From: Desulfonatronovibrio hydrogenovorans DSM 9292 | Lineage (GTDB): Bacteria; Desulfobacterota; Desulfovibrionia; Desulfovibrionales; Desulfonatronovibrionaceae | NCBI RefSeq assembly: GCF_000686525.1 | Contig: NZ_JMKT01000015.1 | Location: 124,001-188,000, forward strand | Length of the DNA: 64,000 nt | Direction: 5' to 3' | Shown: in pieces, positions 1-64,000 of the stretch | How positions within the stretch are numbered: position 1 is the first letter of the stretch | How the letters are laid out: each line of letters opens with the position of its first letter | Made by a program: the position numbers and the translations under genes | The notes under the pieces: generated by a model | The model's database searches: none | The model's input: the letters and a program-made list of their open reading frames with translations, nothing else | What the model was told of the DNA's origin: nothing

Positions 1-15
1 ATTAGCAGGTGAAGC

Positions 16-1380
16 ATGTATCCAAAAATAGTTAAGCATCTTATTTTTCCGCTTCATGAAAAATTCATGGGCAGAAGGACTATGTCATGTCTTGATGAAC
101 TTGAGAAATGGCAATGGGCTGAACCTGAAGAAATCCAGGAGCTGCAGCTTGCCAAGTTGAAATCCCTGCTGATGCATGCAACTGATAACATACCATTTTA
201 CAATGAGCGGTTCAGGAAATTCGGTTTCAATCCCCAGGAAATCAAGTCAATCAAAGACATAAGGGATATCCCCATGCTGACCAAAGAGGAGATACGGACC
301 AATCTGGAAGCCATGCTTTGGAAAGAGTGTCCTGGCGGTCTGCATAGGTACAACACAGGGGGATCATCAGGCCAGCCTCTGGTTTTTTACTTTGACCGCA
401 GGCGTCAGGCATTTGATAAGGCTGCAAGGATCATGACTCATCGATGGTGGGGGGTAGATATCGGTGACAGAGAGTTTTATTTGTGGGGGTCTCCACTTGA
501 AATGGCTGGCCAGGACAGACTTAAGCAGATAAGAGATAGGTTGACCAATGAATATCTGTATAGTGCATTTGAAATTTCTCAGGACATGGTACCTGAAATA
601 GTCACCAGACTGGAAAAATTCAGGCCCAAATGCCTGTTCGGATACCCTAGTACCATCAGCCTTTTTTGTTCCATGGCTGGAAAACAGCATATCGATCTTT
701 CCGGACTTGGGATCACAGTGGTTTTTTCAACCGCCGAAGTATTGTATGAGCATCAGAAGAGAATTATCAACCAGGCCTTGGGAGGAATTCCGGTTGTTGA
801 CTCTTACGGCAGCAGGGAAGGAGGTTTTATCAACCACCAATGCAGGGAGGGAACCTATCATGTGATGGATCCCAATTATATCCTGGAGCTGATCAATGAT
901 GACGGAAAACCTGTGCTGGAAGGTGAAACCGGGGAAGTGGTCATAACTCATCTGGATGCCTGGGGAATGCCTTTTATTCGTTACAGGACCGGTGACATGG
1001 CCAAGTCTGATGGAATGGAGTGTCCCTGCGGGAGAGGACTCAGTTCCATGGCCAGCTTACAGGGCCGGACCACTGATTTTATAGTCACGCCGGATGGCCG
1101 CTGGCAGCATGCCTTGTCTTTGATCTATGTGGTCCGGGACATTGAAGGGGTTTCCGAGTTTAAGATTGTTCAGGAAGAGATTGATCTGGTCCGGGTCCTG
1201 ATCCGAACTGATTCCAGTTTATACCCGGACAATGGTGACCGGAGAATTAGGCAGGGATTTAAAAAACGGATGGGAGGGGAAGTAAAAGTCAGGATTGAGC
1301 ATGTTGAGATGATTCCCAGGGATGCTTCGGGAAAATTCAGATATGTTGTTTCCAATGTCGGCGGAAATTATGACTGCTAA
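16..1380 (+). CDS. CapK/PaaK-like adenylate-forming enzyme
   Basis: A 454-residue member of the phenylacetate-CoA ligase (PaaK/CapK) branch of the adenylate-forming superfamily. The ATP-binding P-loop TGGSSGQP is at residues 114-121, the late YRTGD core motif near residue 323, and a CxC segment (ECPCGRG) near 335. Such enzymes activate a carboxylate as an acyl-adenylate; CapK-type members sit in capsule and exopolysaccharide loci, where the true substrate is usually unknown. The downstream gene overlaps it by 11 bp, so the two are co-transcribed. The neighbourhood (TIGR03790, ManC) favours a role in exopolysaccharide or PEP-CTERM surface assembly rather than phenylacetate catabolism. The ATG at 16 has a weak AGGTGA upstream. 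Confidence 0.85.
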   Translation: MYPKIVKHLIFPLHEKFMGRRTMSCLDELEKWQWAEPEEIQELQLAKLKSLLMHATDNIPFYNERFRKFGFNPQEIKSIKDIRDIPMLTKEEIRTNLEAMLWKECPGGLHRYNTGGSSGQPLVFYFDRRRQAFDKAARIMTHRWWGVDIGDREFYLWGSPLEMAGQDRLKQIRDRLTNEYLYSAFEISQDMVPEIVTRLEKFRPKCLFGYPSTISLFCSMAGKQHIDLSGLGITVVFSTAEVLYEHQKRIINQALGGIPVVDSYGSREGGFINHQCREGTYHVMDPNYILELINDDGKPVLEGETGEVVITHLDAWGMPFIRYRTGDMAKSDGMECPCGRGLSSMASLQGRTTDFIVTPDGRWQHALSLIYVVRDIEGVSEFKIVQEEIDLVRVLIRTDSSLYPDNGDRRIRQGFKKRMGGEVKVRIEHVEMIPRDASGKFRYVVSNVGGNYDC

Positions 1381-2641
1381 ATATTTGATTAGTACAGTAT
1401 TTATTTTTTCAATTTTATTAGTCGCCATTCAGAATGAGTTGGCATGGGCTTCTCTTGAACCTTCTGAAATCCTTCTTGTTGCCAACAGAAATGCTTCCGG
1501 CAGTGTCGGTCTTGCCAACTACTATATGCGTAAAAGAGGTGTGCCTGAAGAGAACTTGGTTCAGCTGTGGGTTGCTGACAGGGAGACGGTCAGCCGGGAT
1601 GATTATGAGCGCAGAATTGCAGCACCTGTCAGGAGATATCTTTTAGAGAATGAGAATGGGTCTTCCATTCGCTGTATCCTGATCATGTACGGCACACCCC
1701 TCAGAGTGGAGTCAGCCCCTTTGAGTCAGGCAGAAGAAGCTGGATATAGAGAACTGCTTGAACGCAGAGCCCATCTGCAGGAGCTGATCAAAGTTGCTGA
1801 AGGTGAAGAAAGAGTGGAAATAGATAGCCAGCTTATGGCCTTGAGCAGGAGTATTGACCAGGAAAGGATGCGCAGGAACACATCAGCATCTGTGGACTCT
1901 GAGCTGGCCCTGGTCAAAGCTGATGCCTATTCTTTGTCCATGTGGATTCCCAATCCTTTTTTCATACCTTTTCAGAATCAGCAGAGTCTACCAGTCTCAA
2001 GAAAAGATGTGCTGATGGTTTCCAGGCTGGACGGCCCTGACCAGGACACGGTCAAAAGGATAATCCATGACAGTATCGAGACTGAAAAGCGGGGCCTTAA
2101 AGGTACGGCTTACTTTGACGCCAGATGGCCCAGGCCGGATACGATGCCGGGCGGACAGGGATACGGGCAGTATGATTACTGGATTCATGAGGCGGCTAGG
2201 TATATTGATCAGGAAGGCATTATGCCGGTTGTGATTGAAGAGACAAGTGCACTGTTTCAGCCCGGCGAATGCCCTGAGGCAGCTTTATATGTAGGCTGGT
2301 ACAGCCTAGCCAGATATGTACCTGCCTTTGAATGGCAGCCAGGATCAGTAGGTTACCATATTGCCAGTCAGGAATGTCAGAGTCTCAAAAGAGGTGAGTA
2401 CTGGTGCAAACGAATGCTGGAAGAAGGTGTTGCTGCAACCTTGGGGCCGGTAGGTGAACCATACGTTCAGGCATTTCCGCCTCCTGAGATTTTTTTCAAG
2501 CTGCTGACAGACGGAAGAATAAGCCTGGCTGAGGTTTTTGTTCTGTCCAATCCTTTCTGGTCCTGGAAGATGGTCCTGGTAGGAGACCCTCTGTATCGTC
2601 CGTTCATGAGTCGTTGGAAAGATGCAGGACACTTAAACTGA
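1370..2641 (+). CDS. TIGR03790 family exported protein (exosortase-linked)
   Basis: A 423-residue protein starting with an N-terminal signal sequence (a hydrophobic stretch of about 20 residues ending in AWA), then the family-like opening SEILLVANRNASGSVGLANY and a core IRCILIMYGTPLRV. It matches TIGR03790, an uncharacterised family which, by the definition I recall, occurs only in genomes with exosortase. An upstream in-frame ATG at 1322 is possible, but the ATG at 1370 places the signal peptide right at the N-terminus and gives an 11-bp overlap with the preceding stop. Middle residues about 125-175 are charged and helical, probably coiled coil. Enzymatic function is unknown; export to the envelope is the only safe inference. 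Confidence 0.82.
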   Translation: MTAKYLISTVFIFSILLVAIQNELAWASLEPSEILLVANRNASGSVGLANYYMRKRGVPEENLVQLWVADRETVSRDDYERRIAAPVRRYLLENENGSSIRCILIMYGTPLRVESAPLSQAEEAGYRELLERRAHLQELIKVAEGEERVEIDSQLMALSRSIDQERMRRNTSASVDSELALVKADAYSLSMWIPNPFFIPFQNQQSLPVSRKDVLMVSRLDGPDQDTVKRIIHDSIETEKRGLKGTAYFDARWPRPDTMPGGQGYGQYDYWIHEAARYIDQEGIMPVVIEETSALFQPGECPEAALYVGWYSLARYVPAFEWQPGSVGYHIASQECQSLKRGEYWCKRMLEEGVAATLGPVGEPYVQAFPPPEIFFKLLTDGRISLAEVFVLSNPFWSWKMVLVGDPLYRPFMSRWKDAGHLN

Positions 2642-2665
2642 TATAATGTCTGTGTGGAGATGGTG

Positions 2666-4072
2666 ATGATTGTTCCAGTAATCATGGCTGGTGGTTCCGG
2701 CACTAGGTTGTGGCCTCTATCAAGAAAACTATATCCCAAGCAGTTTATCGCCTTTGGAGGGGAGCTCAGTCTGCTGCAGCAGACTACTGAACGGCTTCAG
2801 GGTCTTGACTGCGCAAAACCTCTTCTGGTCTGCAATGAAGAACACAGGTTTCTGGCTGCTGAACAGATGCTCAGGGTTGGCTTTGAGGATCTCTCCATCT
2901 TACTTGAGCCGGAAGGGCGCAATACTGCTCCAGCTATTGCTCTGGCCGCTATGCAAGCCATGAAAAACGGCCAGGATCCAATCTTGCTCGTTCTGGCTGC
3001 GGATCACCATATTAAGAACAAAGATGCTTTCCAGCAAAGCGTGTTAAAAGGCAAGGCTCTGGCAAAAAAAGATAAGCTGGTTACCTTTGGCATAGTTCCC
3101 CATTCTCCGGAAACAGGCTATGGATATATTAAGAAAGGCTCTGCAGTGAAAGGAGATGGTTTTGAAATACTGCAGTTTGTTGAAAAGCCCGGATCTGCCA
3201 AGGCTGCTTCCTACCTTGAGTCTGGAGAGTATTTCTGGAACAGCGGCACATTCATGTTCAGGGCCGGACTATACCTTGAGGAGCTTAAGCTTCACAATCC
3301 AGGGATTTTTGAGGCCTGTCGAGCGGCCATGGATAATAAGACACATGACCTGCACTTTGTCAGGGTCGATAAAAAGGCTTTTTTATCATGTCCGTCAGAT
3401 TCCATTGATTATGCTGTGCTGGAAAAAACGGACAAGGGGGTCATCGTGCCCATGGATGCGGGTTGGAGTGATGTGGGGTCCTGGTCTGCTCTGTGGGATA
3501 TTACCCCCCGGGATGAAAACGGCAATGCTCTACAAGGAGATGTCATCTCCCAGGCTACCAGCAACTGTTTTATCATGTCCGAAGACAAGCTGGTCGCGAC
3601 CCTGGGGGTTGAGAATTTGATAGTTGTGGAGACCAGAGATGCAGTTCTGGTGGCTGACCGAAGAAAGGCTCAGGACATAAAATCTCTGGTCCTGGAAATT
3701 GAAAAAAATAAGCGCAGTGAGCACATCATTCACAGGGAAGTTTTTCGTCCCTGGGGTTCCTATGACTGCATTGATGTGGGCAACAGGTATCAGGTCAAGC
3801 GGATAACAGTTAAGCCTGGAGCCAAGCTTTCAGTACAGATGCACCATCACCGGGCTGAACATTGGGTAGTGGTTTCCGGAACAGCAAAGGTCACCAATGG
3901 TCAGGAGTCATTTCTGGTTACTGAAAATCAGTCAACTTACATACCAGTGGGTCAGACTCATTCCCTGGAGAATCCTGGCAGCATTCCTCTTGAACTTATA
4001 GAAGTTCAGTCCGGATCGTATCTTGGTGAAGATGATATAGTCAGGTTTGAAGACAAGTACGGCAGGAGATAA
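2666..4072 (+). CDS. manC: Mannose-1-phosphate guanylyltransferase / mannose-6-phosphate isomerase
   Basis: A bifunctional ManC/AlgA-type enzyme of 468 residues making GDP-mannose from fructose-6-phosphate-derived mannose phosphates. The pyrophosphorylase signature GGSGTRLWPLSR is at residues 9-20, FVEKP near 171-175, and the C-terminal type II isomerase cupin carries MHHHRAEHW near 392. The GTG at 2654 is in frame, but GGAG at 2656-2659 sits 6 nt before the ATG at 2666, which supports that start. It follows the TIGR03790 gene by about 25 bp, so the first three genes look like one operon, ended by the strong hairpin at 4105-4148. GDP-mannose would feed exopolysaccharide synthesis. Confidence 0.93.
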   Translation: MIVPVIMAGGSGTRLWPLSRKLYPKQFIAFGGELSLLQQTTERLQGLDCAKPLLVCNEEHRFLAAEQMLRVGFEDLSILLEPEGRNTAPAIALAAMQAMKNGQDPILLVLAADHHIKNKDAFQQSVLKGKALAKKDKLVTFGIVPHSPETGYGYIKKGSAVKGDGFEILQFVEKPGSAKAASYLESGEYFWNSGTFMFRAGLYLEELKLHNPGIFEACRAAMDNKTHDLHFVRVDKKAFLSCPSDSIDYAVLEKTDKGVIVPMDAGWSDVGSWSALWDITPRDENGNALQGDVISQATSNCFIMSEDKLVATLGVENLIVVETRDAVLVADRRKAQDIKSLVLEIEKNKRSEHIIHREVFRPWGSYDCIDVGNRYQVKRITVKPGAKLSVQMHHHRAEHWVVVSGTAKVTNGQESFLVTENQSTYIPVGQTHSLENPGSIPLELIEVQSGSYLGEDDIVRFEDKYGRR

Positions 4073-4104
4073 GGTGTGTTTTTAGACCTCATGTCCCAAA
4101 CCAA

Positions 4105-4148
4105 GACCCCAAAAAGTCGGCCGGGATCCTGGCCGACTTTTTGGGGTC
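4105..4148. terminator. Bidirectional hairpin terminator
   Basis: A perfect 18-bp inverted repeat (4105-4122 and 4131-4148) with an 8-nt loop; the arms carry A5/T5 runs. It lies between the converging manC and PEP-CTERM genes and can serve both strands. Confidence 0.8.
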
Positions 4149-4180
4149 AATAGTGATGGTATTTAAGAAGCCCGCAAAGG

Positions 4181-5014
4181 TTATTTTTTGATAAGCCTTT
4201 TTCTGCCCAGCCAGGAGATACCCAGAAGGCCAGTCCCAAACAGAAGCCAGGTTCCTGGCTCAGGGGTTGTGGCGACTGAACCCATCATTCCGGAATTGGC
4301 ACAGGTGGCAGTTGCAAAAAGGAAATCAAAGCTGTCTCCCCAGCTGAGGTTCATGGCCCATATTAGGTCGAATTCGCCAGCAAGGGTGTAGGTGTAACTG
4401 CCATCTTCAAGGGCTGTTTGATAAAAATCAGCAACAAATGGAGATTGTATTTGAGTTCCATAATTTGGATCAGATTTGTCATACATTGTTACGAATGGTT
4501 CCAATTCCCAGGTGAAATCAAAGGATGTTGCCTTGTATCCATCACCGTAAATCAAATTTTGGTAGCTGCCTAAATAATGATCAGGAGTATAGGCTTTTTG
4601 TATATCCCAGATTTGGAAAAAGCTAGCCTGATAAGGGGTGCTTGCATCTGGAGCAGCATCTGGACTATCCCATTTTCCTAAATTAAAACCAAAATACCTA
4701 TTACCAGCAAAAAGAAAAAAATCTCCAATATAGTGATCTGCATTGCCAATATTGGTATAACCAGAAAAGTTTGTGTTTATTTCAAACTGAAATCCTGAAG
4801 CATTGGCAGTCAGGCTCACACCGTGGTTTGCAAAGATATTAGAAGTTGGGGCTTCAATTTTATCGTACCATTCACCTTGGGTGAATCCAGCCCCACTTTT
4901 TTGCGGAGTCACATAGGTATCATAATTGGTCAGGGTAATCAGGCTAGCTTGAGCAGTTGAAGCCCCTAAGAAGAATATTACAGGTAATAAATAAAGTAAG
5001 ATTCGTTTAAACAT
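4181..5014 (-). CDS. PEP-CTERM sorting domain protein 1
   Basis: A 277-residue secreted protein. It has an N-terminal signal peptide (hydrophobic LLYLLPVIFFLGAS, cut near AQA-S) and a C-terminal PEP-CTERM tripartite tail: PEPGTWLLFGTGLLG then a basic end RKRLIKK. Such tails are recognised and cut by exosortase, releasing or anchoring the protein at the outer surface together with exopolysaccharide. The middle region is rich in Tyr, Asp, Gly and Ser with no domain I recognise. AAGGAG at 5022-5027 fixes the start at 5014; the longer ORF from 5059 has no ribosome site. A sigma-54 promoter lies at 5077-5092. Confidence 0.88.
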   Translation of the reverse strand: MFKRILLYLLPVIFFLGASTAQASLITLTNYDTYVTPQKSGAGFTQGEWYDKIEAPTSNIFANHGVSLTANASGFQFEINTNFSGYTNIGNADHYIGDFFLFAGNRYFGFNLGKWDSPDAAPDASTPYQASFFQIWDIQKAYTPDHYLGSYQNLIYGDGYKATSFDFTWELEPFVTMYDKSDPNYGTQIQSPFVADFYQTALEDGSYTYTLAGEFDLIWAMNLSWGDSFDFLFATATCANSGMMGSVATTPEPGTWLLFGTGLLGISWLGRKRLIKK

Positions 5015-5352
5015 GAGCCTGCTCCTTTTATCCAGTTTGATTAAGTGATTTAATAACAAGGGTTTTTATCTTTACTAGCAAAAATAGTGCCGCGTGCTGT
5101 CTTAGCGGTGTTTTTGCTAACTATCTTTAAAAAAAGGTTTATTTTGAAATTGGCTGGATAATGCAAAAGAAAAGTTGCAACAGATTTCCATTTAATGTGC
5201 ATTCAAGGAAAAATGAGAATCTGATTGCACACCCTCTGGGGGCAGTCAAAAGATATGATCTGCTGACTGGAATGAAAATGCCTGGAGCAAAGGTTAGGTG
5301 TGGCTGCAACCTCAGCTGCAGTCGGGGAGATCAGGTTGAGAGGGCTGTTCTG
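5015..5352. other. Intergenic region between PEP-CTERM gene 1 and sigma-54 activator
   Basis: About 340 bp holding the sigma-54 promoter at 5077-5092. The remaining sequence (5100-5350) probably contains the upstream activating sites for a sigma-54 activator, but I see no clear dyad. A 79-codon plus-strand ORF (5161-5400) runs into the 3' end of the regulator and has no recognisable features. Confidence 0.5.
5077..5092 (-). promoter_or_regulatory. Sigma-54 promoter of PEP-CTERM gene 1
   Basis: On the minus strand the sequence reads CGGCACTATTTTTGCT: GGCAC (-24) and TTGC (-12) with exactly 10 bases between GG and GC, as RpoN requires. Only the first base and one less conserved position differ from TGGCACRN4TTGCW. 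Transcription would begin near 5066, giving a leader of about 50 nt before the ATG at 5014. Confidence 0.75.
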
Positions 5353-6381
5353 TTATCCGCGGCCAGGGGGGGAAAGGTCAAGCTCTTTGATCTTGTATAA
5401 AAGAGCTCTGTAGCTGATTTTCAGGATCTTGGCTGCTTCTTTGCGGTTCCAATTGACATGTAGCAGGACCTTTTCAATCACTTCAAGTTCGACTTTTCTA
5501 ACAGCCTTGTCCCTGACTTCCTTTAAAGAAGGGAAGGAGTCCAGCTCCTCAGGTTCTGGTGTTGATTTTTTGCTGGTTTTGGCTGGATTATCATGCTTTT
5601 TGTCTGCTCCGTGTTTATTCTTGTGGGAAGATGCCGTAATCTCTTCTTCCAGTTCCCGGAAATTTTCAAGAATGCTTAGTCTGTTCAGATAATTCTCAAG
5701 CTCCCTGACATTGCCTGGCCAGTGATATTCATAAAAAATATCCATCAGGCTTTGGGGGATGGATATCATGGGCTTTTTGTTCTTATCGCTGATTTTTTTC
5801 AGGAAAAAAACAACAAGATCCGGGATATCTTCCTTTCTCTGTCGAAGAGGGGGGATGTGAATGGAAATGGTGCTTAGACGGTAATACAGATCATCCCTGA
5901 AGTTACCTTCCTGGATTTCTTTGTCCAGGTTTTGATTGGTGGCAGCAATTACCCTGGCCTGGACCTTGACTTCCTTTTGGCCGCCAACCCGGTGATAACA
6001 GCGGTCCTGAAGCACCTGGAGCAGCTTGGCCTGGAGCTGTAGCGGAAGCTCCCCAATTTCATCCAGAAAGATCGAGCCATCAGCAGCATGTTCAAATTTA
6101 CCGGTCTTTCTTTTGTCAGCCCCGGTAAAAGCCCCCTTTTCATGGCCGAAAAGTTCTGACTCCACAAGCTCTGAAGGAAGGTTGGCACTGTTCACCTTGA
6201 CAAAAGGTCGGTGGGATCTTGAAGAATAATAGTGAAGCGATCTTGCCACCAGCTCCTTGCCTACTCCGCTTTCTCCGGTGATCAGAACATTGAAATCCAC
6301 ATCACTCACCTTATTGGCGAGCTCGAGGATTTTCTGCATGGCCTGGCTCTGGCCTATTAGATTGGGTTTTGGGAACGGCAT
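5353..6381 (-). CDS. Sigma-54-dependent activator (AAA+ and Fis domains, no receiver)
   Basis: A 342-residue sigma-54 activator that begins directly with the AAA+ domain. Walker A GESGVGK is at 36-42, the sigma-54 contact loop GAFTGA at 83-88, Walker B FLDEIGE at 105-111, and an R-finger region RDDLYYRL at 162-169. The C-terminal Fis-type helix-turn-helix (about 305-335, AAKILKISYRALLYKIKE) binds DNA. A Lys/Ser/Glu-rich linker of about 50 residues joins them. There is no N-terminal receiver or PAS domain; a stand-alone receiver gene lies just upstream on the same strand. It is similar in its AAA+ and HTH to PrsR-like regulators of PEP-CTERM genes, and the adjacent sigma-54 promoter makes it a natural candidate to drive PEP-CTERM gene 1. 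Confidence 0.92.
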   Translation of the reverse strand: MPFPKPNLIGQSQAMQKILELANKVSDVDFNVLITGESGVGKELVARSLHYYSSRSHRPFVKVNSANLPSELVESELFGHEKGAFTGADKRKTGKFEHAADGSIFLDEIGELPLQLQAKLLQVLQDRCYHRVGGQKEVKVQARVIAATNQNLDKEIQEGNFRDDLYYRLSTISIHIPPLRQRKEDIPDLVVFFLKKISDKNKKPMISIPQSLMDIFYEYHWPGNVRELENYLNRLSILENFRELEEEITASSHKNKHGADKKHDNPAKTSKKSTPEPEELDSFPSLKEVRDKAVRKVELEVIEKVLLHVNWNRKEAAKILKISYRALLYKIKELDLSPPGRG

Positions 6382-6471
6382 AAAATAAATTTTCTTTTAA
6401 CGTGCTGATCAAGCTGGAAAGTTCAATTTCAAATTAATACAGAAACGGGCCGTTGGAGCAAATGTTAGGTG

Positions 6472-6834
6472 TCACTTAAGCAGTCTGTCAATGGCATCCA
6501 TGAGTTCTTGAGTTTTGAATGGCTTGCTGAGAACAGCCCCAACACACTCTTCTTCAGCAATGGACTCTGGAGAAGATCCGTATCCTGTCATACAGATGAT
6601 AGGAGTGCCTGGCTGGTGCTGCTTGGCGATTCGAACCAGACCAATTCCACTTACATAGGGAAGCCTGATATCAATCAGAATAAGGTCCACGGATTGGCTT
6701 TTGAGCTTTTCCATTCCTTCCAGACCGTCCTCAGCCAGTTCTACTTCGAAGCCATTGGATTCAAGGAGGTCTGTTAAAAGGGTTCTGATATTTTCATCAT
6801 CATCAATGATCATGATTCTTTTAGCACTGCTCAT
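6472..6834 (-). CDS. Single-domain response regulator
   Basis: A 120-residue CheY-like receiver with no output domain. The acidic pocket is DDDE at 11-14, the phospho-acceptor is D55 (LILIDIRLP), T83 in MTGYG, and K104 in SKPF. GGAG 6 nt before the ATG at 6834 supports this start over the longer ORF from 6897. It lies about 90 bp upstream of the receiverless sigma-54 activator on the same strand, which suggests a split NtrC-type regulator or a phosphorelay intermediate. No cognate kinase is adjacent. Confidence 0.9.
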   Translation of the reverse strand: MSSAKRIMIIDDDENIRTLLTDLLESNGFEVELAEDGLEGMEKLKSQSVDLILIDIRLPYVSGIGLVRIAKQHQPGTPIICMTGYGSSPESIAEEECVGAVLSKPFKTQELMDAIDRLLK

Positions 6835-7030
6835 GACATGCTCCAAAAAAAGGTTTGATCTACTGTAAGTTAAAATGGGCTGTAAGTCAGCTCTCAACTT
6901 TCACCTATATTTTTTTTTCGACAATGTCATGGGGATTAATTACGAAAAATATATTTTTAAACAGAGCCAGTTTAATGTTGTCCTTCTTTAAGTCCAAGGC
7001 AGTTCATGGCAGAGGATTGCTTGGCAGCAT

Positions 7031-8290
7031 TTAGTCCCTGTTTAGTCCTTCCAGGTATTTCAAGTCCTTGGTCTGGGTGTTTTTGGTTCCTATTGTCAGG
7101 ACTTCAGCCTGTCCCTGAGGATTTCTGCTCCAGTAAATTCTTCCCCGGTAGGCAAATTCTGTTTCAAAAGATGTTTCGTTTCCTCTGGAAAAAACTTTTC
7201 TTTTGACACTCACCTTTTGAAGATCTTCGTTCAGGGTATGAATGACTTCTTCAGCCTTTAACTGGAGATCACTGGGTAAATCCATAAAACCCTGGATGGC
7301 TTTATCATGGAATTTTAGCCTCTTGTATAAGGTTGAAAATCTTTTCAGCTGCTGGTCTACCAGTTTTTGTCTTTTCTTATCCTTTTGCCTGATGTCTTTA
7401 CTCAGCTTTTCAAGATGATCGTTTAGATTTAAAATCTCAAGTTCCTGGGTCTCCCTTTGAGCAGTGGCATCAGAGAGTTTCTTTTCCAGCAGCTCTATTT
7501 CAGCTAGGGCTTCATCTTCTGTCAGCTTCAGACGGTCATCAGCTGCTTCCAGGTCTTTTCTCAGCGATTCAAGTTCGTTGGTATAGGTCTTTTCTTTGTC
7601 TGAATACTCATTCAGGAAGGATTGAGCCTGGGCAAGCCTTGATCTGGTCAGCTCCAGCTCTTCCTGCTGTTTCTGGGCGGCCAGCTCTGAGAGATGAACC
7701 CGCTGGTGATAGATTCTGTAAAGCACCAGGCTGAAGCTCAATATGTAAAAGATAAGGATGATGTTGGAAAGCCACGTGTTATGAGGAATCCTTACAGAAA
7801 GGTTATAGATGAGTCCTTCCTGCAGAATGCTGATATTCTCTCTGGCAACCAGGGACTTTCTGAGTTCGTCCAGGTGGTGGCCATCTCGGCCTTCCAGATG
7901 TTCATCAAGGCCGGTCTGCAGATCAAAGGCAGGATAAAGCTGTCTGCCGTGCCCTGTCCTGACCGAGGCCTGAACCATTACCCCAAGTCTTCTTAATTTT
8001 TGACCTGTTATGAATATTTCCACGTTATTGTGGACTTCATCCTGGAGTCTTGTCTGTCCGGTAACAACTCCACTCATGTCTGATATAAGGATTGAGGAGA
8101 ATTCCTGATTCCATGAATTGTTCAGATATCTTTCCAGGCCCTGGATAGTGAAGATATACAGCACTGGGGGAAGAAAAATACATAGATAAAGTATTCGGAA
8201 AGACAAAAAGCTGCTTTGGGGCTTATCCCCTGGGGTATGAACCAGTCTTTTTAACCTGATAATGAGTTGTTTGGCTATTTCTGGACCCAC
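7031..8290 (-). CDS. Membrane coiled-coil protein with RelE-like C-terminal segment
   Basis: A 419-residue protein of unknown function. Two membrane helices (about 31-52 and 172-194) enclose a periplasmic region of about 120 residues, an architecture typical of sensors. A long cytoplasmic coiled coil follows (about 200-320, Glu/Lys/Leu/Gln heptads), then a small C-terminal domain (about 320-415). Its ending FAYRGRIYWSRN...VLTIGTKNTQTKDLKYLEGL resembles the beta-sheet core of RelE/ParE toxin folds. It starts with GTG at 8290, preceded by GGGAG 7 nt away. It may be a receptor whose output is a RelE-fold domain, but this is inference. It neighbours the receiver and a phosphatase gene on the same strand. 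Confidence 0.75.
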   Translation of the reverse strand: MGPEIAKQLIIRLKRLVHTPGDKPQSSFLSFRILYLCIFLPPVLYIFTIQGLERYLNNSWNQEFSSILISDMSGVVTGQTRLQDEVHNNVEIFITGQKLRRLGVMVQASVRTGHGRQLYPAFDLQTGLDEHLEGRDGHHLDELRKSLVARENISILQEGLIYNLSVRIPHNTWLSNIILIFYILSFSLVLYRIYHQRVHLSELAAQKQQEELELTRSRLAQAQSFLNEYSDKEKTYTNELESLRKDLEAADDRLKLTEDEALAEIELLEKKLSDATAQRETQELEILNLNDHLEKLSKDIRQKDKKRQKLVDQQLKRFSTLYKRLKFHDKAIQGFMDLPSDLQLKAEEVIHTLNEDLQKVSVKRKVFSRGNETSFETEFAYRGRIYWSRNPQGQAEVLTIGTKNTQTKDLKYLEGLNRD

Positions 8291-8336
8291 CTTAAGACTC
8301 CCAGAGGTTTGATACAGCTGTCAGGAGTAAAGTCAG

Positions 8337-9101
8337 TCAGGTTTGAATGAATCTGACCTGGTCTTTCTCAAGGACGGCAGAGGTCAAGACACCGGTGGAA
8401 CATGCACCTGTATCAATACCAATACGATATCTAGTTTCTCGAATTATTTCAGATGTGGAGTGACCATGAATGATCCTGAAGCCATGATCAAGGTTTGACG
8501 ACAGAAAATCATCTCTGATCCAGTAAAGGTCTTCAGGTTTTTGTTTTTCAAGATTGATACCTGGACGGATTCCGGCATGGACAAAAAGATAGTCTCCAAA
8601 CCTGAAAAAAGGTTGCAGGCTCTGAATAAACTCCAGATGACTGCCGGGCATAAGGTTTAGAAACTCCTGGCGGATTCTGGTCACTCTTTCCAGGGAAAAA
8701 CCTGATCCAGCAGCAGTTACTCCGTAACTCATAAGAGTTGAATGTCCTCCGAGGCTGATCCACATTTCCAAAGTCAGCGGATTATCCAGAAAGTCCAGCA
8801 GTAACTGCTCGTGGTTGCCCATCAGGTATCTGCATTCAAATCCTGGCAGAGGGCGGTGGACCAGTTCTTCAATGGTTTCCCTGACCTGGGCTCCCCGATC
8901 AAGGTAATCTCCAAGATACACCACCAACTTATTGATTTGAGAGTTATTATGAGCATCCTTTAAAATAGCCCTGTGCAAGCTTTTGATAAGATCAGCCTGC
9001 CCATGGATGTCCCCTACAGCATACACCCGCCAGCCATCTGGAATTCTGAATTGATTTTGGCCGGCTTTAGGTCCAATAATTTTTGATAGTAATGAAAGCA
9101 T
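8337..9101 (-). CDS. PPP-type metallophosphoesterase (serine/threonine phosphatase-like)
   Basis: A 254-residue calcineurin-like phosphoesterase of the bacterial PrpA/ApaH type. Metal-binding motifs are GDIHGQ (30-35), GDYLDRG (64-70) and GNHEQ (95-99), followed by HAGIRPG and HGHST, the usual C-terminal histidines. It could remove phosphate from serine/threonine proteins or hydrolyse diadenosine tetraphosphate; the sequence does not distinguish these. It lies 46 bp upstream of the membrane coiled-coil gene on the same strand, so a shared transcript is likely. Confidence 0.88.
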   Translation of the reverse strand: MLSLLSKIIGPKAGQNQFRIPDGWRVYAVGDIHGQADLIKSLHRAILKDAHNNSQINKLVVYLGDYLDRGAQVRETIEELVHRPLPGFECRYLMGNHEQLLLDFLDNPLTLEMWISLGGHSTLMSYGVTAAGSGFSLERVTRIRQEFLNLMPGSHLEFIQSLQPFFRFGDYLFVHAGIRPGINLEKQKPEDLYWIRDDFLSSNLDHGFRIIHGHSTSEIIRETRYRIGIDTGACSTGVLTSAVLEKDQVRFIQT

Positions 9102-9236
9102 TTAGATTCCAGGATCAGTATTTCTCAGGAACTTGATTAGGATGTAAAGGGCTTAATTGCAAGTCCGCACATCAAGCTGGACCAACAGATTACCATGCTG
9201 GATTTTTAAGTTATGACTAAGCTGGACTGGATTACC

Positions 9237-9279
9237 CCTGGTAATTGATGGCTTATGGATAAGGCACTCAATTACCAGG
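9237..9279. repeat. 12-bp inverted repeat / hairpin
   Basis: CCTGGTAATTGA (9237-9248) is repeated in perfect inversion at 9268-9279, separated by 19 nt that can form a further short helix. It lies downstream of PEP-CTERM gene 2 and upstream of the phosphatase gene. No T-run follows on either strand, so a terminator or mRNA-stabilising hairpin is possible but unproven. Confidence 0.55.
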
Positions 9280-9336
9280 AGCTGGTGGGAGGTCTGGATA
9301 GTGCAGGAGAAAAAATATTATGCTTCTATAGGGGTA

Positions 9337-10224
9337 TTAGTTTGCATAAGTTCCAAATCTTCTGCCAAAGAGTATAAAAGCCAGTATCCCGGTTCCAAGC
9401 AGGATCATGGTCCCAGGCTCAGGAGTAGTGGCATGGTTAATTTCATTCTCATTTGGGGTTAGACAGTCTCCAAAGTCACAGGGGAGGGGATCATCAAGGT
9501 CAAATCCCGGAAATAAGTCTGAAAGATCGCCAAGAAAGTCATCGCCAGGCAGATTTGGGTTTCCTGAATGCCCTGGATTGGATCCTGAATTATTGTCGGT
9601 AGTTCCGGATGATCCACTGGATCCGGTTGAGATGGACGGACCATGGCTTGTTGGATCACTTGAAAATCCGCTGTCTGGCGACAGACTCTGCAGGTCGGTG
9701 ATGTCTCCTGAGTCAAAGTCCATGTTCCCGGGGTCTGGATTGCTCTGCTTGGACCCGGGGGTTGATCCAAAGGAGCCGGCTGATCCACTAGACGATTTTC
9801 CTTGTGAGCCGGATACAGATTGGGTTAGCGGGTCTAAACCAGCCAAGAATCCTGGGTTAGTGGCTGCTCCTAAGGCCAAATCCCTGCCTGGGGTTGGCCT
9901 TTCCTGGCCTGAATCCAATGTCTGCCTGTCTTGGATCTGGAATCTACCAGAATAGGCTGGTGCAGCCAGGGCTTGAGGGTCTGAATCTACCCCGATTTCA
10001 TTGGAATAATTGTTGCCAGGCCTTGCAGGTGGTGAGGCCAGTTGTTTTAGATCAGCCAGCTTGTCTCGGAGAACTTTTCCAAGGGAACTGTCTTCACCAG
10101 GATCGCTTTTTTGGCTATTTTGAAAACGGTTGCCCTCCTTGGCGTGATAAGGGTCAGCAAAGAGGTAGCTCAACCCCAAGGCCAGAAATAAGATAGGAAT
10201 GGAGATGAAGAAAATCCGTTTCAT
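9337..10224 (-). CDS. PEP-CTERM sorting domain protein 2 (Ser/Gly/Asp/Pro-rich)
   Basis: A 295-residue secreted protein. It has a signal peptide (MKRIFFISIPILFLALGLSY), a long low-complexity body dominated by Ser, Gly, Asp, Pro and Asn (roughly residues 50-250), and a C-terminal PEP-CTERM tail with TPEPGTMILLGTGILAF followed by GRRFG. Low-complexity disordered bodies are common in exosortase substrates and are often glycosylated; that is family knowledge, not seen here. AGGAG at 10232-10236, 7 nt from the ATG, fixes the start at 10224; the longer ORF to 10446 runs through the promoter. A sigma-54 promoter lies at 10267-10282. Confidence 0.87.
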   Translation of the reverse strand: MKRIFFISIPILFLALGLSYLFADPYHAKEGNRFQNSQKSDPGEDSSLGKVLRDKLADLKQLASPPARPGNNYSNEIGVDSDPQALAAPAYSGRFQIQDRQTLDSGQERPTPGRDLALGAATNPGFLAGLDPLTQSVSGSQGKSSSGSAGSFGSTPGSKQSNPDPGNMDFDSGDITDLQSLSPDSGFSSDPTSHGPSISTGSSGSSGTTDNNSGSNPGHSGNPNLPGDDFLGDLSDLFPGFDLDDPLPCDFGDCLTPNENEINHATTPEPGTMILLGTGILAFILFGRRFGTYAN

Positions 10225-10266
10225 CAAGGCTCTCCTAGGGTAAGTTTTTATTGTCCAGGCTTTCAT

Positions 10267-10282
10267 TGCACTATGCGTACCA
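10267..10282 (-). promoter_or_regulatory. Sigma-54 promoter of PEP-CTERM gene 2
   Basis: The minus strand reads TGGTACGCATAGTGCA: TGGtACG (-24) and gTGCA (-12), with exactly 10 bases between GG and GC. It agrees with TGGCACRN4TTGCW except at two positions. Transcription would start near 10256, about 32 nt before the ATG at 10224. Confidence 0.65.
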
Positions 10283-10504
10283 TCCTGGGTTGAGAAAAAT
10301 GACTGGAGTATATCTTGGTTAAGAGTTTGTTTTTTATAGATAAAATATGAGTTTGGAATAAGATGTATGTTTTTAGCAGGTACTGAGTGTGCAATTATTT
10401 TCATTTTTTTGAGAAGAACAAGGACAGCTTGAGAATTCCTTTGCATACTAAGCTGGTGTGAAATTGAAAGGAGATTAAAGCGGTATTTTGATCGCAGGTG
10501 GACT

Positions 10505-10525
10505 AAAAAAAAGCCTGGTTAAGCT
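10505..10525 (-). terminator. Probable terminator after wecB
   Basis: On the minus strand a short hairpin (AGCTT-AACC-AGGCT, one G-U pair) is followed directly by eight Ts. It lies immediately past the wecB stop and would insulate the sigma-54-driven PEP-CTERM gene from wecB. Confidence 0.45.
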
Positions 10526-10528
10526 GAA

Positions 10529-11626
10529 TTAGAGAAGGGTGCAGATGTGTTTGACAATCCGTTCAGCTGCTTTTCCGTCCCAAAGGGGAGGTATCTGACC
10601 AGTCTTCCATTTTCCGGAAAAGAGTTTTTCAAGGTATGGCCTTAAATTGTTTGGATCAGTGCCAACCAGTTCATTAGTTCCCATGGTTACAGTTTCCGGG
10701 CGTTCGGTGGAGTCCCTCAAGGTCATGCAGGGTACGTCAAGGACAGTTGCTTCTTCAGTGATACCGCCCGAGTCAGTTATGACTGCAAAGCAGCTTTGAA
10801 CCAGGTAATTGAACTCCAGGTAACCCATGGGCTCGACCATGTGCAGGTTTTTGCTGCTGATGCCAAGCTTATTAAGGATCTTGGCTGTCCTGGGGTGGAC
10901 CGGAAAGATGATCTTTTTGTCTTTTGCACCGTCTATTATTGTCTGCATAAGTTTTTTTAGCTTCAGCTCCTGATCCACATTGGCCGGCCTGTGCAGGGTC
11001 AGGACAAAATAGTCTTTTGGATTAAGTCCAAGGCTGTCCCAGAAGTCTGGCTTCTGCAGTCGGTCCAGATTCTGGAGCAAGGTATCGATCATTGTGTTGC
11101 CAACAAAAAATATCCTTTCTCTGACCACACCCATTCGCCTTAAATTCTCATCTGCATACTCACTGGTGGTAAAAAACCAGTTGGTGACGGCGTCAGTAGC
11201 CATGCGGTTAATCTCTTCGGGCATGGTCCAGTCATTTGATCTTATTCCGCCTTCAACGTGGGCCACTGGAACCAGCATTTTCTGAGCAGTGATGGCACAG
11301 GCCATGGTGGAGGTCACATCGCCCACCACCACGCACAAATCACTTTTTTGCTTCATGAGGATATCTTCGTATCCCATCATGATCCCTGCGGTCTGGCTGG
11401 CCTGTGTACCGGAGCCGACATTCAGGTTGAAGTCCGGGGCGGGGATTCCCAATTGATCAAAGAAATTACCAGACATATTCTGGTCATAGTGCTGTCCTGT
11501 ATGGATCAATCTGTACTTTATTCTGTGCTGGTAAGTCTTGTTTTGGTTGATTGCCCGGATGATCGGCGCAATCTTCATAAAGTTGGGCCTTGCACCTGCA
11601 ATGAGGTCAATGGTCTTGGGATTCAT
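10529..11626 (-). CDS. wecB: UDP-N-acetylglucosamine 2-epimerase (non-hydrolysing)
   Basis: A 365-residue enzyme interconverting UDP-GlcNAc and UDP-ManNAc for surface polysaccharides. The family landmarks are all present: GARPNFMKIAPI at the N-terminus, HTGQHYD, GDVTSTMA, HVEGGIRSND, EEINRM, LTLHRPANVD, and the late DSGGITEEA. GGAG 5 nt before the ATG at 11626 supports that start; the ATG at 11653 has no ribosome site. It is monocistronic or the last gene of its unit, and its product fits with ManC in an exopolysaccharide module. Confidence 0.94.
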   Translation of the reverse strand: MNPKTIDLIAGARPNFMKIAPIIRAINQNKTYQHRIKYRLIHTGQHYDQNMSGNFFDQLGIPAPDFNLNVGSGTQASQTAGIMMGYEDILMKQKSDLCVVVGDVTSTMACAITAQKMLVPVAHVEGGIRSNDWTMPEEINRMATDAVTNWFFTTSEYADENLRRMGVVRERIFFVGNTMIDTLLQNLDRLQKPDFWDSLGLNPKDYFVLTLHRPANVDQELKLKKLMQTIIDGAKDKKIIFPVHPRTAKILNKLGISSKNLHMVEPMGYLEFNYLVQSCFAVITDSGGITEEATVLDVPCMTLRDSTERPETVTMGTNELVGTDPNNLRPYLEKLFSGKWKTGQIPPLWDGKAAERIVKHICTLL

Positions 11627-12061
11627 GTTAACTCCATAATCCTGGTTCGGCATGGGATTTCAGACGGAATGTCTAGAAATGTTTCTGGCTTAAAAAGTCA
11701 ATTAATGCAATATGCAATCATGTTCCTAAAACGTAACCAAAATGGAATTAGTTTGCAAAGACAGTCTGTAAAACGGTCATGGGTTGCATCTAGAATTTAC
11801 TGCCTTTTCGGTATGAAATAATTGAAGAGCTTATTTAACATTAAGGGATAAAACCCGTTTTTTTAATTTTGGTGATCTTGGAAAATTCTTGGTGAGGTGG
11901 CATAATAATTGAATAATGGTTTTGAATTATAGAATTTTTTATATGGACAAAGTGATAAAGCCATATAAAACAGTCGGCAAAAGTCAGCGAAAATGATCAG
12001 TATTTTTTTGATGCTGGCCATTTGAGTTATAGCCATCTTAATCTGAATTCAGGATAGAATA
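11627..12061. other. Intergenic region upstream of wecB and the PilZ gene
   Basis: A 435-bp AT-rich divergent region between wecB and the PilZ gene. It must hold both promoters. Two sigma-54-like sequences (near 11714 and 11898) fail on spacing or on the -12 GC. I see no other gene or strong hairpin. Confidence 0.4.
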
Positions 12062-12568
12062 ATGGGTGATTTCCAGAGGCGACAGGTGAGCATTACAGAG
12101 GAGGCTTATGCCGGTCTGAAGGCGCTGGCTGAGACGAATAAACTGGAGGTGGACGATCTGGTGGACCATATACTGAAAAGCTATATTGATGAAAAGCTGG
12201 ATTTTGGAGCTGCTGACGAAGCTGACAAAAGAAGGTATCATAGGAAGAGAGTAATAATACCTGCTCTGGTCTATGAGCAATCATCCACCAGCGGCGTGGG
12301 CAGATATGTATCCACTACAGTTCTTGATATTTCCATTGGCGGAGCAAAGCTGGCTCTTCCCATGGAAAGGACTTCAAGGGTCGAGTTTTTGAAAAACAGA
12401 AACAATTTTGAAGTCATCCTTTATCTGTCGGACACTGAAGAGCTTTCCAGGTTCAAGTGCGAGTTGAAGTATATTGAAGAAAGAGAGCAGATGGTCAGCG
12501 TTGGAGGATCGTTTCTTGAGTGTGACGAATACAGCAGCCAGCAGCTCACCAATTATCTCAGGCAGTAA
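12062..12568 (+). CDS. PilZ domain protein with Arc/MetJ-like N-terminus
   Basis: A 168-residue protein. The N-terminal part (about 1-47, RRQVSITEEAYAGLKALAET then two helices) looks like a ribbon-helix-helix DNA-binding unit: a short beta strand followed by two helices. The C-terminal part is a PilZ domain with both c-di-GMP-binding motifs: RxxxR at R57-R61 and DxSxxG at D89-G94. If both readings are right it would be a c-di-GMP-controlled DNA-binding protein. The PilZ call is firm; the RHH call rests on pattern only. It is a single gene with its own upstream region. Confidence 0.82.
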   Translation: MGDFQRRQVSITEEAYAGLKALAETNKLEVDDLVDHILKSYIDEKLDFGAADEADKRRYHRKRVIIPALVYEQSSTSGVGRYVSTTVLDISIGGAKLALPMERTSRVEFLKNRNNFEVILYLSDTEELSRFKCELKYIEEREQMVSVGGSFLECDEYSSQQLTNYLRQ

Positions 12569-12954
12569 TTGAGTTGAGAAGCTGTTGACTGGACCAGGTC
12601 CAAAACAGTTGACAGCTATGACATAGATTTAGTGAAAGGAGAAAAACTTCTTTTCAAGAAGAAGTGTCAGGCCAGATACGAAGCTGGTCTTGTTTCCTGC
12701 CTGATTTCTGGTCGTTGAATATCTTTTCCTGCCTTGTCATTTTAACTTGTTTTTAGTCATCTCTTCTTCCCCTTAAGTTTAGTATTGAATTGCTCGAGAC
12801 AGCCTGATGTTTGATCAGGCTGAGTCCCTTTCATTTCAGTCTACCCTCCTTTTCAAGACACCTCTCTGTGGCGTTGACGTTACTTTCAGTTGTCTGATAT
12901 CAATACATATGGGAATCATTGTGTGCAGGGCGTGTTTGGTAACCAGGGGATGAC
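12569..12954. other. Intergenic region with hairpin
   Basis: A 386-bp stretch. A 9-bp hairpin CAGCCTGAT/ATCAGGCTG lies at 12800-12822 with only a T-poor tail (weak terminator at best). No small gene is evident. Confidence 0.4.
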
Positions 12955-13494
12955 ATGGTAGAGAATCAATCCAGCTGTTCCAGGATTAAGATCCGGGAAA
13001 TGGGCATAGATGACCTGGCTCCGGTGTTTCATATCGGGGAAGAGGTCTTTACGGCTGAATATTCAACTACACTGTACCGGACCTGGGATGAATATGAAAT
13101 CACCAATCTTTTCAATTCAGAAAGCGAACTCTGTCTGGTGGCCGAGATAGACGAGCATATTGTGGGCTTTGCCCTGGGAACTACTGTGGATAAGACACGG
13201 TCAGCCTGGAAGTATGGCTATCTGATTTGGCTGGGTGTGCGCAAGAATCTGCAGCATGCCGGAGTCGGAGGAAGGCTTTTCAAAGAGATTCTCCGGCGGA
13301 TGCGAGCCATGGGTGTCCGTATGATCATCGTTGACACAGCTGCAGACAACAAGTCAGCCATAAGTTTTTTCCAGAAACAGGGCTTTGGTGATATTCAGAA
13401 GCATGTGTTTATGAGTCTAAATTTGAGCCGTAAAGCCAGATCCTGCAAGCCACGGCCTGCAAGGGCCAGCAAAAAACGAGGAAGGCAGGGGTGA
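12955..13494 (+). CDS. GNAT family N-acetyltransferase
   Basis: A 179-residue GCN5-related acetyltransferase. The acetyl-CoA loop of motif A is at about 96-105 (RKNLQHAGVGGRLF), preceded by the YLIWLGV strand, and motif B is SAISFFQKQGF. It may acetylate a protein N-terminus (RimI-like) or a small amine. AGGGGA sits before the ATG at 12955. Its stop overlaps the GTG start of the M20 gene by 4 bp, so the two are translationally coupled and probably act in one pathway. The C-terminal 25 residues are Arg/Lys-rich. Confidence 0.85.
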   Translation: MVENQSSCSRIKIREMGIDDLAPVFHIGEEVFTAEYSTTLYRTWDEYEITNLFNSESELCLVAEIDEHIVGFALGTTVDKTRSAWKYGYLIWLGVRKNLQHAGVGGRLFKEILRRMRAMGVRMIIVDTAADNKSAISFFQKQGFGDIQKHVFMSLNLSRKARSCKPRPARASKKRGRQG

Positions 13495-14660
13495 TTCGCA
13501 ATAAGGGGAGGCTGGACAGGGTCTTGCGGGAAATTGACCCAGTCAGGCTGAAAAGAGTTCTGACTGAGATGATTGGCATCTACTCTCCGTCGGGCAAGGA
13601 ACGTGATCTCCAGCTATACTTGGAAGACCTGCTGCAAAAGTCGGGTTTTGATGTTCAAAAAGAAGAGGTAGAAGATGACAGGTTTAATCTGCATCTTGTT
13701 ATCGGTTCAGGAAGACCTGATCTCTATTTCATCGGTCATGTGGATACGGTAGCCTACTGGGACTTTGATGAACAGACACCTGAAGAGCAGGGCGGTGTTA
13801 TTAGGGGGTTGGGCGCAGCAGATATGAAGGGCGGATGTGCTGCTATGGTGGAAACCTGCATTGCTCTTGGCAGGGCCTTGAAGCCTGAGGAGATGCCTTG
13901 TGTGGGGATGTGTTTTGTTGTGGGTGAGGAGGAGATCGGCGACGGCAGTCAGGCTTTTCTTGAAAAACGCAGGCCAGAGTGGGTGGTAATTCCAGAACCG
14001 ACCAGCCTGGCAGCTTGTTATTCCCATTATGGCTACCTGGAAGCTGTAATGGAAACAACCGGTAAAAAAAGTCATTCATCCCTGCCGGAGTTTGGTCATA
14101 ACGCTGTGGAGTCCATGCTAAAAGTACTTCTGCACCTGGGCAGGCAGGAAGTTTTTCTTCAGGGAAAATCAGATCTGGTCTATTCCATCAGGGAGATGAC
14201 TTCTTCTCAAGCTGGCTTTGTAGTGCCGGACAGGTGCGAGACATGGATAGACATTCATCTCCCCCCGGAAGTGGATCCTAAAACCATCAAAACCATTATC
14301 AGGAAATATGCGGCTGAAGCACATGAGTTCATTACTGACCTGAGTATGGAAATCAGTTTTGACACAGCATATCAAGGTTATGACCTTGGGGCTGACAACC
14401 ACTTGTCCGGTTTATTAAAACCCATCTATGAGGAGCTTGGAGTGCCTTATTTTGTTGATGTGTTCAGGTCTCATTCTGATGGAAATCTCTTTCACCAGGC
14501 AGGGGTAAAGCCGGTTATCCTGGGGCCTGGCTCCCTTGAAACCGCCCATACTCCTGATGAGCATACCAGCCTGGCTGAAGTTGTGGGGGCATCCAGAATT
14601 TTCGCAGCTCTTTGTCTTGCTCTGGACCGAAATACTATAATAACTCCATCAATTGACTGA
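13491..14660 (+). CDS. M20 family metallopeptidase / ArgE-DapE-like deacylase
   Basis: A 389-residue di-zinc hydrolase with the M20 metal ligands in order: H83 and D85 in GHVDT, bridging D111 in GAADMKGG, the catalytic and ligand glutamates in GEEEIGD (145-151), E169 in IPEPTS, and the late histidine in HTPDEH. Family members remove acetyl or succinyl groups from amino acids or cleave peptides; substrate cannot be read here. It starts with GTG at 13491, overlapping the GNAT stop by 4 bp; pairing an acetyltransferase with a deacylase is notable. Confidence 0.87.
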   Translation: MIRNKGRLDRVLREIDPVRLKRVLTEMIGIYSPSGKERDLQLYLEDLLQKSGFDVQKEEVEDDRFNLHLVIGSGRPDLYFIGHVDTVAYWDFDEQTPEEQGGVIRGLGAADMKGGCAAMVETCIALGRALKPEEMPCVGMCFVVGEEEIGDGSQAFLEKRRPEWVVIPEPTSLAACYSHYGYLEAVMETTGKKSHSSLPEFGHNAVESMLKVLLHLGRQEVFLQGKSDLVYSIREMTSSQAGFVVPDRCETWIDIHLPPEVDPKTIKTIIRKYAAEAHEFITDLSMEISFDTAYQGYDLGADNHLSGLLKPIYEELGVPYFVDVFRSHSDGNLFHQAGVKPVILGPGSLETAHTPDEHTSLAEVVGASRIFAALCLALDRNTIITPSID

Positions 14661-14662
14661 TT

Positions 14663-15802
14663 ATGAATATCCCTCCTCCACTGGAACGGCTGCTTTATTT
14701 CAAAGAAAAACTGGGAATCGATGATAATGATTTCAGCAGGCTCGGGCTTTTATCCGGGATTGCCCAGTTAGAAAAGGAAGCTTTTTCTAGCTGGCTTTAC
14801 GACTATTTTTTTGAGATCCCTCACACCAGGGCGGTTCTGGAGCATGAAACCTATGACGACAGACTGAAAAGGACCTGGGCGGACTGGTTTTCATCTTTGT
14901 TTGATGTCCGGGACCAGCAGAAATTTGTCACCCGCCACTGGAAGAGCGGTCTTAAGCATGTCCAGTCCGGGGTGGACCACAGGTATGTGAACATGGCCTA
15001 TGGCCTGGTGAGAAGGTATATTGGCAGAATGGTTCTCGAGCACCGGGATATTGAAGACAGCGAGGGCCTGTTAAAGATTATCGACAAAGTTCTTGATTTA
15101 TGCATTCTGATAGAGACTGACGCCTTCATTACCTCGACAACTCAGTGCGATCATGAAGTAATAAAGGGAATAGCCCACCAGGTCAGAAATCCCTTGACCG
15201 TAATCGGTGGGAATCTCATGCTCCTGCAGAAAAAAACTCCAGGCCAGGATCCCAGAAAAAAAATATACGATACCATGCTCCTGGAGGCCTCAAGGTTGGA
15301 GCGGATGGTCAAAAATGTTGTGACCTACAATGAAGTCTTTCAAAGAGAGCCTGAACCTGTGAAGTGCCTGGTCAGGGCCTTTTTGCAGGATGCAATTGAC
15401 CTGATTGCTCCGCAGAAGCTGAAGGGCAAGGTTGACATTGACTTAGATGAAAGTTGTCCAGAGGTAAGTGCTGACCAAAATGACTTCAAGGCCATCCTCT
15501 TTCATTTACTCCAAAATGCTTATGAAGCTGTTGTGGATTCGAAAAATCCGCTTATCAAGATCAATTCTCATCTGAATCCATCCATAACTGGCTACCTGGA
15601 TATTGAAATCTTTAACAACGGCGACCTGCCCAGACCTGATGATATTGACCAGATGTTCACTCCCTTTTTTTCCACCAAATCCATGGGCACAGGCTTTGGT
15701 CTGCCCATTGTTAAGCTTGCAGCTAGAAAGAATAATGGTAATTTTAAAATCAGTCTTGTCCCGGACCAGGGAGTCCTGTGTGTTGTTACCCTGCCTTGTT
15801 GA
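14663..15802 (+). CDS. Globin-coupled sensor histidine kinase
   Basis: A 379-residue soluble kinase. Residues 1-155 form a protoglobin-type haem domain with the characteristic proximal histidine, H99, in the segment LKHVQSGVDHRYV. The HisKA domain has its phospho-accepting H172 in AHQVRNPLTVIGGN, and the HATPase domain has the N box (LLQNAYEAV), FFSTKSMGTGFGLPIVK as F/G2 box. It should sense a gaseous ligand (oxygen, NO or CO) through haem and phosphorylate a response regulator not encoded next door. It follows the M20 gene by 2 bp. Confidence 0.85.
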   Translation: MNIPPPLERLLYFKEKLGIDDNDFSRLGLLSGIAQLEKEAFSSWLYDYFFEIPHTRAVLEHETYDDRLKRTWADWFSSLFDVRDQQKFVTRHWKSGLKHVQSGVDHRYVNMAYGLVRRYIGRMVLEHRDIEDSEGLLKIIDKVLDLCILIETDAFITSTTQCDHEVIKGIAHQVRNPLTVIGGNLMLLQKKTPGQDPRKKIYDTMLLEASRLERMVKNVVTYNEVFQREPEPVKCLVRAFLQDAIDLIAPQKLKGKVDIDLDESCPEVSADQNDFKAILFHLLQNAYEAVVDSKNPLIKINSHLNPSITGYLDIEIFNNGDLPRPDDIDQMFTPFFSTKSMGTGFGLPIVKLAARKNNGNFKISLVPDQGVLCVVTLPC

Positions 15803-16031
15803 TTCACTCCTTAAAAGAATAAACGGCCTTAGTTGCCTTGACCCAAGAAGGATTAATTGATCCAGCTTTTTCCGCTTTGGAGTTAGTCCCAACCATTTTG
15901 GGGCAGTTAATAGTTGTTAAAATTTTTAGTTTGTTAAGAAGTGTAGATGGTTAGATGCTTTGGAGGATGTTTGCCCCGCAATTATTGGTAAAATCATGCT
16001 GGACAAAGGATATATCATGTTATAGCTAAAG

Positions 16032-16048
16032 CATACTTTATCGGTATG
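16032..16048. promoter_or_regulatory. Inverted-repeat operator in front of the Rrf2 gene
   Basis: CATAC-N7-GTATG, a perfect 5-bp dyad, lies 33 bp before the rrf2 start, within the likely promoter. Rrf2 proteins often repress their own gene through such dyads; binding is inferred from position only. Confidence 0.4.
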
Positions 16049-16080
16049 ATTTGATTTGCAAATATTTTTATGGAGTAGTT

Positions 16081-16530
16081 ATGAAGTTATCCACAACGGT
16101 AAGATACGGTACAAGGCTGATGCTGGATATGGCTGAACAGCAGGGAAAGGGCCCCATACGCATCAGGACTATTGCCAGTCGTCAGGGTATATCGGAAAAA
16201 TACCTGGAAAAGATAGTCCGTCTATTGAGAAAGGCGGGTCTTGTGGACGGTTTAAGAGGGCCGGGAGGCGGCTATGTGCTGTCCAAAGCACCTGACGAGA
16301 TCACCCTGGCTGACATACTGGAAGCAGTCCAGGGGCGGATTGAACTTTGTCCATGTCTTGGCGAGCCTGAAACTTGTGAAAAGCATTTGAGTTGTAAGAC
16401 CAGAAAGGTCTGGAATGATATCAATCAAGTAATCTGGACCAAGCTCAAAAAGATCAGCCTGTCCGACCTTAGAGACTCGGTTTGTCCTGGTGAAGATGAA
16501 ATGCTGGACGAGCCGGAGTTTCAAATTTAG
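16081..16530 (+). CDS. Rrf2 family transcriptional regulator
   Basis: A 149-residue IscR/NsrR-like repressor. The winged helix (about 1-80) begins MKLSTTVRYGTRLMLDMA and contains the GLRGPGGGY wing at 57-65. Cysteines 90, 92, 99 and 105 lie where Rrf2 proteins bind an iron-sulphur cluster, so iron, redox or NO sensing is likely. GGAG 5 nt before the ATG at 16081 supports this start over 16051. It precedes the DUF2318-ABC cassette by under 50 bp and probably controls it. Confidence 0.88.
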   Translation: MKLSTTVRYGTRLMLDMAEQQGKGPIRIRTIASRQGISEKYLEKIVRLLRKAGLVDGLRGPGGGYVLSKAPDEITLADILEAVQGRIELCPCLGEPETCEKHLSCKTRKVWNDINQVIWTKLKKISLSDLRDSVCPGEDEMLDEPEFQI

Positions 16531-16577
16531 CTTTTATTGATCATGAAAAATAAGCCTGCTTAAACCCTGGATGCAAG

Positions 16578-17108
16578 ATGAACAAAACTGACTCCAAGAA
16601 AAGAATGGTTCTGGAAGCCAGATCCGGCAGCCCGTTTAAAGGTCTTTTTTTTGTACTTGCCATCATCCTGATTACAGGAGCAGGCCTGTTTTACTATACA
16701 TCAACCCAGGAAGAGCAGACATTATCCGTGGACCTAGAAGAGGTCAGCCCGGTGGACGATACATTTATTTTTGATCTCGAACTCTTTGCGGACAATACAG
16801 CTAAGCATTATGTATATGATGACGGGAACGGACTAAAGATCAGGTTTTTTGTTGTCAAGTCGCCCGACGGTGTTGTTAGAACTGCCTTTGATGCCTGCGA
16901 CCTGTGCTGGACTGCTGATAAGGGCTATGTCCAGGATGGCGAGTTCATGATATGTCGCAACTGTGGGATGCGTTTTCACAGTTCTTTGATCAATGTTGAG
17001 CAGGGTGGCTGCAATCCAGCTCCTTTAACCAGGGAGGTGGTTGGCAGTGAGCTGCATATTCAGAGAAAAGATGTCCTGGAGGGGGCAAGATACTTTGATT
17101 TTTCCTGA
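16578..17108 (+). CDS. DUF2318 (FtrD-like) membrane-anchored metal protein
   Basis: A 176-residue protein with one N-terminal membrane helix (about 21-40) and an exported C-terminal domain carrying CDLC (107-110), CRNCGMRF (126-133) and GGCNPAP (143-149). This is the DUF2318/FtrD pattern, found in the Campylobacter P19 and related Ftr iron-uptake operons. The Cys pairs probably bind metal or an iron-sulphur centre. It is followed by FtsX-type permease and ATPase genes, as in those operons, but no Ftr1 permease or P19 gene is present here. Confidence 0.83.
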   Translation: MNKTDSKKRMVLEARSGSPFKGLFFVLAIILITGAGLFYYTSTQEEQTLSVDLEEVSPVDDTFIFDLELFADNTAKHYVYDDGNGLKIRFFVVKSPDGVVRTAFDACDLCWTADKGYVQDGEFMICRNCGMRFHSSLINVEQGGCNPAPLTREVVGSELHIQRKDVLEGARYFDFS

Positions 17109-17221
17109 TCAAGGGTGATCAGTCCTCTCAATCAATTCTTCCAACATAGCTCAGAGCTTTGTTTTTGGTTTTTGTAAGGAAAGCTTTAAACATAAAGAAA
17201 CCATTTTTATCGGTTATTAAG

Positions 17222-18394
17222 ATGAATTTAAACAGAATCGCTCTTTTGAATATCCGGCGCAGAAAGGTCAAGGCTGCTTTTGCCTTTTCCGGGATTTTCA
17301 TAGCAGTGGCCACGGTCATAACCTTGCTCGGCCTCTCTGGAACGGCAGGGCATAATATGCTGCATCAGCTTGAAAGGTATGGAGCAAATATAGTCATTCT
17401 TCCCAAAAGTGAAAGCCTGCCTTTGAGTTATGGAGGTATTTCCCTGGGCGGAATTTCCTTTGAGCTGAACGAATTGAGTGAAGAAGATCTGCAAAGGGTG
17501 CATGAGATTCCATTTAACCAGAATATTGCAGCTCTGGGGCCAGTGGTTTTAGGGGTTGCCAAGGTAATGGGTAATCAGGTTCTTGTGGCCGGGGTGGACT
17601 TCCAGAGCATGAGGGTGCTTCGGCCCTGGTGGGAGATAACCGGTGGCCTTCCTGGAAACGGTCAGATCCTTGCTGGAAGCGATGCTTCTGAACTGCTGGG
17701 GATTGAACCTGGAGAGCTGGTTTCTGTTAATGGAAAACAGTTTGAAGTCTCAGGCACTTTAAACAGATCAGGCTCACAGGATGATCATATCCTGTTTACA
17801 TCCCTTGGTACTGCCCAGGAACTCTTCAATAAGGAAGGTCAGGTTTCAATGGTCGAAGTGGCTGCACTCTGCCACGGGTGTCCCATTGAAGACATGGTCA
17901 TATATATATCAGAGGCCTTGCCCGATGCCAGGGTTATGGCTATCCAGCAGGTGGTCATGGGGCGCATGGAGGCCCTGGACCACTTTCAGAGATTTGCATA
18001 CGGGGTAAGTGTTCTGATCATTCTGGTGGCAGGCCTGATGGTGCTGGTGACCATGATGGGAAGCGTTCGGGAAAGATCATCAGAGATCGGGATATTCAGA
18101 GCCATAGGTTATCGTCAGGGCCATGTGATGAGAATCATTCTGCTGGAAGTCACAGTAATTTCCCTGGTGGCCGGACTTGCTGCCTATCCAGTGGGGCTCT
18201 TGGCTTCCAGACAGTTGATGCCCCTGTTTACCCTGGGCCAGGCTGAACACGTTCTTCATCCCGGACATTTATTTGATCCATTGCTACTGGCTGTGTCTTT
18301 GGGGCTGGCCCTTGTAGTTGGGCTCTGTGCTGGATATTATCCAGCCAGAACTGCGGCCAGGCTGGATCCCAACCAGGCGTTGCGTTCACTATAG
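17222..18394 (+). CDS. ABC transporter permease (MacB/FtsX type)
   Basis: A 390-residue permease with the MacB/LolC layout: an N-terminal membrane helix (about 17-40), a large periplasmic domain, and three C-terminal helices (about 260-285, 310-340, 355-380) with the FtsX signature GIFRAIGYRQGHV. The ATG at 17222 (MNLNRIALLNIRRRKVKAAF) is the likely start; the longer ORF from 17159 overlaps the promoterless gap and lacks family sequence. Such transporters do mechanotransmission rather than bulk transport; here it is paired with a DUF2318 protein and an ATPase, as in iron-reductase systems. Confidence 0.87.
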   Translation: MNLNRIALLNIRRRKVKAAFAFSGIFIAVATVITLLGLSGTAGHNMLHQLERYGANIVILPKSESLPLSYGGISLGGISFELNELSEEDLQRVHEIPFNQNIAALGPVVLGVAKVMGNQVLVAGVDFQSMRVLRPWWEITGGLPGNGQILAGSDASELLGIEPGELVSVNGKQFEVSGTLNRSGSQDDHILFTSLGTAQELFNKEGQVSMVEVAALCHGCPIEDMVIYISEALPDARVMAIQQVVMGRMEALDHFQRFAYGVSVLIILVAGLMVLVTMMGSVRERSSEIGIFRAIGYRQGHVMRIILLEVTVISLVAGLAAYPVGLLASRQLMPLFTLGQAEHVLHPGHLFDPLLLAVSLGLALVVGLCAGYYPARTAARLDPNQALRSL

Positions 18395-18403
18395 GAATAT
18401 AAA

Positions 18404-19072
18404 ATGACATTTATTTCTACAAAAAACCTGATCAAAAAATATGCAGGCGATGAAGACGGTTTCCCGGCTGTAAATGATGTGACCATGGATATCGAGCAAG
18501 GAGAATTTGTTGCAGTAATGGGCAGGTCGGGCTCAGGCAAGTCGACCCTTTTATCTGTTCTGGGAGCTCTTAACACTCCTACATCAGGGCTATGCACTGT
18601 TGACAGCATTGATATATACGCCCTTGGCCATGACCAGCAGGCAGATTTTAGAAGGGAGTACCTGGGATTTGTTTTTCAAAATTTCCATCTTCTTCCATAT
18701 TTGACCGCCCTGGAAAATGTTATGGTCCCTTTGGCTGTAACCAGATTTTCTTATGGTGAGAAAAAAGATATGGCTATGAAAGCTCTGGCCCAGGTCAATC
18801 TCGAGAAAAAAGCCCGGCAATTGCCTTCAATGATGTCCGGGGGAGAACAGGAAAGGGTGGCCATAGCCAGGGCAGTGGTCAATCATCCCCGTATTATCCT
18901 GGCTGATGAACCAACCGGAAACCTGGACTCAAAGACCGGCCAGGAAGTTATGGAACTTCTAAGTAAGCTTAATCAGCAGGGAATAACCGTGGTCATGGTC
19001 ACTCACAGCCGGGAGAATTCTTCCTTTGCCGGGAGGGTGCTGACCATGACCGACGGTAAGTTGTCAGGGTGA
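18404..19072 (+). CDS. ABC transporter ATP-binding protein (LolD/MacB type)
   Basis: A 222-residue ATPase with Walker A GRSGSGKST (40-48), Q loop FQNFHLLPYL, signature MSGGEQERVAIARA (144-157; E replaces the more usual Q), Walker B ILADEPTGNLD and the switch histidine in VTHS. It partners the permease 9 bp upstream. It converges tail to tail, 3 bp apart, with the ferredoxin gene, and there is no terminator between them. Confidence 0.92.
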   Translation: MTFISTKNLIKKYAGDEDGFPAVNDVTMDIEQGEFVAVMGRSGSGKSTLLSVLGALNTPTSGLCTVDSIDIYALGHDQQADFRREYLGFVFQNFHLLPYLTALENVMVPLAVTRFSYGEKKDMAMKALAQVNLEKKARQLPSMMSGGEQERVAIARAVVNHPRIILADEPTGNLDSKTGQEVMELLSKLNQQGITVVMVTHSRENSSFAGRVLTMTDGKLSG

Positions 19073-19075
19073 GTA

Positions 19076-19273
19076 TTATTGATTCAGCCAGGAAATGCAC
19101 TGGGCAGGACAGGAATCAATGGCTTCTTGGATCAGCTCTTGCGGACCACCTTCTGCCTTGATGATCTGTGACTTGCCCGATTCTTCATCCAGGCTGAATA
19201 CTTCAGGACAGATGGATTCGCAGGTTCCACATCCTATACATTCATCCACATCGATTGCAACTTTGCGACTCAC
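19076..19273 (-). CDS. Single-cluster ferredoxin
   Basis: A 65-residue ferredoxin of the Desulfovibrio/Pyrococcus kind: CIGCGTC at 12-18, CP at 22-23, and a distal C55/C59. One [4Fe-4S] cluster is expected; C22 and C55/C59 supply the rest. Start is GTG at 19273 with AAAGGAG 5 nt upstream. It probably shares a transcript with the cupin gene upstream (16-bp gap). Confidence 0.9.
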   Translation of the reverse strand: MSRKVAIDVDECIGCGTCESICPEVFSLDEESGKSQIIKAEGGPQELIQEAIDSCPAQCISWLNQ

Positions 19274-19288
19274 TTGATCTCCTTTCTG

Positions 19289-19603
19289 CTAAAGAGGAGG
19301 AGCAATGGTCACCAGGACCCGCATTTCTGTCCAGGCCCTGACTCCATGAGGTTCAGCAATATCGCAGATCAAAATGTCTCCAGTTTTGGCTGGAATGGAT
19401 CTGTCCTTGGCCAGGTATTCTCCCTCGCCCTCAAGAATTTGAATGCTCAGTTCTCCTTCCAGTTCATGGGAATGGATTGGCAGTTCCTGACCTGCCTTGA
19501 AATTAAAGTTGATAATTCTGAAATAAGGGCTGTCGTGTACCAGCAGCTTTTTCATGCCCTTTTCGCTGAAAGTGCCCTCTTGGAGGATGTTCATGGTTTT
19601 CAT
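19289..19603 (-). CDS. Small cupin domain protein
   Basis: A 104-residue single-domain cupin. The metal motif 1 histidines are in IHSHELEGELSIQILEGEG, and motif 2 is CDIAEPHGVRAW. Function is unknown; such small cupins bind metals or anions. GGAG 7 nt before the ATG at 19603 supports that start over the 19648 ORF start. Confidence 0.82.
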   Translation of the reverse strand: MKTMNILQEGTFSEKGMKKLLVHDSPYFRIINFNFKAGQELPIHSHELEGELSIQILEGEGEYLAKDRSIPAKTGDILICDIAEPHGVRAWTEMRVLVTIAPPL

Positions 19604-19704
19604 GTCTCTTCTCCTTGTTTGGTTATAATGTTGAAAAAATACTGCCATAACTGAGAAGAACCGCCTTGACTTAAGTCAATGGTCCCGGAAGGTTGATTGA
19701 TTTC

Positions 19705-20478
19705 CTATATCAGCCCCGAGATCAGGCCAGCTGATATGAAAAAAAGCAGGATGCTGACTAAGACCTGGACTGATCTCAGGGTGATTTTTTTCAAGAGCAT
19801 CCTTCCCGCAATTGCACCGCTGAAGGCTGCCAGGGAGGCAGCAATGATCAGGTTCAAATTTTCCCTGATTTCAGGACTCCAGATCAACCCGGAATAAGCT
19901 GTTATCCTGGACAGATCCACCACAACGGCAATAACCACCCCGGTTCCAACAAACGCTTCCTTGCCAAGACCGGACTTGATCAGAAAAGCACTGCGAAAAG
20001 CGCCCTGATGTCCGGACAAGCCTCCAAAGAATCCGCTTAAAAGTCCTCCCAGAGGGAGAAATTTTGGATCAAAAGCCATTTTTTTAAAAGGAGTCATTAG
20101 TTCAAGACCGGCAAAAAAGGCCATGAGGACTCCAATAACCAGTTTGACCGGATAAACACTGAATTCTTTGTCCATCAGGGTATAAGTGACAATGGGTGGA
20201 AGGTCTGCAAGCCTTATTAGCATGATGGCCCCGGCAAAGCTGGTTATGAGGGCTGGAAGTCCGAATCTGAGTACTGCCCTTAAATCTGCTTTGTTTCCAA
20301 TGATGCCTAGCTTGAAGATGTTGTTGGCCAGATGAACTACTGCGGTCATGGCAACTGCAGCCTGCACAGGAAAAAAAATGGCAAATGCTGGAAGCAAAAG
20401 CGTTCCCAGTCCGAATCCAGAAAAAAGAGTCAGGCCGGATGCAAATAAAGCAGCAAAGCATATCAGAACATATTCCAT
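19705..20478 (-). CDS. TauE/SafE family sulfite exporter-like permease
   Basis: A 257-residue integral membrane protein with about eight hydrophobic segments and the family motif GGLLSGFFGGLSGHQGAFRSAFL. TauE/SafE proteins move organosulfonates, sulfite or sulfoacetate. The start at 20478 has AGGTGAG 8 nt upstream. It stands alone between the cupin and DUF362 genes. Confidence 0.85.
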   Translation of the reverse strand: MEYVLICFAALFASGLTLFSGFGLGTLLLPAFAIFFPVQAAVAMTAVVHLANNIFKLGIIGNKADLRAVLRFGLPALITSFAGAIMLIRLADLPPIVTYTLMDKEFSVYPVKLVIGVLMAFFAGLELMTPFKKMAFDPKFLPLGGLLSGFFGGLSGHQGAFRSAFLIKSGLGKEAFVGTGVVIAVVVDLSRITAYSGLIWSPEIRENLNLIIAASLAAFSGAIAGRMLLKKITLRSVQVLVSILLFFISAGLISGLI

Positions 20479-20682
20479 GAAAGACTCACCTAAGGTATCA
20501 GGTTTGCTGGCAGTATCCCAATTTTTTCAGATTTAGCCAGGTATTTTGATGCAAGAATATTAAAGTCAGAGTTGACTGCCTAAATTGAGATGTGTCTGAA
20601 ACAGTTGTCCAGGGTAAGAAAAAATATTATGCACGTTAAAAAGGGTCGAATAATTAATTTTTGACCAATGATGGGGGTTATT

Positions 20683-21657
20683 ATGGTTAAAAAACAAAAA
20701 AATTCAAGTGCTATTTATAGTTGCAGACGGTTGATAACCAGAAGGAATTTTATCAAAAAACAGGGCCAGGCAGCCTTGTTTGCGGCAGCGGCTGCCAAAG
20801 CGGGGTTTATGTTTCCAGCTTATGCTGGAGCGGACAGTTACCCGCATATCAGCATTGCCAAAGGTGGACTTGAAGAGGCAACAAAGGCAGCTGTTTCAAC
20901 CCTTGGGGGAATGAAGGTCTTTGTCAGTCAAGGCGATAAAGTGGTGATCAAGCCCAATATGAGTTTTGCCCATCCGCCTGAACGGGCAACCAACACCCAT
21001 CCGGAAGTAGTCAGGGCTTTGTCTGAGATGTGTATTGAGGCTGGGGCTGCTTCGGTCATGGTCCTGGATAACCCATTGCAGGGAGCAGAGCTCTGCCTGG
21101 AACGTTCCGGCATCCAGGAAGCCTGCAGGCTGGTCCCTCAGACTTCAGTTCATGCCTTCAGTTCCAGCCGGTTTTTCAGGGAGGTTAGGCTTGATCAAGG
21201 TAAAAATATGAGGCAGGCCAGTGTGATGCAAGATGTTCTAGAAGCAGACGTGCTTATTGCTGCTCCTGTGGCCAAGTCTCACTCTGCCACCGGGGTCAGT
21301 CTTTCTATGAAAGGGATGATGGGACTCATCCGGGACAGGGGCATCATGCATCGAAGATATAACTTGAGTTCGGCCATCGTGGATCTCTGCACCCTGCTGC
21401 GGGCGGATCTGACAGTAATTGACGCTACAAGAGTGCTGTCCAGCCATGGTCCATATGGCCCTGGCGAGGTAATCAGCGCCAGAACCATAATAGCTTCCAG
21501 AGATATGGTTGCCGCTGATGCCAAGACAGTTGAAATGTTTCCATGGTATGGCCGGGATATCAGGCCTGATCAAGTAGCTCATATCCGTGAGGCCCATGAA
21601 AGAGGGCTGGGCAGGATGGATCTGGAGAATCTTGAAACCAGAACGGTCACCGCCTGA
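20683..21657 (+). CDS. DUF362 domain protein with twin-arginine signal
   Basis: A 324-residue protein exported by the Tat path (TRRNFIKKQGQAAL then a hydrophobic Ala-rich stretch). The remainder is a DUF362 domain (VFVSQGDKVVIKPNMSF, NTHPEVVRAL, AAPVAKSHSATGVSLSMKGMMGL). DUF362 proteins are linked to iron-sulphur or metal handling and often occur with ferredoxins. The ATGs at 20668 and 20671 are alternative starts; GGGGG lies before the ATG at 20683. Its stop overlaps the next start by one base (TGATG), so it is coupled to the polyferredoxin. Confidence 0.85.
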   Translation: MVKKQKNSSAIYSCRRLITRRNFIKKQGQAALFAAAAAKAGFMFPAYAGADSYPHISIAKGGLEEATKAAVSTLGGMKVFVSQGDKVVIKPNMSFAHPPERATNTHPEVVRALSEMCIEAGAASVMVLDNPLQGAELCLERSGIQEACRLVPQTSVHAFSSSRFFREVRLDQGKNMRQASVMQDVLEADVLIAAPVAKSHSATGVSLSMKGMMGLIRDRGIMHRRYNLSSAIVDLCTLLRADLTVIDATRVLSSHGPYGPGEVISARTIIASRDMVAADAKTVEMFPWYGRDIRPDQVAHIREAHERGLGRMDLENLETRTVTA

Positions 21658-23294
21658 TGAGTTTCAGAACGATTATCCGCTTTTTAAGCCTTGGTTTTTT
21701 TATTTTTCTGCTTTGGATGACCACCTTTCCCCTGAAGGGATGGTTTCCAGTTGATTTTTTCCTGCGTCTGGACCCTCTGATTTTTCTGGGAACAGTGATC
21801 AGTTCAAGGCAATTGATCACCGCTTTAATTCCAGGACTTCTGATTCTTTTGCTTACCCTGGTTCTGGGACGGTTTTTCTGCGGGTACATCTGCCCCATGG
21901 GCATCACCCTGGATGTAACCGACAAAGTGTTTGGTCCTGGAAAGAATAACAACACCAAGCTGTCGGCCCAGAAGCATGCGGTCATGAGGAACATCAAGTA
22001 TCTGGTTCTCCTGTTCATCTTGGGAACCTGTCTGTTGGGTATTTCTTCGGTTTTTCTGGCATCACCCCTGTCCCTGGTCACCAGATTCTACGGCCTGGTG
22101 CTCTATCCAGGACTGGTCTTTATGGGGGAGGGTTTTCTTACCCTGGTTATGCCTCTGAGTTCTGCACTTGGTGTTTCTTTTCTTACCTATGCTGAACTTG
22201 AACCCTACCGCTTTGCTACCCAGTGGTTTATCTTGCTTTTTTTTGCTGCTGTCTTTGCCCTGGCCTATTATTCCCCAAGATTCTGGTGCAGATATCTGTG
22301 CCCCTCCGGAGCTCTTATGGCTCTTTTCAGCCGAAACCCTGTGGTGGGCCGGAAGGTCTCTGAGGCGTGTACGGATTGCAGTATCTGTCAGAAGAAATGT
22401 CCCATGGACGCCATAGACAGCGATCCCACCAGGACCAGCCACCATGAGTGCATTGCCTGTGAGACCTGTGTCCGGGTTTGTCCGGAGCAGGCTGTAAATT
22501 TTGGAATTGGAGAAAAGAAATCTGGCAGGGTAACGGGATATCTACCAGCCAGGAGGCAGGTTCTGGCATCTCTGGCCGCAGGTGCTGGTTCGGCTTTGCT
22601 GATTCAGACCGGCATCAGCAGTGTAAAGAGTGAGTTTATTCCAGGCAATATCCTGCCTTCCAGCCTTATCCGTCCTCCAGGGGCTTTGCCTGAAGAGAGT
22701 TTTTTGGGCCGGTGCATAAGGTGCGGTCAATGTATGAAAGTCTGCCCAACCAACACTCTGCAGCCTGTCTGGCTGGATGGCGGTCTTGGAGGGATATTCA
22801 GTCCCAAGGTTCTTCCTAGAAGAGGGCCTTGCGATCCTTTATGCAATGCCTGTGGGATGGTCTGTCCTTCCGGAGCTCTGAGATCGCTGCCTCTGGCTGA
22901 AAAGATGTGGGCCAAAATTGGAACTTCCTACATTATTCCCTTTAAGTGTCTGGCCTGGGAATGGAAACGTGAATGTCTGGTCTGCTACGAGGTGTGTCCA
23001 TACGCAGCCCTTGAACTTAAAAGAGTGGATGGTAATCCAGTCCCGGTTCCGTACGTGATTCATCATAAGTGCAGTGGATGCGGGGCCTGTGAATACCACT
23101 GCCCGGTTCAGGCCGGATCAGCCATAGTTGTTGAACCAATGGAATCTCTAAGGATGAGTAAAGGTTCTTATATTGACAAAGGAAGGGCCATAGGACTCGA
23201 TTTAGAGGCCGACCCTGATCGGCAAAGAAGACCCCCTGGCCATCTCTTTGATGGTGATGATCCAGGAGACCTTCCACCAGGTTTCAGTTCCTGA
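21657..23294 (+). CDS. NapH-NapG-like fusion polyferredoxin
   Basis: A 545-residue membrane iron-sulphur protein. Residues 1-220 are NapH-like: four or more helices and CGYICPMG. A first ferredoxin pair follows (CTDCSICQKKCP, CIACETCVRVCP). Then ARRQVLASLAAGAGSALL near residues 299-316 looks like an internal Tat-like signal, followed by a NapG-like module starting RPPGALPEESFLGRCIRCGQ and three more cluster motifs (CDPLCNACGMVCP, CLVCYEVCP, CSGCGACEYHCP). In nitrate reductases NapH and NapG are separate quinol-dehydrogenase subunits. Here they are fused and coupled to DUF362, so electron supply from the quinone pool to a periplasmic reductase is a plausible role. Confidence 0.83.
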   Translation: MSFRTIIRFLSLGFFIFLLWMTTFPLKGWFPVDFFLRLDPLIFLGTVISSRQLITALIPGLLILLLTLVLGRFFCGYICPMGITLDVTDKVFGPGKNNNTKLSAQKHAVMRNIKYLVLLFILGTCLLGISSVFLASPLSLVTRFYGLVLYPGLVFMGEGFLTLVMPLSSALGVSFLTYAELEPYRFATQWFILLFFAAVFALAYYSPRFWCRYLCPSGALMALFSRNPVVGRKVSEACTDCSICQKKCPMDAIDSDPTRTSHHECIACETCVRVCPEQAVNFGIGEKKSGRVTGYLPARRQVLASLAAGAGSALLIQTGISSVKSEFIPGNILPSSLIRPPGALPEESFLGRCIRCGQCMKVCPTNTLQPVWLDGGLGGIFSPKVLPRRGPCDPLCNACGMVCPSGALRSLPLAEKMWAKIGTSYIIPFKCLAWEWKRECLVCYEVCPYAALELKRVDGNPVPVPYVIHHKCSGCGACEYHCPVQAGSAIVVEPMESLRMSKGSYIDKGRAIGLDLEADPDRQRRPPGHLFDGDDPGDLPPGFSS

Positions 23295-23302
23295 TTTTTC
23301 CC

Positions 23303-23330
23303 TTGCCAAACCTTTGGCTATGATTATAAA
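23303..23330 (+). promoter_or_regulatory. Sigma-70 promoter of the tmRNA gene
   Basis: TTGCCA (23303-23308) and TATAAA (23325-23330) are 16 bp apart, about 40 nt before the mature tmRNA 5' end. Confidence 0.55.
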
Positions 23331-23368
23331 TAATCTTAGCAACACATGGATGCGTACCTGCCTGGTCA

Positions 23369-23733
23369 GGGGGCGACATGGCTTCGACAGGGATGATAGA
23401 AGCAAAGGTTGCAGGCCGAGGTGCTGTGGGGACCTCGTTAAACACGCAGCAAAAAATTAGTTGCCAAAAACAACGATTACGCACTGGCTGCTTAGACGGC
23501 CACGTTTCCTTAAGCCCATGCCTGATAAGCTTTATGGAAGCGCCAAAACCCCATCAGGCTGCCCGGTCAAAGCCCTACCTTGAGACTTTGATCGTTAAGA
23601 TAAATCAAGGTTGGTTTCAGGGATGCCTGTCCGGCTGCTTACCCTGGAACGAGAAGCTAAGTCCGGACTAAGCCTGTAGAAGCCTTTAGCTGAACATTCT
23701 TGGACGCGGGTTCGATTCCCGCCGCCTCCACCA
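23369..23733 (+). ncRNA. ssrA: tmRNA (transfer-messenger RNA)
   Basis: A complete 365-nt tmRNA. The 5' end GGGGGCGACATGGCTTCGACAG and the 3' end GGTTCGATTCCCGCCGCCTCCACCA form the tRNA-like acceptor and T arm (GGGGGCG pairs with CGCCTCC through one G-U), with CCA encoded. The resume codon is probably GCC at 23463, preceded by TTAGTT, close to the E. coli UAGUC-GCA context. The tag read from it is AKNNDYALAA followed by TAG at 23493-23495. The LAA end fits ClpXP/ClpAP degradation. Confidence 0.95.
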
Positions 23734-23800
23734 TTCTGCCTTACAACCTAACTTGGTCGATTCAAATTTTCATATGTCTTAAAAAGGGTTTCCATATTTG

Positions 23801-23862
23801 AATAACTCTGTAGAGCCTGTAGCCGAATCATTTGATTCGGCTACAGGCTCTACAGAGTTATT
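23801..23862. repeat. Perfect 30-bp inverted repeat
   Basis: Arms 23801-23830 and 23833-23862 match perfectly, with a 2-nt loop. The right arm overlaps the last codons and stop of mazF. It is far longer than a normal terminator hairpin and no T-run follows on either strand. Confidence 0.85.
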
Positions 23863-24193
23863 CGCCGTACATGTCAGTAATAAGTTTCCGTAATTGGGCT
23901 GCTTTGCCTTCTGATAAGTAATCAATTTTTTTTCTCAATCTTTGCTTGCGAATGGTGCGAATTTGGTCAACAGCAATTTCAGCATTTCTGTTTGCACATT
24001 TTATCTGTATCCGCGTTCTCCATAAAGGATGCAGCTTAGAAGTTAATGGGCAGACTACAATTGTATCTAAATGCTTATTCATTTCATTTTGACTTACAAT
24101 GACGACCGGCCGTACTTTCTTAATTTCGCCGCCCAAGGTGGGGTTAAGATCAGCAACATATATGTCGTATCTTTTAATATTCAAAGTCCTCAT
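23858..24193 (-). CDS. mazF: MazF/PemK family toxin (endoribonuclease)
   Basis: A 111-residue type II toxin: NIKRYDIYVADLNPTLGGEI, VRPVVIVSQNEMN and TIVVCPLTS are the diagnostic strands, and R plus T/S residues for RNA cleavage lie in these. It overlaps the antitoxin gene by about 20 bp. The ATG at 24193 is used here; a TTG at 24184 would give the very typical N-terminus MNIKRYDIYVADLNP and is a serious alternative. Paired MazE is upstream. Confidence 0.87.
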   Translation of the reverse strand: MRTLNIKRYDIYVADLNPTLGGEIKKVRPVVIVSQNEMNKHLDTIVVCPLTSKLHPLWRTRIQIKCANRNAEIAVDQIRTIRKQRLRKKIDYLSEGKAAQLRKLITDMYGE

Positions 24194-24446
24194 CCTCCAG
24201 GCCATCAAGAAGTGCTACATTGAAGTGGTCCCAGTTTTCATTTTCCTCAGCCATGCTTTTGTAGGTATCTTCCCAGGAAAGGATTTTTTCTTCTTTCTTA
24301 CGAAGCAGTAATCCTCTCTCTGTTTCTTCTATTAGCAGCGTATTTGCTAGACCATATTTCTGAATAAGTGCCTTGGGTATGCGAATTCCTTTAGAATTAC
24401 CAATGGGAACCAACTTAACATCTCTTATTCGTATTTGATTTTTCAT
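24174..24446 (-). CDS. mazE: MazE-type antitoxin (SpoVT-AbrB fold)
   Basis: A 90-residue antitoxin with an AbrB/MazE DNA-binding N-terminus (VKLVPIGNSKGIRIPKALI) and an acidic C-terminal tail (EENENWDHFN...EDEDFEY) that would bind MazF. GGGAG about 8 nt before the ATG at 24446 supports this start over 24569. It sits in the AT-rich patch after the tmRNA gene, with mobile-element remnants. Confidence 0.87.
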   Translation of the reverse strand: MKNQIRIRDVKLVPIGNSKGIRIPKALIQKYGLANTLLIEETERGLLLRKKEEKILSWEDTYKSMAEENENWDHFNVALLDGLEDEDFEY

Positions 24447-24584
24447 AGATATTGCTCCCTCAGGTCGTATTGATTTGTATGTACCGTAATTACATTTTTC
24501 TGCAATGTCAAGCATGAGCACACATGAAGACAGGGCAGGTTTGCTGATGAGGAGGTCATGTTTGATCACTTACCATATATCCGG

Positions 24585-24700
24585 CCGCCAACCGTGACAC
24601 ACTCATGCTGCTCCACTGTGATCATGCTTCCCCACCTCCCTCCTGAATCTGTGGTCAACTCAGGATAAAGGTGTTTTGTCAGGGGACCACTTCAGAAACT
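24585..24700 (-). mobile_element. Possible IS21-family end remnant
   Basis: On the minus strand a short reading frame MITVEQHECVTVGGRIYGK (ATG near 24640) opens like IstA transposases of IS21 and then stops. Next to it GTGGTC at 24651-24656 and GACCAC at 24685-24690 form an inverted pair like the multiple end repeats of IS21. Only this end is left; there is no istB. Confidence 0.35.
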
Positions 24701-25174
24701 TATATGAATACTATTATAACAGCACAAAACTCCTTTTCCGTAACATGCATATTCACCGTATTTAGGCAGATGAACAGGGGGAAGATAGCTCCCAGGTAAG
24801 CTCCCCGATTGCCTGTGCCGGCTGAGGCGTCAGCCTTCAGGTTTCTTAACGTCCATTAAAAAATAAAATCGCATAGAAATTCAACCCTTTATCTATAAGA
24901 ATCTGATACATCTAAATCTATCAATCAGCTTATGTGTTTGTTTGTAATTCCAATAGGCGCCTAATCTCCCATTACATCAATCAACCAGACTCTAACATGC
25001 AAACAAGTTCCACAAGGAATACATCAAAAGGCATAGGATGGATCCTTATTGCATATTTTTTTCTGTTTTCGAATTTTCATTTTGTTGCTGTCATCAAAAA
25101 ATCCCTTCAAAACAGATCATTATACGCATGTCCTCTCCAATGAAATTATTGGCATGATAATTGCCAATAATTAG
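24700..25174. other. AT-rich intergenic region
   Basis: About 470 bp with no gene I can support. A 70-codon plus ORF (24934-25143) has one hydrophobic stretch but no ribosome site. A short hairpin ATTGGCA/TGCCAAT at 25148-25168 directly precedes the riboswitch. Confidence 0.4.
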
Positions 25175-25175
25175 A

Positions 25176-25258
25176 GTAAAGATAAAGCCAAGCCAGTCGT
25201 AAGACTGGGACGGAAAGTCACGGGTCCAGAAGTAGGTGCTGGACAGCCGGGCTGCCAA
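25176..25258 (+). ncRNA. GEMM (cyclic di-GMP-I class) riboswitch aptamer
   Basis: The sequence holds the GEMM-I landmarks in order: AGTC-GTAA-GACT hairpin with a GNRA loop, then GGGACGGAAAGTCACGGGTC (close to GGGACGCAAAGCCACGGGTC), then a P2 stem GTCCAG/CTGGAC, then AGCCGGGCTGCC, the conserved 3' part. The class binds c-di-GMP or, in a variant common in Geobacter, 3',3'-cGAMP; the ligand cannot be decided without alignment. The 3' part is also the left arm of the terminator at 25245-25296. Confidence 0.82.
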
Positions 25259-25296
25259 AGTGAAATATATTTCATATTGGTGGTCCGGCTTTTTTT
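25245..25296 (+). terminator. Riboswitch expression platform terminator
   Basis: AGCCGGGCTGCCA (25245-25257) pairs along 13 bp, three of them G-U, with TGGTGGTCCGGCT (25278-25290), followed by a T7 run. An inner palindrome GAAATATATTTC lies in the loop. The left arm is the 3' strand of the aptamer, so ligand binding would block the terminator: an ON switch. Confidence 0.78.
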
Positions 25297-25311
25297 ATGC
25301 ACAGCGGCTTG

Positions 25312-25587
25312 AATAACATTGGAGTCTACGGCAAAAACAAGGATGTCAAAAGGCTTAAAGGTCACCATGTAGAGCTGTTGACCTATCTGGATCATTACGT
25401 GAGTCCGTACAATAATCATGTTGAACACTAAATGAGTCCAGCGATTATCAGCAGGAGGATGTTTCAGCAAAATAGCTCAGAGGCAGGCGCACAGACCCAG
25501 GTTATTCTGATGTCCTTGTTCAGAATAGCTGTACTTCAAGGCCTTAATCCGGTTGAGTATGTCGAAGAACTGGCGAGACGGCTATAA
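25312..25587 (+). pseudogene. IS66-family transposase C-terminal remnant
   Basis: A 92-codon frame interrupted by a single TAA reads like the end of IS66 transposases: NNHVEH (stop) MSPAIISRRMFQQNSSEAGAQ then TQVILMSLFRIAVLQGLNPV. The rest of the element is absent. It separates the riboswitch from the PEP-CTERM gene. Confidence 0.6.
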
Positions 25588-25758
25588 AGCGCCGATATCT
25601 CCAAAAATATACTGGCAATGAACAAGACGAGCTGAGAATGGTAGCATGAAGCGGCAAAGATCGACCTGTAAAACGTCGGGAAATGAATAATTCAAGAAGA
25701 AAGCTGAACCATAATCTTTTTGTTTTTACTGACTCCTGGTCCCTGACTTCTGACATCT

Positions 25759-25788
25759 GCGACTGCAAATATTAGTTTTTGCAGTCGC
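25759..25788. repeat. 11-bp hairpin upstream of PEP-CTERM gene 3
   Basis: GCGACTGCAAA (25759-25769) and TTTGCAGTCGC (25778-25788) with an 8-nt loop. It follows the IS66 remnant. It could be a terminator (no strong T-run) or part of the leader. Confidence 0.5.
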
Positions 25789-25914
25789 ATCTTGGCTCGT
25801 AACCTTAAACCTGAAAGGGGGTAGTCCGGAATAAAAGTTAATTGAGAGATAAGCTGTGTGTCGAAAGGTGTTGTTTGCATAAGAAATGTTATCTTTTGCA
25901 GAAAGGGGAATTAC

Positions 25915-26616
25915 ATGAAAAATAGTATCATGGTTTTGTTGAGCGTTATTGTATCTCTATTGTTAGTTTTACCGGCTAATGCTACCATTATCACCGAAGG
26001 TTTCACGTTTTCAGTTGCAAGTGCTGAGTACTCATACGATACTGGTACCCACTTCCATTCAAGTACCGGAGGGGAATATGGCAATCCTGCTGGAAAGGCG
26101 GAGGTCGGGCGATTTAAAAATGAGGAGGTGCGTGGTCTTTCGGAGTACGATCTCACTGGCCTGAGCTCATCGCCTACTGCCTTCGTTACCTTCAACGTTT
26201 ATTCTCTCGTAGGCCTCTTTGTTTATGAGTATCCCTTTCCGTTCGGGGATCATAATATTGACATCTATTCATATGCAGGCAACAATACTGAAGACATTTC
26301 CGACTATCAAGAGCCAATGACTGGTTTAGTGGGAAACTTCACCACGGGGGGGCTTTCGGTTGGAGATATCCTTAGCTTCGATATAACATCGATCTTCAAC
26401 TATGCCATTGACCAGGAATGGACTTCACTGGGTATCCGTCTCCAGGCAATGCCACTCAACAATTTAGGTGCGATGGTCTTCGACAATTTCCGGCTGACCA
26501 CTACAGATCAAACAACTACAGACCTCCAACCCATACCAGAACCTAGTACAATGCTTCTTTTCGGCATCGGTATTATTGGACTTGCTCTCTTCAGCCGCAG
26601 AAAAATTTTTAACTGA
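25915..26616 (+). CDS. PEP-CTERM sorting domain protein 3
   Basis: A 233-residue secreted protein. Signal peptide MKNSIMVLLSVIVSLLLVLPANA; body with beta-rich segments (a DNRLR/CBM-like lectin fold is conceivable: LGIRLQAMPLNNLGAMVFDNF); C-terminal PEP-CTERM tail IPEPSTMLLFGIGIIGLALF then SRRKIFN. AAGGGGAA is 5 nt before the ATG at 25915, which supports this start over 25858. A strong terminator follows. The GEMM riboswitch lies about 620 bp upstream on the same strand, beyond an IS66 remnant; no sigma-54 promoter was found. Confidence 0.88.
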   Translation: MKNSIMVLLSVIVSLLLVLPANATIITEGFTFSVASAEYSYDTGTHFHSSTGGEYGNPAGKAEVGRFKNEEVRGLSEYDLTGLSSSPTAFVTFNVYSLVGLFVYEYPFPFGDHNIDIYSYAGNNTEDISDYQEPMTGLVGNFTTGGLSVGDILSFDITSIFNYAIDQEWTSLGIRLQAMPLNNLGAMVFDNFRLTTTDQTTTDLQPIPEPSTMLLFGIGIIGLALFSRRKIFN

Positions 26617-26643
26617 TTGAGAGATGATTTGATCAGCCAAGAG

Positions 26644-26673
26644 GGAGGCGGAAATAATCCGCCTCCTTTTTTT
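26644..26673 (+). terminator. Intrinsic terminator after PEP-CTERM gene 3
   Basis: Perfect 9-bp stem GGAGGCGGA/TCCGCCTCC with a 5-nt loop, followed by seven Ts. Confidence 0.9.
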
Positions 26674-27029
26674 GTTCATCCGGCTCGAGATCGATTAGGT
26701 ACTGGAGATCGACACCCTAATCCGCATTGGAGTGTTGTTTTAGATGTTTATAGAAAGTCGAAAGCCCATTATTGTACTACATTTATATATTATTTGATTT
26801 CCCTGCAAAAATCTCAGATTTCTGCAGGCCGATTTTGAGCCGAATTGCATCGCCTGGCTATACAGCCGATGAAAATGACATTGTGGTTGGGCTGTTTTTC
26901 AGTCTTGATGGCCACGACTGGATCATATTCATTCCCTTAGCCCATGAGTAAGCTTGAGTAAGGTCAAGGGTATCATGAGGCTTCACCCACTTTTTGGACA
27001 AAAATGAGTCAGGGGAAGGGAGCTAATGC
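26674..27029. other. Intergenic region
   Basis: About 350 bp without a supported gene. An imperfect inverted repeat (CCTGCAaAAATCT / AGATTTcTGCAGG) lies at 26802-26828. Confidence 0.35.
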
Positions 27030-27203
27030 TTATTCGTCCTTGTCCTGTCGCTTTTGCAGGAACATAACCAGAAAATAGCTGCCGATAAGGGCCGGAACAA
27101 CTGACAGCCCCTCCATGAACCTGGCTTGAGAAAAAGAATAAGTGCTGTATATCAAGAGCAGAATAATAAATATCAGCAGGGCAATCGACAGGTAGCGGTT
27201 CAT
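27030..27203 (-). CDS. Small two-helix membrane protein, 57 residues
   Basis: A short gene: MNRYLSIALLIFIILLLIYS then a loop SFSQARFMEGLS, a second hydrophobic helix VVPALIGSYFLVMFL and a charged tail QKRQDKDE. AGGA lies 7 nt before the ATG at 27203. Two clean membrane helices with a positive cytoplasmic-type end and a good ribosome site make it more than chance, though I recognise no family. It is on the strand opposite to its neighbours. Confidence 0.6.
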   Translation of the reverse strand: MNRYLSIALLIFIILLLIYSTYSFSQARFMEGLSVVPALIGSYFLVMFLQKRQDKDE

Positions 27204-27677
27204 ATAATATTCCTGATTATGCTTCTAAACACCTTTTTTAGAATTATTTTGTTGAATTATTCACGACACATCAGTTCAACCACTGCAGATGTACGATCTT
27301 CGGCTTTCTGAGCAGGCCTGATCTGCATCAGTGATTCTGCTGCCATGATTATCATTTGGATTTATGTTTATTGTAAAGCATGAGCATGACAAGATCAATA
27401 TGCAGTAATTTTAACAACGACTTTTCAGCCACATGGTTTTCGAATCTTACTTTTTAGGGAGCTGGTATGCCCCATGGCTATGGGCGTATTTTTTTGACTG
27501 CTCTTTAGATCATGCCCCTAGTCCTTCCTCTGCCCCACCATTTACCCTGCCATTGAAAACAATCCCACATTTCAGGTGAATATTGTTTTTTCCTGCAGAT
27601 TCATTTACCAAGGAAGATATACGTTAAAAAATCAAGCCCTTGGTTTTTCCTTTCAAAGTTTTTTTGTGGAGTCGATC
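27204..27677. other. Intergenic region before the kinase cluster
   Basis: About 470 bp, AT-rich near 27210-27420. It should carry the promoters of the small membrane protein and of the first kinase; I see no gene or strong hairpin. Confidence 0.35.
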
Positions 27678-30600
27678 ATGTCCAAGTCTTCCAAGGAACA
27701 AGATCAGTTGATTCAGATCAGCTTCCCTGATTCCCATGACATCCTGATGGATGCTCCCATAGGTATCTTCACCTCTACCCCAGATGGCCGCTATATCTCG
27801 GTTAACCGGGCATTGGCCAGGATGTATGGGTACGATTCTCCTGAGGATATGATAGCATCAGTCAAGGACATTTCCGGGCAGGTATATGTCGACCCTGAAG
27901 ACCGGAAGGAGTTCATGCGTTTACTTGAAGATTTCGGTGAGGTGGTTAATCACGAATGTCGCATGCTCCGTCAAGACGGGTCAGAGTTCTGGGTGTCCAA
28001 GAGTGCCCGGATTGTTAAAAAATCTAAAGAGCAGGTCGTATATCAGGGGTTTGCTACGGATATAACGGATCGCAAGCAGGCGGAATTTCGGGAGCATAAG
28101 AGCGAGGAACGTTTTCGGCTGATGTTTACAAATGCTCCAATGCCTTATCAGTCCCTGGACGAGCAGGGGAATTTTCTGGACGTTAACCAGACTTTTCTGG
28201 ATGTACTTGGCTACACTCACGAGGAACTGATCGGTAAGAATTTCGGGGAGATTCTGCATCCTGACTGGCGTGATCATTTTAAGGAGAATTTTCCCAGATT
28301 CAAGGCAGTGGGAGAGATCCTGGGCGTTGAGTTCGAGCTGGTCAAAAAGGATCAGTCAACAATTCTGGCCCACTTTAACGGCAAGATTCAGCGTGATGAC
28401 CAGGGCCGATTCCAGAGAACTCACTGTATCTTTCAGGATGTCACTGAGCGTAAACGAAATGAAGAATACCTGAGGCAAGTTCTGGAGGCTACAGATGACG
28501 GAATATGGGATTATGATCTGGTCACCGGAAGCTTTGCTTGTTCAGAACGTTTTGCAGAGATGCTCGGCTATAAGCCTGAGGAAATCAAGAATTTCGGTTG
28601 CTTTTGCGAAGAAAATATCCATCCTCAAGATGCTGACAATTTTCGGTCAGCCTTTGAGGGTTATATTAGTGGACGGTTGCCAACATATGCAACTGAATTT
28701 CGCTTGAAAACAAAACAGGGCGATTATAAATGGATATACACCCGGGGTCAGGCTTTGCAGCGGGATGCATCAGGCAGGGCATTGAGAGTCGTTGGGGCGC
28801 ATACTGATATCTCCAAGCGCAAACAGACCGAGGATGAGTTGCGGAAAAGAGAGAATTTTATCAAATCCACCCTGGACAACCTTCCAGTGGGCGTAGCCAT
28901 TAATTCAGTGGATCCAGAAGTGAAATTTATCTACATGAATGATAATTTTCTCAGGTTTTACCGGACTACAAGAGAAGAGCTGACTGAAAAGGATTTCTGG
29001 GAGGCAGTTTATCAGGATCCCGAATACAGGGAAAAGATCAGAAAGACAGTTCTTGAAGACTGTGCCAGCAAAGATTTCTCCCGCATGTACTGGAAAGACG
29101 TCCCGGTGTCCCGTCCAGGTGAGGAACCTTTCTATATCACGGCAAAAAATATCCCTCTGCCTGACAGCAACCTCATGGTATCGACTGTTTGGGATGTCAC
29201 TGACCGTAAACTGACTGAGGATGCTCTGCGTGAAAGTGAAGAGCGGTTCAAAGCCCTGCATAATGCGTCATTTGGGGGGATCACCATCCATGATAAAGGA
29301 CTGATTCTGGAATGCAACCTGGGGCTTTCAGAGATTACCGGCTATGGTTACGAGGAACTCATTGGAATGGATGGTCTGCTTCTGATAGCTGAGCATTCCC
29401 GTGAGATGGTTATGAATAACATTCTTGCCGGTTATGAAAAGCCTTACGAAGCCATTGGGGTGCGCAAAAACGGACAAGAATATCCCGTTCGTCTGGAAGC
29501 CAGAAACATTCCGTACAAGGGCAAGAATGTCAGGGTGGTTGAATTCAGAGATATTACCGAGCAAAAACAAGCCGAGTATGCACTTCATGAAAGTGAAGCT
29601 CGTTTCCGCAATCTCTTTGAACACGTTCCCACTGTGGCAGTCCAGGGATATGGGATGGATGGCAAAACGCTCTTCTGGAATAAGGCCTCAGAGAGATTTT
29701 ATGGATTTTCATCAGAAGAGGCCATTGGAAAGAATCTTGTGGACCTGATTATTCCAGACGAAATGCGCCAGGATGTTACTCAAGAAATGAAAACCATGCG
29801 TGAGAGTAATATACCAGTTCCAGCCACCGAACTTCAGCTCAAACGCAAAGACGGGTCCCGCATCCACGTCTATTCCAGCCATGCAATCGTCCAGAGGCCT
29901 AATCAGCCATCTGAAATGTTTTGCATTGACATCGACCTGACTGAGCTGAAGCAGACCGAAGCTGAGCTGGTTCAGGCCAAAGAGCAGGCTGAATCCGCCA
30001 ATCAGGCCAAGTCCGAGTTTCTGGCCAATATGAGTCATGAGATCAGAACACCCTTGAATGGGATTATGGGCATGATGCAGCTCCTGGAAACTACCAGCCT
30101 GGACCAGGAACAGCAGGGATACCTGCATATGTGCCTGGCCTCGGCCAACAGACTGACCAGACTACTTTCAGATATTCTGGATTTATCCAGGATAGAGTCC
30201 GGTCAGATGGTAATTCGAAAGGAAGAGGTGGATGTAAAGAGGCTGTGCGATGCAGTAAATGAGTTGTTCATGGTCACCAGCCAGGATAAGAACATATCCC
30301 TGGAATTCAGTTCAGACCTGGAGCTGCCTGGAGTTTTTCTGGGAGACGAGGGCCGACTGCAACAGATCCTGTTCAATCTTGTGGGCAATGCCATCAAGTA
30401 CACTGAGCAAGGCAAAGTCAGTCTGGATATTATGCCTTTGCCTCCGGGCAGAGGTGAGCAGCTCCGCCTGTTGTTCACAATATCCGACACCGGCATAGGA
30501 ATCCCTGAAGATCGTCTCAAAGTTCTTTTTCAGCCATTTTCTCAGGTGGATGGATCATATTCTCGCAGGCATCAGGGGGCAGGTCTTGGCCTGGCCATTG

Positions 30601-31127
30601 TTAAGCGGCTTGTTGATCTCATGGGTGGAAACATCAGTGTTGACAGCACTGAAGGCAAGGGAACTACGGTTTATGTGAGTCTTCCTTTCAGACTGTCCAG
30701 TGAAGTAACCATGACCAACCATAAGCAGCCTGAGCATTTACTGAAGGCAAAGCAGAATCTTCAGATTCTTTTAGCTGAAGATGAGTTCACCAACCAGTTT
30801 GCCACACAGAAGCTTCTGGAAAGAATGGGTCATACCGTGACAATTGCCGGGGATGGACAGCAGGTTCTTGATCTGCTCCAGAAACACGAATTCGACTGCA
30901 TCCTCATGGATATTCAAATGCCGATTATGGATGGAGTCGAGGCAACCAGGATGGTCCGCTCTTCAGATGACTTTGGTTCAAAGAAAGACATACCCATAAT
31001 TGCCATGACTGCCCATGCCATGGATGGAGATCGGGACCGGTTTCTGGCAGCCGGAATGAATGACTATATTTCCAAACCGGTGCAAGTAGAGGATCTGGAA
31101 AAAGTGCTGGAGAGATATTCATATTAA
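27678..31127 (+). CDS. Hybrid histidine kinase, six PAS domains, HisKA, HATPase, receiver
   Basis: An 1149-residue cytoplasmic kinase. Six PAS or PAC units span roughly residues 20-760, each closed by a D-I/V-T-x-R-K type linker (near 131, 256, 380, 509, 629, 758). HisKA has H787 in FLANMSHEIRTPLNG; HATPase has N904 (VGNAIKYTE), DTGIGIP and GAGLGLAIVK. The C-terminal receiver has D1078 (LMDIQMP) and K1133. No membrane helix is present, so cytosolic signals such as redox or a ligand are sensed. GGAG 6 nt before the ATG at 27678 sets the start. It carries a BarA-type transmitter, unlike the NtrB-type kinases that follow. Confidence 0.93.
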   Translation: MSKSSKEQDQLIQISFPDSHDILMDAPIGIFTSTPDGRYISVNRALARMYGYDSPEDMIASVKDISGQVYVDPEDRKEFMRLLEDFGEVVNHECRMLRQDGSEFWVSKSARIVKKSKEQVVYQGFATDITDRKQAEFREHKSEERFRLMFTNAPMPYQSLDEQGNFLDVNQTFLDVLGYTHEELIGKNFGEILHPDWRDHFKENFPRFKAVGEILGVEFELVKKDQSTILAHFNGKIQRDDQGRFQRTHCIFQDVTERKRNEEYLRQVLEATDDGIWDYDLVTGSFACSERFAEMLGYKPEEIKNFGCFCEENIHPQDADNFRSAFEGYISGRLPTYATEFRLKTKQGDYKWIYTRGQALQRDASGRALRVVGAHTDISKRKQTEDELRKRENFIKSTLDNLPVGVAINSVDPEVKFIYMNDNFLRFYRTTREELTEKDFWEAVYQDPEYREKIRKTVLEDCASKDFSRMYWKDVPVSRPGEEPFYITAKNIPLPDSNLMVSTVWDVTDRKLTEDALRESEERFKALHNASFGGITIHDKGLILECNLGLSEITGYGYEELIGMDGLLLIAEHSREMVMNNILAGYEKPYEAIGVRKNGQEYPVRLEARNIPYKGKNVRVVEFRDITEQKQAEYALHESEARFRNLFEHVPTVAVQGYGMDGKTLFWNKASERFYGFSSEEAIGKNLVDLIIPDEMRQDVTQEMKTMRESNIPVPATELQLKRKDGSRIHVYSSHAIVQRPNQPSEMFCIDIDLTELKQTEAELVQAKEQAESANQAKSEFLANMSHEIRTPLNGIMGMMQLLETTSLDQEQQGYLHMCLASANRLTRLLSDILDLSRIESGQMVIRKEEVDVKRLCDAVNELFMVTSQDKNISLEFSSDLELPGVFLGDEGRLQQILFNLVGNAIKYTEQGKVSLDIMPLPPGRGEQLRLLFTISDTGIGIPEDRLKVLFQPFSQVDGSYSRRHQGAGLGLAIVKRLVDLMGGNISVDSTEGKGTTVYVSLPFRLSSEVTMTNHKQPEHLLKAKQNLQILLAEDEFTNQFATQKLLERMGHTVTIAGDGQQVLDLLQKHEFDCILMDIQMPIMDGVEATRMVRSSDDFGSKKDIPIIAMTAHAMDGDRDRFLAAGMNDYISKPVQVEDLEKVLERYSY

Positions 31128-31189
31128 AAATGCTTAGAGCTGCCACCCGGCTGTTCAGCATATGGTGACTTGTTCAATGGGAGTCAAAT

Positions 31190-34100
31190 ATGCCCGAGTA
31201 TCAATCTGAGAATTTTAAGAGCAAGCTGTCCTCTCAAGACCTTTTTGATGTGTTCATGAATGCCCCTATGGGGATCTTTTTGGCCACAGTTGAGGGGCGG
31301 TTTCTGTCAGCCAACCTGGCTATGGCCAGGATGCTGGGTTATGAAACACTGGAAGTTATGGCTTCATTTGTTGAAGATGTCACGCATCAAATATTTACTG
31401 ATGGTTGTGACTGGAATAAGTGCCTCCAGCTTTGGGAAACGCAGGGCAATGAAGCCAGCCATGAATGTGCTCTGCTTGGTCAGGATGGGTCTGAAGTTCG
31501 AGCATTAATTAATATGCATGCCATTCATGATATCGATGGCAATGTTTTGAAGTATCAATTTTTTGTTAACCATGTTTTACCGGATAAACAAAACGAACCA
31601 TCCTGGATAAATTTTAACCAGGACTTTCTGGTGCTTCTGGAAAATACAACAGACTTCATTTATTTCAAAGATTACAACAGGCGTATCCGCTTCTGCAGCC
31701 AGGCCATGGCCAGAATCACCGGCCATAGTGACTGGAAGGAAGTGATCGGAAAAAACGATTTTGATCTTTTTCCAAAAGAAACAGCCGGCATTTATTATCA
31801 TGAAGAGAATCAGGTCCTGGAGAAAGGAATCCCTCTGCTAAACAAAGTAAATCCATATCTTGACGAGGATGGACGTCCTGGCTGGGTTTTGACCAACAAG
31901 TGGCCGGTCTTTGATGACAGTGGAAATAATGTTGTAGGACTGTTTGGTATCAGTCGGGATATTACAGATCTAAAGCAGGCCGAATTGGCACTTTCTCATT
32001 CCCATGATCTGTTGCGGTATATTGTTGAGCATACAAGAAGCTCTGTTGCAGTACATGATAAGGATCTGAATTATATATATGTCAGTCAGCGGTATCTTGA
32101 TGAATTCAAGGTCAAAGAAGAAGATATCCTTGGCAAACATCATTACGAAGTATTTCCTGACCTTCCTCAAAAATGGCGGGATGTTCACCAGAGAGCTCTT
32201 AAAGGAGAAGTAGTCAGCGCAGAAGATGATCCATATTACCGTGACGATGGTACAGTGGAGTGGACTCGCTGGGAATGCCGGCCATGGTATGAACAAAACG
32301 GGTCCATCGGTGGGATTGTAATTTATACCGAGGCCATAACAGAACGCAAAAATATTGAAGAGGCTCTGCGGGAGAGCGAGCAAAGATACCGGACTGTTTT
32401 TGAAAATACAGGAACTGCAACTTGCATCCTGGAAAAAAACGGAATCATCTCTCTTGCAAATACCAAGTTTGCTGAATTGGCTGGTTATCCCCTTGAAGAG
32501 ATCGAAAACATAAAGACCTGGATGGAGTTTGTGGCTTCAGAGGATCTTGACCGAATGCGCCAGCAGCACGAGTTAAGACGGGAAGCTAGAAATAAGGCTC
32601 TGACCGAATATGAATTCAGATTTATTGATAGCCAGGGCAGCATTAAAAATATTTACCTGTATATTGATATGATACCTGGAACTGATAAAAGCGTGGCATC
32701 ACTTCTAGACATTACTGAACTTAAGCGGTCGGAAAGTGAGTTGATCAATAGAAAAAGACTGCTTGAAGGTATTATAAATGGGGTTTCAGACGTTTTGGCC
32801 ATTCAGTACCCAGATTTAAGCATCGAGCGCTATAATCAGGCCGGGTACGATCTGTTGGGCATGACTCAGGAGGAAGTTAAAGGAAAAAAGTGTTTTGAGC
32901 TTATCGGGCGTGAGTGGGCTTGTGATATTTGTGCAACACAAAAGACTTTAAAGACTGGACAGCCTGAACAGACTGAAAAGTATATTCCTGAGCTGGGTAT
33001 TTACCTTGAATGCCGGAGTAATCCCATAATGGATGAAAAGGGTAATATCGTTCAGATTATCGAACAGCTTAGAGACATTACTGAGCGCAAGAATATTGAA
33101 GAGAAAATGCAGTTGAATGAAAAACGCCTCCAAGCCCTTCTTGACCTGAACGATATGAAAGATGCCAGTGAAACAAGACTGACAAATTTTGCAATGGAGG
33201 CGGCAGTGCTTTTGAGCGGAAGTTCCATTGGTTACATAGCCTTTCCCAGTGAAGATGAGACAGTTTTGAATATGTATGCATGGTCCAGCCAAGCCATGAA
33301 GGAATGTGCGATCAAGGACAAGCCTGTTCAATACAATTTAAAAGACACTGGCCTCTGGGGTGAGGCAATCCGACAGCGCTGCCCAGTAATTATAAACGAT
33401 TACTCAGCGCCGAATCCCTTGAAAAAGGGGACGGCAGCCGGTCATATTCATATTGAACGCTATATGAGTGTTCCCATATTTGATGGTGACCGGATTGTCA
33501 TTGTTGCAGGCGTTGGCAATAAGGAAACTGATTATGATGATGACGATGTCCGTCAGCTTACGCTTCTTATGTCTGGGCTGTGGGCCATACTTTGCAGGAA
33601 AAGGTCTGAGGACGAACGTGAGAAGCTGCAGGACCAGCTTATGCAGGCTCAGAAGATGGAGTCGGTTGGTATTTTGGCTGGCGGAGTAGCCCACGATTTC
33701 AACAACCTGCTGCATACCATGCAGGGAAATCTTGAATTGCTTTCTGCTGGCGAAACCCTTGATTTACGTAATTCAGAACGGTTGCAGGCTGTTTCCAAAT
33801 CCATTGACCGGGCTGCCCAGCTTGTTCAGCAGCTGCTTATTTTCAGTCGAAAGGCAAGTTCCCGAATGTTACGGGTCGATGTGAATCAGGAGGTTCAGCA
33901 GGTAGTCCAAATACTGAAACGTACGGTTCCCAAGATGATCAATTTAGTCTTGGATCTTGAACCAGACATCGATCCTGTATCAGGAGATCCAGCCCAAATT
34001 GAGCAAATCCTGCTCAACCTTACCAATAATGCTGTGGACTCTATGCCTGACGGGGGCAAGCTGACCATTACGACAGCCAACGTTGAGATTGATATGGATT

Positions 34101-34795
34101 TTGTTGAAAAACACCCAGATGCTTTGCCTGGATCCTATGTTCTCCTGGCTGTCACTGACACGGGCTGGGGTATGGACAAAAAAACGCTAAAACATATTTA
34201 TGACCCTTTTTTTACCACCAAAGAGGTTGGCCAGGGAACCGGGCTAGGGCTGCCCTCGGTCTATGGTATTGTCAAAACCCATGGAGGTTACATCTACTGT
34301 GACAGCGAAGCAGGTCAAGGCACTGCTTTCAGGGTATATCTGCCTGTGATGGAAAATAGCGACGACATAATTGAAGAGCAACAGCCGGAAAGTCTGCCGC
34401 AAGGCAGAAGAGAAACTATCCTGGTGGTCGACGATGAACCAGAAATACGGGAGTTGACTCAGGAGAGCCTGGAAGGCCTGGGATACACCGTGATTAGTGC
34501 GGAAAGTGGGGAAGAAGCCCTGTCTATTTTTCAGAAACACAGAGAAAATATCCACCTTGTTCTGCTTGACCTTAATATGCCTGGGATGGGCGGCCACAAA
34601 TGCCTCCAAAAACTCCTTAAGATTGATCCATCCGTCAAGGTTCTCATTGCCAGCGGCTATTCGGCTGACGGTCAAGCAAGAGAGACTATTTCTTCCGGGG
34701 CCAAAGGTTTTATTGGCAAACCTTACCAGTTAAAGAAGCTTGCGTGTTTAGTAAGTGACCTGTTGAGCACGGACAGCCAACCTCCCATGAGCTGA
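31190..34795 (+). CDS. Hybrid histidine kinase, five PAS domains, GAF, NtrB-like transmitter, receiver
   Basis: A 1201-residue cytoplasmic kinase. PAS units lie at about 20-130, 145-263, 270-387, 395-513 and 520-636. A GAF domain follows (about 645-805). The NtrB-like transmitter has H835 in GGVAHDFNNLLH, N946 region (LTNNAVDSMPDGG), DTGWGMD and GQGTGLGLPSVYG. The receiver has D1127 (LLDLNMPGMGG) and K1177. The fifth PAS carries a CDIC pair (578-581), as in some metal or redox PAS domains. The N-terminal PAS resembles that of the neighbouring kinases. GGGAG precedes the ATG at 31190. Confidence 0.93.
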   Translation: MPEYQSENFKSKLSSQDLFDVFMNAPMGIFLATVEGRFLSANLAMARMLGYETLEVMASFVEDVTHQIFTDGCDWNKCLQLWETQGNEASHECALLGQDGSEVRALINMHAIHDIDGNVLKYQFFVNHVLPDKQNEPSWINFNQDFLVLLENTTDFIYFKDYNRRIRFCSQAMARITGHSDWKEVIGKNDFDLFPKETAGIYYHEENQVLEKGIPLLNKVNPYLDEDGRPGWVLTNKWPVFDDSGNNVVGLFGISRDITDLKQAELALSHSHDLLRYIVEHTRSSVAVHDKDLNYIYVSQRYLDEFKVKEEDILGKHHYEVFPDLPQKWRDVHQRALKGEVVSAEDDPYYRDDGTVEWTRWECRPWYEQNGSIGGIVIYTEAITERKNIEEALRESEQRYRTVFENTGTATCILEKNGIISLANTKFAELAGYPLEEIENIKTWMEFVASEDLDRMRQQHELRREARNKALTEYEFRFIDSQGSIKNIYLYIDMIPGTDKSVASLLDITELKRSESELINRKRLLEGIINGVSDVLAIQYPDLSIERYNQAGYDLLGMTQEEVKGKKCFELIGREWACDICATQKTLKTGQPEQTEKYIPELGIYLECRSNPIMDEKGNIVQIIEQLRDITERKNIEEKMQLNEKRLQALLDLNDMKDASETRLTNFAMEAAVLLSGSSIGYIAFPSEDETVLNMYAWSSQAMKECAIKDKPVQYNLKDTGLWGEAIRQRCPVIINDYSAPNPLKKGTAAGHIHIERYMSVPIFDGDRIVIVAGVGNKETDYDDDDVRQLTLLMSGLWAILCRKRSEDEREKLQDQLMQAQKMESVGILAGGVAHDFNNLLHTMQGNLELLSAGETLDLRNSERLQAVSKSIDRAAQLVQQLLIFSRKASSRMLRVDVNQEVQQVVQILKRTVPKMINLVLDLEPDIDPVSGDPAQIEQILLNLTNNAVDSMPDGGKLTITTANVEIDMDFVEKHPDALPGSYVLLAVTDTGWGMDKKTLKHIYDPFFTTKEVGQGTGLGLPSVYGIVKTHGGYIYCDSEAGQGTAFRVYLPVMENSDDIIEEQQPESLPQGRRETILVVDDEPEIRELTQESLEGLGYTVISAESGEEALSIFQKHRENIHLVLLDLNMPGMGGHKCLQKLLKIDPSVKVLIASGYSADGQARETISSGAKGFIGKPYQLKKLACLVSDLLSTDSQPPMS

Positions 34796-34935
34796 TCCCG
34801 GATCTGCAAGCATCCAATCCAGGTGCTTCCCTGAAACTGGACAGATATAGCAGGCAGTGACCTGCCTGAAACTGTCAAGGAGAGCCGGGTGTGAGCAGTT
34901 GCAGAAAGTGCTGAGGCAGGCAGTTTAAGGCTTAT

Positions 34936-37900
34936 ATGGCCACGAAGGCCGGGGTGAATATGTCAGAACATAAGACTGGTCAAAATGGACCTGAACAGAT
35001 GAAGATGTCTGTAGACCTTGATTACCGTGATATTCTGGAAAACTCTCCAGTTGGCATCTTTATTTCTACCCCTGGTGGCCGCTACCTTTCGGCTAATCCG
35101 GCCCTGGCCAGGATGTATGGTTATAGTTCACCTGAAGAACTCGTGGAAACAGTCTCAGACATTGCTGGACAGGTATATGTTAATCCATCTGACCGGGATG
35201 AATACAAAAGCCTTCTGGAAAAGCACGGTAAAGTCATTAACTTTGTCAGCCAAAGACTCAGAAAGGATGGCACTGTTTTCTGGGTGTCTCTCAACTCCAG
35301 GGCAGTTCGTAATGGTCTGGGCAATATTACCCATTATCACGGATTTACTACGGACATAACCGAACAAAAGCTCGCCCAAATCGAACTTGAAAGAGAAATG
35401 GCTGAAAAGCTCAGGCATCTTGAAGCCTTCAAAAAAGAGGAAGAGCAAAGAAAAATTTTAATGAACAACTCCCGTGACGGCATCGTGATCATCGACCAGG
35501 AGCACCGGGTTATTGAGGCCAACGAGAGTTTCTCCAGAATGCTTGGCTATTCCAGTGAAGAAATTTGCACCCTGCATACCTGGGACTGGGAAGCAGTATT
35601 GACCAGGGAGCAAATCCAGTCTGGCTTTGATAATCTTTCCAAAGCCAGAAGTCTTTTTGAGACAAGGCATAAAAGAAAAGACGGATCAGTTTTTGACGTT
35701 GAGGTTAGTGCGTCTGGGGCAAGAGTGTCAGGGCAAAACATTGTTTTTGCGGTTTGTCGGGATATTACCAAGCGCAAGAAGGTTGAACATGACCTTAAAA
35801 AATCCGAAAGCTATTACCGGGCAGTTTTTGAAACCACTGGCTCTGCCCAGGTCATTATCAATAAGGACACGATTATTTCCCGGGCAAATTCAAAGTTTGA
35901 AGCTTTGTCAGGCTACCTCTGCCATGAGGTTGAAGGAAAGATGTCCTGGACGGAGTTTGTTCATCCAGATGACCTTGAAAGGATGACTGAATTTCATCAT
36001 GACAGGCGAAAAAATGAAGCAGGCGCTCCTAAGGTTTATGAATTTCGGTTTATTGATCGCTCAGGCCAGGAACACTTCATCTATCTCTCTGTGGCCATGA
36101 TTCCAGGAACTGATCAGAGCATTGCTTCGCTGATGGATATTTCGCAGCTCAAAAGAACCGAATTTGACTTGCGGGAGAGCGAGTCAAGGAACAAGGCCCT
36201 GCTCAGCGCACTTCCAGATATGATTTTCTTACTGGATAAAGAGGGAGTGTTTCTGGATTATCATGCCCCTGGAGAGAATATGCTTTTGAGGGATCCGGGA
36301 TTTTTTATCGGTAAAAGGGTTCATGAAGTTTTAGCACCCGATATTGGCGAGATGACCCTGGAAACTATCAGAAGCATCTGTCAAGCAGGTGAAGCCCCAC
36401 CATATCAGTATGAGCTTTCCATCAGCGGCAGTCCAAGGTATTTTGAGAGCCGGATGGTGGCCTGTGGAGATCATTTCCTGGCCATTGTCAGGGATGTGAC
36501 CCAGCAAACCAATGACCAGGCCGAGCTCAAGGAAAAGACTCAGCTTCTCCAGAAAATCACGGACAATATGTTTGATCTGGTTTGCCTTGTGGATCTGCAA
36601 GGTAAATATAAGTATGTCAGTCCGTCCTACAGGATTTTTGGATATGATCTGGATGAACTGGTGGGGAAAAAAATGATGGATCATATTCATCCTGATGACC
36701 TGGACAGCCTGATCAAAACTTTTGAAGGTGCTAAGGTCAGCAGGGAGAAAGTCTGGACAGCTGAACTGAGATACAAATCTGCCAGAGGCGATTACCTGTG
36801 GATTGAGACCGTGGCCAGACTGATATTAGGTGAAAATGGCAGTCCTCAGGAGATCATATTTTGCAGCAGGGACATTACCGGTCGTAAAAAAATTGAAAAT
36901 GAGCTGACTCGGAGCAATGAGGAGTTGAAGACAGCTGAAAGGATGGCCGGAATGGGCAGCTGGAAATATGATCCTGTCTGGGATATGGTTACCGGCTCGG
37001 ATGAGGCCTACAGGATAATTGGCCTGAAAAATTACAAGGGTGTTCCTTTTTCCCGGCTGCTTGAAGTCATTCATGAGGATGACCGGTCCCGAATTACTGA
37101 TTTGCGGGATTTGATTCTTGATACTCCCCAGTCTTTTGACTTTGATCTTCGAGTGGTTGTCCTGGGAAAGCAAAAATGGTTGAGAATTGCCGGGGCTTTA
37201 AGAAGTTCCAGGCAGGGGGGCAATCCTGTGGCCATGGGCATGGTCATGGACATAACCGAGAAAAAAGAACTGGAAATAAAAGAGAAAAGACAAAATGAAC
37301 AGCTAGCCCAAGCCTCCAAGATGACTGCTTTGGGGACTCTGGTGGCTGGGGTTGCCCACGAGATTAACAATCCCACCAACCTGATCATGCTCAATGCACC
37401 CATACTGGAGAAGATATGGGATGATGCCCTGCCCATAATTGAGGCTCACCATCAGTTGTACCCTGACTTTGAGCCGGCAGGTATCCCCTGGGCTCAGCTT
37501 GAGGAAATTGGGGCAGAACTTTTTTCAGGAATTAATGAGGGCAGTAAAAGGATAAGCAAGATTGTATCAGAACTTAAAAATTTTGCCAGACAGTCCCCCT
37601 TAAGCCTTACTGACCTGGTGAGTATCAACGAAATTGTTGAATCGGCCCTGACCCTGATCAGCAAGACCATATTAAGATATACCAACAACTTCAGGGTTAC
37701 CCTGGAGCCGGATATCCCGGTCATCAGAGGAGATTTTCACAAACTGGAGCAGGTGGTGGTTAACCTTCTGATAAACTCCTGCCAGGCATTGACCGATAAA
37801 AATGAAGCCATCTCCCTGAAAACTTTTTACTGGCCTGACCAGGCTACCATAGGCATTAAGATTATTGATCAGGGTGAAGGAATTCATCCGGACAATCTGA

Positions 37901-38070
37901 GCCGTATTCTGGATCCCTTCTTCAGTACCAGGCGTCAAGGAGGGGGGACCGGGCTGGGGTTGTCCATATCTTCTTCAATCATTAAAAACCATAACGGAAC
38001 TATCGGCTTTGAGTCGGAGCCTGGCAAGGGAACAACCGCAACTGTTCTGCTCAAGATTTCCAGACTATAA
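34936..38070 (+). CDS. Histidine kinase, six PAS domains, no receiver
   Basis: A 1044-residue soluble kinase. Six PAS units occupy about 30-143, 170-283, 290-408, 420-523, 535-652 and 665-776. HisKA has H808 in VAGVAHEINNPTNL, and a long insert (about 825-865) extends the helical domain as in some NtrB/AtoS kinases. HATPase has the N box LINSCQAL and FFSTRRQGGGTGLGLS. There is no receiver. The NtrC-like regulator starts 25 bp downstream, so the two should form a phosphotransfer pair. The ATG at 34960 (GGGGTG upstream) is an alternative start. Its first PAS is close to that of the kinase at 27678. Confidence 0.92.
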   Translation: MATKAGVNMSEHKTGQNGPEQMKMSVDLDYRDILENSPVGIFISTPGGRYLSANPALARMYGYSSPEELVETVSDIAGQVYVNPSDRDEYKSLLEKHGKVINFVSQRLRKDGTVFWVSLNSRAVRNGLGNITHYHGFTTDITEQKLAQIELEREMAEKLRHLEAFKKEEEQRKILMNNSRDGIVIIDQEHRVIEANESFSRMLGYSSEEICTLHTWDWEAVLTREQIQSGFDNLSKARSLFETRHKRKDGSVFDVEVSASGARVSGQNIVFAVCRDITKRKKVEHDLKKSESYYRAVFETTGSAQVIINKDTIISRANSKFEALSGYLCHEVEGKMSWTEFVHPDDLERMTEFHHDRRKNEAGAPKVYEFRFIDRSGQEHFIYLSVAMIPGTDQSIASLMDISQLKRTEFDLRESESRNKALLSALPDMIFLLDKEGVFLDYHAPGENMLLRDPGFFIGKRVHEVLAPDIGEMTLETIRSICQAGEAPPYQYELSISGSPRYFESRMVACGDHFLAIVRDVTQQTNDQAELKEKTQLLQKITDNMFDLVCLVDLQGKYKYVSPSYRIFGYDLDELVGKKMMDHIHPDDLDSLIKTFEGAKVSREKVWTAELRYKSARGDYLWIETVARLILGENGSPQEIIFCSRDITGRKKIENELTRSNEELKTAERMAGMGSWKYDPVWDMVTGSDEAYRIIGLKNYKGVPFSRLLEVIHEDDRSRITDLRDLILDTPQSFDFDLRVVVLGKQKWLRIAGALRSSRQGGNPVAMGMVMDITEKKELEIKEKRQNEQLAQASKMTALGTLVAGVAHEINNPTNLIMLNAPILEKIWDDALPIIEAHHQLYPDFEPAGIPWAQLEEIGAELFSGINEGSKRISKIVSELKNFARQSPLSLTDLVSINEIVESALTLISKTILRYTNNFRVTLEPDIPVIRGDFHKLEQVVVNLLINSCQALTDKNEAISLKTFYWPDQATIGIKIIDQGEGIHPDNLSRILDPFFSTRRQGGGTGLGLSISSSIIKNHNGTIGFESEPGKGTTATVLLKISRL

Positions 38071-38095
38071 GCTATGTTACTTGGAACTGAATCAA

Positions 38096-39502
38096 ATGTC
38101 TGACAACTTATTGGGCCACCCCATATATATTGTGGATGATGAAGAATCCCTTTCCAGAAGTTTCGGAATCGCCCTCAGGTCTTCAGGTTTTAGTGAGATA
38201 AAAATATTTAATCAGGGACAAGAAGTCCTTGATTTGATTCCAGACCTGGAGTGCAAGGTAATGCTCCTTGACCTTTTCATGCCTGGGGTTTCTGGTGAAG
38301 AGGTTTTAAAACAGGTCCGGGACAGTTGTCCCCAGGTCCAGGTGGTGGTTGTAACCGGAAATGATGAAACCGATACAGCTGTCAGGTGTATTAAATCCGG
38401 GGCATTTGATTATCTGGTCAAGCCGGTGGAGCAGGACAGGCTGATAACTACAGTCCGTCGGGCCATGAGTCACTCGCTGCTATTATACCAGAACGCAAGG
38501 CTCAGGCAGAAGCTTTTAACCGGGAAGCTGGATTGTCCTGAGGCTTTTCAGGGGATAATCACTCAAGATCAGGCAATGAAAAGGATGTTCAGCTACCTTG
38601 AAGTGGTAGCTCCTGCTTCAGATCCAGTATTGATCACAGGTGAAACCGGAACCGGTAAAGATCTGGTGGCGTCGGCCCTGCATAAGCTCAGCCGACGAGG
38701 TGGAGAATTTGTCAGCCTTAACGTGGCTGGCCTGGATGACAACGTGTTTGCAGATACTCTTTTCGGCCATGTAAGGGGTGCTTTTACAGATGCTCATGAA
38801 CATAGAAAAGGCCTTGTTGAACAGGCTGAGGGCGGGACTCTTTTTCTGGATGAGATTGGTGACTTGAGCCAGTCATCCCAGATTAAACTTTTGAAGCTGG
38901 TCCAGGACCATGTTTACCTGCCCCTTGGATCTGATAAACCCAAGAAAGCCAATGCCAGGATCATAGCCGCCACCAACCAGGATCTGGACGCAAGCAAAGA
39001 ACAGGGAGGATTCAGGGCTGACCTCTATTACCGAATCAATACCTATCAGGTCCATCTCCCACCTCTTCGAGAACGTGGTTCAGATGTCCTGCTTCTGGCA
39101 GAACATTTTTTTGAATCAGCCTGCAAGGAACATGGGGTTGAGAAACATACCCTTAACCAACGCATAATAACCATACTCTCCTCTTATGATTTTCCAGGCA
39201 ATGTGCGTCAGCTTCGGTCTCTGGTCTATGCAGCGGTGGCTGGCGGCGGGATGGAGTATCTGGAAAAAAGCCTGGCCAGCCTGATGAGCGGCTTGGAGGA
39301 TATACTCCCTGAAAACAACGGGTCAACAGCCCGTTTTCAGGATTGGTTTTATCCTGAGCCCCTGCCAACCCTGGAGGAAGCAGGGGAAAAACTCATCAGC
39401 CAGGCACTGCAGAAAACGCAAGGCAATCAGGCCAAGGCAGCCTTGATCCTGGGCATTTCCAGACAGGCCCTGAACAAACGTCTGAAAAAAAGACAATTCT
39501 GA
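38096..39502 (+). CDS. NtrC-family response regulator with GAFTDA loop
   Basis: A 468-residue regulator. Receiver: DDEE at 14-17, D59 (LLDLFMPG), K109. AAA+ domain: Walker A GETGTGK (182-188), Walker B FLDEIGD (250-256), R-finger region FRADLYYRI. The sigma-54 contact loop reads GAFTDA (228-233) instead of GAFTGA. Fis-type HTH at about 438-465 (NQAKAALILGISRQALNKRL). The loop glycine to aspartate change may alter sigma-54 engagement. The ATG at 38096 is used; the longer ORF from 38009 overlaps the kinase. It is the likely partner of the kinase directly upstream. Confidence 0.9.
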   Translation: MSDNLLGHPIYIVDDEESLSRSFGIALRSSGFSEIKIFNQGQEVLDLIPDLECKVMLLDLFMPGVSGEEVLKQVRDSCPQVQVVVVTGNDETDTAVRCIKSGAFDYLVKPVEQDRLITTVRRAMSHSLLLYQNARLRQKLLTGKLDCPEAFQGIITQDQAMKRMFSYLEVVAPASDPVLITGETGTGKDLVASALHKLSRRGGEFVSLNVAGLDDNVFADTLFGHVRGAFTDAHEHRKGLVEQAEGGTLFLDEIGDLSQSSQIKLLKLVQDHVYLPLGSDKPKKANARIIAATNQDLDASKEQGGFRADLYYRINTYQVHLPPLRERGSDVLLLAEHFFESACKEHGVEKHTLNQRIITILSSYDFPGNVRQLRSLVYAAVAGGGMEYLEKSLASLMSGLEDILPENNGSTARFQDWFYPEPLPTLEEAGEKLISQALQKTQGNQAKAALILGISRQALNKRLKKRQF

Positions 39503-39911
39503 ATCTGACTCAACATGCCGGTCATACCGCAAACCTGAACCCCGGGCTGTCAGGCAGCTTTATGGGTATCGTTCATCCACCACATCTGTATCCTTTCTGA
39601 TTTGCTTTTATAGATCCTACCTGGAGAAGTACGCTTTTCGTCAATCAGGGTTGACTAAATAAATTCGTCAACCCTGATTGACGCAGGAAATCCATTCTAT
39701 TTCTTTATTCAAAAGATTTTTGTCAATCAAGGTTGACGTCTGGTTCTGTCAATTCTCCCTTCAATGAATAATGTCTTTGTTTATAAACGGTTATGGTGTC
39801 GCCAAGAATGGCACGCCAGATGCTTAGGAAGACTTTAAACATGTCTGCCTGATAATATTGGTTTTAAGACATTGAGATGAATAAGGACTGCTTCATTAAG
39901 GAGGGTGAAAA
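39503..39911. other. Intergenic region upstream of chemoreceptor
   Basis: A 409-bp region with the three palindromes at 39640-39737 and the AGGAGGGTG ribosome site of the chemoreceptor near 39899. I see no additional gene. Confidence 0.5.
39640..39737. repeat. Three copies of a GTCAA-N6-TTGAC palindrome
   Basis: GTCAATCAGGGTTGAC at 39640-39655; its exact reverse complement at 39667-39682; and GTCAATCAAGGTTGAC at 39722-39737 (one base different). Each is itself a dyad GTCAA-N6-TTGAC, so each copy could bind a dimer. The first two can also fold into a 16-bp hairpin. They lie 170-270 bp before the chemoreceptor gene. Confidence 0.75.
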
Positions 39912-41948
39912 ATGAAGAACATTTCCATCAGGGTCAAGTTGCTGGGCGGGTTTATGGTTTTATTGCTGCTGGTCTGTTCAGGTCTTGGCTTTATTGCTTA
40001 TGACCGGGCTTCCAGGGCTGTAATTGGCCAGGTTCAAGAGAATATTCCTTTGATAGCCAGGGATGCGGCCCAGCTGGTGACCAGTCGGATGGACTACCAC
40101 CGCCTGGCAGTGGAGGGCGTGGCCAACAGGAATGTGATCCAGTCCATGAACTGGCAGCAACAAAGACTGGCCCTGGAAGAAGAGACTGAAAGGCTGGGCT
40201 ACCTGGGAATGGGGATAATTCTTCCCAATGGTGAAGCCAGATATCCGGATGGAACAACAGCCTCCTTGAGAGACCGGGACTATTTTCAAAGAGCCATGCA
40301 GGGAGAAACTGTTTTCTCTGAAATCATCATCAGCAGAGTGATCAACCGACCTGTATTTATTGTGGCCGCACCCATCAGAGGCGACAGAAGGGAAGTTCTG
40401 GGCGTGGTAATCGCCAGGCTGGACGGCGCCATCCTCAGCGATGTCACCGATACCGTTGGTTACGGACTTGAAGGTTACTCCTACATAATTGATGGTAGAG
40501 GTACTCTCCTTGCCCACGATGACAGAGAGCTGGTCATGGATCAAAGGAACTTTATCGAAGAAGCCAGGACCAATCCGGCGTACGCTGATCTGGCAGCCAT
40601 GTTTACGCGCATGACCAGGGGAGAATCCGGTTTTGATCAGTACCCGTTCATGGGTTTGGACCGTTTTTTTGGGTATGCACCCATTGAAGGGACAAGCTGG
40701 TCCATAGCAGTTGGCGCTATGAGGGATGATGTTTTTGCCCCTGTCTACGCTTTAAGATGGGCAATTGCAGTATCTACTCTGTTTTTTCTTGGCCTTGGCA
40801 TGGTCATTGCCCTGATGGTCAGTCGGACCATTATTTCGCCCATGAATAAGATCATGGCCTTTGCCCAGGCTGTGGCCAATGGAGATCTGGATGCCAGGTC
40901 AGGAATTGATCAAAAAGATGAGATCGGAAAGCTCAATATAAGTATCCAGGCCATGGTCAAAAACCTGATTGAGAAAATGCAGGAAGCTGAAAGCCAGACT
41001 GAGTTGGCCCAGCAGGAGACTGAAAAGGCCAGGGTAGCCACCATGGAAGCCCAGGAGGCCAGGAAACAGGCAGAAACCGCCAAAAGGGACGGAATGCTGC
41101 AGGCTGCCGGCAGTATTGAAGAAGTAGTGGAAAGGTTGACTTCTGCGTCGGAAGAACTTGCTGCTCAGGTTGAACAGGCCAGCAGAGGGGCAGAGGAACA
41201 AAAAAGCAGGACCAGCGAGACTGCCACAGCCATGGAAGAAATGAATGCCACAGTGCTGGAGGTTGCCAAAAATGCCTCAAGTGCAGCTGAAGGTTCTGAC
41301 AAGGCAAAAATAAAGGCCCAGGAAGGGTCAGAAGTGGTGGTGGAGGCTGTCTCGGCCATTAATAAGGTGGAAAATCAGGCCCAGGCCATGATGGGCAACA
41401 TGGACAAGCTGGGAAGTCAGGCTGAACAGATCGGCAAGATCATGAATGTAATTGATGACATTGCTGACCAGACCAACCTGCTGGCTCTGAATGCAGCCAT
41501 TGAAGCAGCCAGGGCCGGTGATGCCGGACGAGGCTTTGCTGTTGTTGCTGATGAGGTTCGGAAGCTGGCTGAAAAGACCATGAATGCCACCAAAGAGGTT
41601 GGCGAGGCCATTACTGCCATTCAGGAAGGTACAAGGAGCAATATCCAGGGTATGCAGGAAGAGGTCAAGGCCGTGGGTGAGGCCACCAAGCTGGCCAATC
41701 TTTCGGGCAAGGCTCTGGAAGAAATTGTATCCTTGGTGGAGCTGGCATCAGACCAGGTCAGATCCATTGCCACGGCCAGTGAAGAGCAGTCTTCAGCCAG
41801 TGAAGAGATTAACCAGAGCGTTGAAGACATTAACAGGATAGCAGCCGAAACCAGCGATGTCATGGCCCAGTCAGCCCAGGCCATTTCTGAGCTGGCCAAA
41901 CAGGCTTCTGATCTTCAGGAACTGGTTCATAAACTGAAACAGAGCTAG
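39912..41948 (+). CDS. Methyl-accepting chemotaxis protein with dCache domain
   Basis: A 678-residue chemoreceptor. Membrane helices at about 10-29 and 281-303 enclose a dCache-type periplasmic sensor ([48 protein letters not shown]). A HAMP domain (about 305-360) is followed by a coiled-coil insertion (about 360-400, Gln/Glu/Ala-rich) and the signalling domain with the conserved tip [22 protein letters not shown] then [18 protein letters not shown]. There is no C-terminal NWETF-type pentapeptide. AGGAGGGTG before the ATG gives a strong start. It precedes a CheY-like gene and a Cache-domain kinase. Confidence 0.95.
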
Positions 41949-41971
41949 GAAAACAGTGCTTGATCAATAAA

Positions 41972-42002
41972 CCTGCCGGGTATTCACGGGATACCTGGCA
42001 GG
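41972..42002 (+). terminator. Hairpin after chemoreceptor gene
   Basis: CCTGCCGGGTAT / ATACCTGGCAGG form a 12-bp stem with one G-U pair and a 7-nt loop. No clear T-run follows, so it may attenuate rather than end transcription. Confidence 0.5.
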
Positions 42003-42059
42003 CAATCAGGCAGATATATTTTATCATTCAATCAGCGCCAATGACCCCGGCATAGCACT

Positions 42060-42452
42060 ATGAACAACAAAAACATACTGATTGTTGATGACGAAGCCAT
42101 GTTTCGCTTTTCTCTGAAAATTATTTTGAAAAAACATGGATTCATGGTTTATGAGGCAGGCAACGGGCTGGAAGGACTTGAAGTTTTATCAAACCAAGGG
42201 CTTAAGGTTGACCTTGTGATAACAGACATCAAGATGCCCAAAATGGGCGGGCTGGAAATGATCGAAAACATGGTCCGGCAAGGTGGAAAACCGGAAATCA
42301 TTGCCATGACCGGGTACGGGGAAAAGGACACCCAAAGCAGATTAAAAAAAATGAATTGCAAATGGCTGCTGTTCAAGCCTTTTAAGGCTGACGATCTGCT
42401 GAGAACAGTCAATGCAGCAATTGGCAAGCTGGAATGCGTAGCCTGCTCATAA
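42060..42452 (+). CDS. CheY-like response regulator
   Basis: A 130-residue single receiver: DDE at 10-12, D56 (LVITDIKMP), T/K in MTGYG and FKPF. The region after D56 (KMPKMGGLEMIENM) is closer to kinase-associated receivers than to flagellar CheY. It lies between the chemoreceptor and the Cache kinase, so it could be a phosphorelay intermediate or a chemotaxis-type output. The ATG has only a weak ribosome site. Confidence 0.87.
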   Translation: MNNKNILIVDDEAMFRFSLKIILKKHGFMVYEAGNGLEGLEVLSNQGLKVDLVITDIKMPKMGGLEMIENMVRQGGKPEIIAMTGYGEKDTQSRLKKMNCKWLLFKPFKADDLLRTVNAAIGKLECVACS

Positions 42453-42521
42453 TGACTTGATAACAGGCAGTTTGGTGATTCAGGCGTACATATTGATAAT
42501 TAGAGACCAAAGGTTAGGAAA

Positions 42522-45473
42522 GTGAGCATAAAATATAAGCTGGCAGCCATTGGTGTGATTCCGGTCATACTGTTTCTGATCCTGATTATGTTTTACCACA
42601 TACCATTGTCCAGGGATCTAATTTATCAGGGTAAGGAACGGTCGACAAGAGAACTGGTCAACAGTGCCCTGGGCATGTTTGATTATTTTCATCAACTGGA
42701 GAAATCCGGTCAATTAAGTCAGGAAGAGGCCCAGGATATGGTTGTGGAGATATTGAGGTCCATGACGTACGGAGAAGGTGGCCAGGATTACTTCTGGATC
42801 AATGACTCGCTGCACAGGCTGGTCATGCACCCCATGAGAGCGGATATGGAGGGCAGGGGACTGGCCAGCCATGACGCCATCGGGCTTGCCCAGCTCTTTG
42901 ACAGATTCGGAGAGATTGTTGATGAGCATGGTTCAGGCTTTATAACCTATGATTGGCAATACTATGATGATGAAACCCGGGTTGAGCCCAAGCTTTCCTA
43001 TGTGGCTGGATTTGAGCCCTGGCAGTGGGTTGTAGGCACTGGTGTTTACATCAATGATGTTCAGACAGTGGTTCAAGACCTGAGAAGACTGTCCCTGTTT
43101 TTTACAAGTCTGATTATCCTGCTCATCGGAGTAGTTGTTTATTATACTGTGATGAATATTTTAAGGCCGCTTCTGGAAACAGTGGCCTTTGCCGACAGCG
43201 TTGCTTCCGGTAATCTGGACAAGGTTCTGAAAGTCAGAAACAGGGACGAAATTGGTTCCCTGACTGGTTCCCTGAATAAGATGGTTTCTCATTTGAGGTA
43301 TTTGATTAAGAGGTCCGAGGCCAAGGGACAGCAGGCTGAAGAACAGGCCCAAAAAGCTAAACTGGCCATGACAGACGCCAAATCCGCTCACCAGAAGGCT
43401 GAAGAGGCTTTGGCATTTATAAGTCAGACCCAGGAACGGACAGCAAGTCAGCGGACGGCCATTGCAATGCTTGCTCTGGATCAGATGATTCTTTCCGGAG
43501 ACGTGGAAAAAGCTTTTGACAAGATCACCAAGGTTTCTTCAATGACCCTGAAAGCGGCCCGAGCCGGAATTTGGCTTGTTTCAGATGATGAAGCTGATTT
43601 GAAGTGTATTTCTCTTTATGAGGCAGACACTGGAGAAATCAGCAGAGGGCATCTGTTTCCAATAGCCGACCATCCAGCTTATTTTGAGGCGATTAAAAGT
43701 GACCAGAGAATTTATGCCATAGATGCCTATAATGATCCAAGGACTTTTGAGCTAAAAGACAGCTACCTGGCTCCCAAAGGAATATTTTCTCTTCTTGATG
43801 TCGGGTTTATGGTTGGTGGCAAGCTGGCAGGAGTGATCTGTCTGGAACATGTTGGAGAAAAAAGAGCCTGGCATCCTGATGAAGAGTCATTTATGGATAC
43901 CATGGCTTCCCTGGCGGCCCAGGTCATGGGAAATATTAAAAGAAAAGAGGCTGAGGATGCCCTTAGAATGACTCAGTTTGCCATGGATAAAGCCTCAGAC
44001 AGCATTATCTGGGTCGGAGAGGAGGGTGATATTTTATATGCCAATGACTCAGCCAGTTCCTCCCTTGGCTACTCCAAAGACGAATTGCTTAAGATGAAAG
44101 TATTTGACATTGATCCTGACTTTCCTGCTGACAAGTGGGAAGATCATAAGAATGAGCTTAGAAAAAAGGTACACATGAGGTTTGAGTCAAGACACCTGAC
44201 CAAGGATGGCCGGGTTTTTCCAGTGGAGATTTCAACCAATTACTTTGAATACAAAGGTGGGTTCCTGGCCTGTGCCTTTGATCGGGACATTACCGAAGCC
44301 AGACAGGCCCAGGAGGAAAGAGAAAAGTTGCAGGCCCAGCTATTTCAATCGCAGAAAATGGAATCAATCGGTGTTCTGGCTGGAGGTGTGGCCCATGACT
44401 TTAATAACCTGCTCCATGCCATAAGCGGAAATGTCCAGCTTTTGAACATGAATAAGTCTCAAGACCATCCTGATAAAAACCGCCTAAAAATTATTGAGAG
44501 AAGTATTGAACGGGCATCTCAACTGGTCAAGCAGCTGCTTATTTTCAGTCGTAAAGCCGAGACTCAAAGAAAAGCTCTGGACCTTAATCGTGAAATTCAA
44601 AGTTCTGCTTCAGTGCTTAAAAGGACCATTCCCAGAATGGTCAAGCTTGAACTTATGCTTGATCCGGATCTGAAACCAATTCTGGGTGATCCGGTGCAAA
44701 TGGAGCAGATCCTGCTTAACCTCGGTTCCAATGCGGCTGATGCCATGCCTGAGGGAGGGACTCTGCTTATTGAGACCATGAATGTCCAAATTGACAATGA
44801 AAAGGGCTTTGGACTGAAGCCCGGGCCATACGTGCTCATGAGTGTTTCTGATACCGGAGTCGGCATGGACAAAGATATACTGGAACAGATCTTTGATCCG
44901 TTCTTCACCACCAAGGATGTAGGGCAGGGTACTGGACTCGGGCTGGCTTCGGCTTATGGGATTGTAAAGTCCCATAAAGGTGAGATAACCTGTTACAGTG
45001 AACCAGGAATGGGCACAGTTTTCAGGATCTACCTGCCAGCATTGGAGGGTTCTGATCCTGAGCAGGTTGATCAAGCGCTAGACAAAGAGATCAAAGGTGG
45101 AACTGAAACCATACTGGTGGTGGATGATGAGCAGGATATCAGGGAATTGACAATGGAAGCTCTGATAATTGCAGGATATAATGCCCTTGGCGCGGCCGGG
45201 GCAAGAGAGGCTTTGGAGATTTATACCAAAGGCTTCAAAGATATTGACCTGATCATTCTTGATCTTGGAATGCCGGATATGGGTGGTGGGCAGTGTCTCT
45301 TAGAGATGCTCAAGATCAATCCACAGGCTAAAGTGCTGATAGCCAGCGGCTACTCTCTTAAGGGCCAGGCTGGTAAACCATTAGAGTCCGGGGCTGCAGG
45401 ATATATTGGAAAGCCCTTTAGGATCACCGAGCTTATGGACAAGGTTCGGGAAGTATTGGACAGGGATGACTGA
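42522..45473 (+). CDS. Membrane hybrid histidine kinase (sCache, HAMP, GAF, PAS, NtrB-like, receiver)
   Basis: A 983-residue membrane kinase. Helices at about 7-26 and 190-212 frame an sCache_2 periplasmic sensor (GEGGQDYFWINDSLHRLVMH, WQWVVGTGVYIND). Then HAMP (about 213-265), a coiled coil, GAF (about 310-470), PAS (about 480-595), NtrB-like transmitter with H625 in GGVAHDFNNLLH and GQGTGLGLASAYG, and a receiver (LIILDLGMPDMGG, IGKPF). It starts with GTG at 42522 with AGGAAA upstream. The transmitter and receiver are close to those of the kinases at 31190, 46809 and 49371. Confidence 0.93.
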   Translation: MSIKYKLAAIGVIPVILFLILIMFYHIPLSRDLIYQGKERSTRELVNSALGMFDYFHQLEKSGQLSQEEAQDMVVEILRSMTYGEGGQDYFWINDSLHRLVMHPMRADMEGRGLASHDAIGLAQLFDRFGEIVDEHGSGFITYDWQYYDDETRVEPKLSYVAGFEPWQWVVGTGVYINDVQTVVQDLRRLSLFFTSLIILLIGVVVYYTVMNILRPLLETVAFADSVASGNLDKVLKVRNRDEIGSLTGSLNKMVSHLRYLIKRSEAKGQQAEEQAQKAKLAMTDAKSAHQKAEEALAFISQTQERTASQRTAIAMLALDQMILSGDVEKAFDKITKVSSMTLKAARAGIWLVSDDEADLKCISLYEADTGEISRGHLFPIADHPAYFEAIKSDQRIYAIDAYNDPRTFELKDSYLAPKGIFSLLDVGFMVGGKLAGVICLEHVGEKRAWHPDEESFMDTMASLAAQVMGNIKRKEAEDALRMTQFAMDKASDSIIWVGEEGDILYANDSASSSLGYSKDELLKMKVFDIDPDFPADKWEDHKNELRKKVHMRFESRHLTKDGRVFPVEISTNYFEYKGGFLACAFDRDITEARQAQEEREKLQAQLFQSQKMESIGVLAGGVAHDFNNLLHAISGNVQLLNMNKSQDHPDKNRLKIIERSIERASQLVKQLLIFSRKAETQRKALDLNREIQSSASVLKRTIPRMVKLELMLDPDLKPILGDPVQMEQILLNLGSNAADAMPEGGTLLIETMNVQIDNEKGFGLKPGPYVLMSVSDTGVGMDKDILEQIFDPFFTTKDVGQGTGLGLASAYGIVKSHKGEITCYSEPGMGTVFRIYLPALEGSDPEQVDQALDKEIKGGTETILVVDDEQDIRELTMEALIIAGYNALGAAGAREALEIYTKGFKDIDLIILDLGMPDMGGGQCLLEMLKINPQAKVLIASGYSLKGQAGKPLESGAAGYIGKPFRITELMDKVREVLDRDD

Positions 45474-45551
45474 TGATATGGATTGGTGTATGAGTGCTAG
45501 AGTTTTAAAAGATATTTTATGCTATCAAGCCCAGGCCGTGGAGATGATGCT

Positions 45552-46805
45552 ATGGGATTTATAAATATCGATGATATTAAGTCGGGAATGACTCTGGCTT
45601 CTGATTTGCTGACCCCACATGGCCGACTGATCCTTGCAAAGGGGGCCGTCTTTGAAAGTGATTTGATCAGGACCTGTAAAGCATGGGGTATCAGCCGGGC
45701 CGATATAGCTGGGCTGAAACAAGAAGATATGGATGATGCCAGGATGTCCATGATCGGTCCTGAATACATCAGACAAAGTGAAGAATTCATCAAGCCATTC
45801 TTGTCCTACTGCAACCTGAATCATCCGGCTGTGAAAGAAATTGTCCGCATCGCCATTGAAAGTATGGCCAGGAGGTTTGCCTCAGGAGAAATTTTTCCCG
45901 ATTCCTTGCCTGATTTTTTTAAAATGGATCATACCACCTCTTACTCCAGCCCAGGTGGCAGGATTTCTCCCCGCGATCTGGTTGATGACCAGATCGATCT
46001 GATTTCCCTGCCAGATATTTTTTACAAGCTGATTGAAATCATGGAGTCTCCTTTTAGTTCGGCCGTCCATTTAGCTGAACTGATCAACAAGGACAGCAGC
46101 CTGACGGCTAGGCTGCTTAAACTGGTTAATAGCGCCTTTTACAGTTTTCCGGCCAAGATAGATTCGGTCAGCCGGGCAGTAGCTATTCTGGGAACAAAGG
46201 AACTGACTTCACTGGCTGCAGGAATTTCAGTTGTCAAAAATTTTAAAGGGATTCCCAATAGTATCATGGATATGGAGCTGTTCTGGAAGCACAGCATAAG
46301 TTGCGGCTTATACTCAGGACTTATTTCGTCATATACTGAAAGCATAAATGAAGAGCGTTTTTTTATTGCTGGACTTCTGCATGATCTTGGGCGGCTGGTA
46401 ATGATTAAAAAGATGCCTGAGATGTGTCTGGAAGCCCTCCTGTATTCAAGAAACAAAAATATTCCTCTGTATCTGGCCGAGCAGGATGTAATTGGATTTG
46501 ATCATGCAAAAGTTGGTGGACTGCTTTGCAACAAGTGGAAACTTCCCATAGTCCTGGAACAGATGGTTCGTTTTCACCATGAACCCCTTAAGGCAAGAAA
46601 TCAGCTGGATGCAGGGGTGGTTAATCTGGCCAACCTCCTGGCTGTTGCTTCTAGAGCTGAAGATAATCGAGAGGGTGTCTTCCCGGATTTGGAGGAAAAA
46701 GTATGGCAGGGCATAGGAATTGAGACCAGTGATCTTTACCCATTAGTTCAGCGGGCTGAAAGACAAATTCAGGACGTCGTCCATATCTTTTTAGGCAGGG
46801 AGTAA
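45552..46805 (+). CDS. HDOD domain protein
   Basis: A 417-residue protein. The HDOD domain (about 140-340) contains ISLPDIFYKLIEIM, LLKLVNSAFY, AILGTKEL and FIAGLLHDLGRL; the HD metal ligands are partly replaced, as usual for HDOD. The N-terminal 120 residues are unrecognised. HDOD proteins are signalling adaptors linked to two-component and second-messenger networks. GGAG 8 nt before the ATG at 45552 favours that start over 45519. The next kinase starts 4 bp after its stop, so the two are an operon. Confidence 0.85.
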   Translation: MGFINIDDIKSGMTLASDLLTPHGRLILAKGAVFESDLIRTCKAWGISRADIAGLKQEDMDDARMSMIGPEYIRQSEEFIKPFLSYCNLNHPAVKEIVRIAIESMARRFASGEIFPDSLPDFFKMDHTTSYSSPGGRISPRDLVDDQIDLISLPDIFYKLIEIMESPFSSAVHLAELINKDSSLTARLLKLVNSAFYSFPAKIDSVSRAVAILGTKELTSLAAGISVVKNFKGIPNSIMDMELFWKHSISCGLYSGLISSYTESINEERFFIAGLLHDLGRLVMIKKMPEMCLEALLYSRNKNIPLYLAEQDVIGFDHAKVGGLLCNKWKLPIVLEQMVRFHHEPLKARNQLDAGVVNLANLLAVASRAEDNREGVFPDLEEKVWQGIGIETSDLYPLVQRAERQIQDVVHIFLGRE

Positions 46806-46808
46806 TTT

Positions 46809-48932
46809 ATGGATGAAAAAGACAAGATCATCAGCCGACTGGAGCAGGAAATACAGTATCTTCGAGAAGAGAGAAGAAAAGGTGTTGATGCCTTGGAGAT
46901 GGCTGCCAATCTGGGGAGGTTTGACAAGAACCCAGGGTCTTCAATGGATGCAGACTATATTCTTAAGGAAACTGCAGTCAGACTCAATACCCTGATCAAG
47001 CTTAAGGCAGTGTCTTTCTACCTGGTTTCCAGCCAGGACAACTCATTTTATCAGGCCTATTGCAACCCTGCAGAGGATAGCTCTGTCCTGAATCAGGAGA
47101 TCGACAGACTTATTGAAGACCATACTTTTGCCTGGGTCCTTAATCGGAGCAGGCCGGTGATATTGTCTTGCACCGGCCAGAGTGGCAGTCTTATTTTGGG
47201 ATCCATGGCCTCTCCATCAAGGATCAGGGGGATGTTTGTCGGTATTCTTGATCAGGACAAGATGCAGATTTCAGATACCAGCTTTTATCTGATATCCATT
47301 GTCCTGTTATCCAGTGCCTCAGCCCTGGGCCGGATTGAGGCATATGACCGGATGAGGGAGATGAACCAGGAACTGGAAAAATATGCCAGACATACTGAAC
47401 GGCTCTACCAGAATGTTTTTGAGAATTCCCCTGTGGGAATCTTCTGGACGTCTCCAGAAGGAAAGTTCTTAAAGGTCAACCCGGCCTGCGCAGAAATTGC
47501 AGGTTTTGACTCGTCTGATCAAATGTTGAAAGAATCATTAGACATCGGGGATCAACTGTATCTGAATCGTCAGGATAGGGAATCACATTTGGAACAGCTT
47601 AATTCGCAGGGTCTTGTACAAAACCGGGAAGTCCGTCTTAGACGTCGAAGTGGCAGGCCGTTCTGGGCCTTGTTGAATATGAGGGAGGTCAGGGAGCATC
47701 AGGGCGGCCCGGTTGTTTACCACGATGGGTTCCTGGTTGATATTACAGATAAGAAGAAGGCGGAAAAAGACAGAGAAGAACTTCAAAGACAACTTCTGCA
47801 TTCTCAGAAAATGGAATCTGTCGGAACATTGGCCGGAGGCGTGGCTCACGATTTCAATAATCTGCTTCAGGCCATGAGTGGCAATGTTCAGCTTTTATTA
47901 GGAGAGAAGGATGAAAATCATGCAGATGTACATCGTTTGGTAAAGATTTCCAGCTCGATTGACCGGGCATCACAGATGATACGCCAGCTTCTAGTCTTCA
48001 GCCGCAAGGCAGAGGCCCAAAGAGTTTTTGTTGACCTGAATCAGGAAATTGAGTCCGCTGTAATGATACTTGAAAGAACCATTCCAAAGATGGTGGAGAT
48101 TGAGCTTCATCTGGACAAAGAATTGTGGCCTGTTAATGCGGACCCAGTCCAGATCGAACAGGTCTTGCTGAACCTTGGGATAAATGCCGGTCATGCCATG
48201 CCTGATGGTGGAAAGCTCCTGATTGAGACCCGGAACATCATCCTGGATTCAGACTTTGTAAAGAAGTATATGAAAACCGAAGTTGGAGAATATGTGCTGT
48301 TAACTGTTACCGACACCGGACTTGGCATGGACAAAGAGATCATGAAGCACATTTTTGATCCTTTTTATACCACCAAGGAAACAGGAAAAGGCACAGGGCT
48401 GGGACTGGCTTCTGTCTATGGATCTGTTAAAGCTCATAATGGGCATATATCCTGTTACAGCGAGCCTGGCCAGGGTAGTATATTCAAGATTTACTGGCCA
48501 GCCGTGTCTGGAGCAATTCTTGATGTGGCTGACAGCAAAGAAGATATATCCTTGCAGAAAGGGGATGAATCCGTACTGGTCGTTGATGATGAAGAAGATA
48601 TCAGGGAGTTGACCAAAGAGGCCCTGCAGATGATGGGATATTCAGTCTTTACAGCATCCAGTGGCGAAGAAGCCCTGAAAATTTACTCTCAAAAATTTGA
48701 GGACATCCATCTGATCATCCTGGACCTGAATATGCCTGGAATGGGTGGGCATAAGTGCTTGGAGGAAATTTTAAAGGTTAATTCAAATGCTAAAGTTCTT
48801 ATTTCCAGTGGGTACTCTTCCAAGGGTCAGGCCAAGGAAGCACTGCAATCTGGAGCTGCCGGTTTTATTGGCAAACCATATCAGATTTCAGATTTGGTGC
48901 TCAAAGTTCGGAACGTTCTGGACACTCAATAG
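46809..48932 (+). CDS. Hybrid histidine kinase (GAF-like, PAS, NtrB-like, receiver)
   Basis: A 707-residue soluble kinase. Residues 1-25 form a coiled coil, 30-180 a GAF-like domain (weak match), 200-312 a PAS domain (VFENSPVGIFWTSPEGKFL, very like the first PAS of the three kinases upstream), then the NtrB-like transmitter with H347 (GGVAHDFNNLLQ), GKGTGLGLASVYG, and a receiver (LIILDLNMPGMGG, IGKPYQ). GGGAG precedes the ATG. It overlaps in function with the HDOD gene just upstream. Confidence 0.92.
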   Translation: MDEKDKIISRLEQEIQYLREERRKGVDALEMAANLGRFDKNPGSSMDADYILKETAVRLNTLIKLKAVSFYLVSSQDNSFYQAYCNPAEDSSVLNQEIDRLIEDHTFAWVLNRSRPVILSCTGQSGSLILGSMASPSRIRGMFVGILDQDKMQISDTSFYLISIVLLSSASALGRIEAYDRMREMNQELEKYARHTERLYQNVFENSPVGIFWTSPEGKFLKVNPACAEIAGFDSSDQMLKESLDIGDQLYLNRQDRESHLEQLNSQGLVQNREVRLRRRSGRPFWALLNMREVREHQGGPVVYHDGFLVDITDKKKAEKDREELQRQLLHSQKMESVGTLAGGVAHDFNNLLQAMSGNVQLLLGEKDENHADVHRLVKISSSIDRASQMIRQLLVFSRKAEAQRVFVDLNQEIESAVMILERTIPKMVEIELHLDKELWPVNADPVQIEQVLLNLGINAGHAMPDGGKLLIETRNIILDSDFVKKYMKTEVGEYVLLTVTDTGLGMDKEIMKHIFDPFYTTKETGKGTGLGLASVYGSVKAHNGHISCYSEPGQGSIFKIYWPAVSGAILDVADSKEDISLQKGDESVLVVDDEEDIRELTKEALQMMGYSVFTASSGEEALKIYSQKFEDIHLIILDLNMPGMGGHKCLEEILKVNSNAKVLISSGYSSKGQAKEALQSGAAGFIGKPYQISDLVLKVRNVLDTQ

Positions 48933-49370
48933 TATTTTTTCAAAGATCCGATAGCACAAATGAGATCGCTTACCCCCGTTTAATCAGCATGATTAGTAAC
49001 AAATTTTTATGTTGAACAATATATTTTTAATAAAACATTTAATTGTTACTATTATTTAAGCGTAGTTAGATTGTCATTTCGATAAGTTATATTCGGCCAG
49101 CTTCAGGACAAGACCAGGCATTTTAAGGGACTGCCCTGAGACTTCCTAGGTTTTATAGCTGCTGACAATGAAGGCTATCTTTTTCATAGGGAAAGAACAG
49201 CTTGGTTCCTTTTTAACTGAAAGTTGACAAAAAGGTTTACAAAAATGGGAAAGGTTTACATAGAGTTGACTTTACAAAATGTGTCAAGCTGACAATATGA
49301 ATCTTTAAGAATAGTCTTAGATAATGCCGTAACGGAACGGTCAAAATTACTCAGGCAAGGGGTTTTAGTT
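48933..49370. other. Intergenic region with repeats
   Basis: A 438-bp AT-rich region. TAGTAACAA near 48990 and TTGTTACTA near 49050 form a 9-bp inverted pair. AAAGGTTTACA occurs at 49231 and 49250 (19 bp apart), TTTACA again at 49271, GTTGAC at 49223 and 49265, and GTCAA at 49283. These may be regulator sites for the orphan kinase gene; no open reading frame remnant of a sensor domain was seen. Confidence 0.5.
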
Positions 49371-50531
49371 ATGAGTGATGAAGAATTTCAAAGACAGGTT
49401 TTTCAGGCCAGGATAATGGAATCATTAGGCATTCTGGCCGGAGGTGTAGCTCATGACTTCAACAACCTTCTTCAATCCATGCTTGGGAACGTGGAGCTGG
49501 TCTGTCTGAAAATGGCTGATGATTGTTCAGACAAAAAAAGACTGCAGGTTGTGGAAAAATCTATTGACCGGGCCTCCCTTTTGATCAGGCAACTGCTTTT
49601 ATTCAGCGGACGGGTCGCAGTTCACAGAAAACCAACAAACCTCGTTGAGTTAATAAAAAAAAGTGTTGACAACCTGGAGGACAGTGTATCCGGGAAATTG
49701 GATATTGAACTCGCACTGGACAATGGGACCTGGCCAATCAAGGCCGATCCGGTCTATGTTGATCAGGTAGTCATGAACTTGGTTTCCAACGCTGTGGAAG
49801 CCATGAACGGCAAGGGCCAGCTGAGTTTAACGACTAAAAATATTACCCTTGATAGCAATGAATTCCCTAATCTTGAGCCTGGATCATATGTGTCCATGAG
49901 TGTTTCAGATACTGGATGCGGAATGGACAAGGAAAGCCTGGATCATCTTTATGATCCTTTTTTTTCGACCAAAAAAGGCAGTAAAAAGATCGGGTTGGGA
50001 TTGGCCTGTGTTTATGGGATCGTAAAGGCTCACCATGGCCACATAACCTGTAGCAGTGAACCCGGGATAGGGACGTGTTTTGAAATCTACTGGCCTGCAC
50101 TGCCTGAGGCAACTGTTCAGGCGGATTGTAAGAAGCTAAAACCTGAACTTAAGCAAGGAAAACCGTCCAAGACTATCTTGGTGGTGGACGATGAAGCAGA
50201 TATAAGGGAGTTGACCAGGGATTCCCTTGCTTACCTGGGCTATAAGGTCATTACTGCTGAAAGCGGCGAGCAGGCCCTTGAACTTTATAGCAGTTCCGGG
50301 CAGTCAATAGACATGGTTGTTCTTGATTTGAACATGCCGGGTATGGGCGGGCATGCATGTCTTGAAAAGCTTCTAAGTATGGATTCTCAGGCAAAAGTGC
50401 TGATTGCCAGCGGGTATTTGTCTAATGGACATTCAAGGGAATCCGTGAGGTCAGGAGCAACTGGGTATATCGGCAAACCGTACATGCTCTCAGATCTGGC
50501 AGCCAAGGTCCATGATATCCTTCATGAATGA
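49371..50531 (+). CDS. Hybrid kinase without sensor domain
   Basis: A 386-residue protein that consists only of transmitter and receiver: HisKA with H28 in GGVAHDFNNLLQ, HATPase (LVSNAVEAMNGKG, DTGCGMD, FFSTKKGSKKIGLGLA), and a receiver (VVLDLNMPGMGG, IGKPYM). It starts ten residues before the HisKA of its paralogues, as if the sensor part had been cut off. The G2 box reads KKIGLGL where paralogues have GQGTGLGL, which may weaken ATP-lid function. It has its own upstream region and AGGGG ribosome site. It may be controlled by another protein or act as a phosphatase or shuttle. Confidence 0.88.
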   Translation: MSDEEFQRQVFQARIMESLGILAGGVAHDFNNLLQSMLGNVELVCLKMADDCSDKKRLQVVEKSIDRASLLIRQLLLFSGRVAVHRKPTNLVELIKKSVDNLEDSVSGKLDIELALDNGTWPIKADPVYVDQVVMNLVSNAVEAMNGKGQLSLTTKNITLDSNEFPNLEPGSYVSMSVSDTGCGMDKESLDHLYDPFFSTKKGSKKIGLGLACVYGIVKAHHGHITCSSEPGIGTCFEIYWPALPEATVQADCKKLKPELKQGKPSKTILVVDDEADIRELTRDSLAYLGYKVITAESGEQALELYSSSGQSIDMVVLDLNMPGMGGHACLEKLLSMDSQAKVLIASGYLSNGHSRESVRSGATGYIGKPYMLSDLAAKVHDILHE

Positions 50532-50632
50532 CGATTCAGCATTAACTCATCCAGGAATTGAGGCTTCTGTGGCCAATCAGGCATCTGGTCGATTTTAGTT
50601 GACTTTTGCACTTTTGTTGTTCCATAAAAACG

Positions 50633-50665
50633 ACGCCGTCCGAAATAATATATTCCGGACGGCGT
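50633..50665 (+). terminator. Terminator after the sensorless kinase
   Basis: ACGCCGTCC (50633-50641) and GGACGGCGT (50657-50665) form a perfect 9-bp stem, extended by one G-C pair; a modest T-rich tail (TTTGATTTG) follows. Confidence 0.7.
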
Positions 50666-50744
50666 TTGATTTGTGAGGCAAGTGTAAGTCCACCAGAACA
50701 GCCCCTTTAAGAAAAGCCGGGAATCAAGCCTTAAGGAAGGTCTC

Positions 50745-53228
50745 ATGCAGGAAATCCAGGTCCGCTTCACTCATTCTCAGGAAGAAATTGAGGTATTTAT
50801 TGATGAACTGAAAAATGCCGTGCTGGGTTTTCTGGATATGTACGGTGATCCGGCCTTTCTGGGAGAAGAGTTTTCCCAGTTTATCCAGGGGGACAACAAG
50901 TTTGCCGCTCTTCTTGAAGCTACAGGCAAGGACGAATACGGTTTTTTCAAAGAGGTCATCTCCCAGCTTGAGCCAGCCAACCACGAAACCGAAACCAGGG
51001 TTGTTGTGGGCGGTATTGAACTCCCTTCCAGACTTCTTCTGCCCATTCTGGAAGTAATTATTCCCGGGGATAATCTCTCGGCAATTAAGGATGTTGATAC
51101 TTACGAGCAATTGACCAATATCCGGGTTCCAGATGATCAGCGTCAGGATCTGCAAAAGGTTATGGACAAGTATCCGGTGCGGCTGTCCAAGCATGTGATC
51201 AGGCAGTCAAGGCTGTCCAGGAACGTGGCTTATCAGTTCATGCCCTTTGTTCAGGAGCTTGATGAGTCAGGGCTGAAGAATACCTGGGTTGGTCAGTTCC
51301 ACAAGGGTCTTCTGGAGCAGATGTACCAGAACCGGCCTATATTTGTCCTGCACATGAGCTGCCCGGTCTATTGCCGGTTCTGTTTCCGCAAGCACAAGGA
51401 CTGCCGCAATTTGCCCACCCCCAAGATAGAAGATGTTTTGGAAGCATTGGAGCACATTAAAAAATCCCCCAGGATAAAGGAGATTGTCCTGACCGGTGGT
51501 GAGCCCTTGCTGAACATGGAGACCTTGACCTGTGCCATAGAAGGTTTGGAGCAGATTCCCCACATCCAGACCATCAGGATCGCTTCCAGATGCATTTCTT
51601 ATTATCCGCAGCTTTTTTACGCCCATGATTCATTCTGGCTCAACTATCTCATTGAGAAGAACAGGGCCTTGCAGGCCGACAAAAAGCGAATTGAAATTGC
51701 AACCCACTTCATTCATCCGGATGAAATATCTCATTATAGCCTGGACATTATTTCCAAACTGGTCAGTGAGGGCGTGGGAGTGTACACCCAGACTCCGTTT
51801 TTGAAAGACTGCAATGATTCCGGCCGGGAACTGACCAGCCTGTACAACGAGTTGCGCAGTGTTGGGTCAGAAATTCATTACGTATACATCCCGTGCAGCC
51901 CTATTCAGGGCAACAGGATTTACTGGGCTCCCATCTCATCCGGACATAAGGCTGCCGCCTACATGCGGGCATACCTTTCTGATCGGGCTATTCCTATCAT
52001 CTGTACTGCCACAAAAATTGGCAAGATCGACTGGAATACCAGTGGTTGGGCTGTTGAGCCCTGCACTGAGCATCCAGGTAAAATCTGGATAAGAACGCCT
52101 TATACCGAGGAGTATTTCAAGGAGTTTGCTCCCCAGTTTGAGCTTCAGGACTCCAGGGCAAACAGGGGAGGGACTCTGGACTCGGCTTTCATGGCTGAAA
52201 TAGGGGATCATACCCTTTATCTTGGAGGACTCACAGAGCAGCCTGTTGAACCTGAACCCTTCAGCGAGGCCAATTTAAGTACCCTCCAGCAGGAGATCAG
52301 GAAGGACCAGCGTCTGGCTTATTCCATCGTAGATACAGGGGTAAAGGCCCTGAAACGGACCCATCTGACTACAGTGGAGATGGATATTGAGGCGTTGGAG
52401 GATTTTCATGATTCCATAGAATATATAGCAAAGGATAATAGTATCAGCGATGTTGTCCTGACCGCCAAGGAGAGCATCTTAAACTCCATTGAAATGCTGG
52501 GAATGTTTTCCAGAGAGTTGCAGACCGTCCCTCATGTCAAGGCGATGCGCATCCGAAGCCTGACCTTTGCCTATTCACCCGAGCTTTATACTCCTGAAGT
52601 ACTGGATACCATCTGCAACCTGAATAATCTGAACCCGGCCAATCCTACCCGGGTGGAGCTGGAAACCCAGTTTATTCATTCAAGCGAACTGACCGAGCTG
52701 CACGGAGACCTGATCAGGGAGTTTATTGCCAGGGGAGTCACGGTTTACAACAATATCCTTTTACTTTCCGGGATCAACGATAACCCGGAAGAGATGAAAA
52801 GGATCTGCTACAGATGTCGACAGGTCGGGATAGAGCTTATGCTTCTTTATATTGCTGGAATGCCTGTTCAGGACAGGTGGAATGCCAGCCGGCCCATTGA
52901 TGCCTCTTCGGTCATCCACATTGCCACCCATTTGAGGCGTTACCAGAGTGGCCGGGAGGTTCCTCTTTACGCTGTCAAGACACCCCTGGGTGATGCTGAT
53001 TTCAATTTTACCGCCAAAGTGGTCAGGATTGGAGATTACGGCTCCGGGAAAGGGGATGAGCAAGTCTGGATGAAGCTTCTGCCCTATACCCTTGACTATT
53101 ATCAAAAACTGGCCCCGGGTTTTGTCTGGCCAGAAGGGATCAGCCAGGAAGAAGGGCATCCTGTTGTTCCAGTCAGAGGGCTGGTAGTTAAAAGCAATAA
53201 AGATTTTTTTCTTGCTGGCAGCAGGTAA
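50745..53228 (+). CDS. Double KamA-like radical SAM protein
   Basis: An 827-residue protein made of two KamA-like halves. The first (about 60-480) has the lysine aminomutase-type cluster motif CPVYCRFC (C206, C210, C213) and TGGEP (about 250-254), so it should bind [4Fe-4S] and S-adenosylmethionine. The second (about 530-800) aligns with the first (VVLTAKESIL against IVLTGGEPLL; VELETQFIHSSEL against IEIATHFIHPDEI) but has no cysteines of the motif, so it cannot bind that cluster. The PGGGGK lysine for pyridoxal phosphate is missing, so lysine 2,3-aminomutase activity is unlikely. Typical KamA proteins have about 420-470 residues. AAGGAAGG precedes the ATG; it stands alone. Confidence 0.88.
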   Translation: MQEIQVRFTHSQEEIEVFIDELKNAVLGFLDMYGDPAFLGEEFSQFIQGDNKFAALLEATGKDEYGFFKEVISQLEPANHETETRVVVGGIELPSRLLLPILEVIIPGDNLSAIKDVDTYEQLTNIRVPDDQRQDLQKVMDKYPVRLSKHVIRQSRLSRNVAYQFMPFVQELDESGLKNTWVGQFHKGLLEQMYQNRPIFVLHMSCPVYCRFCFRKHKDCRNLPTPKIEDVLEALEHIKKSPRIKEIVLTGGEPLLNMETLTCAIEGLEQIPHIQTIRIASRCISYYPQLFYAHDSFWLNYLIEKNRALQADKKRIEIATHFIHPDEISHYSLDIISKLVSEGVGVYTQTPFLKDCNDSGRELTSLYNELRSVGSEIHYVYIPCSPIQGNRIYWAPISSGHKAAAYMRAYLSDRAIPIICTATKIGKIDWNTSGWAVEPCTEHPGKIWIRTPYTEEYFKEFAPQFELQDSRANRGGTLDSAFMAEIGDHTLYLGGLTEQPVEPEPFSEANLSTLQQEIRKDQRLAYSIVDTGVKALKRTHLTTVEMDIEALEDFHDSIEYIAKDNSISDVVLTAKESILNSIEMLGMFSRELQTVPHVKAMRIRSLTFAYSPELYTPEVLDTICNLNNLNPANPTRVELETQFIHSSELTELHGDLIREFIARGVTVYNNILLLSGINDNPEEMKRICYRCRQVGIELMLLYIAGMPVQDRWNASRPIDASSVIHIATHLRRYQSGREVPLYAVKTPLGDADFNFTAKVVRIGDYGSGKGDEQVWMKLLPYTLDYYQKLAPGFVWPEGISQEEGHPVVPVRGLVVKSNKDFFLAGSR

Positions 53229-53283
53229 GACCACAGGGGCAAAGACAGCCTGAATCCGAGACCTGTCTGATCATATGGCAAAG

Positions 53284-53309
53284 GACTGCAGTATGGATGC
53301 GTTGCAGTC
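53284..53309. terminator. Weak hairpin between convergent genes
   Basis: GACTGCA / TGCAGTC (7 bp, 12-nt loop) lies between the converging KamA-like and M23 genes. No strong T-run. Confidence 0.35.
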
Positions 53310-53350
53310 TATTTCAGGGGCATCTAAGGCTTTGGTGATTAAAACCATGT

Positions 53351-54055
53351 TCATGGCTCAGGTCTTTTTAGACCTTTGATTTTCAAGAGCAGGTTGGGGT
53401 CCGGGCAATGTTCCAGAAACTTGTCCCTGTCTTTTAAAGTGCACACACCAGGAAAATCCCCTGCTCGTCCTTCAAGGTCCTTAATGATTTCAAAGTGAAG
53501 ATGAGGCGGCCAGCTGCCATTTTCATGCCTTTCCCCCACAGCAGCAATCTGCTGACCTGCAGTAATTGCCTGACCCTTGCTGAGGATTTCCAGGCTCTTT
53601 CGGCTCAGGTGTCCATACAAGGTGAAAAAGGTTCTCTTTTCCAGGCTGTGCTCAAGAATGATGGTTGGCCCGTAGTCGCCAAAAGCATTGTTGTCCTGGA
53701 AACTATGCACCACTCCATCCAAAGGAGCCAGGACAGGGGTCCCGGCAGCAACCCACAAATCCAGGCCTATATGCAGAGTGCGCCTCTGGCTGTGGTCCTC
53801 TAATGCGGCAAATACAGGGCTTTTATCATAAATTGTCCTGTTTTCATTATACCTTCCAATGCCGATCCGGGCGCCGGCATTGGAAAGCTTTGTAAAAATA
53901 TATTTTGTGAAGCTGTCCGGGTCTGCAACGTCGATATTTTTCAGTTCCGGATTGTCAGCTGTGAAATCAAAGAAGATGATTTTTTCCTGATTTAGATCCC
54001 AGGGCAAAATGTTGGCACTGTTTGCCTTTGTGAGCAGATTTTCCAGATTTTTCAT
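53351..54055 (-). CDS. M23 family metallopeptidase domain protein
   Basis: A 234-residue protein with a LytM/M23 fold: H95 and D99 in LHIGLDLW and H187 in PPHLHFE are the zinc ligands. The segment AGTPVLAPLDGVVHSF ... DYGPTIILEH and the ending CPDPNLLL match the M23 module that is fused to class III aminotransferases and aminoglycoside-phosphotransferase-like domains in other bacteria; here it is free-standing. It has no signal peptide, so it may not act on peptidoglycan. It is last in the minus-strand block. Confidence 0.82.
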   Translation of the reverse strand: MKNLENLLTKANSANILPWDLNQEKIIFFDFTADNPELKNIDVADPDSFTKYIFTKLSNAGARIGIGRYNENRTIYDKSPVFAALEDHSQRRTLHIGLDLWVAAGTPVLAPLDGVVHSFQDNNAFGDYGPTIILEHSLEKRTFFTLYGHLSRKSLEILSKGQAITAGQQIAAVGERHENGSWPPHLHFEIIKDLEGRAGDFPGVCTLKDRDKFLEHCPDPNLLLKIKGLKRPEP

Positions 54056-54067
54056 AGTAAATGACGG

Positions 54068-54733
54068 TTACTTATGTTTGTCATGGCCACTGAAGTATTT
54101 TTTCTGAATCAATATCCCCAGCAGGGAAAAAAGAACCAAAACCATCAAGGGCCAGAGGTTTGAAAAAGAAACTGCGGGTTCCCCTTCCTCCAGATGGAAG
54201 GCTGCGTATATGGCTGAGCAATAGATGAAACCTTTGACAGCAAAGCCGATGGACGTGCTGATGATGAAAGGCACAAGCCTGATCCTCAGAATCCCGGCAC
54301 TGTAGTTGATGAATGAATGGGGAAAACCAGGCAGACAGCGCAAGGCACAAAGCTGCAGGAATCCTGAATTGTTGCGGATCAGCCCGTAGATCTTGGAGTC
54401 CACCAGTTTCTTGTTCCATGAATAAGACATGCGGACTGCAAAAAAGTAAGCAGACAGACTTCCCAGTACTCCTCCGGCCACTACCAGGCCTGCGGCTGCC
54501 CATGGAGGATAGAGCACCCCAATGGTCCACATCAGTACAGATCCTGGAAATGCAAACATGTACAGGATGATCTGGGCAATGACAGCCACCAAAGGAGCCC
54601 ACCATGATTCAGCCAGATTCTCCAGCTGGTCCAGCCGGTGGGACAGGTCCAAGAGGCCTGCGTGCTGGGCATAAATGCCTGCGCCCAGTACAGCAGCAAG
54701 GGCAATGAGCTTGACATTTGCCTTCATGATCAA
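54068..54733 (-). CDS. TVP38/TMEM64 (VTT domain) membrane protein
   Basis: A 221-residue membrane protein of the SNARE-associated/VTT family, with about five or six helices, an FAFPGSVLMWTIGVLYPPWAAAG re-entrant-type region and the LRCLPGFPHSFINYSAGILRI motif. Members are thought to be lipid scramblases or transporters. The ATG at 54727 is a close alternative start. It follows the beta-barrel gene by 3 bp. Confidence 0.85.
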   Translation of the reverse strand: MIMKANVKLIALAAVLGAGIYAQHAGLLDLSHRLDQLENLAESWWAPLVAVIAQIILYMFAFPGSVLMWTIGVLYPPWAAAGLVVAGGVLGSLSAYFFAVRMSYSWNKKLVDSKIYGLIRNNSGFLQLCALRCLPGFPHSFINYSAGILRIRLVPFIISTSIGFAVKGFIYCSAIYAAFHLEEGEPAVSFSNLWPLMVLVLFSLLGILIQKKYFSGHDKHK

Positions 54734-54736
54734 GAT

Positions 54737-55609
54737 CTAGAATCTCCAAAGCAGGGCAATTTCGGCTCCAGCTCCACTGTCAAGTCTTTGCCTTGAAACA
54801 CGGTTTTTACTTTTATCGTAAATCCGCCATTGTCTTTCCAAAAGCAGGTAAGGGCCAAGGGTAATAAAAAGTGATTCAGTTGGACTGATTTCAAGACTTA
54901 CCCCTGTTTTAACTGCCTGCTCCCTGAAGTAGCCTTTTCTTTCCACAGGGCTGTTATTTTCAAGTCTGAATATTCCAGATGTATACCCAACCTTGGCATC
55001 AAGGGCCAGATTCCTGTTGAAGCCATACCTGATTCCGGTTTCAGGAAAACCCACCCTGGCCGAGAACCCTTGGGTTCCAGTGGGAGCGTATCCCAGGACA
55101 AAGCCTGGAAAGACCGAGCTCTTGACCGGATGGTAAGAACCAGCCAGTCCCAGACCGGCTGACCATCCATGCTCAAATGATCTTACCAGGAAAAAAAATG
55201 CCCTGGCTCCGAAAGAATCAGACATTTCTTTTTCAAATGCACTGCTGATCCCGCCGCCCAGATTAAGGCTCCAATCCTGGTTTAATATGAAATATTTATT
55301 TGCACCAAGAGATATGAAGTGCAGCTGGTCCCATGGTTTTTTCCTGTTAGAGGTCAACCCGGACTGCCCGGCTTTGTCCCAGGAATAATCAATGTAATCA
55401 TAGGCAAGGGTAAAGTGGGAGAATGTACCCTCAAGGCCATACCTGGTCGAAGAAACCTTGGCATCGGAATTTTTTATCTCGGTCTTGAATCTGTGATCCA
55501 GGCTGGTGGTTATGGAGATGTCTCTCAAGGTTTCGCCCTGGGCCAGGCCTGTGCTGAAAAAGATTGTGACAATTACACTGCAGATAAGAATTTTAGTGAT
55601 GTTTTTCAT
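54737..55609 (-). CDS. Outer membrane beta-barrel protein
   Basis: A 290-residue protein with a signal peptide (MKNITKILICSVIVTIFFSTG) and a body of alternating hydrophobic beta strands with Tyr/Phe girdles. It ends with the C-terminal aromatic residue of the sequence LLWRF, a usual signal for BAM-mediated insertion. No family name can be given with confidence. It shares a transcript with the VTT gene and follows RecJ by about 47 bp. Confidence 0.75.
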   Translation of the reverse strand: MKNITKILICSVIVTIFFSTGLAQGETLRDISITTSLDHRFKTEIKNSDAKVSSTRYGLEGTFSHFTLAYDYIDYSWDKAGQSGLTSNRKKPWDQLHFISLGANKYFILNQDWSLNLGGGISSAFEKEMSDSFGARAFFFLVRSFEHGWSAGLGLAGSYHPVKSSVFPGFVLGYAPTGTQGFSARVGFPETGIRYGFNRNLALDAKVGYTSGIFRLENNSPVERKGYFREQAVKTGVSLEISPTESLFITLGPYLLLERQWRIYDKSKNRVSRQRLDSGAGAEIALLWRF

Positions 55610-55656
55610 ATTGATTGTCCGGTGTTGGAAGTGGTTTGGATTAGACAGGCGGAAGG

Positions 55657-57381
55657 CTATCTGACAGAAAGTATTTCCTTGATGTTGAGGCGGATGCTGG
55701 TAACTCCACGATAGGTGTTAACAGCAGGAGTATAGGCCAGGATCGCCTTTTTGCCTGTTATGGAGGTTTTTGCCCATTTTTTGCCTTGTCTCCAGAATTG
55801 TCCCTTGAGGATAATCCCTGATTTCTCTTCCTTGAAGCTGAATCTGACATGCTTGTCGTTCCCAAACAAGACCTGGTCCTGAACCAGAAGTTCAGAAGAC
55901 AGGAACACCGGCCGGGGGTTTCCAGGTCCAAAAGGCTGAAGAAGTTCCAGTTCAGAGATGAGTTCAGGAGAAAGCTGGTCAAAATCAAGGCCTGCATCCA
56001 GAACTATTTCCCTGGCTATGGGTTCTGGTCCTATGGAGCTGATGACCTGATCATTGAATTTTTCCCTGAAATCATCAAGGCGCTCTGGAACAAGAGAAAG
56101 CCCTGCAGCCTGGCTGTGCCCTCCAAAGCGTTCCAGTATCCGGCTTAAAGAACACAGGTTTTCATACAAGTTGAACTCTCCAATGCTTCGGCCTGAACCT
56201 TTTATCATTCCATCTTCTTTGGTCAAGACAAAACATGGACGGTGAAACTCATCAACAATCCTTGAAGCAACAATACCAATCACTCCGGGATGCCAGTCAG
56301 GGTTGAAAAGCACCAGTCCTCTGTATTCAGACATGGATTCGGCCATGTCCCTTGCCTGGGCAAGTATTTCTTCTTCAGTTTTTCTTCTCTGATCATTGAG
56401 CTTGTTCAGCCTGGAAGCAAGCTTTCTAGCCAGAGACAGATCCTTGGTCAGCAGAAGTTCCAGGGCGATAACCGGGTCATCAAGCCTTCCTGCAGCATTA
56501 ATCCTTGGTCCCAGACCGAATCCAACCTCACCGGCTCCGATGCCGTCATTTCCATTTATCCCGCTTGCCTCTTTGAGGGCAAATATCCCTGGCCTTTCAG
56601 CCTGGTTTAGAAGTAAAAGGCCGTTTTTGACCAGTATTCTGTTGGTCCGGTCCAGCCGGACAAGATCGGCAATGGTTCCCAGGGCAACCAGGTCAAGGAA
56701 GCGGCGGATATCGGTTTTCTGTCCTGGAAGTATTCTGTTCAAGGCAGCCATGAGAAAAAAAGCGGTTCCCACTCCGGACAGTTCCGAATGAGGGCAGGAT
56801 ACAAGTCTTGGATTGATGATGGCGCAAGCCTGGGGCAGGATCTCGCCGGGCTGGTGATGATCAGTTAGAACAACTTTGATGCCAAGCTCCCTGGCTCTTT
56901 TCACCTCTTTAAAGTTGGAGATGCCACAATCAACTGTGATGAGGGTTTTGACTCCTTCCCGGGCCAGGGTTTCAATTTCTCTGCAATTAAGGCCATATCC
57001 GTCTTCTAGCCTATGTGGAAGAACAGCCAGGATACTCAGGCCCCGCTGGGCAAAAAAGTCTTTGATCAAAGCCACGGATGTAATACCGTCAACGTCGTAA
57101 TCACCCCATACCGCAATTTTTTCGTTTTTATCTATGGATGAAGCAATAATCTCTGCTCCCTGGGAAAGGCCTTCCCAGTCCTCAAGAGATCCAAGGTAGC
57201 GCAGGCCAGGGCTCAAGAAGAAGTGCATGTCATCGTATGTGGTCATGCCCCGCTGATACAACAGTCTGCAAAGAATAGGGGATATCTCTAGATCCCTGGC
57301 CAGGGATCTGATAGATTCAGTCGGAGGTTCAGGCTCCCTGAGGCGCCAGGCTGGCATATTCTGATCAGTAACGGGGTTCAT
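55657..57381 (-). CDS. recJ: Single-stranded-DNA-specific exonuclease RecJ
   Basis: A 574-residue DHH-family 5'-3' exonuclease for recombination and repair. Motif I GDYDVDG (93-99; D94, D96, D98 bind manganese), VDCGISN, motif III TDHHQPG, GPRINAAGRLDD, and the DHHA1 motif GGHSQAAGLSL are all present; the C-terminal OB fold follows. It lies 8 bp downstream of the HDOD gene. Confidence 0.94.
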   Translation of the reverse strand: MNPVTDQNMPAWRLREPEPPTESIRSLARDLEISPILCRLLYQRGMTTYDDMHFFLSPGLRYLGSLEDWEGLSQGAEIIASSIDKNEKIAVWGDYDVDGITSVALIKDFFAQRGLSILAVLPHRLEDGYGLNCREIETLAREGVKTLITVDCGISNFKEVKRARELGIKVVLTDHHQPGEILPQACAIINPRLVSCPHSELSGVGTAFFLMAALNRILPGQKTDIRRFLDLVALGTIADLVRLDRTNRILVKNGLLLLNQAERPGIFALKEASGINGNDGIGAGEVGFGLGPRINAAGRLDDPVIALELLLTKDLSLARKLASRLNKLNDQRRKTEEEILAQARDMAESMSEYRGLVLFNPDWHPGVIGIVASRIVDEFHRPCFVLTKEDGMIKGSGRSIGEFNLYENLCSLSRILERFGGHSQAAGLSLVPERLDDFREKFNDQVISSIGPEPIAREIVLDAGLDFDQLSPELISELELLQPFGPGNPRPVFLSSELLVQDQVLFGNDKHVRFSFKEEKSGIILKGQFWRQGKKWAKTSITGKKAILAYTPAVNTYRGVTSIRLNIKEILSVR

Positions 57382-57389
57382 ATGGATGG

Positions 57390-58244
57390 TCAGTTGGAAA
57401 AGAGGCTTTTGAGTTCCATGAGTTCAGGACCGGTCAACATGGTCTTGGCGGTTGAAAGGGTTTTGTCCATGTCCAGTCCAAGTTTGGAAAAAGACCTGGT
57501 CACTCTGGAAAAGGTATTCTCTTCAAGGTTTCGGCTGATAAAATCAGCCAGATTGATGATCTCAGCTTGTTGTAAATATTTTGGATCACACATGTCAGGG
57601 TTGTGATGCCAGTTGACAACCTCGGTTATGGATTCCGGGAAATTCCATTGTCTGAGAACCATAGCCCCGATAAGAGCATGGTCCATGCCCCAGAATTTAT
57701 CTTCAGCCTGGTTCAGGGATATATCTTCCATGTGGGCCAGCTTTACTATTTCCAGCCAGTCCTTTGAGGCATAAAGTACAACCATGAGCTTGCCCAGATC
57801 ATGAAGAATGCCCATGGTAAAGAGGTCAGCCGAGTCATTGCGTCCACACATAATGCCGATTTCTTCAGCCAAGGATGCGACAAAACACTGGTGTTCCCAG
57901 TATCGGCTCAGATTGAAAACAGTTTTGTCCACTTTGGCCCCTAGATCAGACAGAGAAACAGCCAGGATGATTTTTCTTACTTCAAAAAATCCCAGCAGGT
58001 TGGCAGCTCTTGAAATGGAGGATATCTGGGCCTGAAATCCGTAATATGCAGAATTGGCTCTGGACAGGACTTTTGCAGTCAGACCCTGGTCCCTGGAGAT
58101 GGTTCTGGCGATTTCATCCAGGCTGGAGATTGAATCAGGGGAAGTCTGCCTGAACAAGTCACCCAAAAACTGCGCTGATACCGGAAGATCATTTTTGATT
58201 CCGGAAAGTTTGCGCAAAAAAAACTGGGCTTTTTCATGCTCCAT
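57390..58244 (-). CDS. HDOD domain protein 2
   Basis: A 284-residue single-domain HDOD protein: LPVSAQFLGDL, KVLSRANSAYYGF, ANLLGFFEVRKI, FTMGILHDLGKL and VNWHHNP. It has no extra domain, unlike the one in the kinase cluster. AGGGA about 9 nt before the ATG at 58244 supports that start over 58280. It is in the recJ-pyrF operon and may act as a signalling adaptor. Confidence 0.86.
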   Translation of the reverse strand: MEHEKAQFFLRKLSGIKNDLPVSAQFLGDLFRQTSPDSISSLDEIARTISRDQGLTAKVLSRANSAYYGFQAQISSISRAANLLGFFEVRKIILAVSLSDLGAKVDKTVFNLSRYWEHQCFVASLAEEIGIMCGRNDSADLFTMGILHDLGKLMVVLYASKDWLEIVKLAHMEDISLNQAEDKFWGMDHALIGAMVLRQWNFPESITEVVNWHHNPDMCDPKYLQQAEIINLADFISRNLEENTFSRVTRSFSKLGLDMDKTLSTAKTMLTGPELMELKSLFSN

Positions 58245-58320
58245 GGTTCGTGTCCCTGATGATGTTTTACATATTGTCAAGATGAAAGGTACTCACCAGC
58301 CATGCCGGGCTGATGGCGGA

Positions 58321-59118
58321 TTAACCCTTTGCGTTGAGGCTTTTGTTTGAAACAAGTTTGTTTTTAGTCAGATAGATGATGAATTTTTTAGCCTCCTCAA
58401 ACTCAGGATTGATCTCTAAGGCTTTTTTCAAATGTTCAAAGCACTGATCGTACTTTTTAAAGGCAAAGCTGGCCCTGGCCACATTGTAGTAAAGATTTTC
58501 ATCGTTTTCCACCAACTCAAGTGCTCTTGAATAATACTTCAGGGCTTGCTCGTACATCTCCTGCTTCCGGAGGTTTATGCCGAAATCATTGAACAGGTGC
58601 TTATGCTCTTTTTCAAAGGCCGCATCAAGCTTGACCAGTCTTTCAAATATGTTGTTGGCTTTATCCTTATCTCCGCGCTCCAGGTAGGTGAGGCCGAGCC
58701 CAAAATTGGCTCGAATGTTTTCTTCATCCACTTTTAAGGCATTGCTGTACTCATATTCTGCACTGTAACTTTCACCCTTTTGCCTGTGCCGGTCTGCCCT
58801 GGCAACTGTCTTATTCAGTTCCCGCATCTTGGGGTATACGGTATAAGTGTAGAATTCAGGTTCTGGTGAAAATTTTTCCAGGAGTTCGTCTTTGGGAATC
58901 TGACTCTTGGGGCCGGATGGAACGTAATTGATGTTAAGTGGCTGAATCTCCACTTGATCGTCGTCAAGCTCTTTGACAAACCAGTAGGTCTTCTGAATGG
59001 TTTTTTTCTGGGTAGAGCCGGTTCCGACTTTAACCAGACTCTGGGAGGAAAATACCCCCTGAATTCTGGACTTCTCGTCCTTTAAGTCAGAAATGATGTC
59101 GGATTCCCTGGATGACAT
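58321..59118 (-). CDS. TPR repeat protein
   Basis: A 265-residue protein. Residues 1-100 are unrecognised (DDDQVEIQPLN region); 105-255 hold about four TPR units (NFGLGLTYLERGDKDKAN, NLRKQEMYEQALKYYSRALE, ARASFAFKKYDQCFEHLKKALE). GGGAGGAAG precedes the ATG. TPR proteins are scaffolds; no partner is indicated. No signal peptide. Confidence 0.83.
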   Translation of the reverse strand: MSSRESDIISDLKDEKSRIQGVFSSQSLVKVGTGSTQKKTIQKTYWFVKELDDDQVEIQPLNINYVPSGPKSQIPKDELLEKFSPEPEFYTYTVYPKMRELNKTVARADRHRQKGESYSAEYEYSNALKVDEENIRANFGLGLTYLERGDKDKANNIFERLVKLDAAFEKEHKHLFNDFGINLRKQEMYEQALKYYSRALELVENDENLYYNVARASFAFKKYDQCFEHLKKALEINPEFEEAKKFIIYLTKNKLVSNKSLNAKG

Positions 59119-59207
59119 AAACGCTTCCTCCCTAAAAATATAACAAACTGGCTTGCCTTTCTGCTGGAAAATGGTCTTTAGAAGGTCTAGCTGCCCTGAT
59201 CCACCAA

Positions 59208-59906
59208 TCAGCTCCCAGTAAGATTTTGCTTGATGTCCTTGAGAGCCTGGACCGGATTTGAAGCCCCTGTTATGGGACGCCCCACCACCAGATAGTCAGC
59301 TCCAGCCTTAAAGGCCTGTTTCGGAGTGACCGTCCTCTTCTGGTCATCAGCAGCAGGCTGGTTTCTAATCCCGGGAGTGACCAGAGTGAAGGCGTCACCG
59401 GAAAAACCCCTGATTATGCCGGCTTCAAGTCCTGAGCAGATGCATCCGTCCATTCCCCAGTCAAAGGCCTTTTCAGCCAGATCCCTGGCTATCAAGGCAG
59501 ACTCCCTTGGATCAGGCCAGGGAAGGTCATCTTTGCTCAGGCTGGTTAATAGGGTGACTCCTAAAAGCATGGTCCTTTGCTGACTCCTGGGACTAAATTG
59601 ATCCCTGGCTTCAACAGCTCTGCGAATCATTTGCTCACCACCCAGGGTGTGCAGAGTGAGCATGTCAGCTCCAAGGGCCATGCATCTATGCACTGCACCG
59701 GCAACTGTATTTGGAATATCAAAAAGTTTCAGATCCAGAAAAATATTAAAACCATTTTTTTTAAGCTTTGCTATTACTTCAGGACCCGAGCTGATGAAAA
59801 GTTCCAGCCCAACCTTGACCCAGTCTGTTTCTTGCCTGATTTTTTCTGCAAAATCCAGTGCTTTAGCTTGAGAGTCAAAATCAAGGGCTACAATAACTTT
59901 ACTCAT
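59208..59906 (-). CDS. pyrF: Orotidine 5'-phosphate decarboxylase
   Basis: A 232-residue enzyme for the last step of UMP synthesis. The class motifs are VALDFDS at the N-terminus (D9), the catalytic KxxxD segment LDLKLFDIPNTV, and the C-terminal phosphate gripper VVGRPIT. It overlaps the gmk stop by 8 bp, so nucleotide-synthesis genes are coupled. Confidence 0.95.
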   Translation of the reverse strand: MSKVIVALDFDSQAKALDFAEKIRQETDWVKVGLELFISSGPEVIAKLKKNGFNIFLDLKLFDIPNTVAGAVHRCMALGADMLTLHTLGGEQMIRRAVEARDQFSPRSQQRTMLLGVTLLTSLSKDDLPWPDPRESALIARDLAEKAFDWGMDGCICSGLEAGIIRGFSGDAFTLVTPGIRNQPAADDQKRTVTPKQAFKAGADYLVVGRPITGASNPVQALKDIKQNLTGS

Positions 59907-60525
59907 GATCCTGACTCCAGGTGTTGTTAAGGACCGTTTTAGGCAGGTCAGGCTTATACACAGGTCTCATCTTTTCTGCCGACACCAGTGCTTCAAGCTG
60001 GGCAAAAGCCTGGCCCAGATCGTCGTTGATCAGCCAGAAGTCGAACATGTGACTCAGGGAGATCTCCTGCTTTGCATTGTGGATTCGTTTTTTTATGGTT
60101 TCAAGGTCATCGGTCCCACGGTTAACCAGCCTTTTCTCAAGTACTTTTAAAGAAGGGGGAAAGATGAATAGAAAAAGACCAGTGTTCAGGTTTTTTTTAA
60201 GCTGGGAAGCACCCTGGACATCTATATCAAAAATCAGACTCTGGCCGCTTTCCAAAGCGTCCAGGACCTTTTGCCTGGGTGTGCCGTAAAAGTTGCCGTG
60301 GACCTCAGCCCATTCAGCAAAAAACCCCTGGTCTTTCAGGGATAAAAATTTTTCACGCTGGGTGAAGAAATAGTCCTTTCCTTCAACCTCTCCCTGTCGC
60401 GGAGATCTGGTGGTGTATGATACGGAAAAAGAGAATTCCGGATGCTTTTCCATCAGCATATTGATGAGGGTGCTTTTCCCGGTTCCTGATGGAGCGCTTA
60501 TGGTTAAAAGCATGCCTTTACGCAT
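59899..60525 (-). CDS. gmk: Guanylate kinase
   Basis: A 208-residue GMP kinase: P-loop APSGTGKST near the N-terminus, GMP-binding [14 protein letters not shown] and YGTP, and DIDVQGA. GAGGTGGG about 9 nt before the ATG at 60525 supports this start; 60513 is possible. It overlaps the remA stop by 8 bp. Confidence 0.95.
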
Positions 60526-60793
60526 GACTGCCCACCTCAATGTTTTCCAGACGCTGGGAAATGGTTTCCGGCTGGATGGCTGATAGAATTACATGGTTGG
60601 AGTCGGTGATTATCAAGGATCTGGTTTTCCTTCCCTGGGTTGCATCAATGAGCATATTCTGGACCCTGGCATCCTCCCGCAGGCGGCGCATGGGTGAGGA
60701 TGATGGATTTACAATGGCCACCACCCTGGTGCTGACAACTGAATTGCCAAATCCGATATTCAAAAGTTTCAGTCTGTCTGACGGCATATTCAT
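60518..60793 (-). CDS. remA: RemA family (DUF370) regulator
   Basis: A 91-residue DUF370 protein: [30 protein letters not shown] and [16 protein letters not shown] are the family core. In Bacillus RemA is a ring-forming DNA-binding regulator of biofilm matrix; in other phyla it sits next to gmk with unknown role. GGAG 4 nt before the ATG at 60793 supports that start. It follows yicC by 1 bp. Confidence 0.9.
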
Positions 60794-60794
60794 C

Positions 60795-61676
60795 CTACTC
60801 CAGGTTCTGGGCCTGCTCCCGGCATTTTTCAAGTTCAGCCTTGAAGCCCACAGTGATTCTGATCATATCCGTATTCTGACATTTGTTGGCACAGGTGTTA
60901 ATTTCCCTGAAGGTCTCCTGCAAGATGAAATCTAGTTTCCGGCCAATCTGTCCAGGTATGGCCAGAAGATCCTCCATGGCTCCTAAATGAGCTTCAAGCC
61001 GGGTCATTTCTTCAGATACGTCAAGCCGGTCTGCCATAATGATCAACTCCTGGAGAAGTCTGTTTTCATCAATTTCAACAGCCATTTCTTCCATGATTCT
61101 TTCCAGCTTGAGCCTTAGGTCCTTGAATCGGCTGGGTGCATTGTCCTTGGCCAGTTCTCCCAGTTCTTTGGCCATGATTTCAAGGCTTTTGATTCTGTCC
61201 AGGATATCTTTGATCAGCAAGGCTCCTTCACTTTGTCTGGTCTTATTCCAGGAGTCCAGGGCTGCTTTAAGACAGTCAGCCAGATCTTTTTCCAGTTCAT
61301 CTGAGATACCACCCTTGTTTTCCCTCCACAGGGAAGTGTTTCTAATGAGCATGTTCAAATCAGGCTCAAAGTCACGGCTCATGTCACCGGCAAGCTCTTC
61401 AAGCTGTTTGATCATGGCCATAGCCATGGTCCGGTCAAGACTGATACCCAAAATATCAGGATCAAGTATCTGCAGGTTTAAATTGATGTCCACCCTGCCT
61501 CTGGAGGCATTTTCCCTGATGATTTTTTCCCATTTTCCCTGTAAAAAGTAAAGAGCAGGGGGGATTCTCCACTTCAGATCCAAAAACCTGCTGTTCACGC
61601 TTTTGATTTCCCAGGAAATTGACCACCCATCCCTGGAAATAGTTTCTGAGCCATATCCGGTCATGCTTTTGCTCAT
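60795..61676 (-). CDS. YicC family endoribonuclease
   Basis: A 293-residue YicC-like protein beginning [11 protein letters not shown], with the conserved [12 protein letters not shown] and the C-terminal [11 protein letters not shown]...[15 protein letters not shown]. YicC proteins form an RNase family; in Escherichia coli YicC affects small-RNA turnover. GGGGAG 8 nt before the ATG at 61676 supports that start over 61700. It is clustered with remA and gmk as in many bacteria. Confidence 0.92.
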
Positions 61677-61727
61677 AAAAATAACTCCCCTTATCCGCAA
61701 TTTGAAGTCTGGTGCATAACTATGTTT

Positions 61728-62261
61728 TCAAGTTAAAAGTGAAAGTTGTTGGTGATACCTGTTTCTGATAGTCCTTAAATGAGTTTTAATTTTTTCTGAT
61801 TTGTAGTCTGGAAAGGTCCAGGGCAAATCCTGCCAGTCACCTTTGGTAAAAATCAGGGTAAGATCAGCCCAGATTCCCTGGCCAAGATAAATCCGGTGGG
61901 TGAAGTTTTTTCCCGTGGCCAGAACCAGCCTTTCCATGCTCAAGATCCCCGGGTCTAGGTTGAATATTCTTTTGCCCTTCAGGGTATGTTCCTGTTCCAG
62001 GGTGTTGGTGAAAAGCTTGGTCCAAACCAGGGAATCCAGTTGGCAGAGCCTGTCAAAGCTCAGGATCCTTCTTGAGATGGGAAGACCCAGTTCATCATCA
62101 TAGTAGGATGTTTCAGTAAAGCAAAAGGGGTCTGTGAGGTAATCTGCAGGACCTAGATGTTCTTCGAGTTTCTTCTGAAGAGCTGGCCAGAAAAGTTCCC
62201 ATTTGGAGCTTAATATCGAGAGAAAGGGTTTACCTGGCTTGGGAATGGTCGGAATGCTCAT
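61728..62261 (-). CDS. DUF4416 family protein
   Basis: A 177-residue protein of a deltaproteobacterial family of unknown function. Recognised by YYDDELGLPISRRILSF, KLFTNTLEQ, FNLDPGILSMERLVLATGKN and DLPWTFPDYKS. It has no signal peptide or membrane helix. It lies between mtaB and yicC in the operon. Confidence 0.85.
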   Translation of the reverse strand: MSIPTIPKPGKPFLSILSSKWELFWPALQKKLEEHLGPADYLTDPFCFTETSYYDDELGLPISRRILSFDRLCQLDSLVWTKLFTNTLEQEHTLKGKRIFNLDPGILSMERLVLATGKNFTHRIYLGQGIWADLTLIFTKGDWQDLPWTFPDYKSEKIKTHLRTIRNRYHQQLSLLT

Positions 62262-62279
62262 GGCTTCTGGTTGGTTACT

Positions 62280-63548
62280 CTAGATTTGTTTGACCAGCAA
62301 GAAATCATCTCTGATCTCCAGGGGCAGAGCTTTGATCCTTTGCCTGGGACTTAGTCCGGGGGCAAGATTGTTGACTCTGCACTCCATATAATACTCTGAC
62401 ATACCTTTGAAATTGTCTTCCATGACAATGTCCAGGGATTTTTGTTCAAGCAGCCTGTTCATGAAAGCTTTTCTTTTAGCCCTGATAATCTGATTTAGAT
62501 CCCAGGCTCTGTTTTTTTTGGTTTCTTGATTGATCTGGTTTGAAAATCTGGCCGCAGGTGTAGCTGGCCTGGGTGAAAAAGGAAAGATATGGGCATAGCT
62601 CAGAGGCAGCCTGGAGATAAGACGTCTGGTCAGGTCATGATCGGCTGGGCTTTCATCCGGGAATCCTACCAGAATATCTGCCCCCATGGAGAAAAGATGC
62701 CAGACCCTGGAAAGATTATCAGAAAATTCCAGGATAGTTTCCGGCGAGTAGTGGGACCGGTTCATTTTTTCAAGGATAATAGGGCTGCCGCTTTGTACAG
62801 AGATATGCAGATGAGGGCAGATCATGCGGGAACTTTCCAGCACCTCCAAAGCCTTTTGGTTAAGCTGGGACGGGTCAAGAGAACTGATTCTGAACCTGGC
62901 TTTATGGCCCCAGTCAGGCTGCAGATTTTCCTCCAGATATGATATGAGATCCCAGAAGTCAGGTTTATGGGGAAGATCTTGACCATAAAGGCGCAGGTTA
63001 ATGCCGCAAAGACTGATTTCTGTAATGCCCTTAATTAGAAGCCGGCTGATCTCATTCAGAATGATCTGAAAAGGCCTGCTGACCGAGTTGCCCCTGGTTT
63101 CAGGCACTATGCAGAAGCTGCAGTTGTGGGTGCATCCGTCCTGAACCTTAACAACAGCCCTGGCCCTGTAGTAGTCTGAGATAAGGTAGTCATCTGCCTG
63201 GTCATTTTGAAATCCAAGCTGCTCCAGACCCTGAAGAAGCCTTCTTTTGTTTTTTTGAGGCACAACCAGGTGTACTTCATCGAGCATGGTTAATTCCTGC
63301 TCAAACACCTGGGCTGCACAGCCGGTGATTATCAGCCTTGCTTCAGGACAATCCCGGCCAACCTGTCTGCATGTTTTTTTAAGGTCACGAACAGCCCTTG
63401 CGGTTACTGCACAGCTGTTGACAATAACCGTTGATGCCAGGGCAGGGTTTTTTTCCTGAATGTAACCCAGTTTTTGAAGGGATTCGGAAATGGCCTGGGA
63501 CTCATACTGGTTGACCTTGCAGCCCATGGTTATGATATTAAAGCGCAT
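62280..63548 (-). CDS. mtaB: tRNA t6A37 methylthiotransferase MtaB
   Basis: A 422-residue radical SAM methylthiotransferase adding a methylthio group to t6A37 of tRNA. The N-terminal cluster cysteines are C10 (GCKVNQYES, the MtaB signature), C46 and C77; the radical SAM motif CTHNCSFC has C139, C143 and C146. The longer ORF to 63602 starts with TTG and is less likely; the ATG at 63548 begins at the family core. The C-terminal TRAM domain is short. Confidence 0.9.
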   Translation of the reverse strand: MRFNIITMGCKVNQYESQAISESLQKLGYIQEKNPALASTVIVNSCAVTARAVRDLKKTCRQVGRDCPEARLIITGCAAQVFEQELTMLDEVHLVVPQKNKRRLLQGLEQLGFQNDQADDYLISDYYRARAVVKVQDGCTHNCSFCIVPETRGNSVSRPFQIILNEISRLLIKGITEISLCGINLRLYGQDLPHKPDFWDLISYLEENLQPDWGHKARFRISSLDPSQLNQKALEVLESSRMICPHLHISVQSGSPIILEKMNRSHYSPETILEFSDNLSRVWHLFSMGADILVGFPDESPADHDLTRRLISRLPLSYAHIFPFSPRPATPAARFSNQINQETKKNRAWDLNQIIRAKRKAFMNRLLEQKSLDIVMEDNFKGMSEYYMECRVNNLAPGLSPRQRIKALPLEIRDDFLLVKQI

Positions 63549-63630
63549 ATCCTTCAGATGGTTGGAATTAAAATTTTTTATGGTATGGTTAAGGATTGCC
63601 AATTGTTTATTTTCTACTTGCAGTTAAATT

Positions 63631-64000
63631 TTACTGATCAGGGCTGGATATTATTCCAGCAGCCAGGACTCTGCCCTGACCAGAGTACACTGCAGCTATC
63701 TGGCCGGGGGCTGGTATCTCGGCTGAATTCTTGTAGACTATGTCCAGTCTTTGGCCGGACATGGTAACTTGAGCCTCCACAGGCTGCTGGCGATATCTTG
63801 TCTGGACATAGGTTTGATCTGGCCACTCATCAGCCGGGCAAAGCAGGTTTAACTTACCGGCAGAACAACGGTCAGTTTTCAGCTCATGGGATGAACCCAC
63901 TATCAGGGTGTTGGTTTTCACGTCTTTTTGGATGACATATAATGGATGATCATAAGCAATTCCAAGCCCTCTTCTCTGCCCCTGGGTATACCTCCACAGT
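63631..64000 (-). CDS. mnmA: tRNA-specific 2-thiouridylase MnmA, C-terminal part
   Basis: Partial; the gene continues past the window end, so only the last about 122 residues are present. The segment YTQGQRRGLGIAYDHPLYVI is the MnmA signature near the C-terminal beta-barrel. MnmA thiolates U34 of tRNA for Lys, Glu and Gln. It is upstream of mtaB, so the operon's first genes modify tRNA. Confidence 0.88.
   Translation of the reverse strand, partial: LWRYTQGQRRGLGIAYDHPLYVIQKDVKTNTLIVGSSHELKTDRCSAGKLNLLCPADEWPDQTYVQTRYRQQPVEAQVTMSGQRLDIVYKNSAEIPAPGQIAAVYSGQGRVLAAGIISSPDQ

Follow-up and report, generated by a model that had tools for sequence, protein, structure and literature searches.

A KamA-like radical SAM protein fused to a degenerate KamA-like second half in Desulfonatronovibrio and its relatives

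Lysine 2,3-aminomutase (KamA/AblA), represented in the PDB by the Clostridium subterminale enzyme (2a5h), shifts an amino group of its substrate to the adjacent carbon, with Asp293 and Asp330 as what we take to be the aspartates that hold the side-chain amine of lysine. The pocket near the pyridoxal phosphate (PLP) sets the substrate, since the variants Asp331Gly of the B. subtilis enzyme and Asp339His of the P. gingivalis enzyme gain alanine 2,3-aminomutase activity (PMC9850924). For another KamA-family radical SAM protein, the EF-P beta-lysylation protein EpmB, lysine is not believed to be the natural substrate (PMC6522883), and in FbiC (FO synthase) two radical-SAM-type barrels are fused in one chain, both of which make a radical (PMC11917521). 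In the titles and abstracts of open-access papers on radical SAM pseudoenzymes and KamA fusions, we found no obvious case matching the protein described below.

In a window of 64,000 nucleotides of the Desulfonatronovibrio hydrogenovorans DSM 9292 genome, we analysed a gene that had been predicted from its sequence to encode two homologous KamA-like halves in one chain, the second of them dead (Table 1). On the whole protein, Pfam recognises a single radical SAM domain (residues 206-260) and NCBIfam gives two KamA-type matches. With each half scanned alone against NCBIfam, KamA-type models matched both, TIGR03820 over residues 113-418 of half 1 (E 1.2e-33) and TIGR04368 over residues ~549-751 of half 2 (E 8.7e-21), confirming the two-part make-up, and the homology of the halves to each other was equally clear by hhalign (probability 99.7, E 1.9e-26, 29% identity over 255 columns). 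The N-terminal domain of the window copy has no Pfam match at E<=1 and its profile matches none of the KamA paralogs; a family assignment was sought and none was found.

Table 1. Features of the fusion gene and its product, with positions in the window
Feature	Position	Strand	Basis
Ribosome-binding site AAGGAAGG ahead of the ATG	50733..50740	+	Read directly from the sequence
Fused double KamA-like radical SAM protein, 827 aa	50745..53228	+	Intact ORF from the ATG at 50745 to the stop codon ending at 53228; orthologs of the same architecture, 49-81% identity
N-terminal domain, residues 1-110, this family only	50745..51074	+	Own profile; ortholog identity 38-82%
Half 1, residues 111-472, probable catalytic KamA-like barrel	51075..52160	+	NCBIfam KamA models, structural match to 2a5h, orthologs
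CPVYCRFC, CX3CX2C with putative [4Fe-4S] ligands C206, C210 and C213	51360..51383	+	Invariant in orthologs and KamA paralogs
TGGEP, putative SAM-binding motif, residues 250-254	51492..51506	+	TGG(E/D)P in half 1 of all orthologs
CTATKIGKIDW, residues 420-430, with likely PLP Schiff-base Lys427 (52023-52025)	52002..52034	+	Alignment
Half 2, residues 473-827, KamA-like half predicted to be dead	52161..53225	+	KamA-type matches, hhalign to half 1, match to 2a5h
Arg538, equivalent of Arg134 of lysine 2,3-aminomutase	52356..52358	+	Alignment; kept in all orthologs
LTAKES, degenerate counterpart of LTGGEP	52458..52475	+	Alignment; varies between orthologs
Asp750, in place of the PLP lysine	52992..52994	+	Alignment; Asp or Glu in all orthologs

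The KamA family model TIGR00238 gives the whole protein 162.5 bits, half 1 113.8 bits and half 2 54.3 bits against a cut-off of 199.2, and no curated NCBIfam KamA cut-off is reached by the whole protein, which is therefore a distant relative. By the NCBI cut-offs it stands outside the KamA family, and as far as its residues show it is a divergent relative that would work like a member: a CX3CX2C motif followed by GG(E/D) occurs in half 1 only, the PLP-lysine position is present in half 1 and the barrel fold is found in both halves.

When a profile of half 2 was run against 297 genomes of the phylum, no other protein exceeded 80.9 bits, compared with 131.5 bits for half 1 of the fusion protein itself. 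In a maximum-likelihood tree, both halves fell into one group (99/97) apart from 31 single KamA proteins, with each half forming one clade (99/96 and 100/100), and this grouping points to one tandem duplication before the decay of the second copy. The two halves are best explained by a single duplication and later decay of the second copy, both ahead of the split of the three genera that carry the gene, the exact depth of the duplication being uncertain because half 2 sits on a long branch. Import of half 2 from another KamA paralog was ruled out, as the halves are each other's closest relatives both by profile and in the tree. A frameshift, a sequencing error or a recent pseudogene was ruled out as well, because all full-length orthologs in the three genera share the architecture: they are 49-81% identical overall, retain half 1 and have a second half that is dead in the same way. 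For pairs with dS computable for both halves, dN/dS was 0.03-0.13 in half 1 and 0.05-0.29 in half 2, and the identity of the orthologs to the window copy was 62-89% and 37-74%, respectively. Half 2 thus evolves faster and under weaker purifying selection than half 1, yet the selection on it is still purifying.

The AlphaFold2 model of the full-length protein (pLDDT 87.2, pTM 0.91) was built on a shallow alignment of 11 rows, each showing the fusion in full or in part; its high pTM suggests that the halves take up a defined mutual arrangement, and its best PDB match is 2a5h (Z 28.7, 345 residues, 2.8 A). Modelled alone from nine sequences, half 2 reached a pLDDT of 83.8 and a pTM of 0.82, with 2a5h as its best PDB match both by Foldseek (E 2.7e-13) and by VIA-align (Z 20.0, 241 residues, 3.2 A, the next entry having Z 11.5). 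Since lysine 2,3-aminomutase is the closest structure, half 2 is modelled as a KamA fold though dead, as the original prediction held, and the different fold that would have contradicted that prediction is not seen.

The fused architecture occurs in 12 of the 348 genomes of the order, which are all members of the class in the collection used: six are Desulfonatronovibrio, four are Desulfonatronum, of another family, and two represent a further genus in a third family. Three of these copies are incomplete, one being split across two contigs (G033), one cut at a contig end (G004) and one devoid of half 1 (G029). Apart from the window's own, no fused protein was present in 297 genomes sampled from the phylum, the plasmid collection held no record with a full-length relative, and only close relatives came up when 84,980 species were scanned by pattern. 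The fusion to a dead twin is a rare design.

In the copy devoid of half 1 (locus L016, G029:C48:120000-121547, ORF 985-2550), residues 165-475 have been removed by an in-frame deletion that leaves the N-terminal domain and half 2 as a single 521-aa ORF, and no half 1 was found elsewhere in this genome (98% complete). This loss may reflect a gene in decay, a fault of the assembly or a separate use for half 2; such a copy would be odd if half 2 serves half 1 alone, unless the gene is decaying.

A strong 15-pair inverted repeat lies at 50633-50665, after a histidine kinase gene and between this gene and the fusion gene, and is called as a terminator on the minus strand, the side of its T-run. Given this upstream repeat and a convergent gene next downstream, the fusion gene is probably transcribed alone. 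The downstream gene (53351-54055, minus strand) encodes an M23-peptidase-like protein, best matched by the middle part of the longer multi-domain PRK06148; it stands beside the fusion gene, in convergent orientation, in four Desulfonatronovibrio genomes and is the only neighbour shared within that genus. No operon partner emerged, no neighbour being conserved across genera, and an Rfam scan of 50300-53500 returned no riboswitch or other RNA element up to E 1. Elsewhere, a cysteinyl-tRNA synthetase-like protein of 444 aa lies directly upstream of the ortholog in G005 (L046:11128-12462, plus strand); it scores 285.8 bits, below the cut-off of 340, and is possibly a CysS paralog. Some other KamA-like genes also have unusual arrangements. 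A long ORF (L068, G192:C76) joins an apparent ATP-grasp-type ligase to a complete KamA-like radical SAM enzyme with APEGRGKTP at the PLP lysine, and at G000:C10:169950-174284 the KamA-like L006 (521 aa, with a long N-terminal extension) and L002 (372 aa) lie ~3 kb apart in opposite orientation, a pairing of similar genes that is seen in several relatives.

As predicted, half 1 retains CPVYCRFC (residues 206-213) and TGGEP (residues 250-254), and Arg215, just past the former, aligns with Arg134 of lysine 2,3-aminomutase. The motifs CPVYCRFCFRK, TGG(E/D)P and CTAT-x-IGK-(I/M)-DW are common to half 1 of all orthologs, and in the alignment Cys206, Cys210, Cys213, the GG pair, Arg197, Arg215, His321, Gln349 and Lys427 are present in every one of them. 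The original prediction had also noted the lack of a PGGGGK pyridoxal site. The string is truly absent; the lysine position itself is conserved, as Lys427 is invariant and occupies the alignment column of the lysine that holds PLP in lysine 2,3-aminomutase and of the PGGGGK lysine in AblA paralogs. Moreover, PGGGG is missing from single-domain KamA paralogs too, which keep GK (L004 TNIGKIP, L002 SHAEGKIEV, L052 TPYGKVP), and in an alignment with the other KamA proteins of the genome GK is at least 90% conserved at this position. For these reasons a missing pyridoxal site was the wrong conclusion, and the absence of PGGGG is, judged by these alignments, a misleading sign. Half 1 is probably an active radical enzyme and a relative of lysine 2,3-aminomutase.

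The substrate of half 1 is probably not lysine, because both aspartates assigned to the lysine amine are replaced, by Ser385 (for Asp293) and Ala422 (for Asp330), which are invariant in the aligned orthologs; the assignment of Ala422 hangs on a two-residue alignment gap, its ungapped counterpart being Cys420, which is likewise non-acidic. These replacements make the suggestion of a new substrate plausible. A canonical AblA (749.7 bits) is separately encoded in the same genome and AblB is present too, so lysine is already catered for. As a changed aspartate near PLP gives an alanine aminomutase, a role in beta-alanine supply was also considered and set aside: 5 of the 12 carriers and 6 of 49 non-carriers lack aspartate decarboxylase (PF02261), but the other 7 carriers possess both genes, and several of the genomes are incomplete.

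Half 2 has lost all three cluster cysteines in every ortholog and bears LTAKES in place of LTGGEP, in agreement with what had first been noticed. Across the aligned orthologs GG(E/D) is lost, the counterpart of His321 is Gln or Trp and that of Gln349 is Asn. Judged by these losses and by the acidic residue at the PLP-lysine position, half 2 can hold neither the cluster nor PLP, and probably not SAM either. It does retain equivalents of Arg215, Arg278, His324, Glu327, Asn357 and Asp358, and has invariant residues of its own among nine orthologs, e.g. Arg602, Arg604, Ser605, His645, Glu648, Asn678 and Asp679.

We lean towards a reading in which half 1 depends on SAM and PLP and works like a 2,3-aminomutase on a non-lysine substrate, with half 2 as a captured pseudo-subunit. 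The three cysteines of half 1 would hold a [4Fe-4S] cluster, the GGE region would bind SAM and Lys427 would carry PLP as a Schiff base; cleavage of SAM would yield a 5'-deoxyadenosyl radical to abstract a hydrogen from the PLP-bound amino-acid substrate, whose amino group would then probably shift to the adjacent carbon as in lysine 2,3-aminomutase. Half 2 would be a folded KamA-like body, most likely taking the place that a second subunit has in ordinary KamA oligomers, or else forming or controlling the way into the half-1 active site. More tentatively, and with somewhat more doubt than confidence on our part, the chain could be a catalytic/pseudocatalytic pseudo-dimer, a PLP-radical aminomutase for a non-lysine amino acid in which the duplicate serves as a built-in subunit that completes or gates the half-1 site.

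The invariance of Lys427, in register in all aligned half-1 and single KamA sequences, is hard to explain without PLP, and this makes it unlikely that half 1 is a PLP-free radical SAM enzyme of other chemistry, with half 2 as a macromolecule- or peptide-binding module presenting a large substrate. The absence of PGGGG and the loss of both lysine-recognition aspartates would agree with such an enzyme, as would the conserved residues that half 2 has for itself (e.g. invariant Arg602, Arg604 and His645), an N-terminal domain without relatives that could bind a partner, and the link of the KamA relative EpmB to the modification of a protein, EF-P (PMC6522883), but no substrate-like partner gene is conserved alongside across genera. 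Half 2 could also be the mere remnant of a decaying tandem duplication, functionless itself, as its faster divergence and the loss of every cofactor-binding motif tested would suggest. We regard this as quite improbable: half 2 is an uninterrupted reading frame of full length in every complete copy from the three genera, its dN/dS remains at 0.05-0.29, many of its residues are invariant among nine orthologs and its model folds confidently alone.

An ancillary role in the N-acetyl-beta-lysine osmolyte pathway (ablA/ablB) seems very improbable to us. The named hosts, Desulfonatronovibrio and Desulfonatronum, are salt-loving genera, in one Desulfonatronum genome (G037) the gene adjoins a PAS-LuxR regulator, ablA and ablB, and in G033 an ablA-like gene shares the contig of one gene fragment, ~12 kb away from it. 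However, ablA and ablB are on a different contig from the fusion gene in G000, the gene is ~170 kb from ablA/ablB in the single-contig genome G025, and G027 and G035 have no ablB match.

With a pseudo-subunit fused to an aminomutase-like half as the preferred reading, the protein could add a beta-amino-acid-forming activity on a non-lysine substrate, and a radical SAM enzyme fused to its dead copy would offer a clean system for what a non-catalytic radical SAM domain contributes. Compared with lysine 2,3-aminomutase, the barrel fold is common to both halves, and the CX3CX2C and GG(E/D) motifs, the Arg134 equivalent and the PLP-lysine position are common to half 1. Unlike that enzyme, the fusion protein is 827 aa long and carries a dead second barrel as well as a unique N-terminal domain, it lacks PGGGG and has Ser and Ala for Asp293 and Asp330, and it scores 175 bits with the AblA model TIGR03820 against a cut-off of 525.4. 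The glutamate (TIGR04368) and arginine (TIGR04468) 2,3-aminomutase models rank near the top of the families that match the whole protein and take the first two places for half 2, but their cut-offs are far off (172.5 bits against 650 and 169.9 against 600), and those enzymes have no second barrel. EpmB, likewise a KamA-family radical SAM protein, has a single barrel, and its model TIGR03821 gives the fusion protein 129.9 bits against 369.3. In FbiC, as here, two radical-SAM-type barrels share one chain, but both FbiC domains make the radical, which half 2, devoid of the cluster cysteines in every ortholog, would be unable to do, and unlike those of FbiC the two halves of the fusion protein appear to have arisen by duplication.
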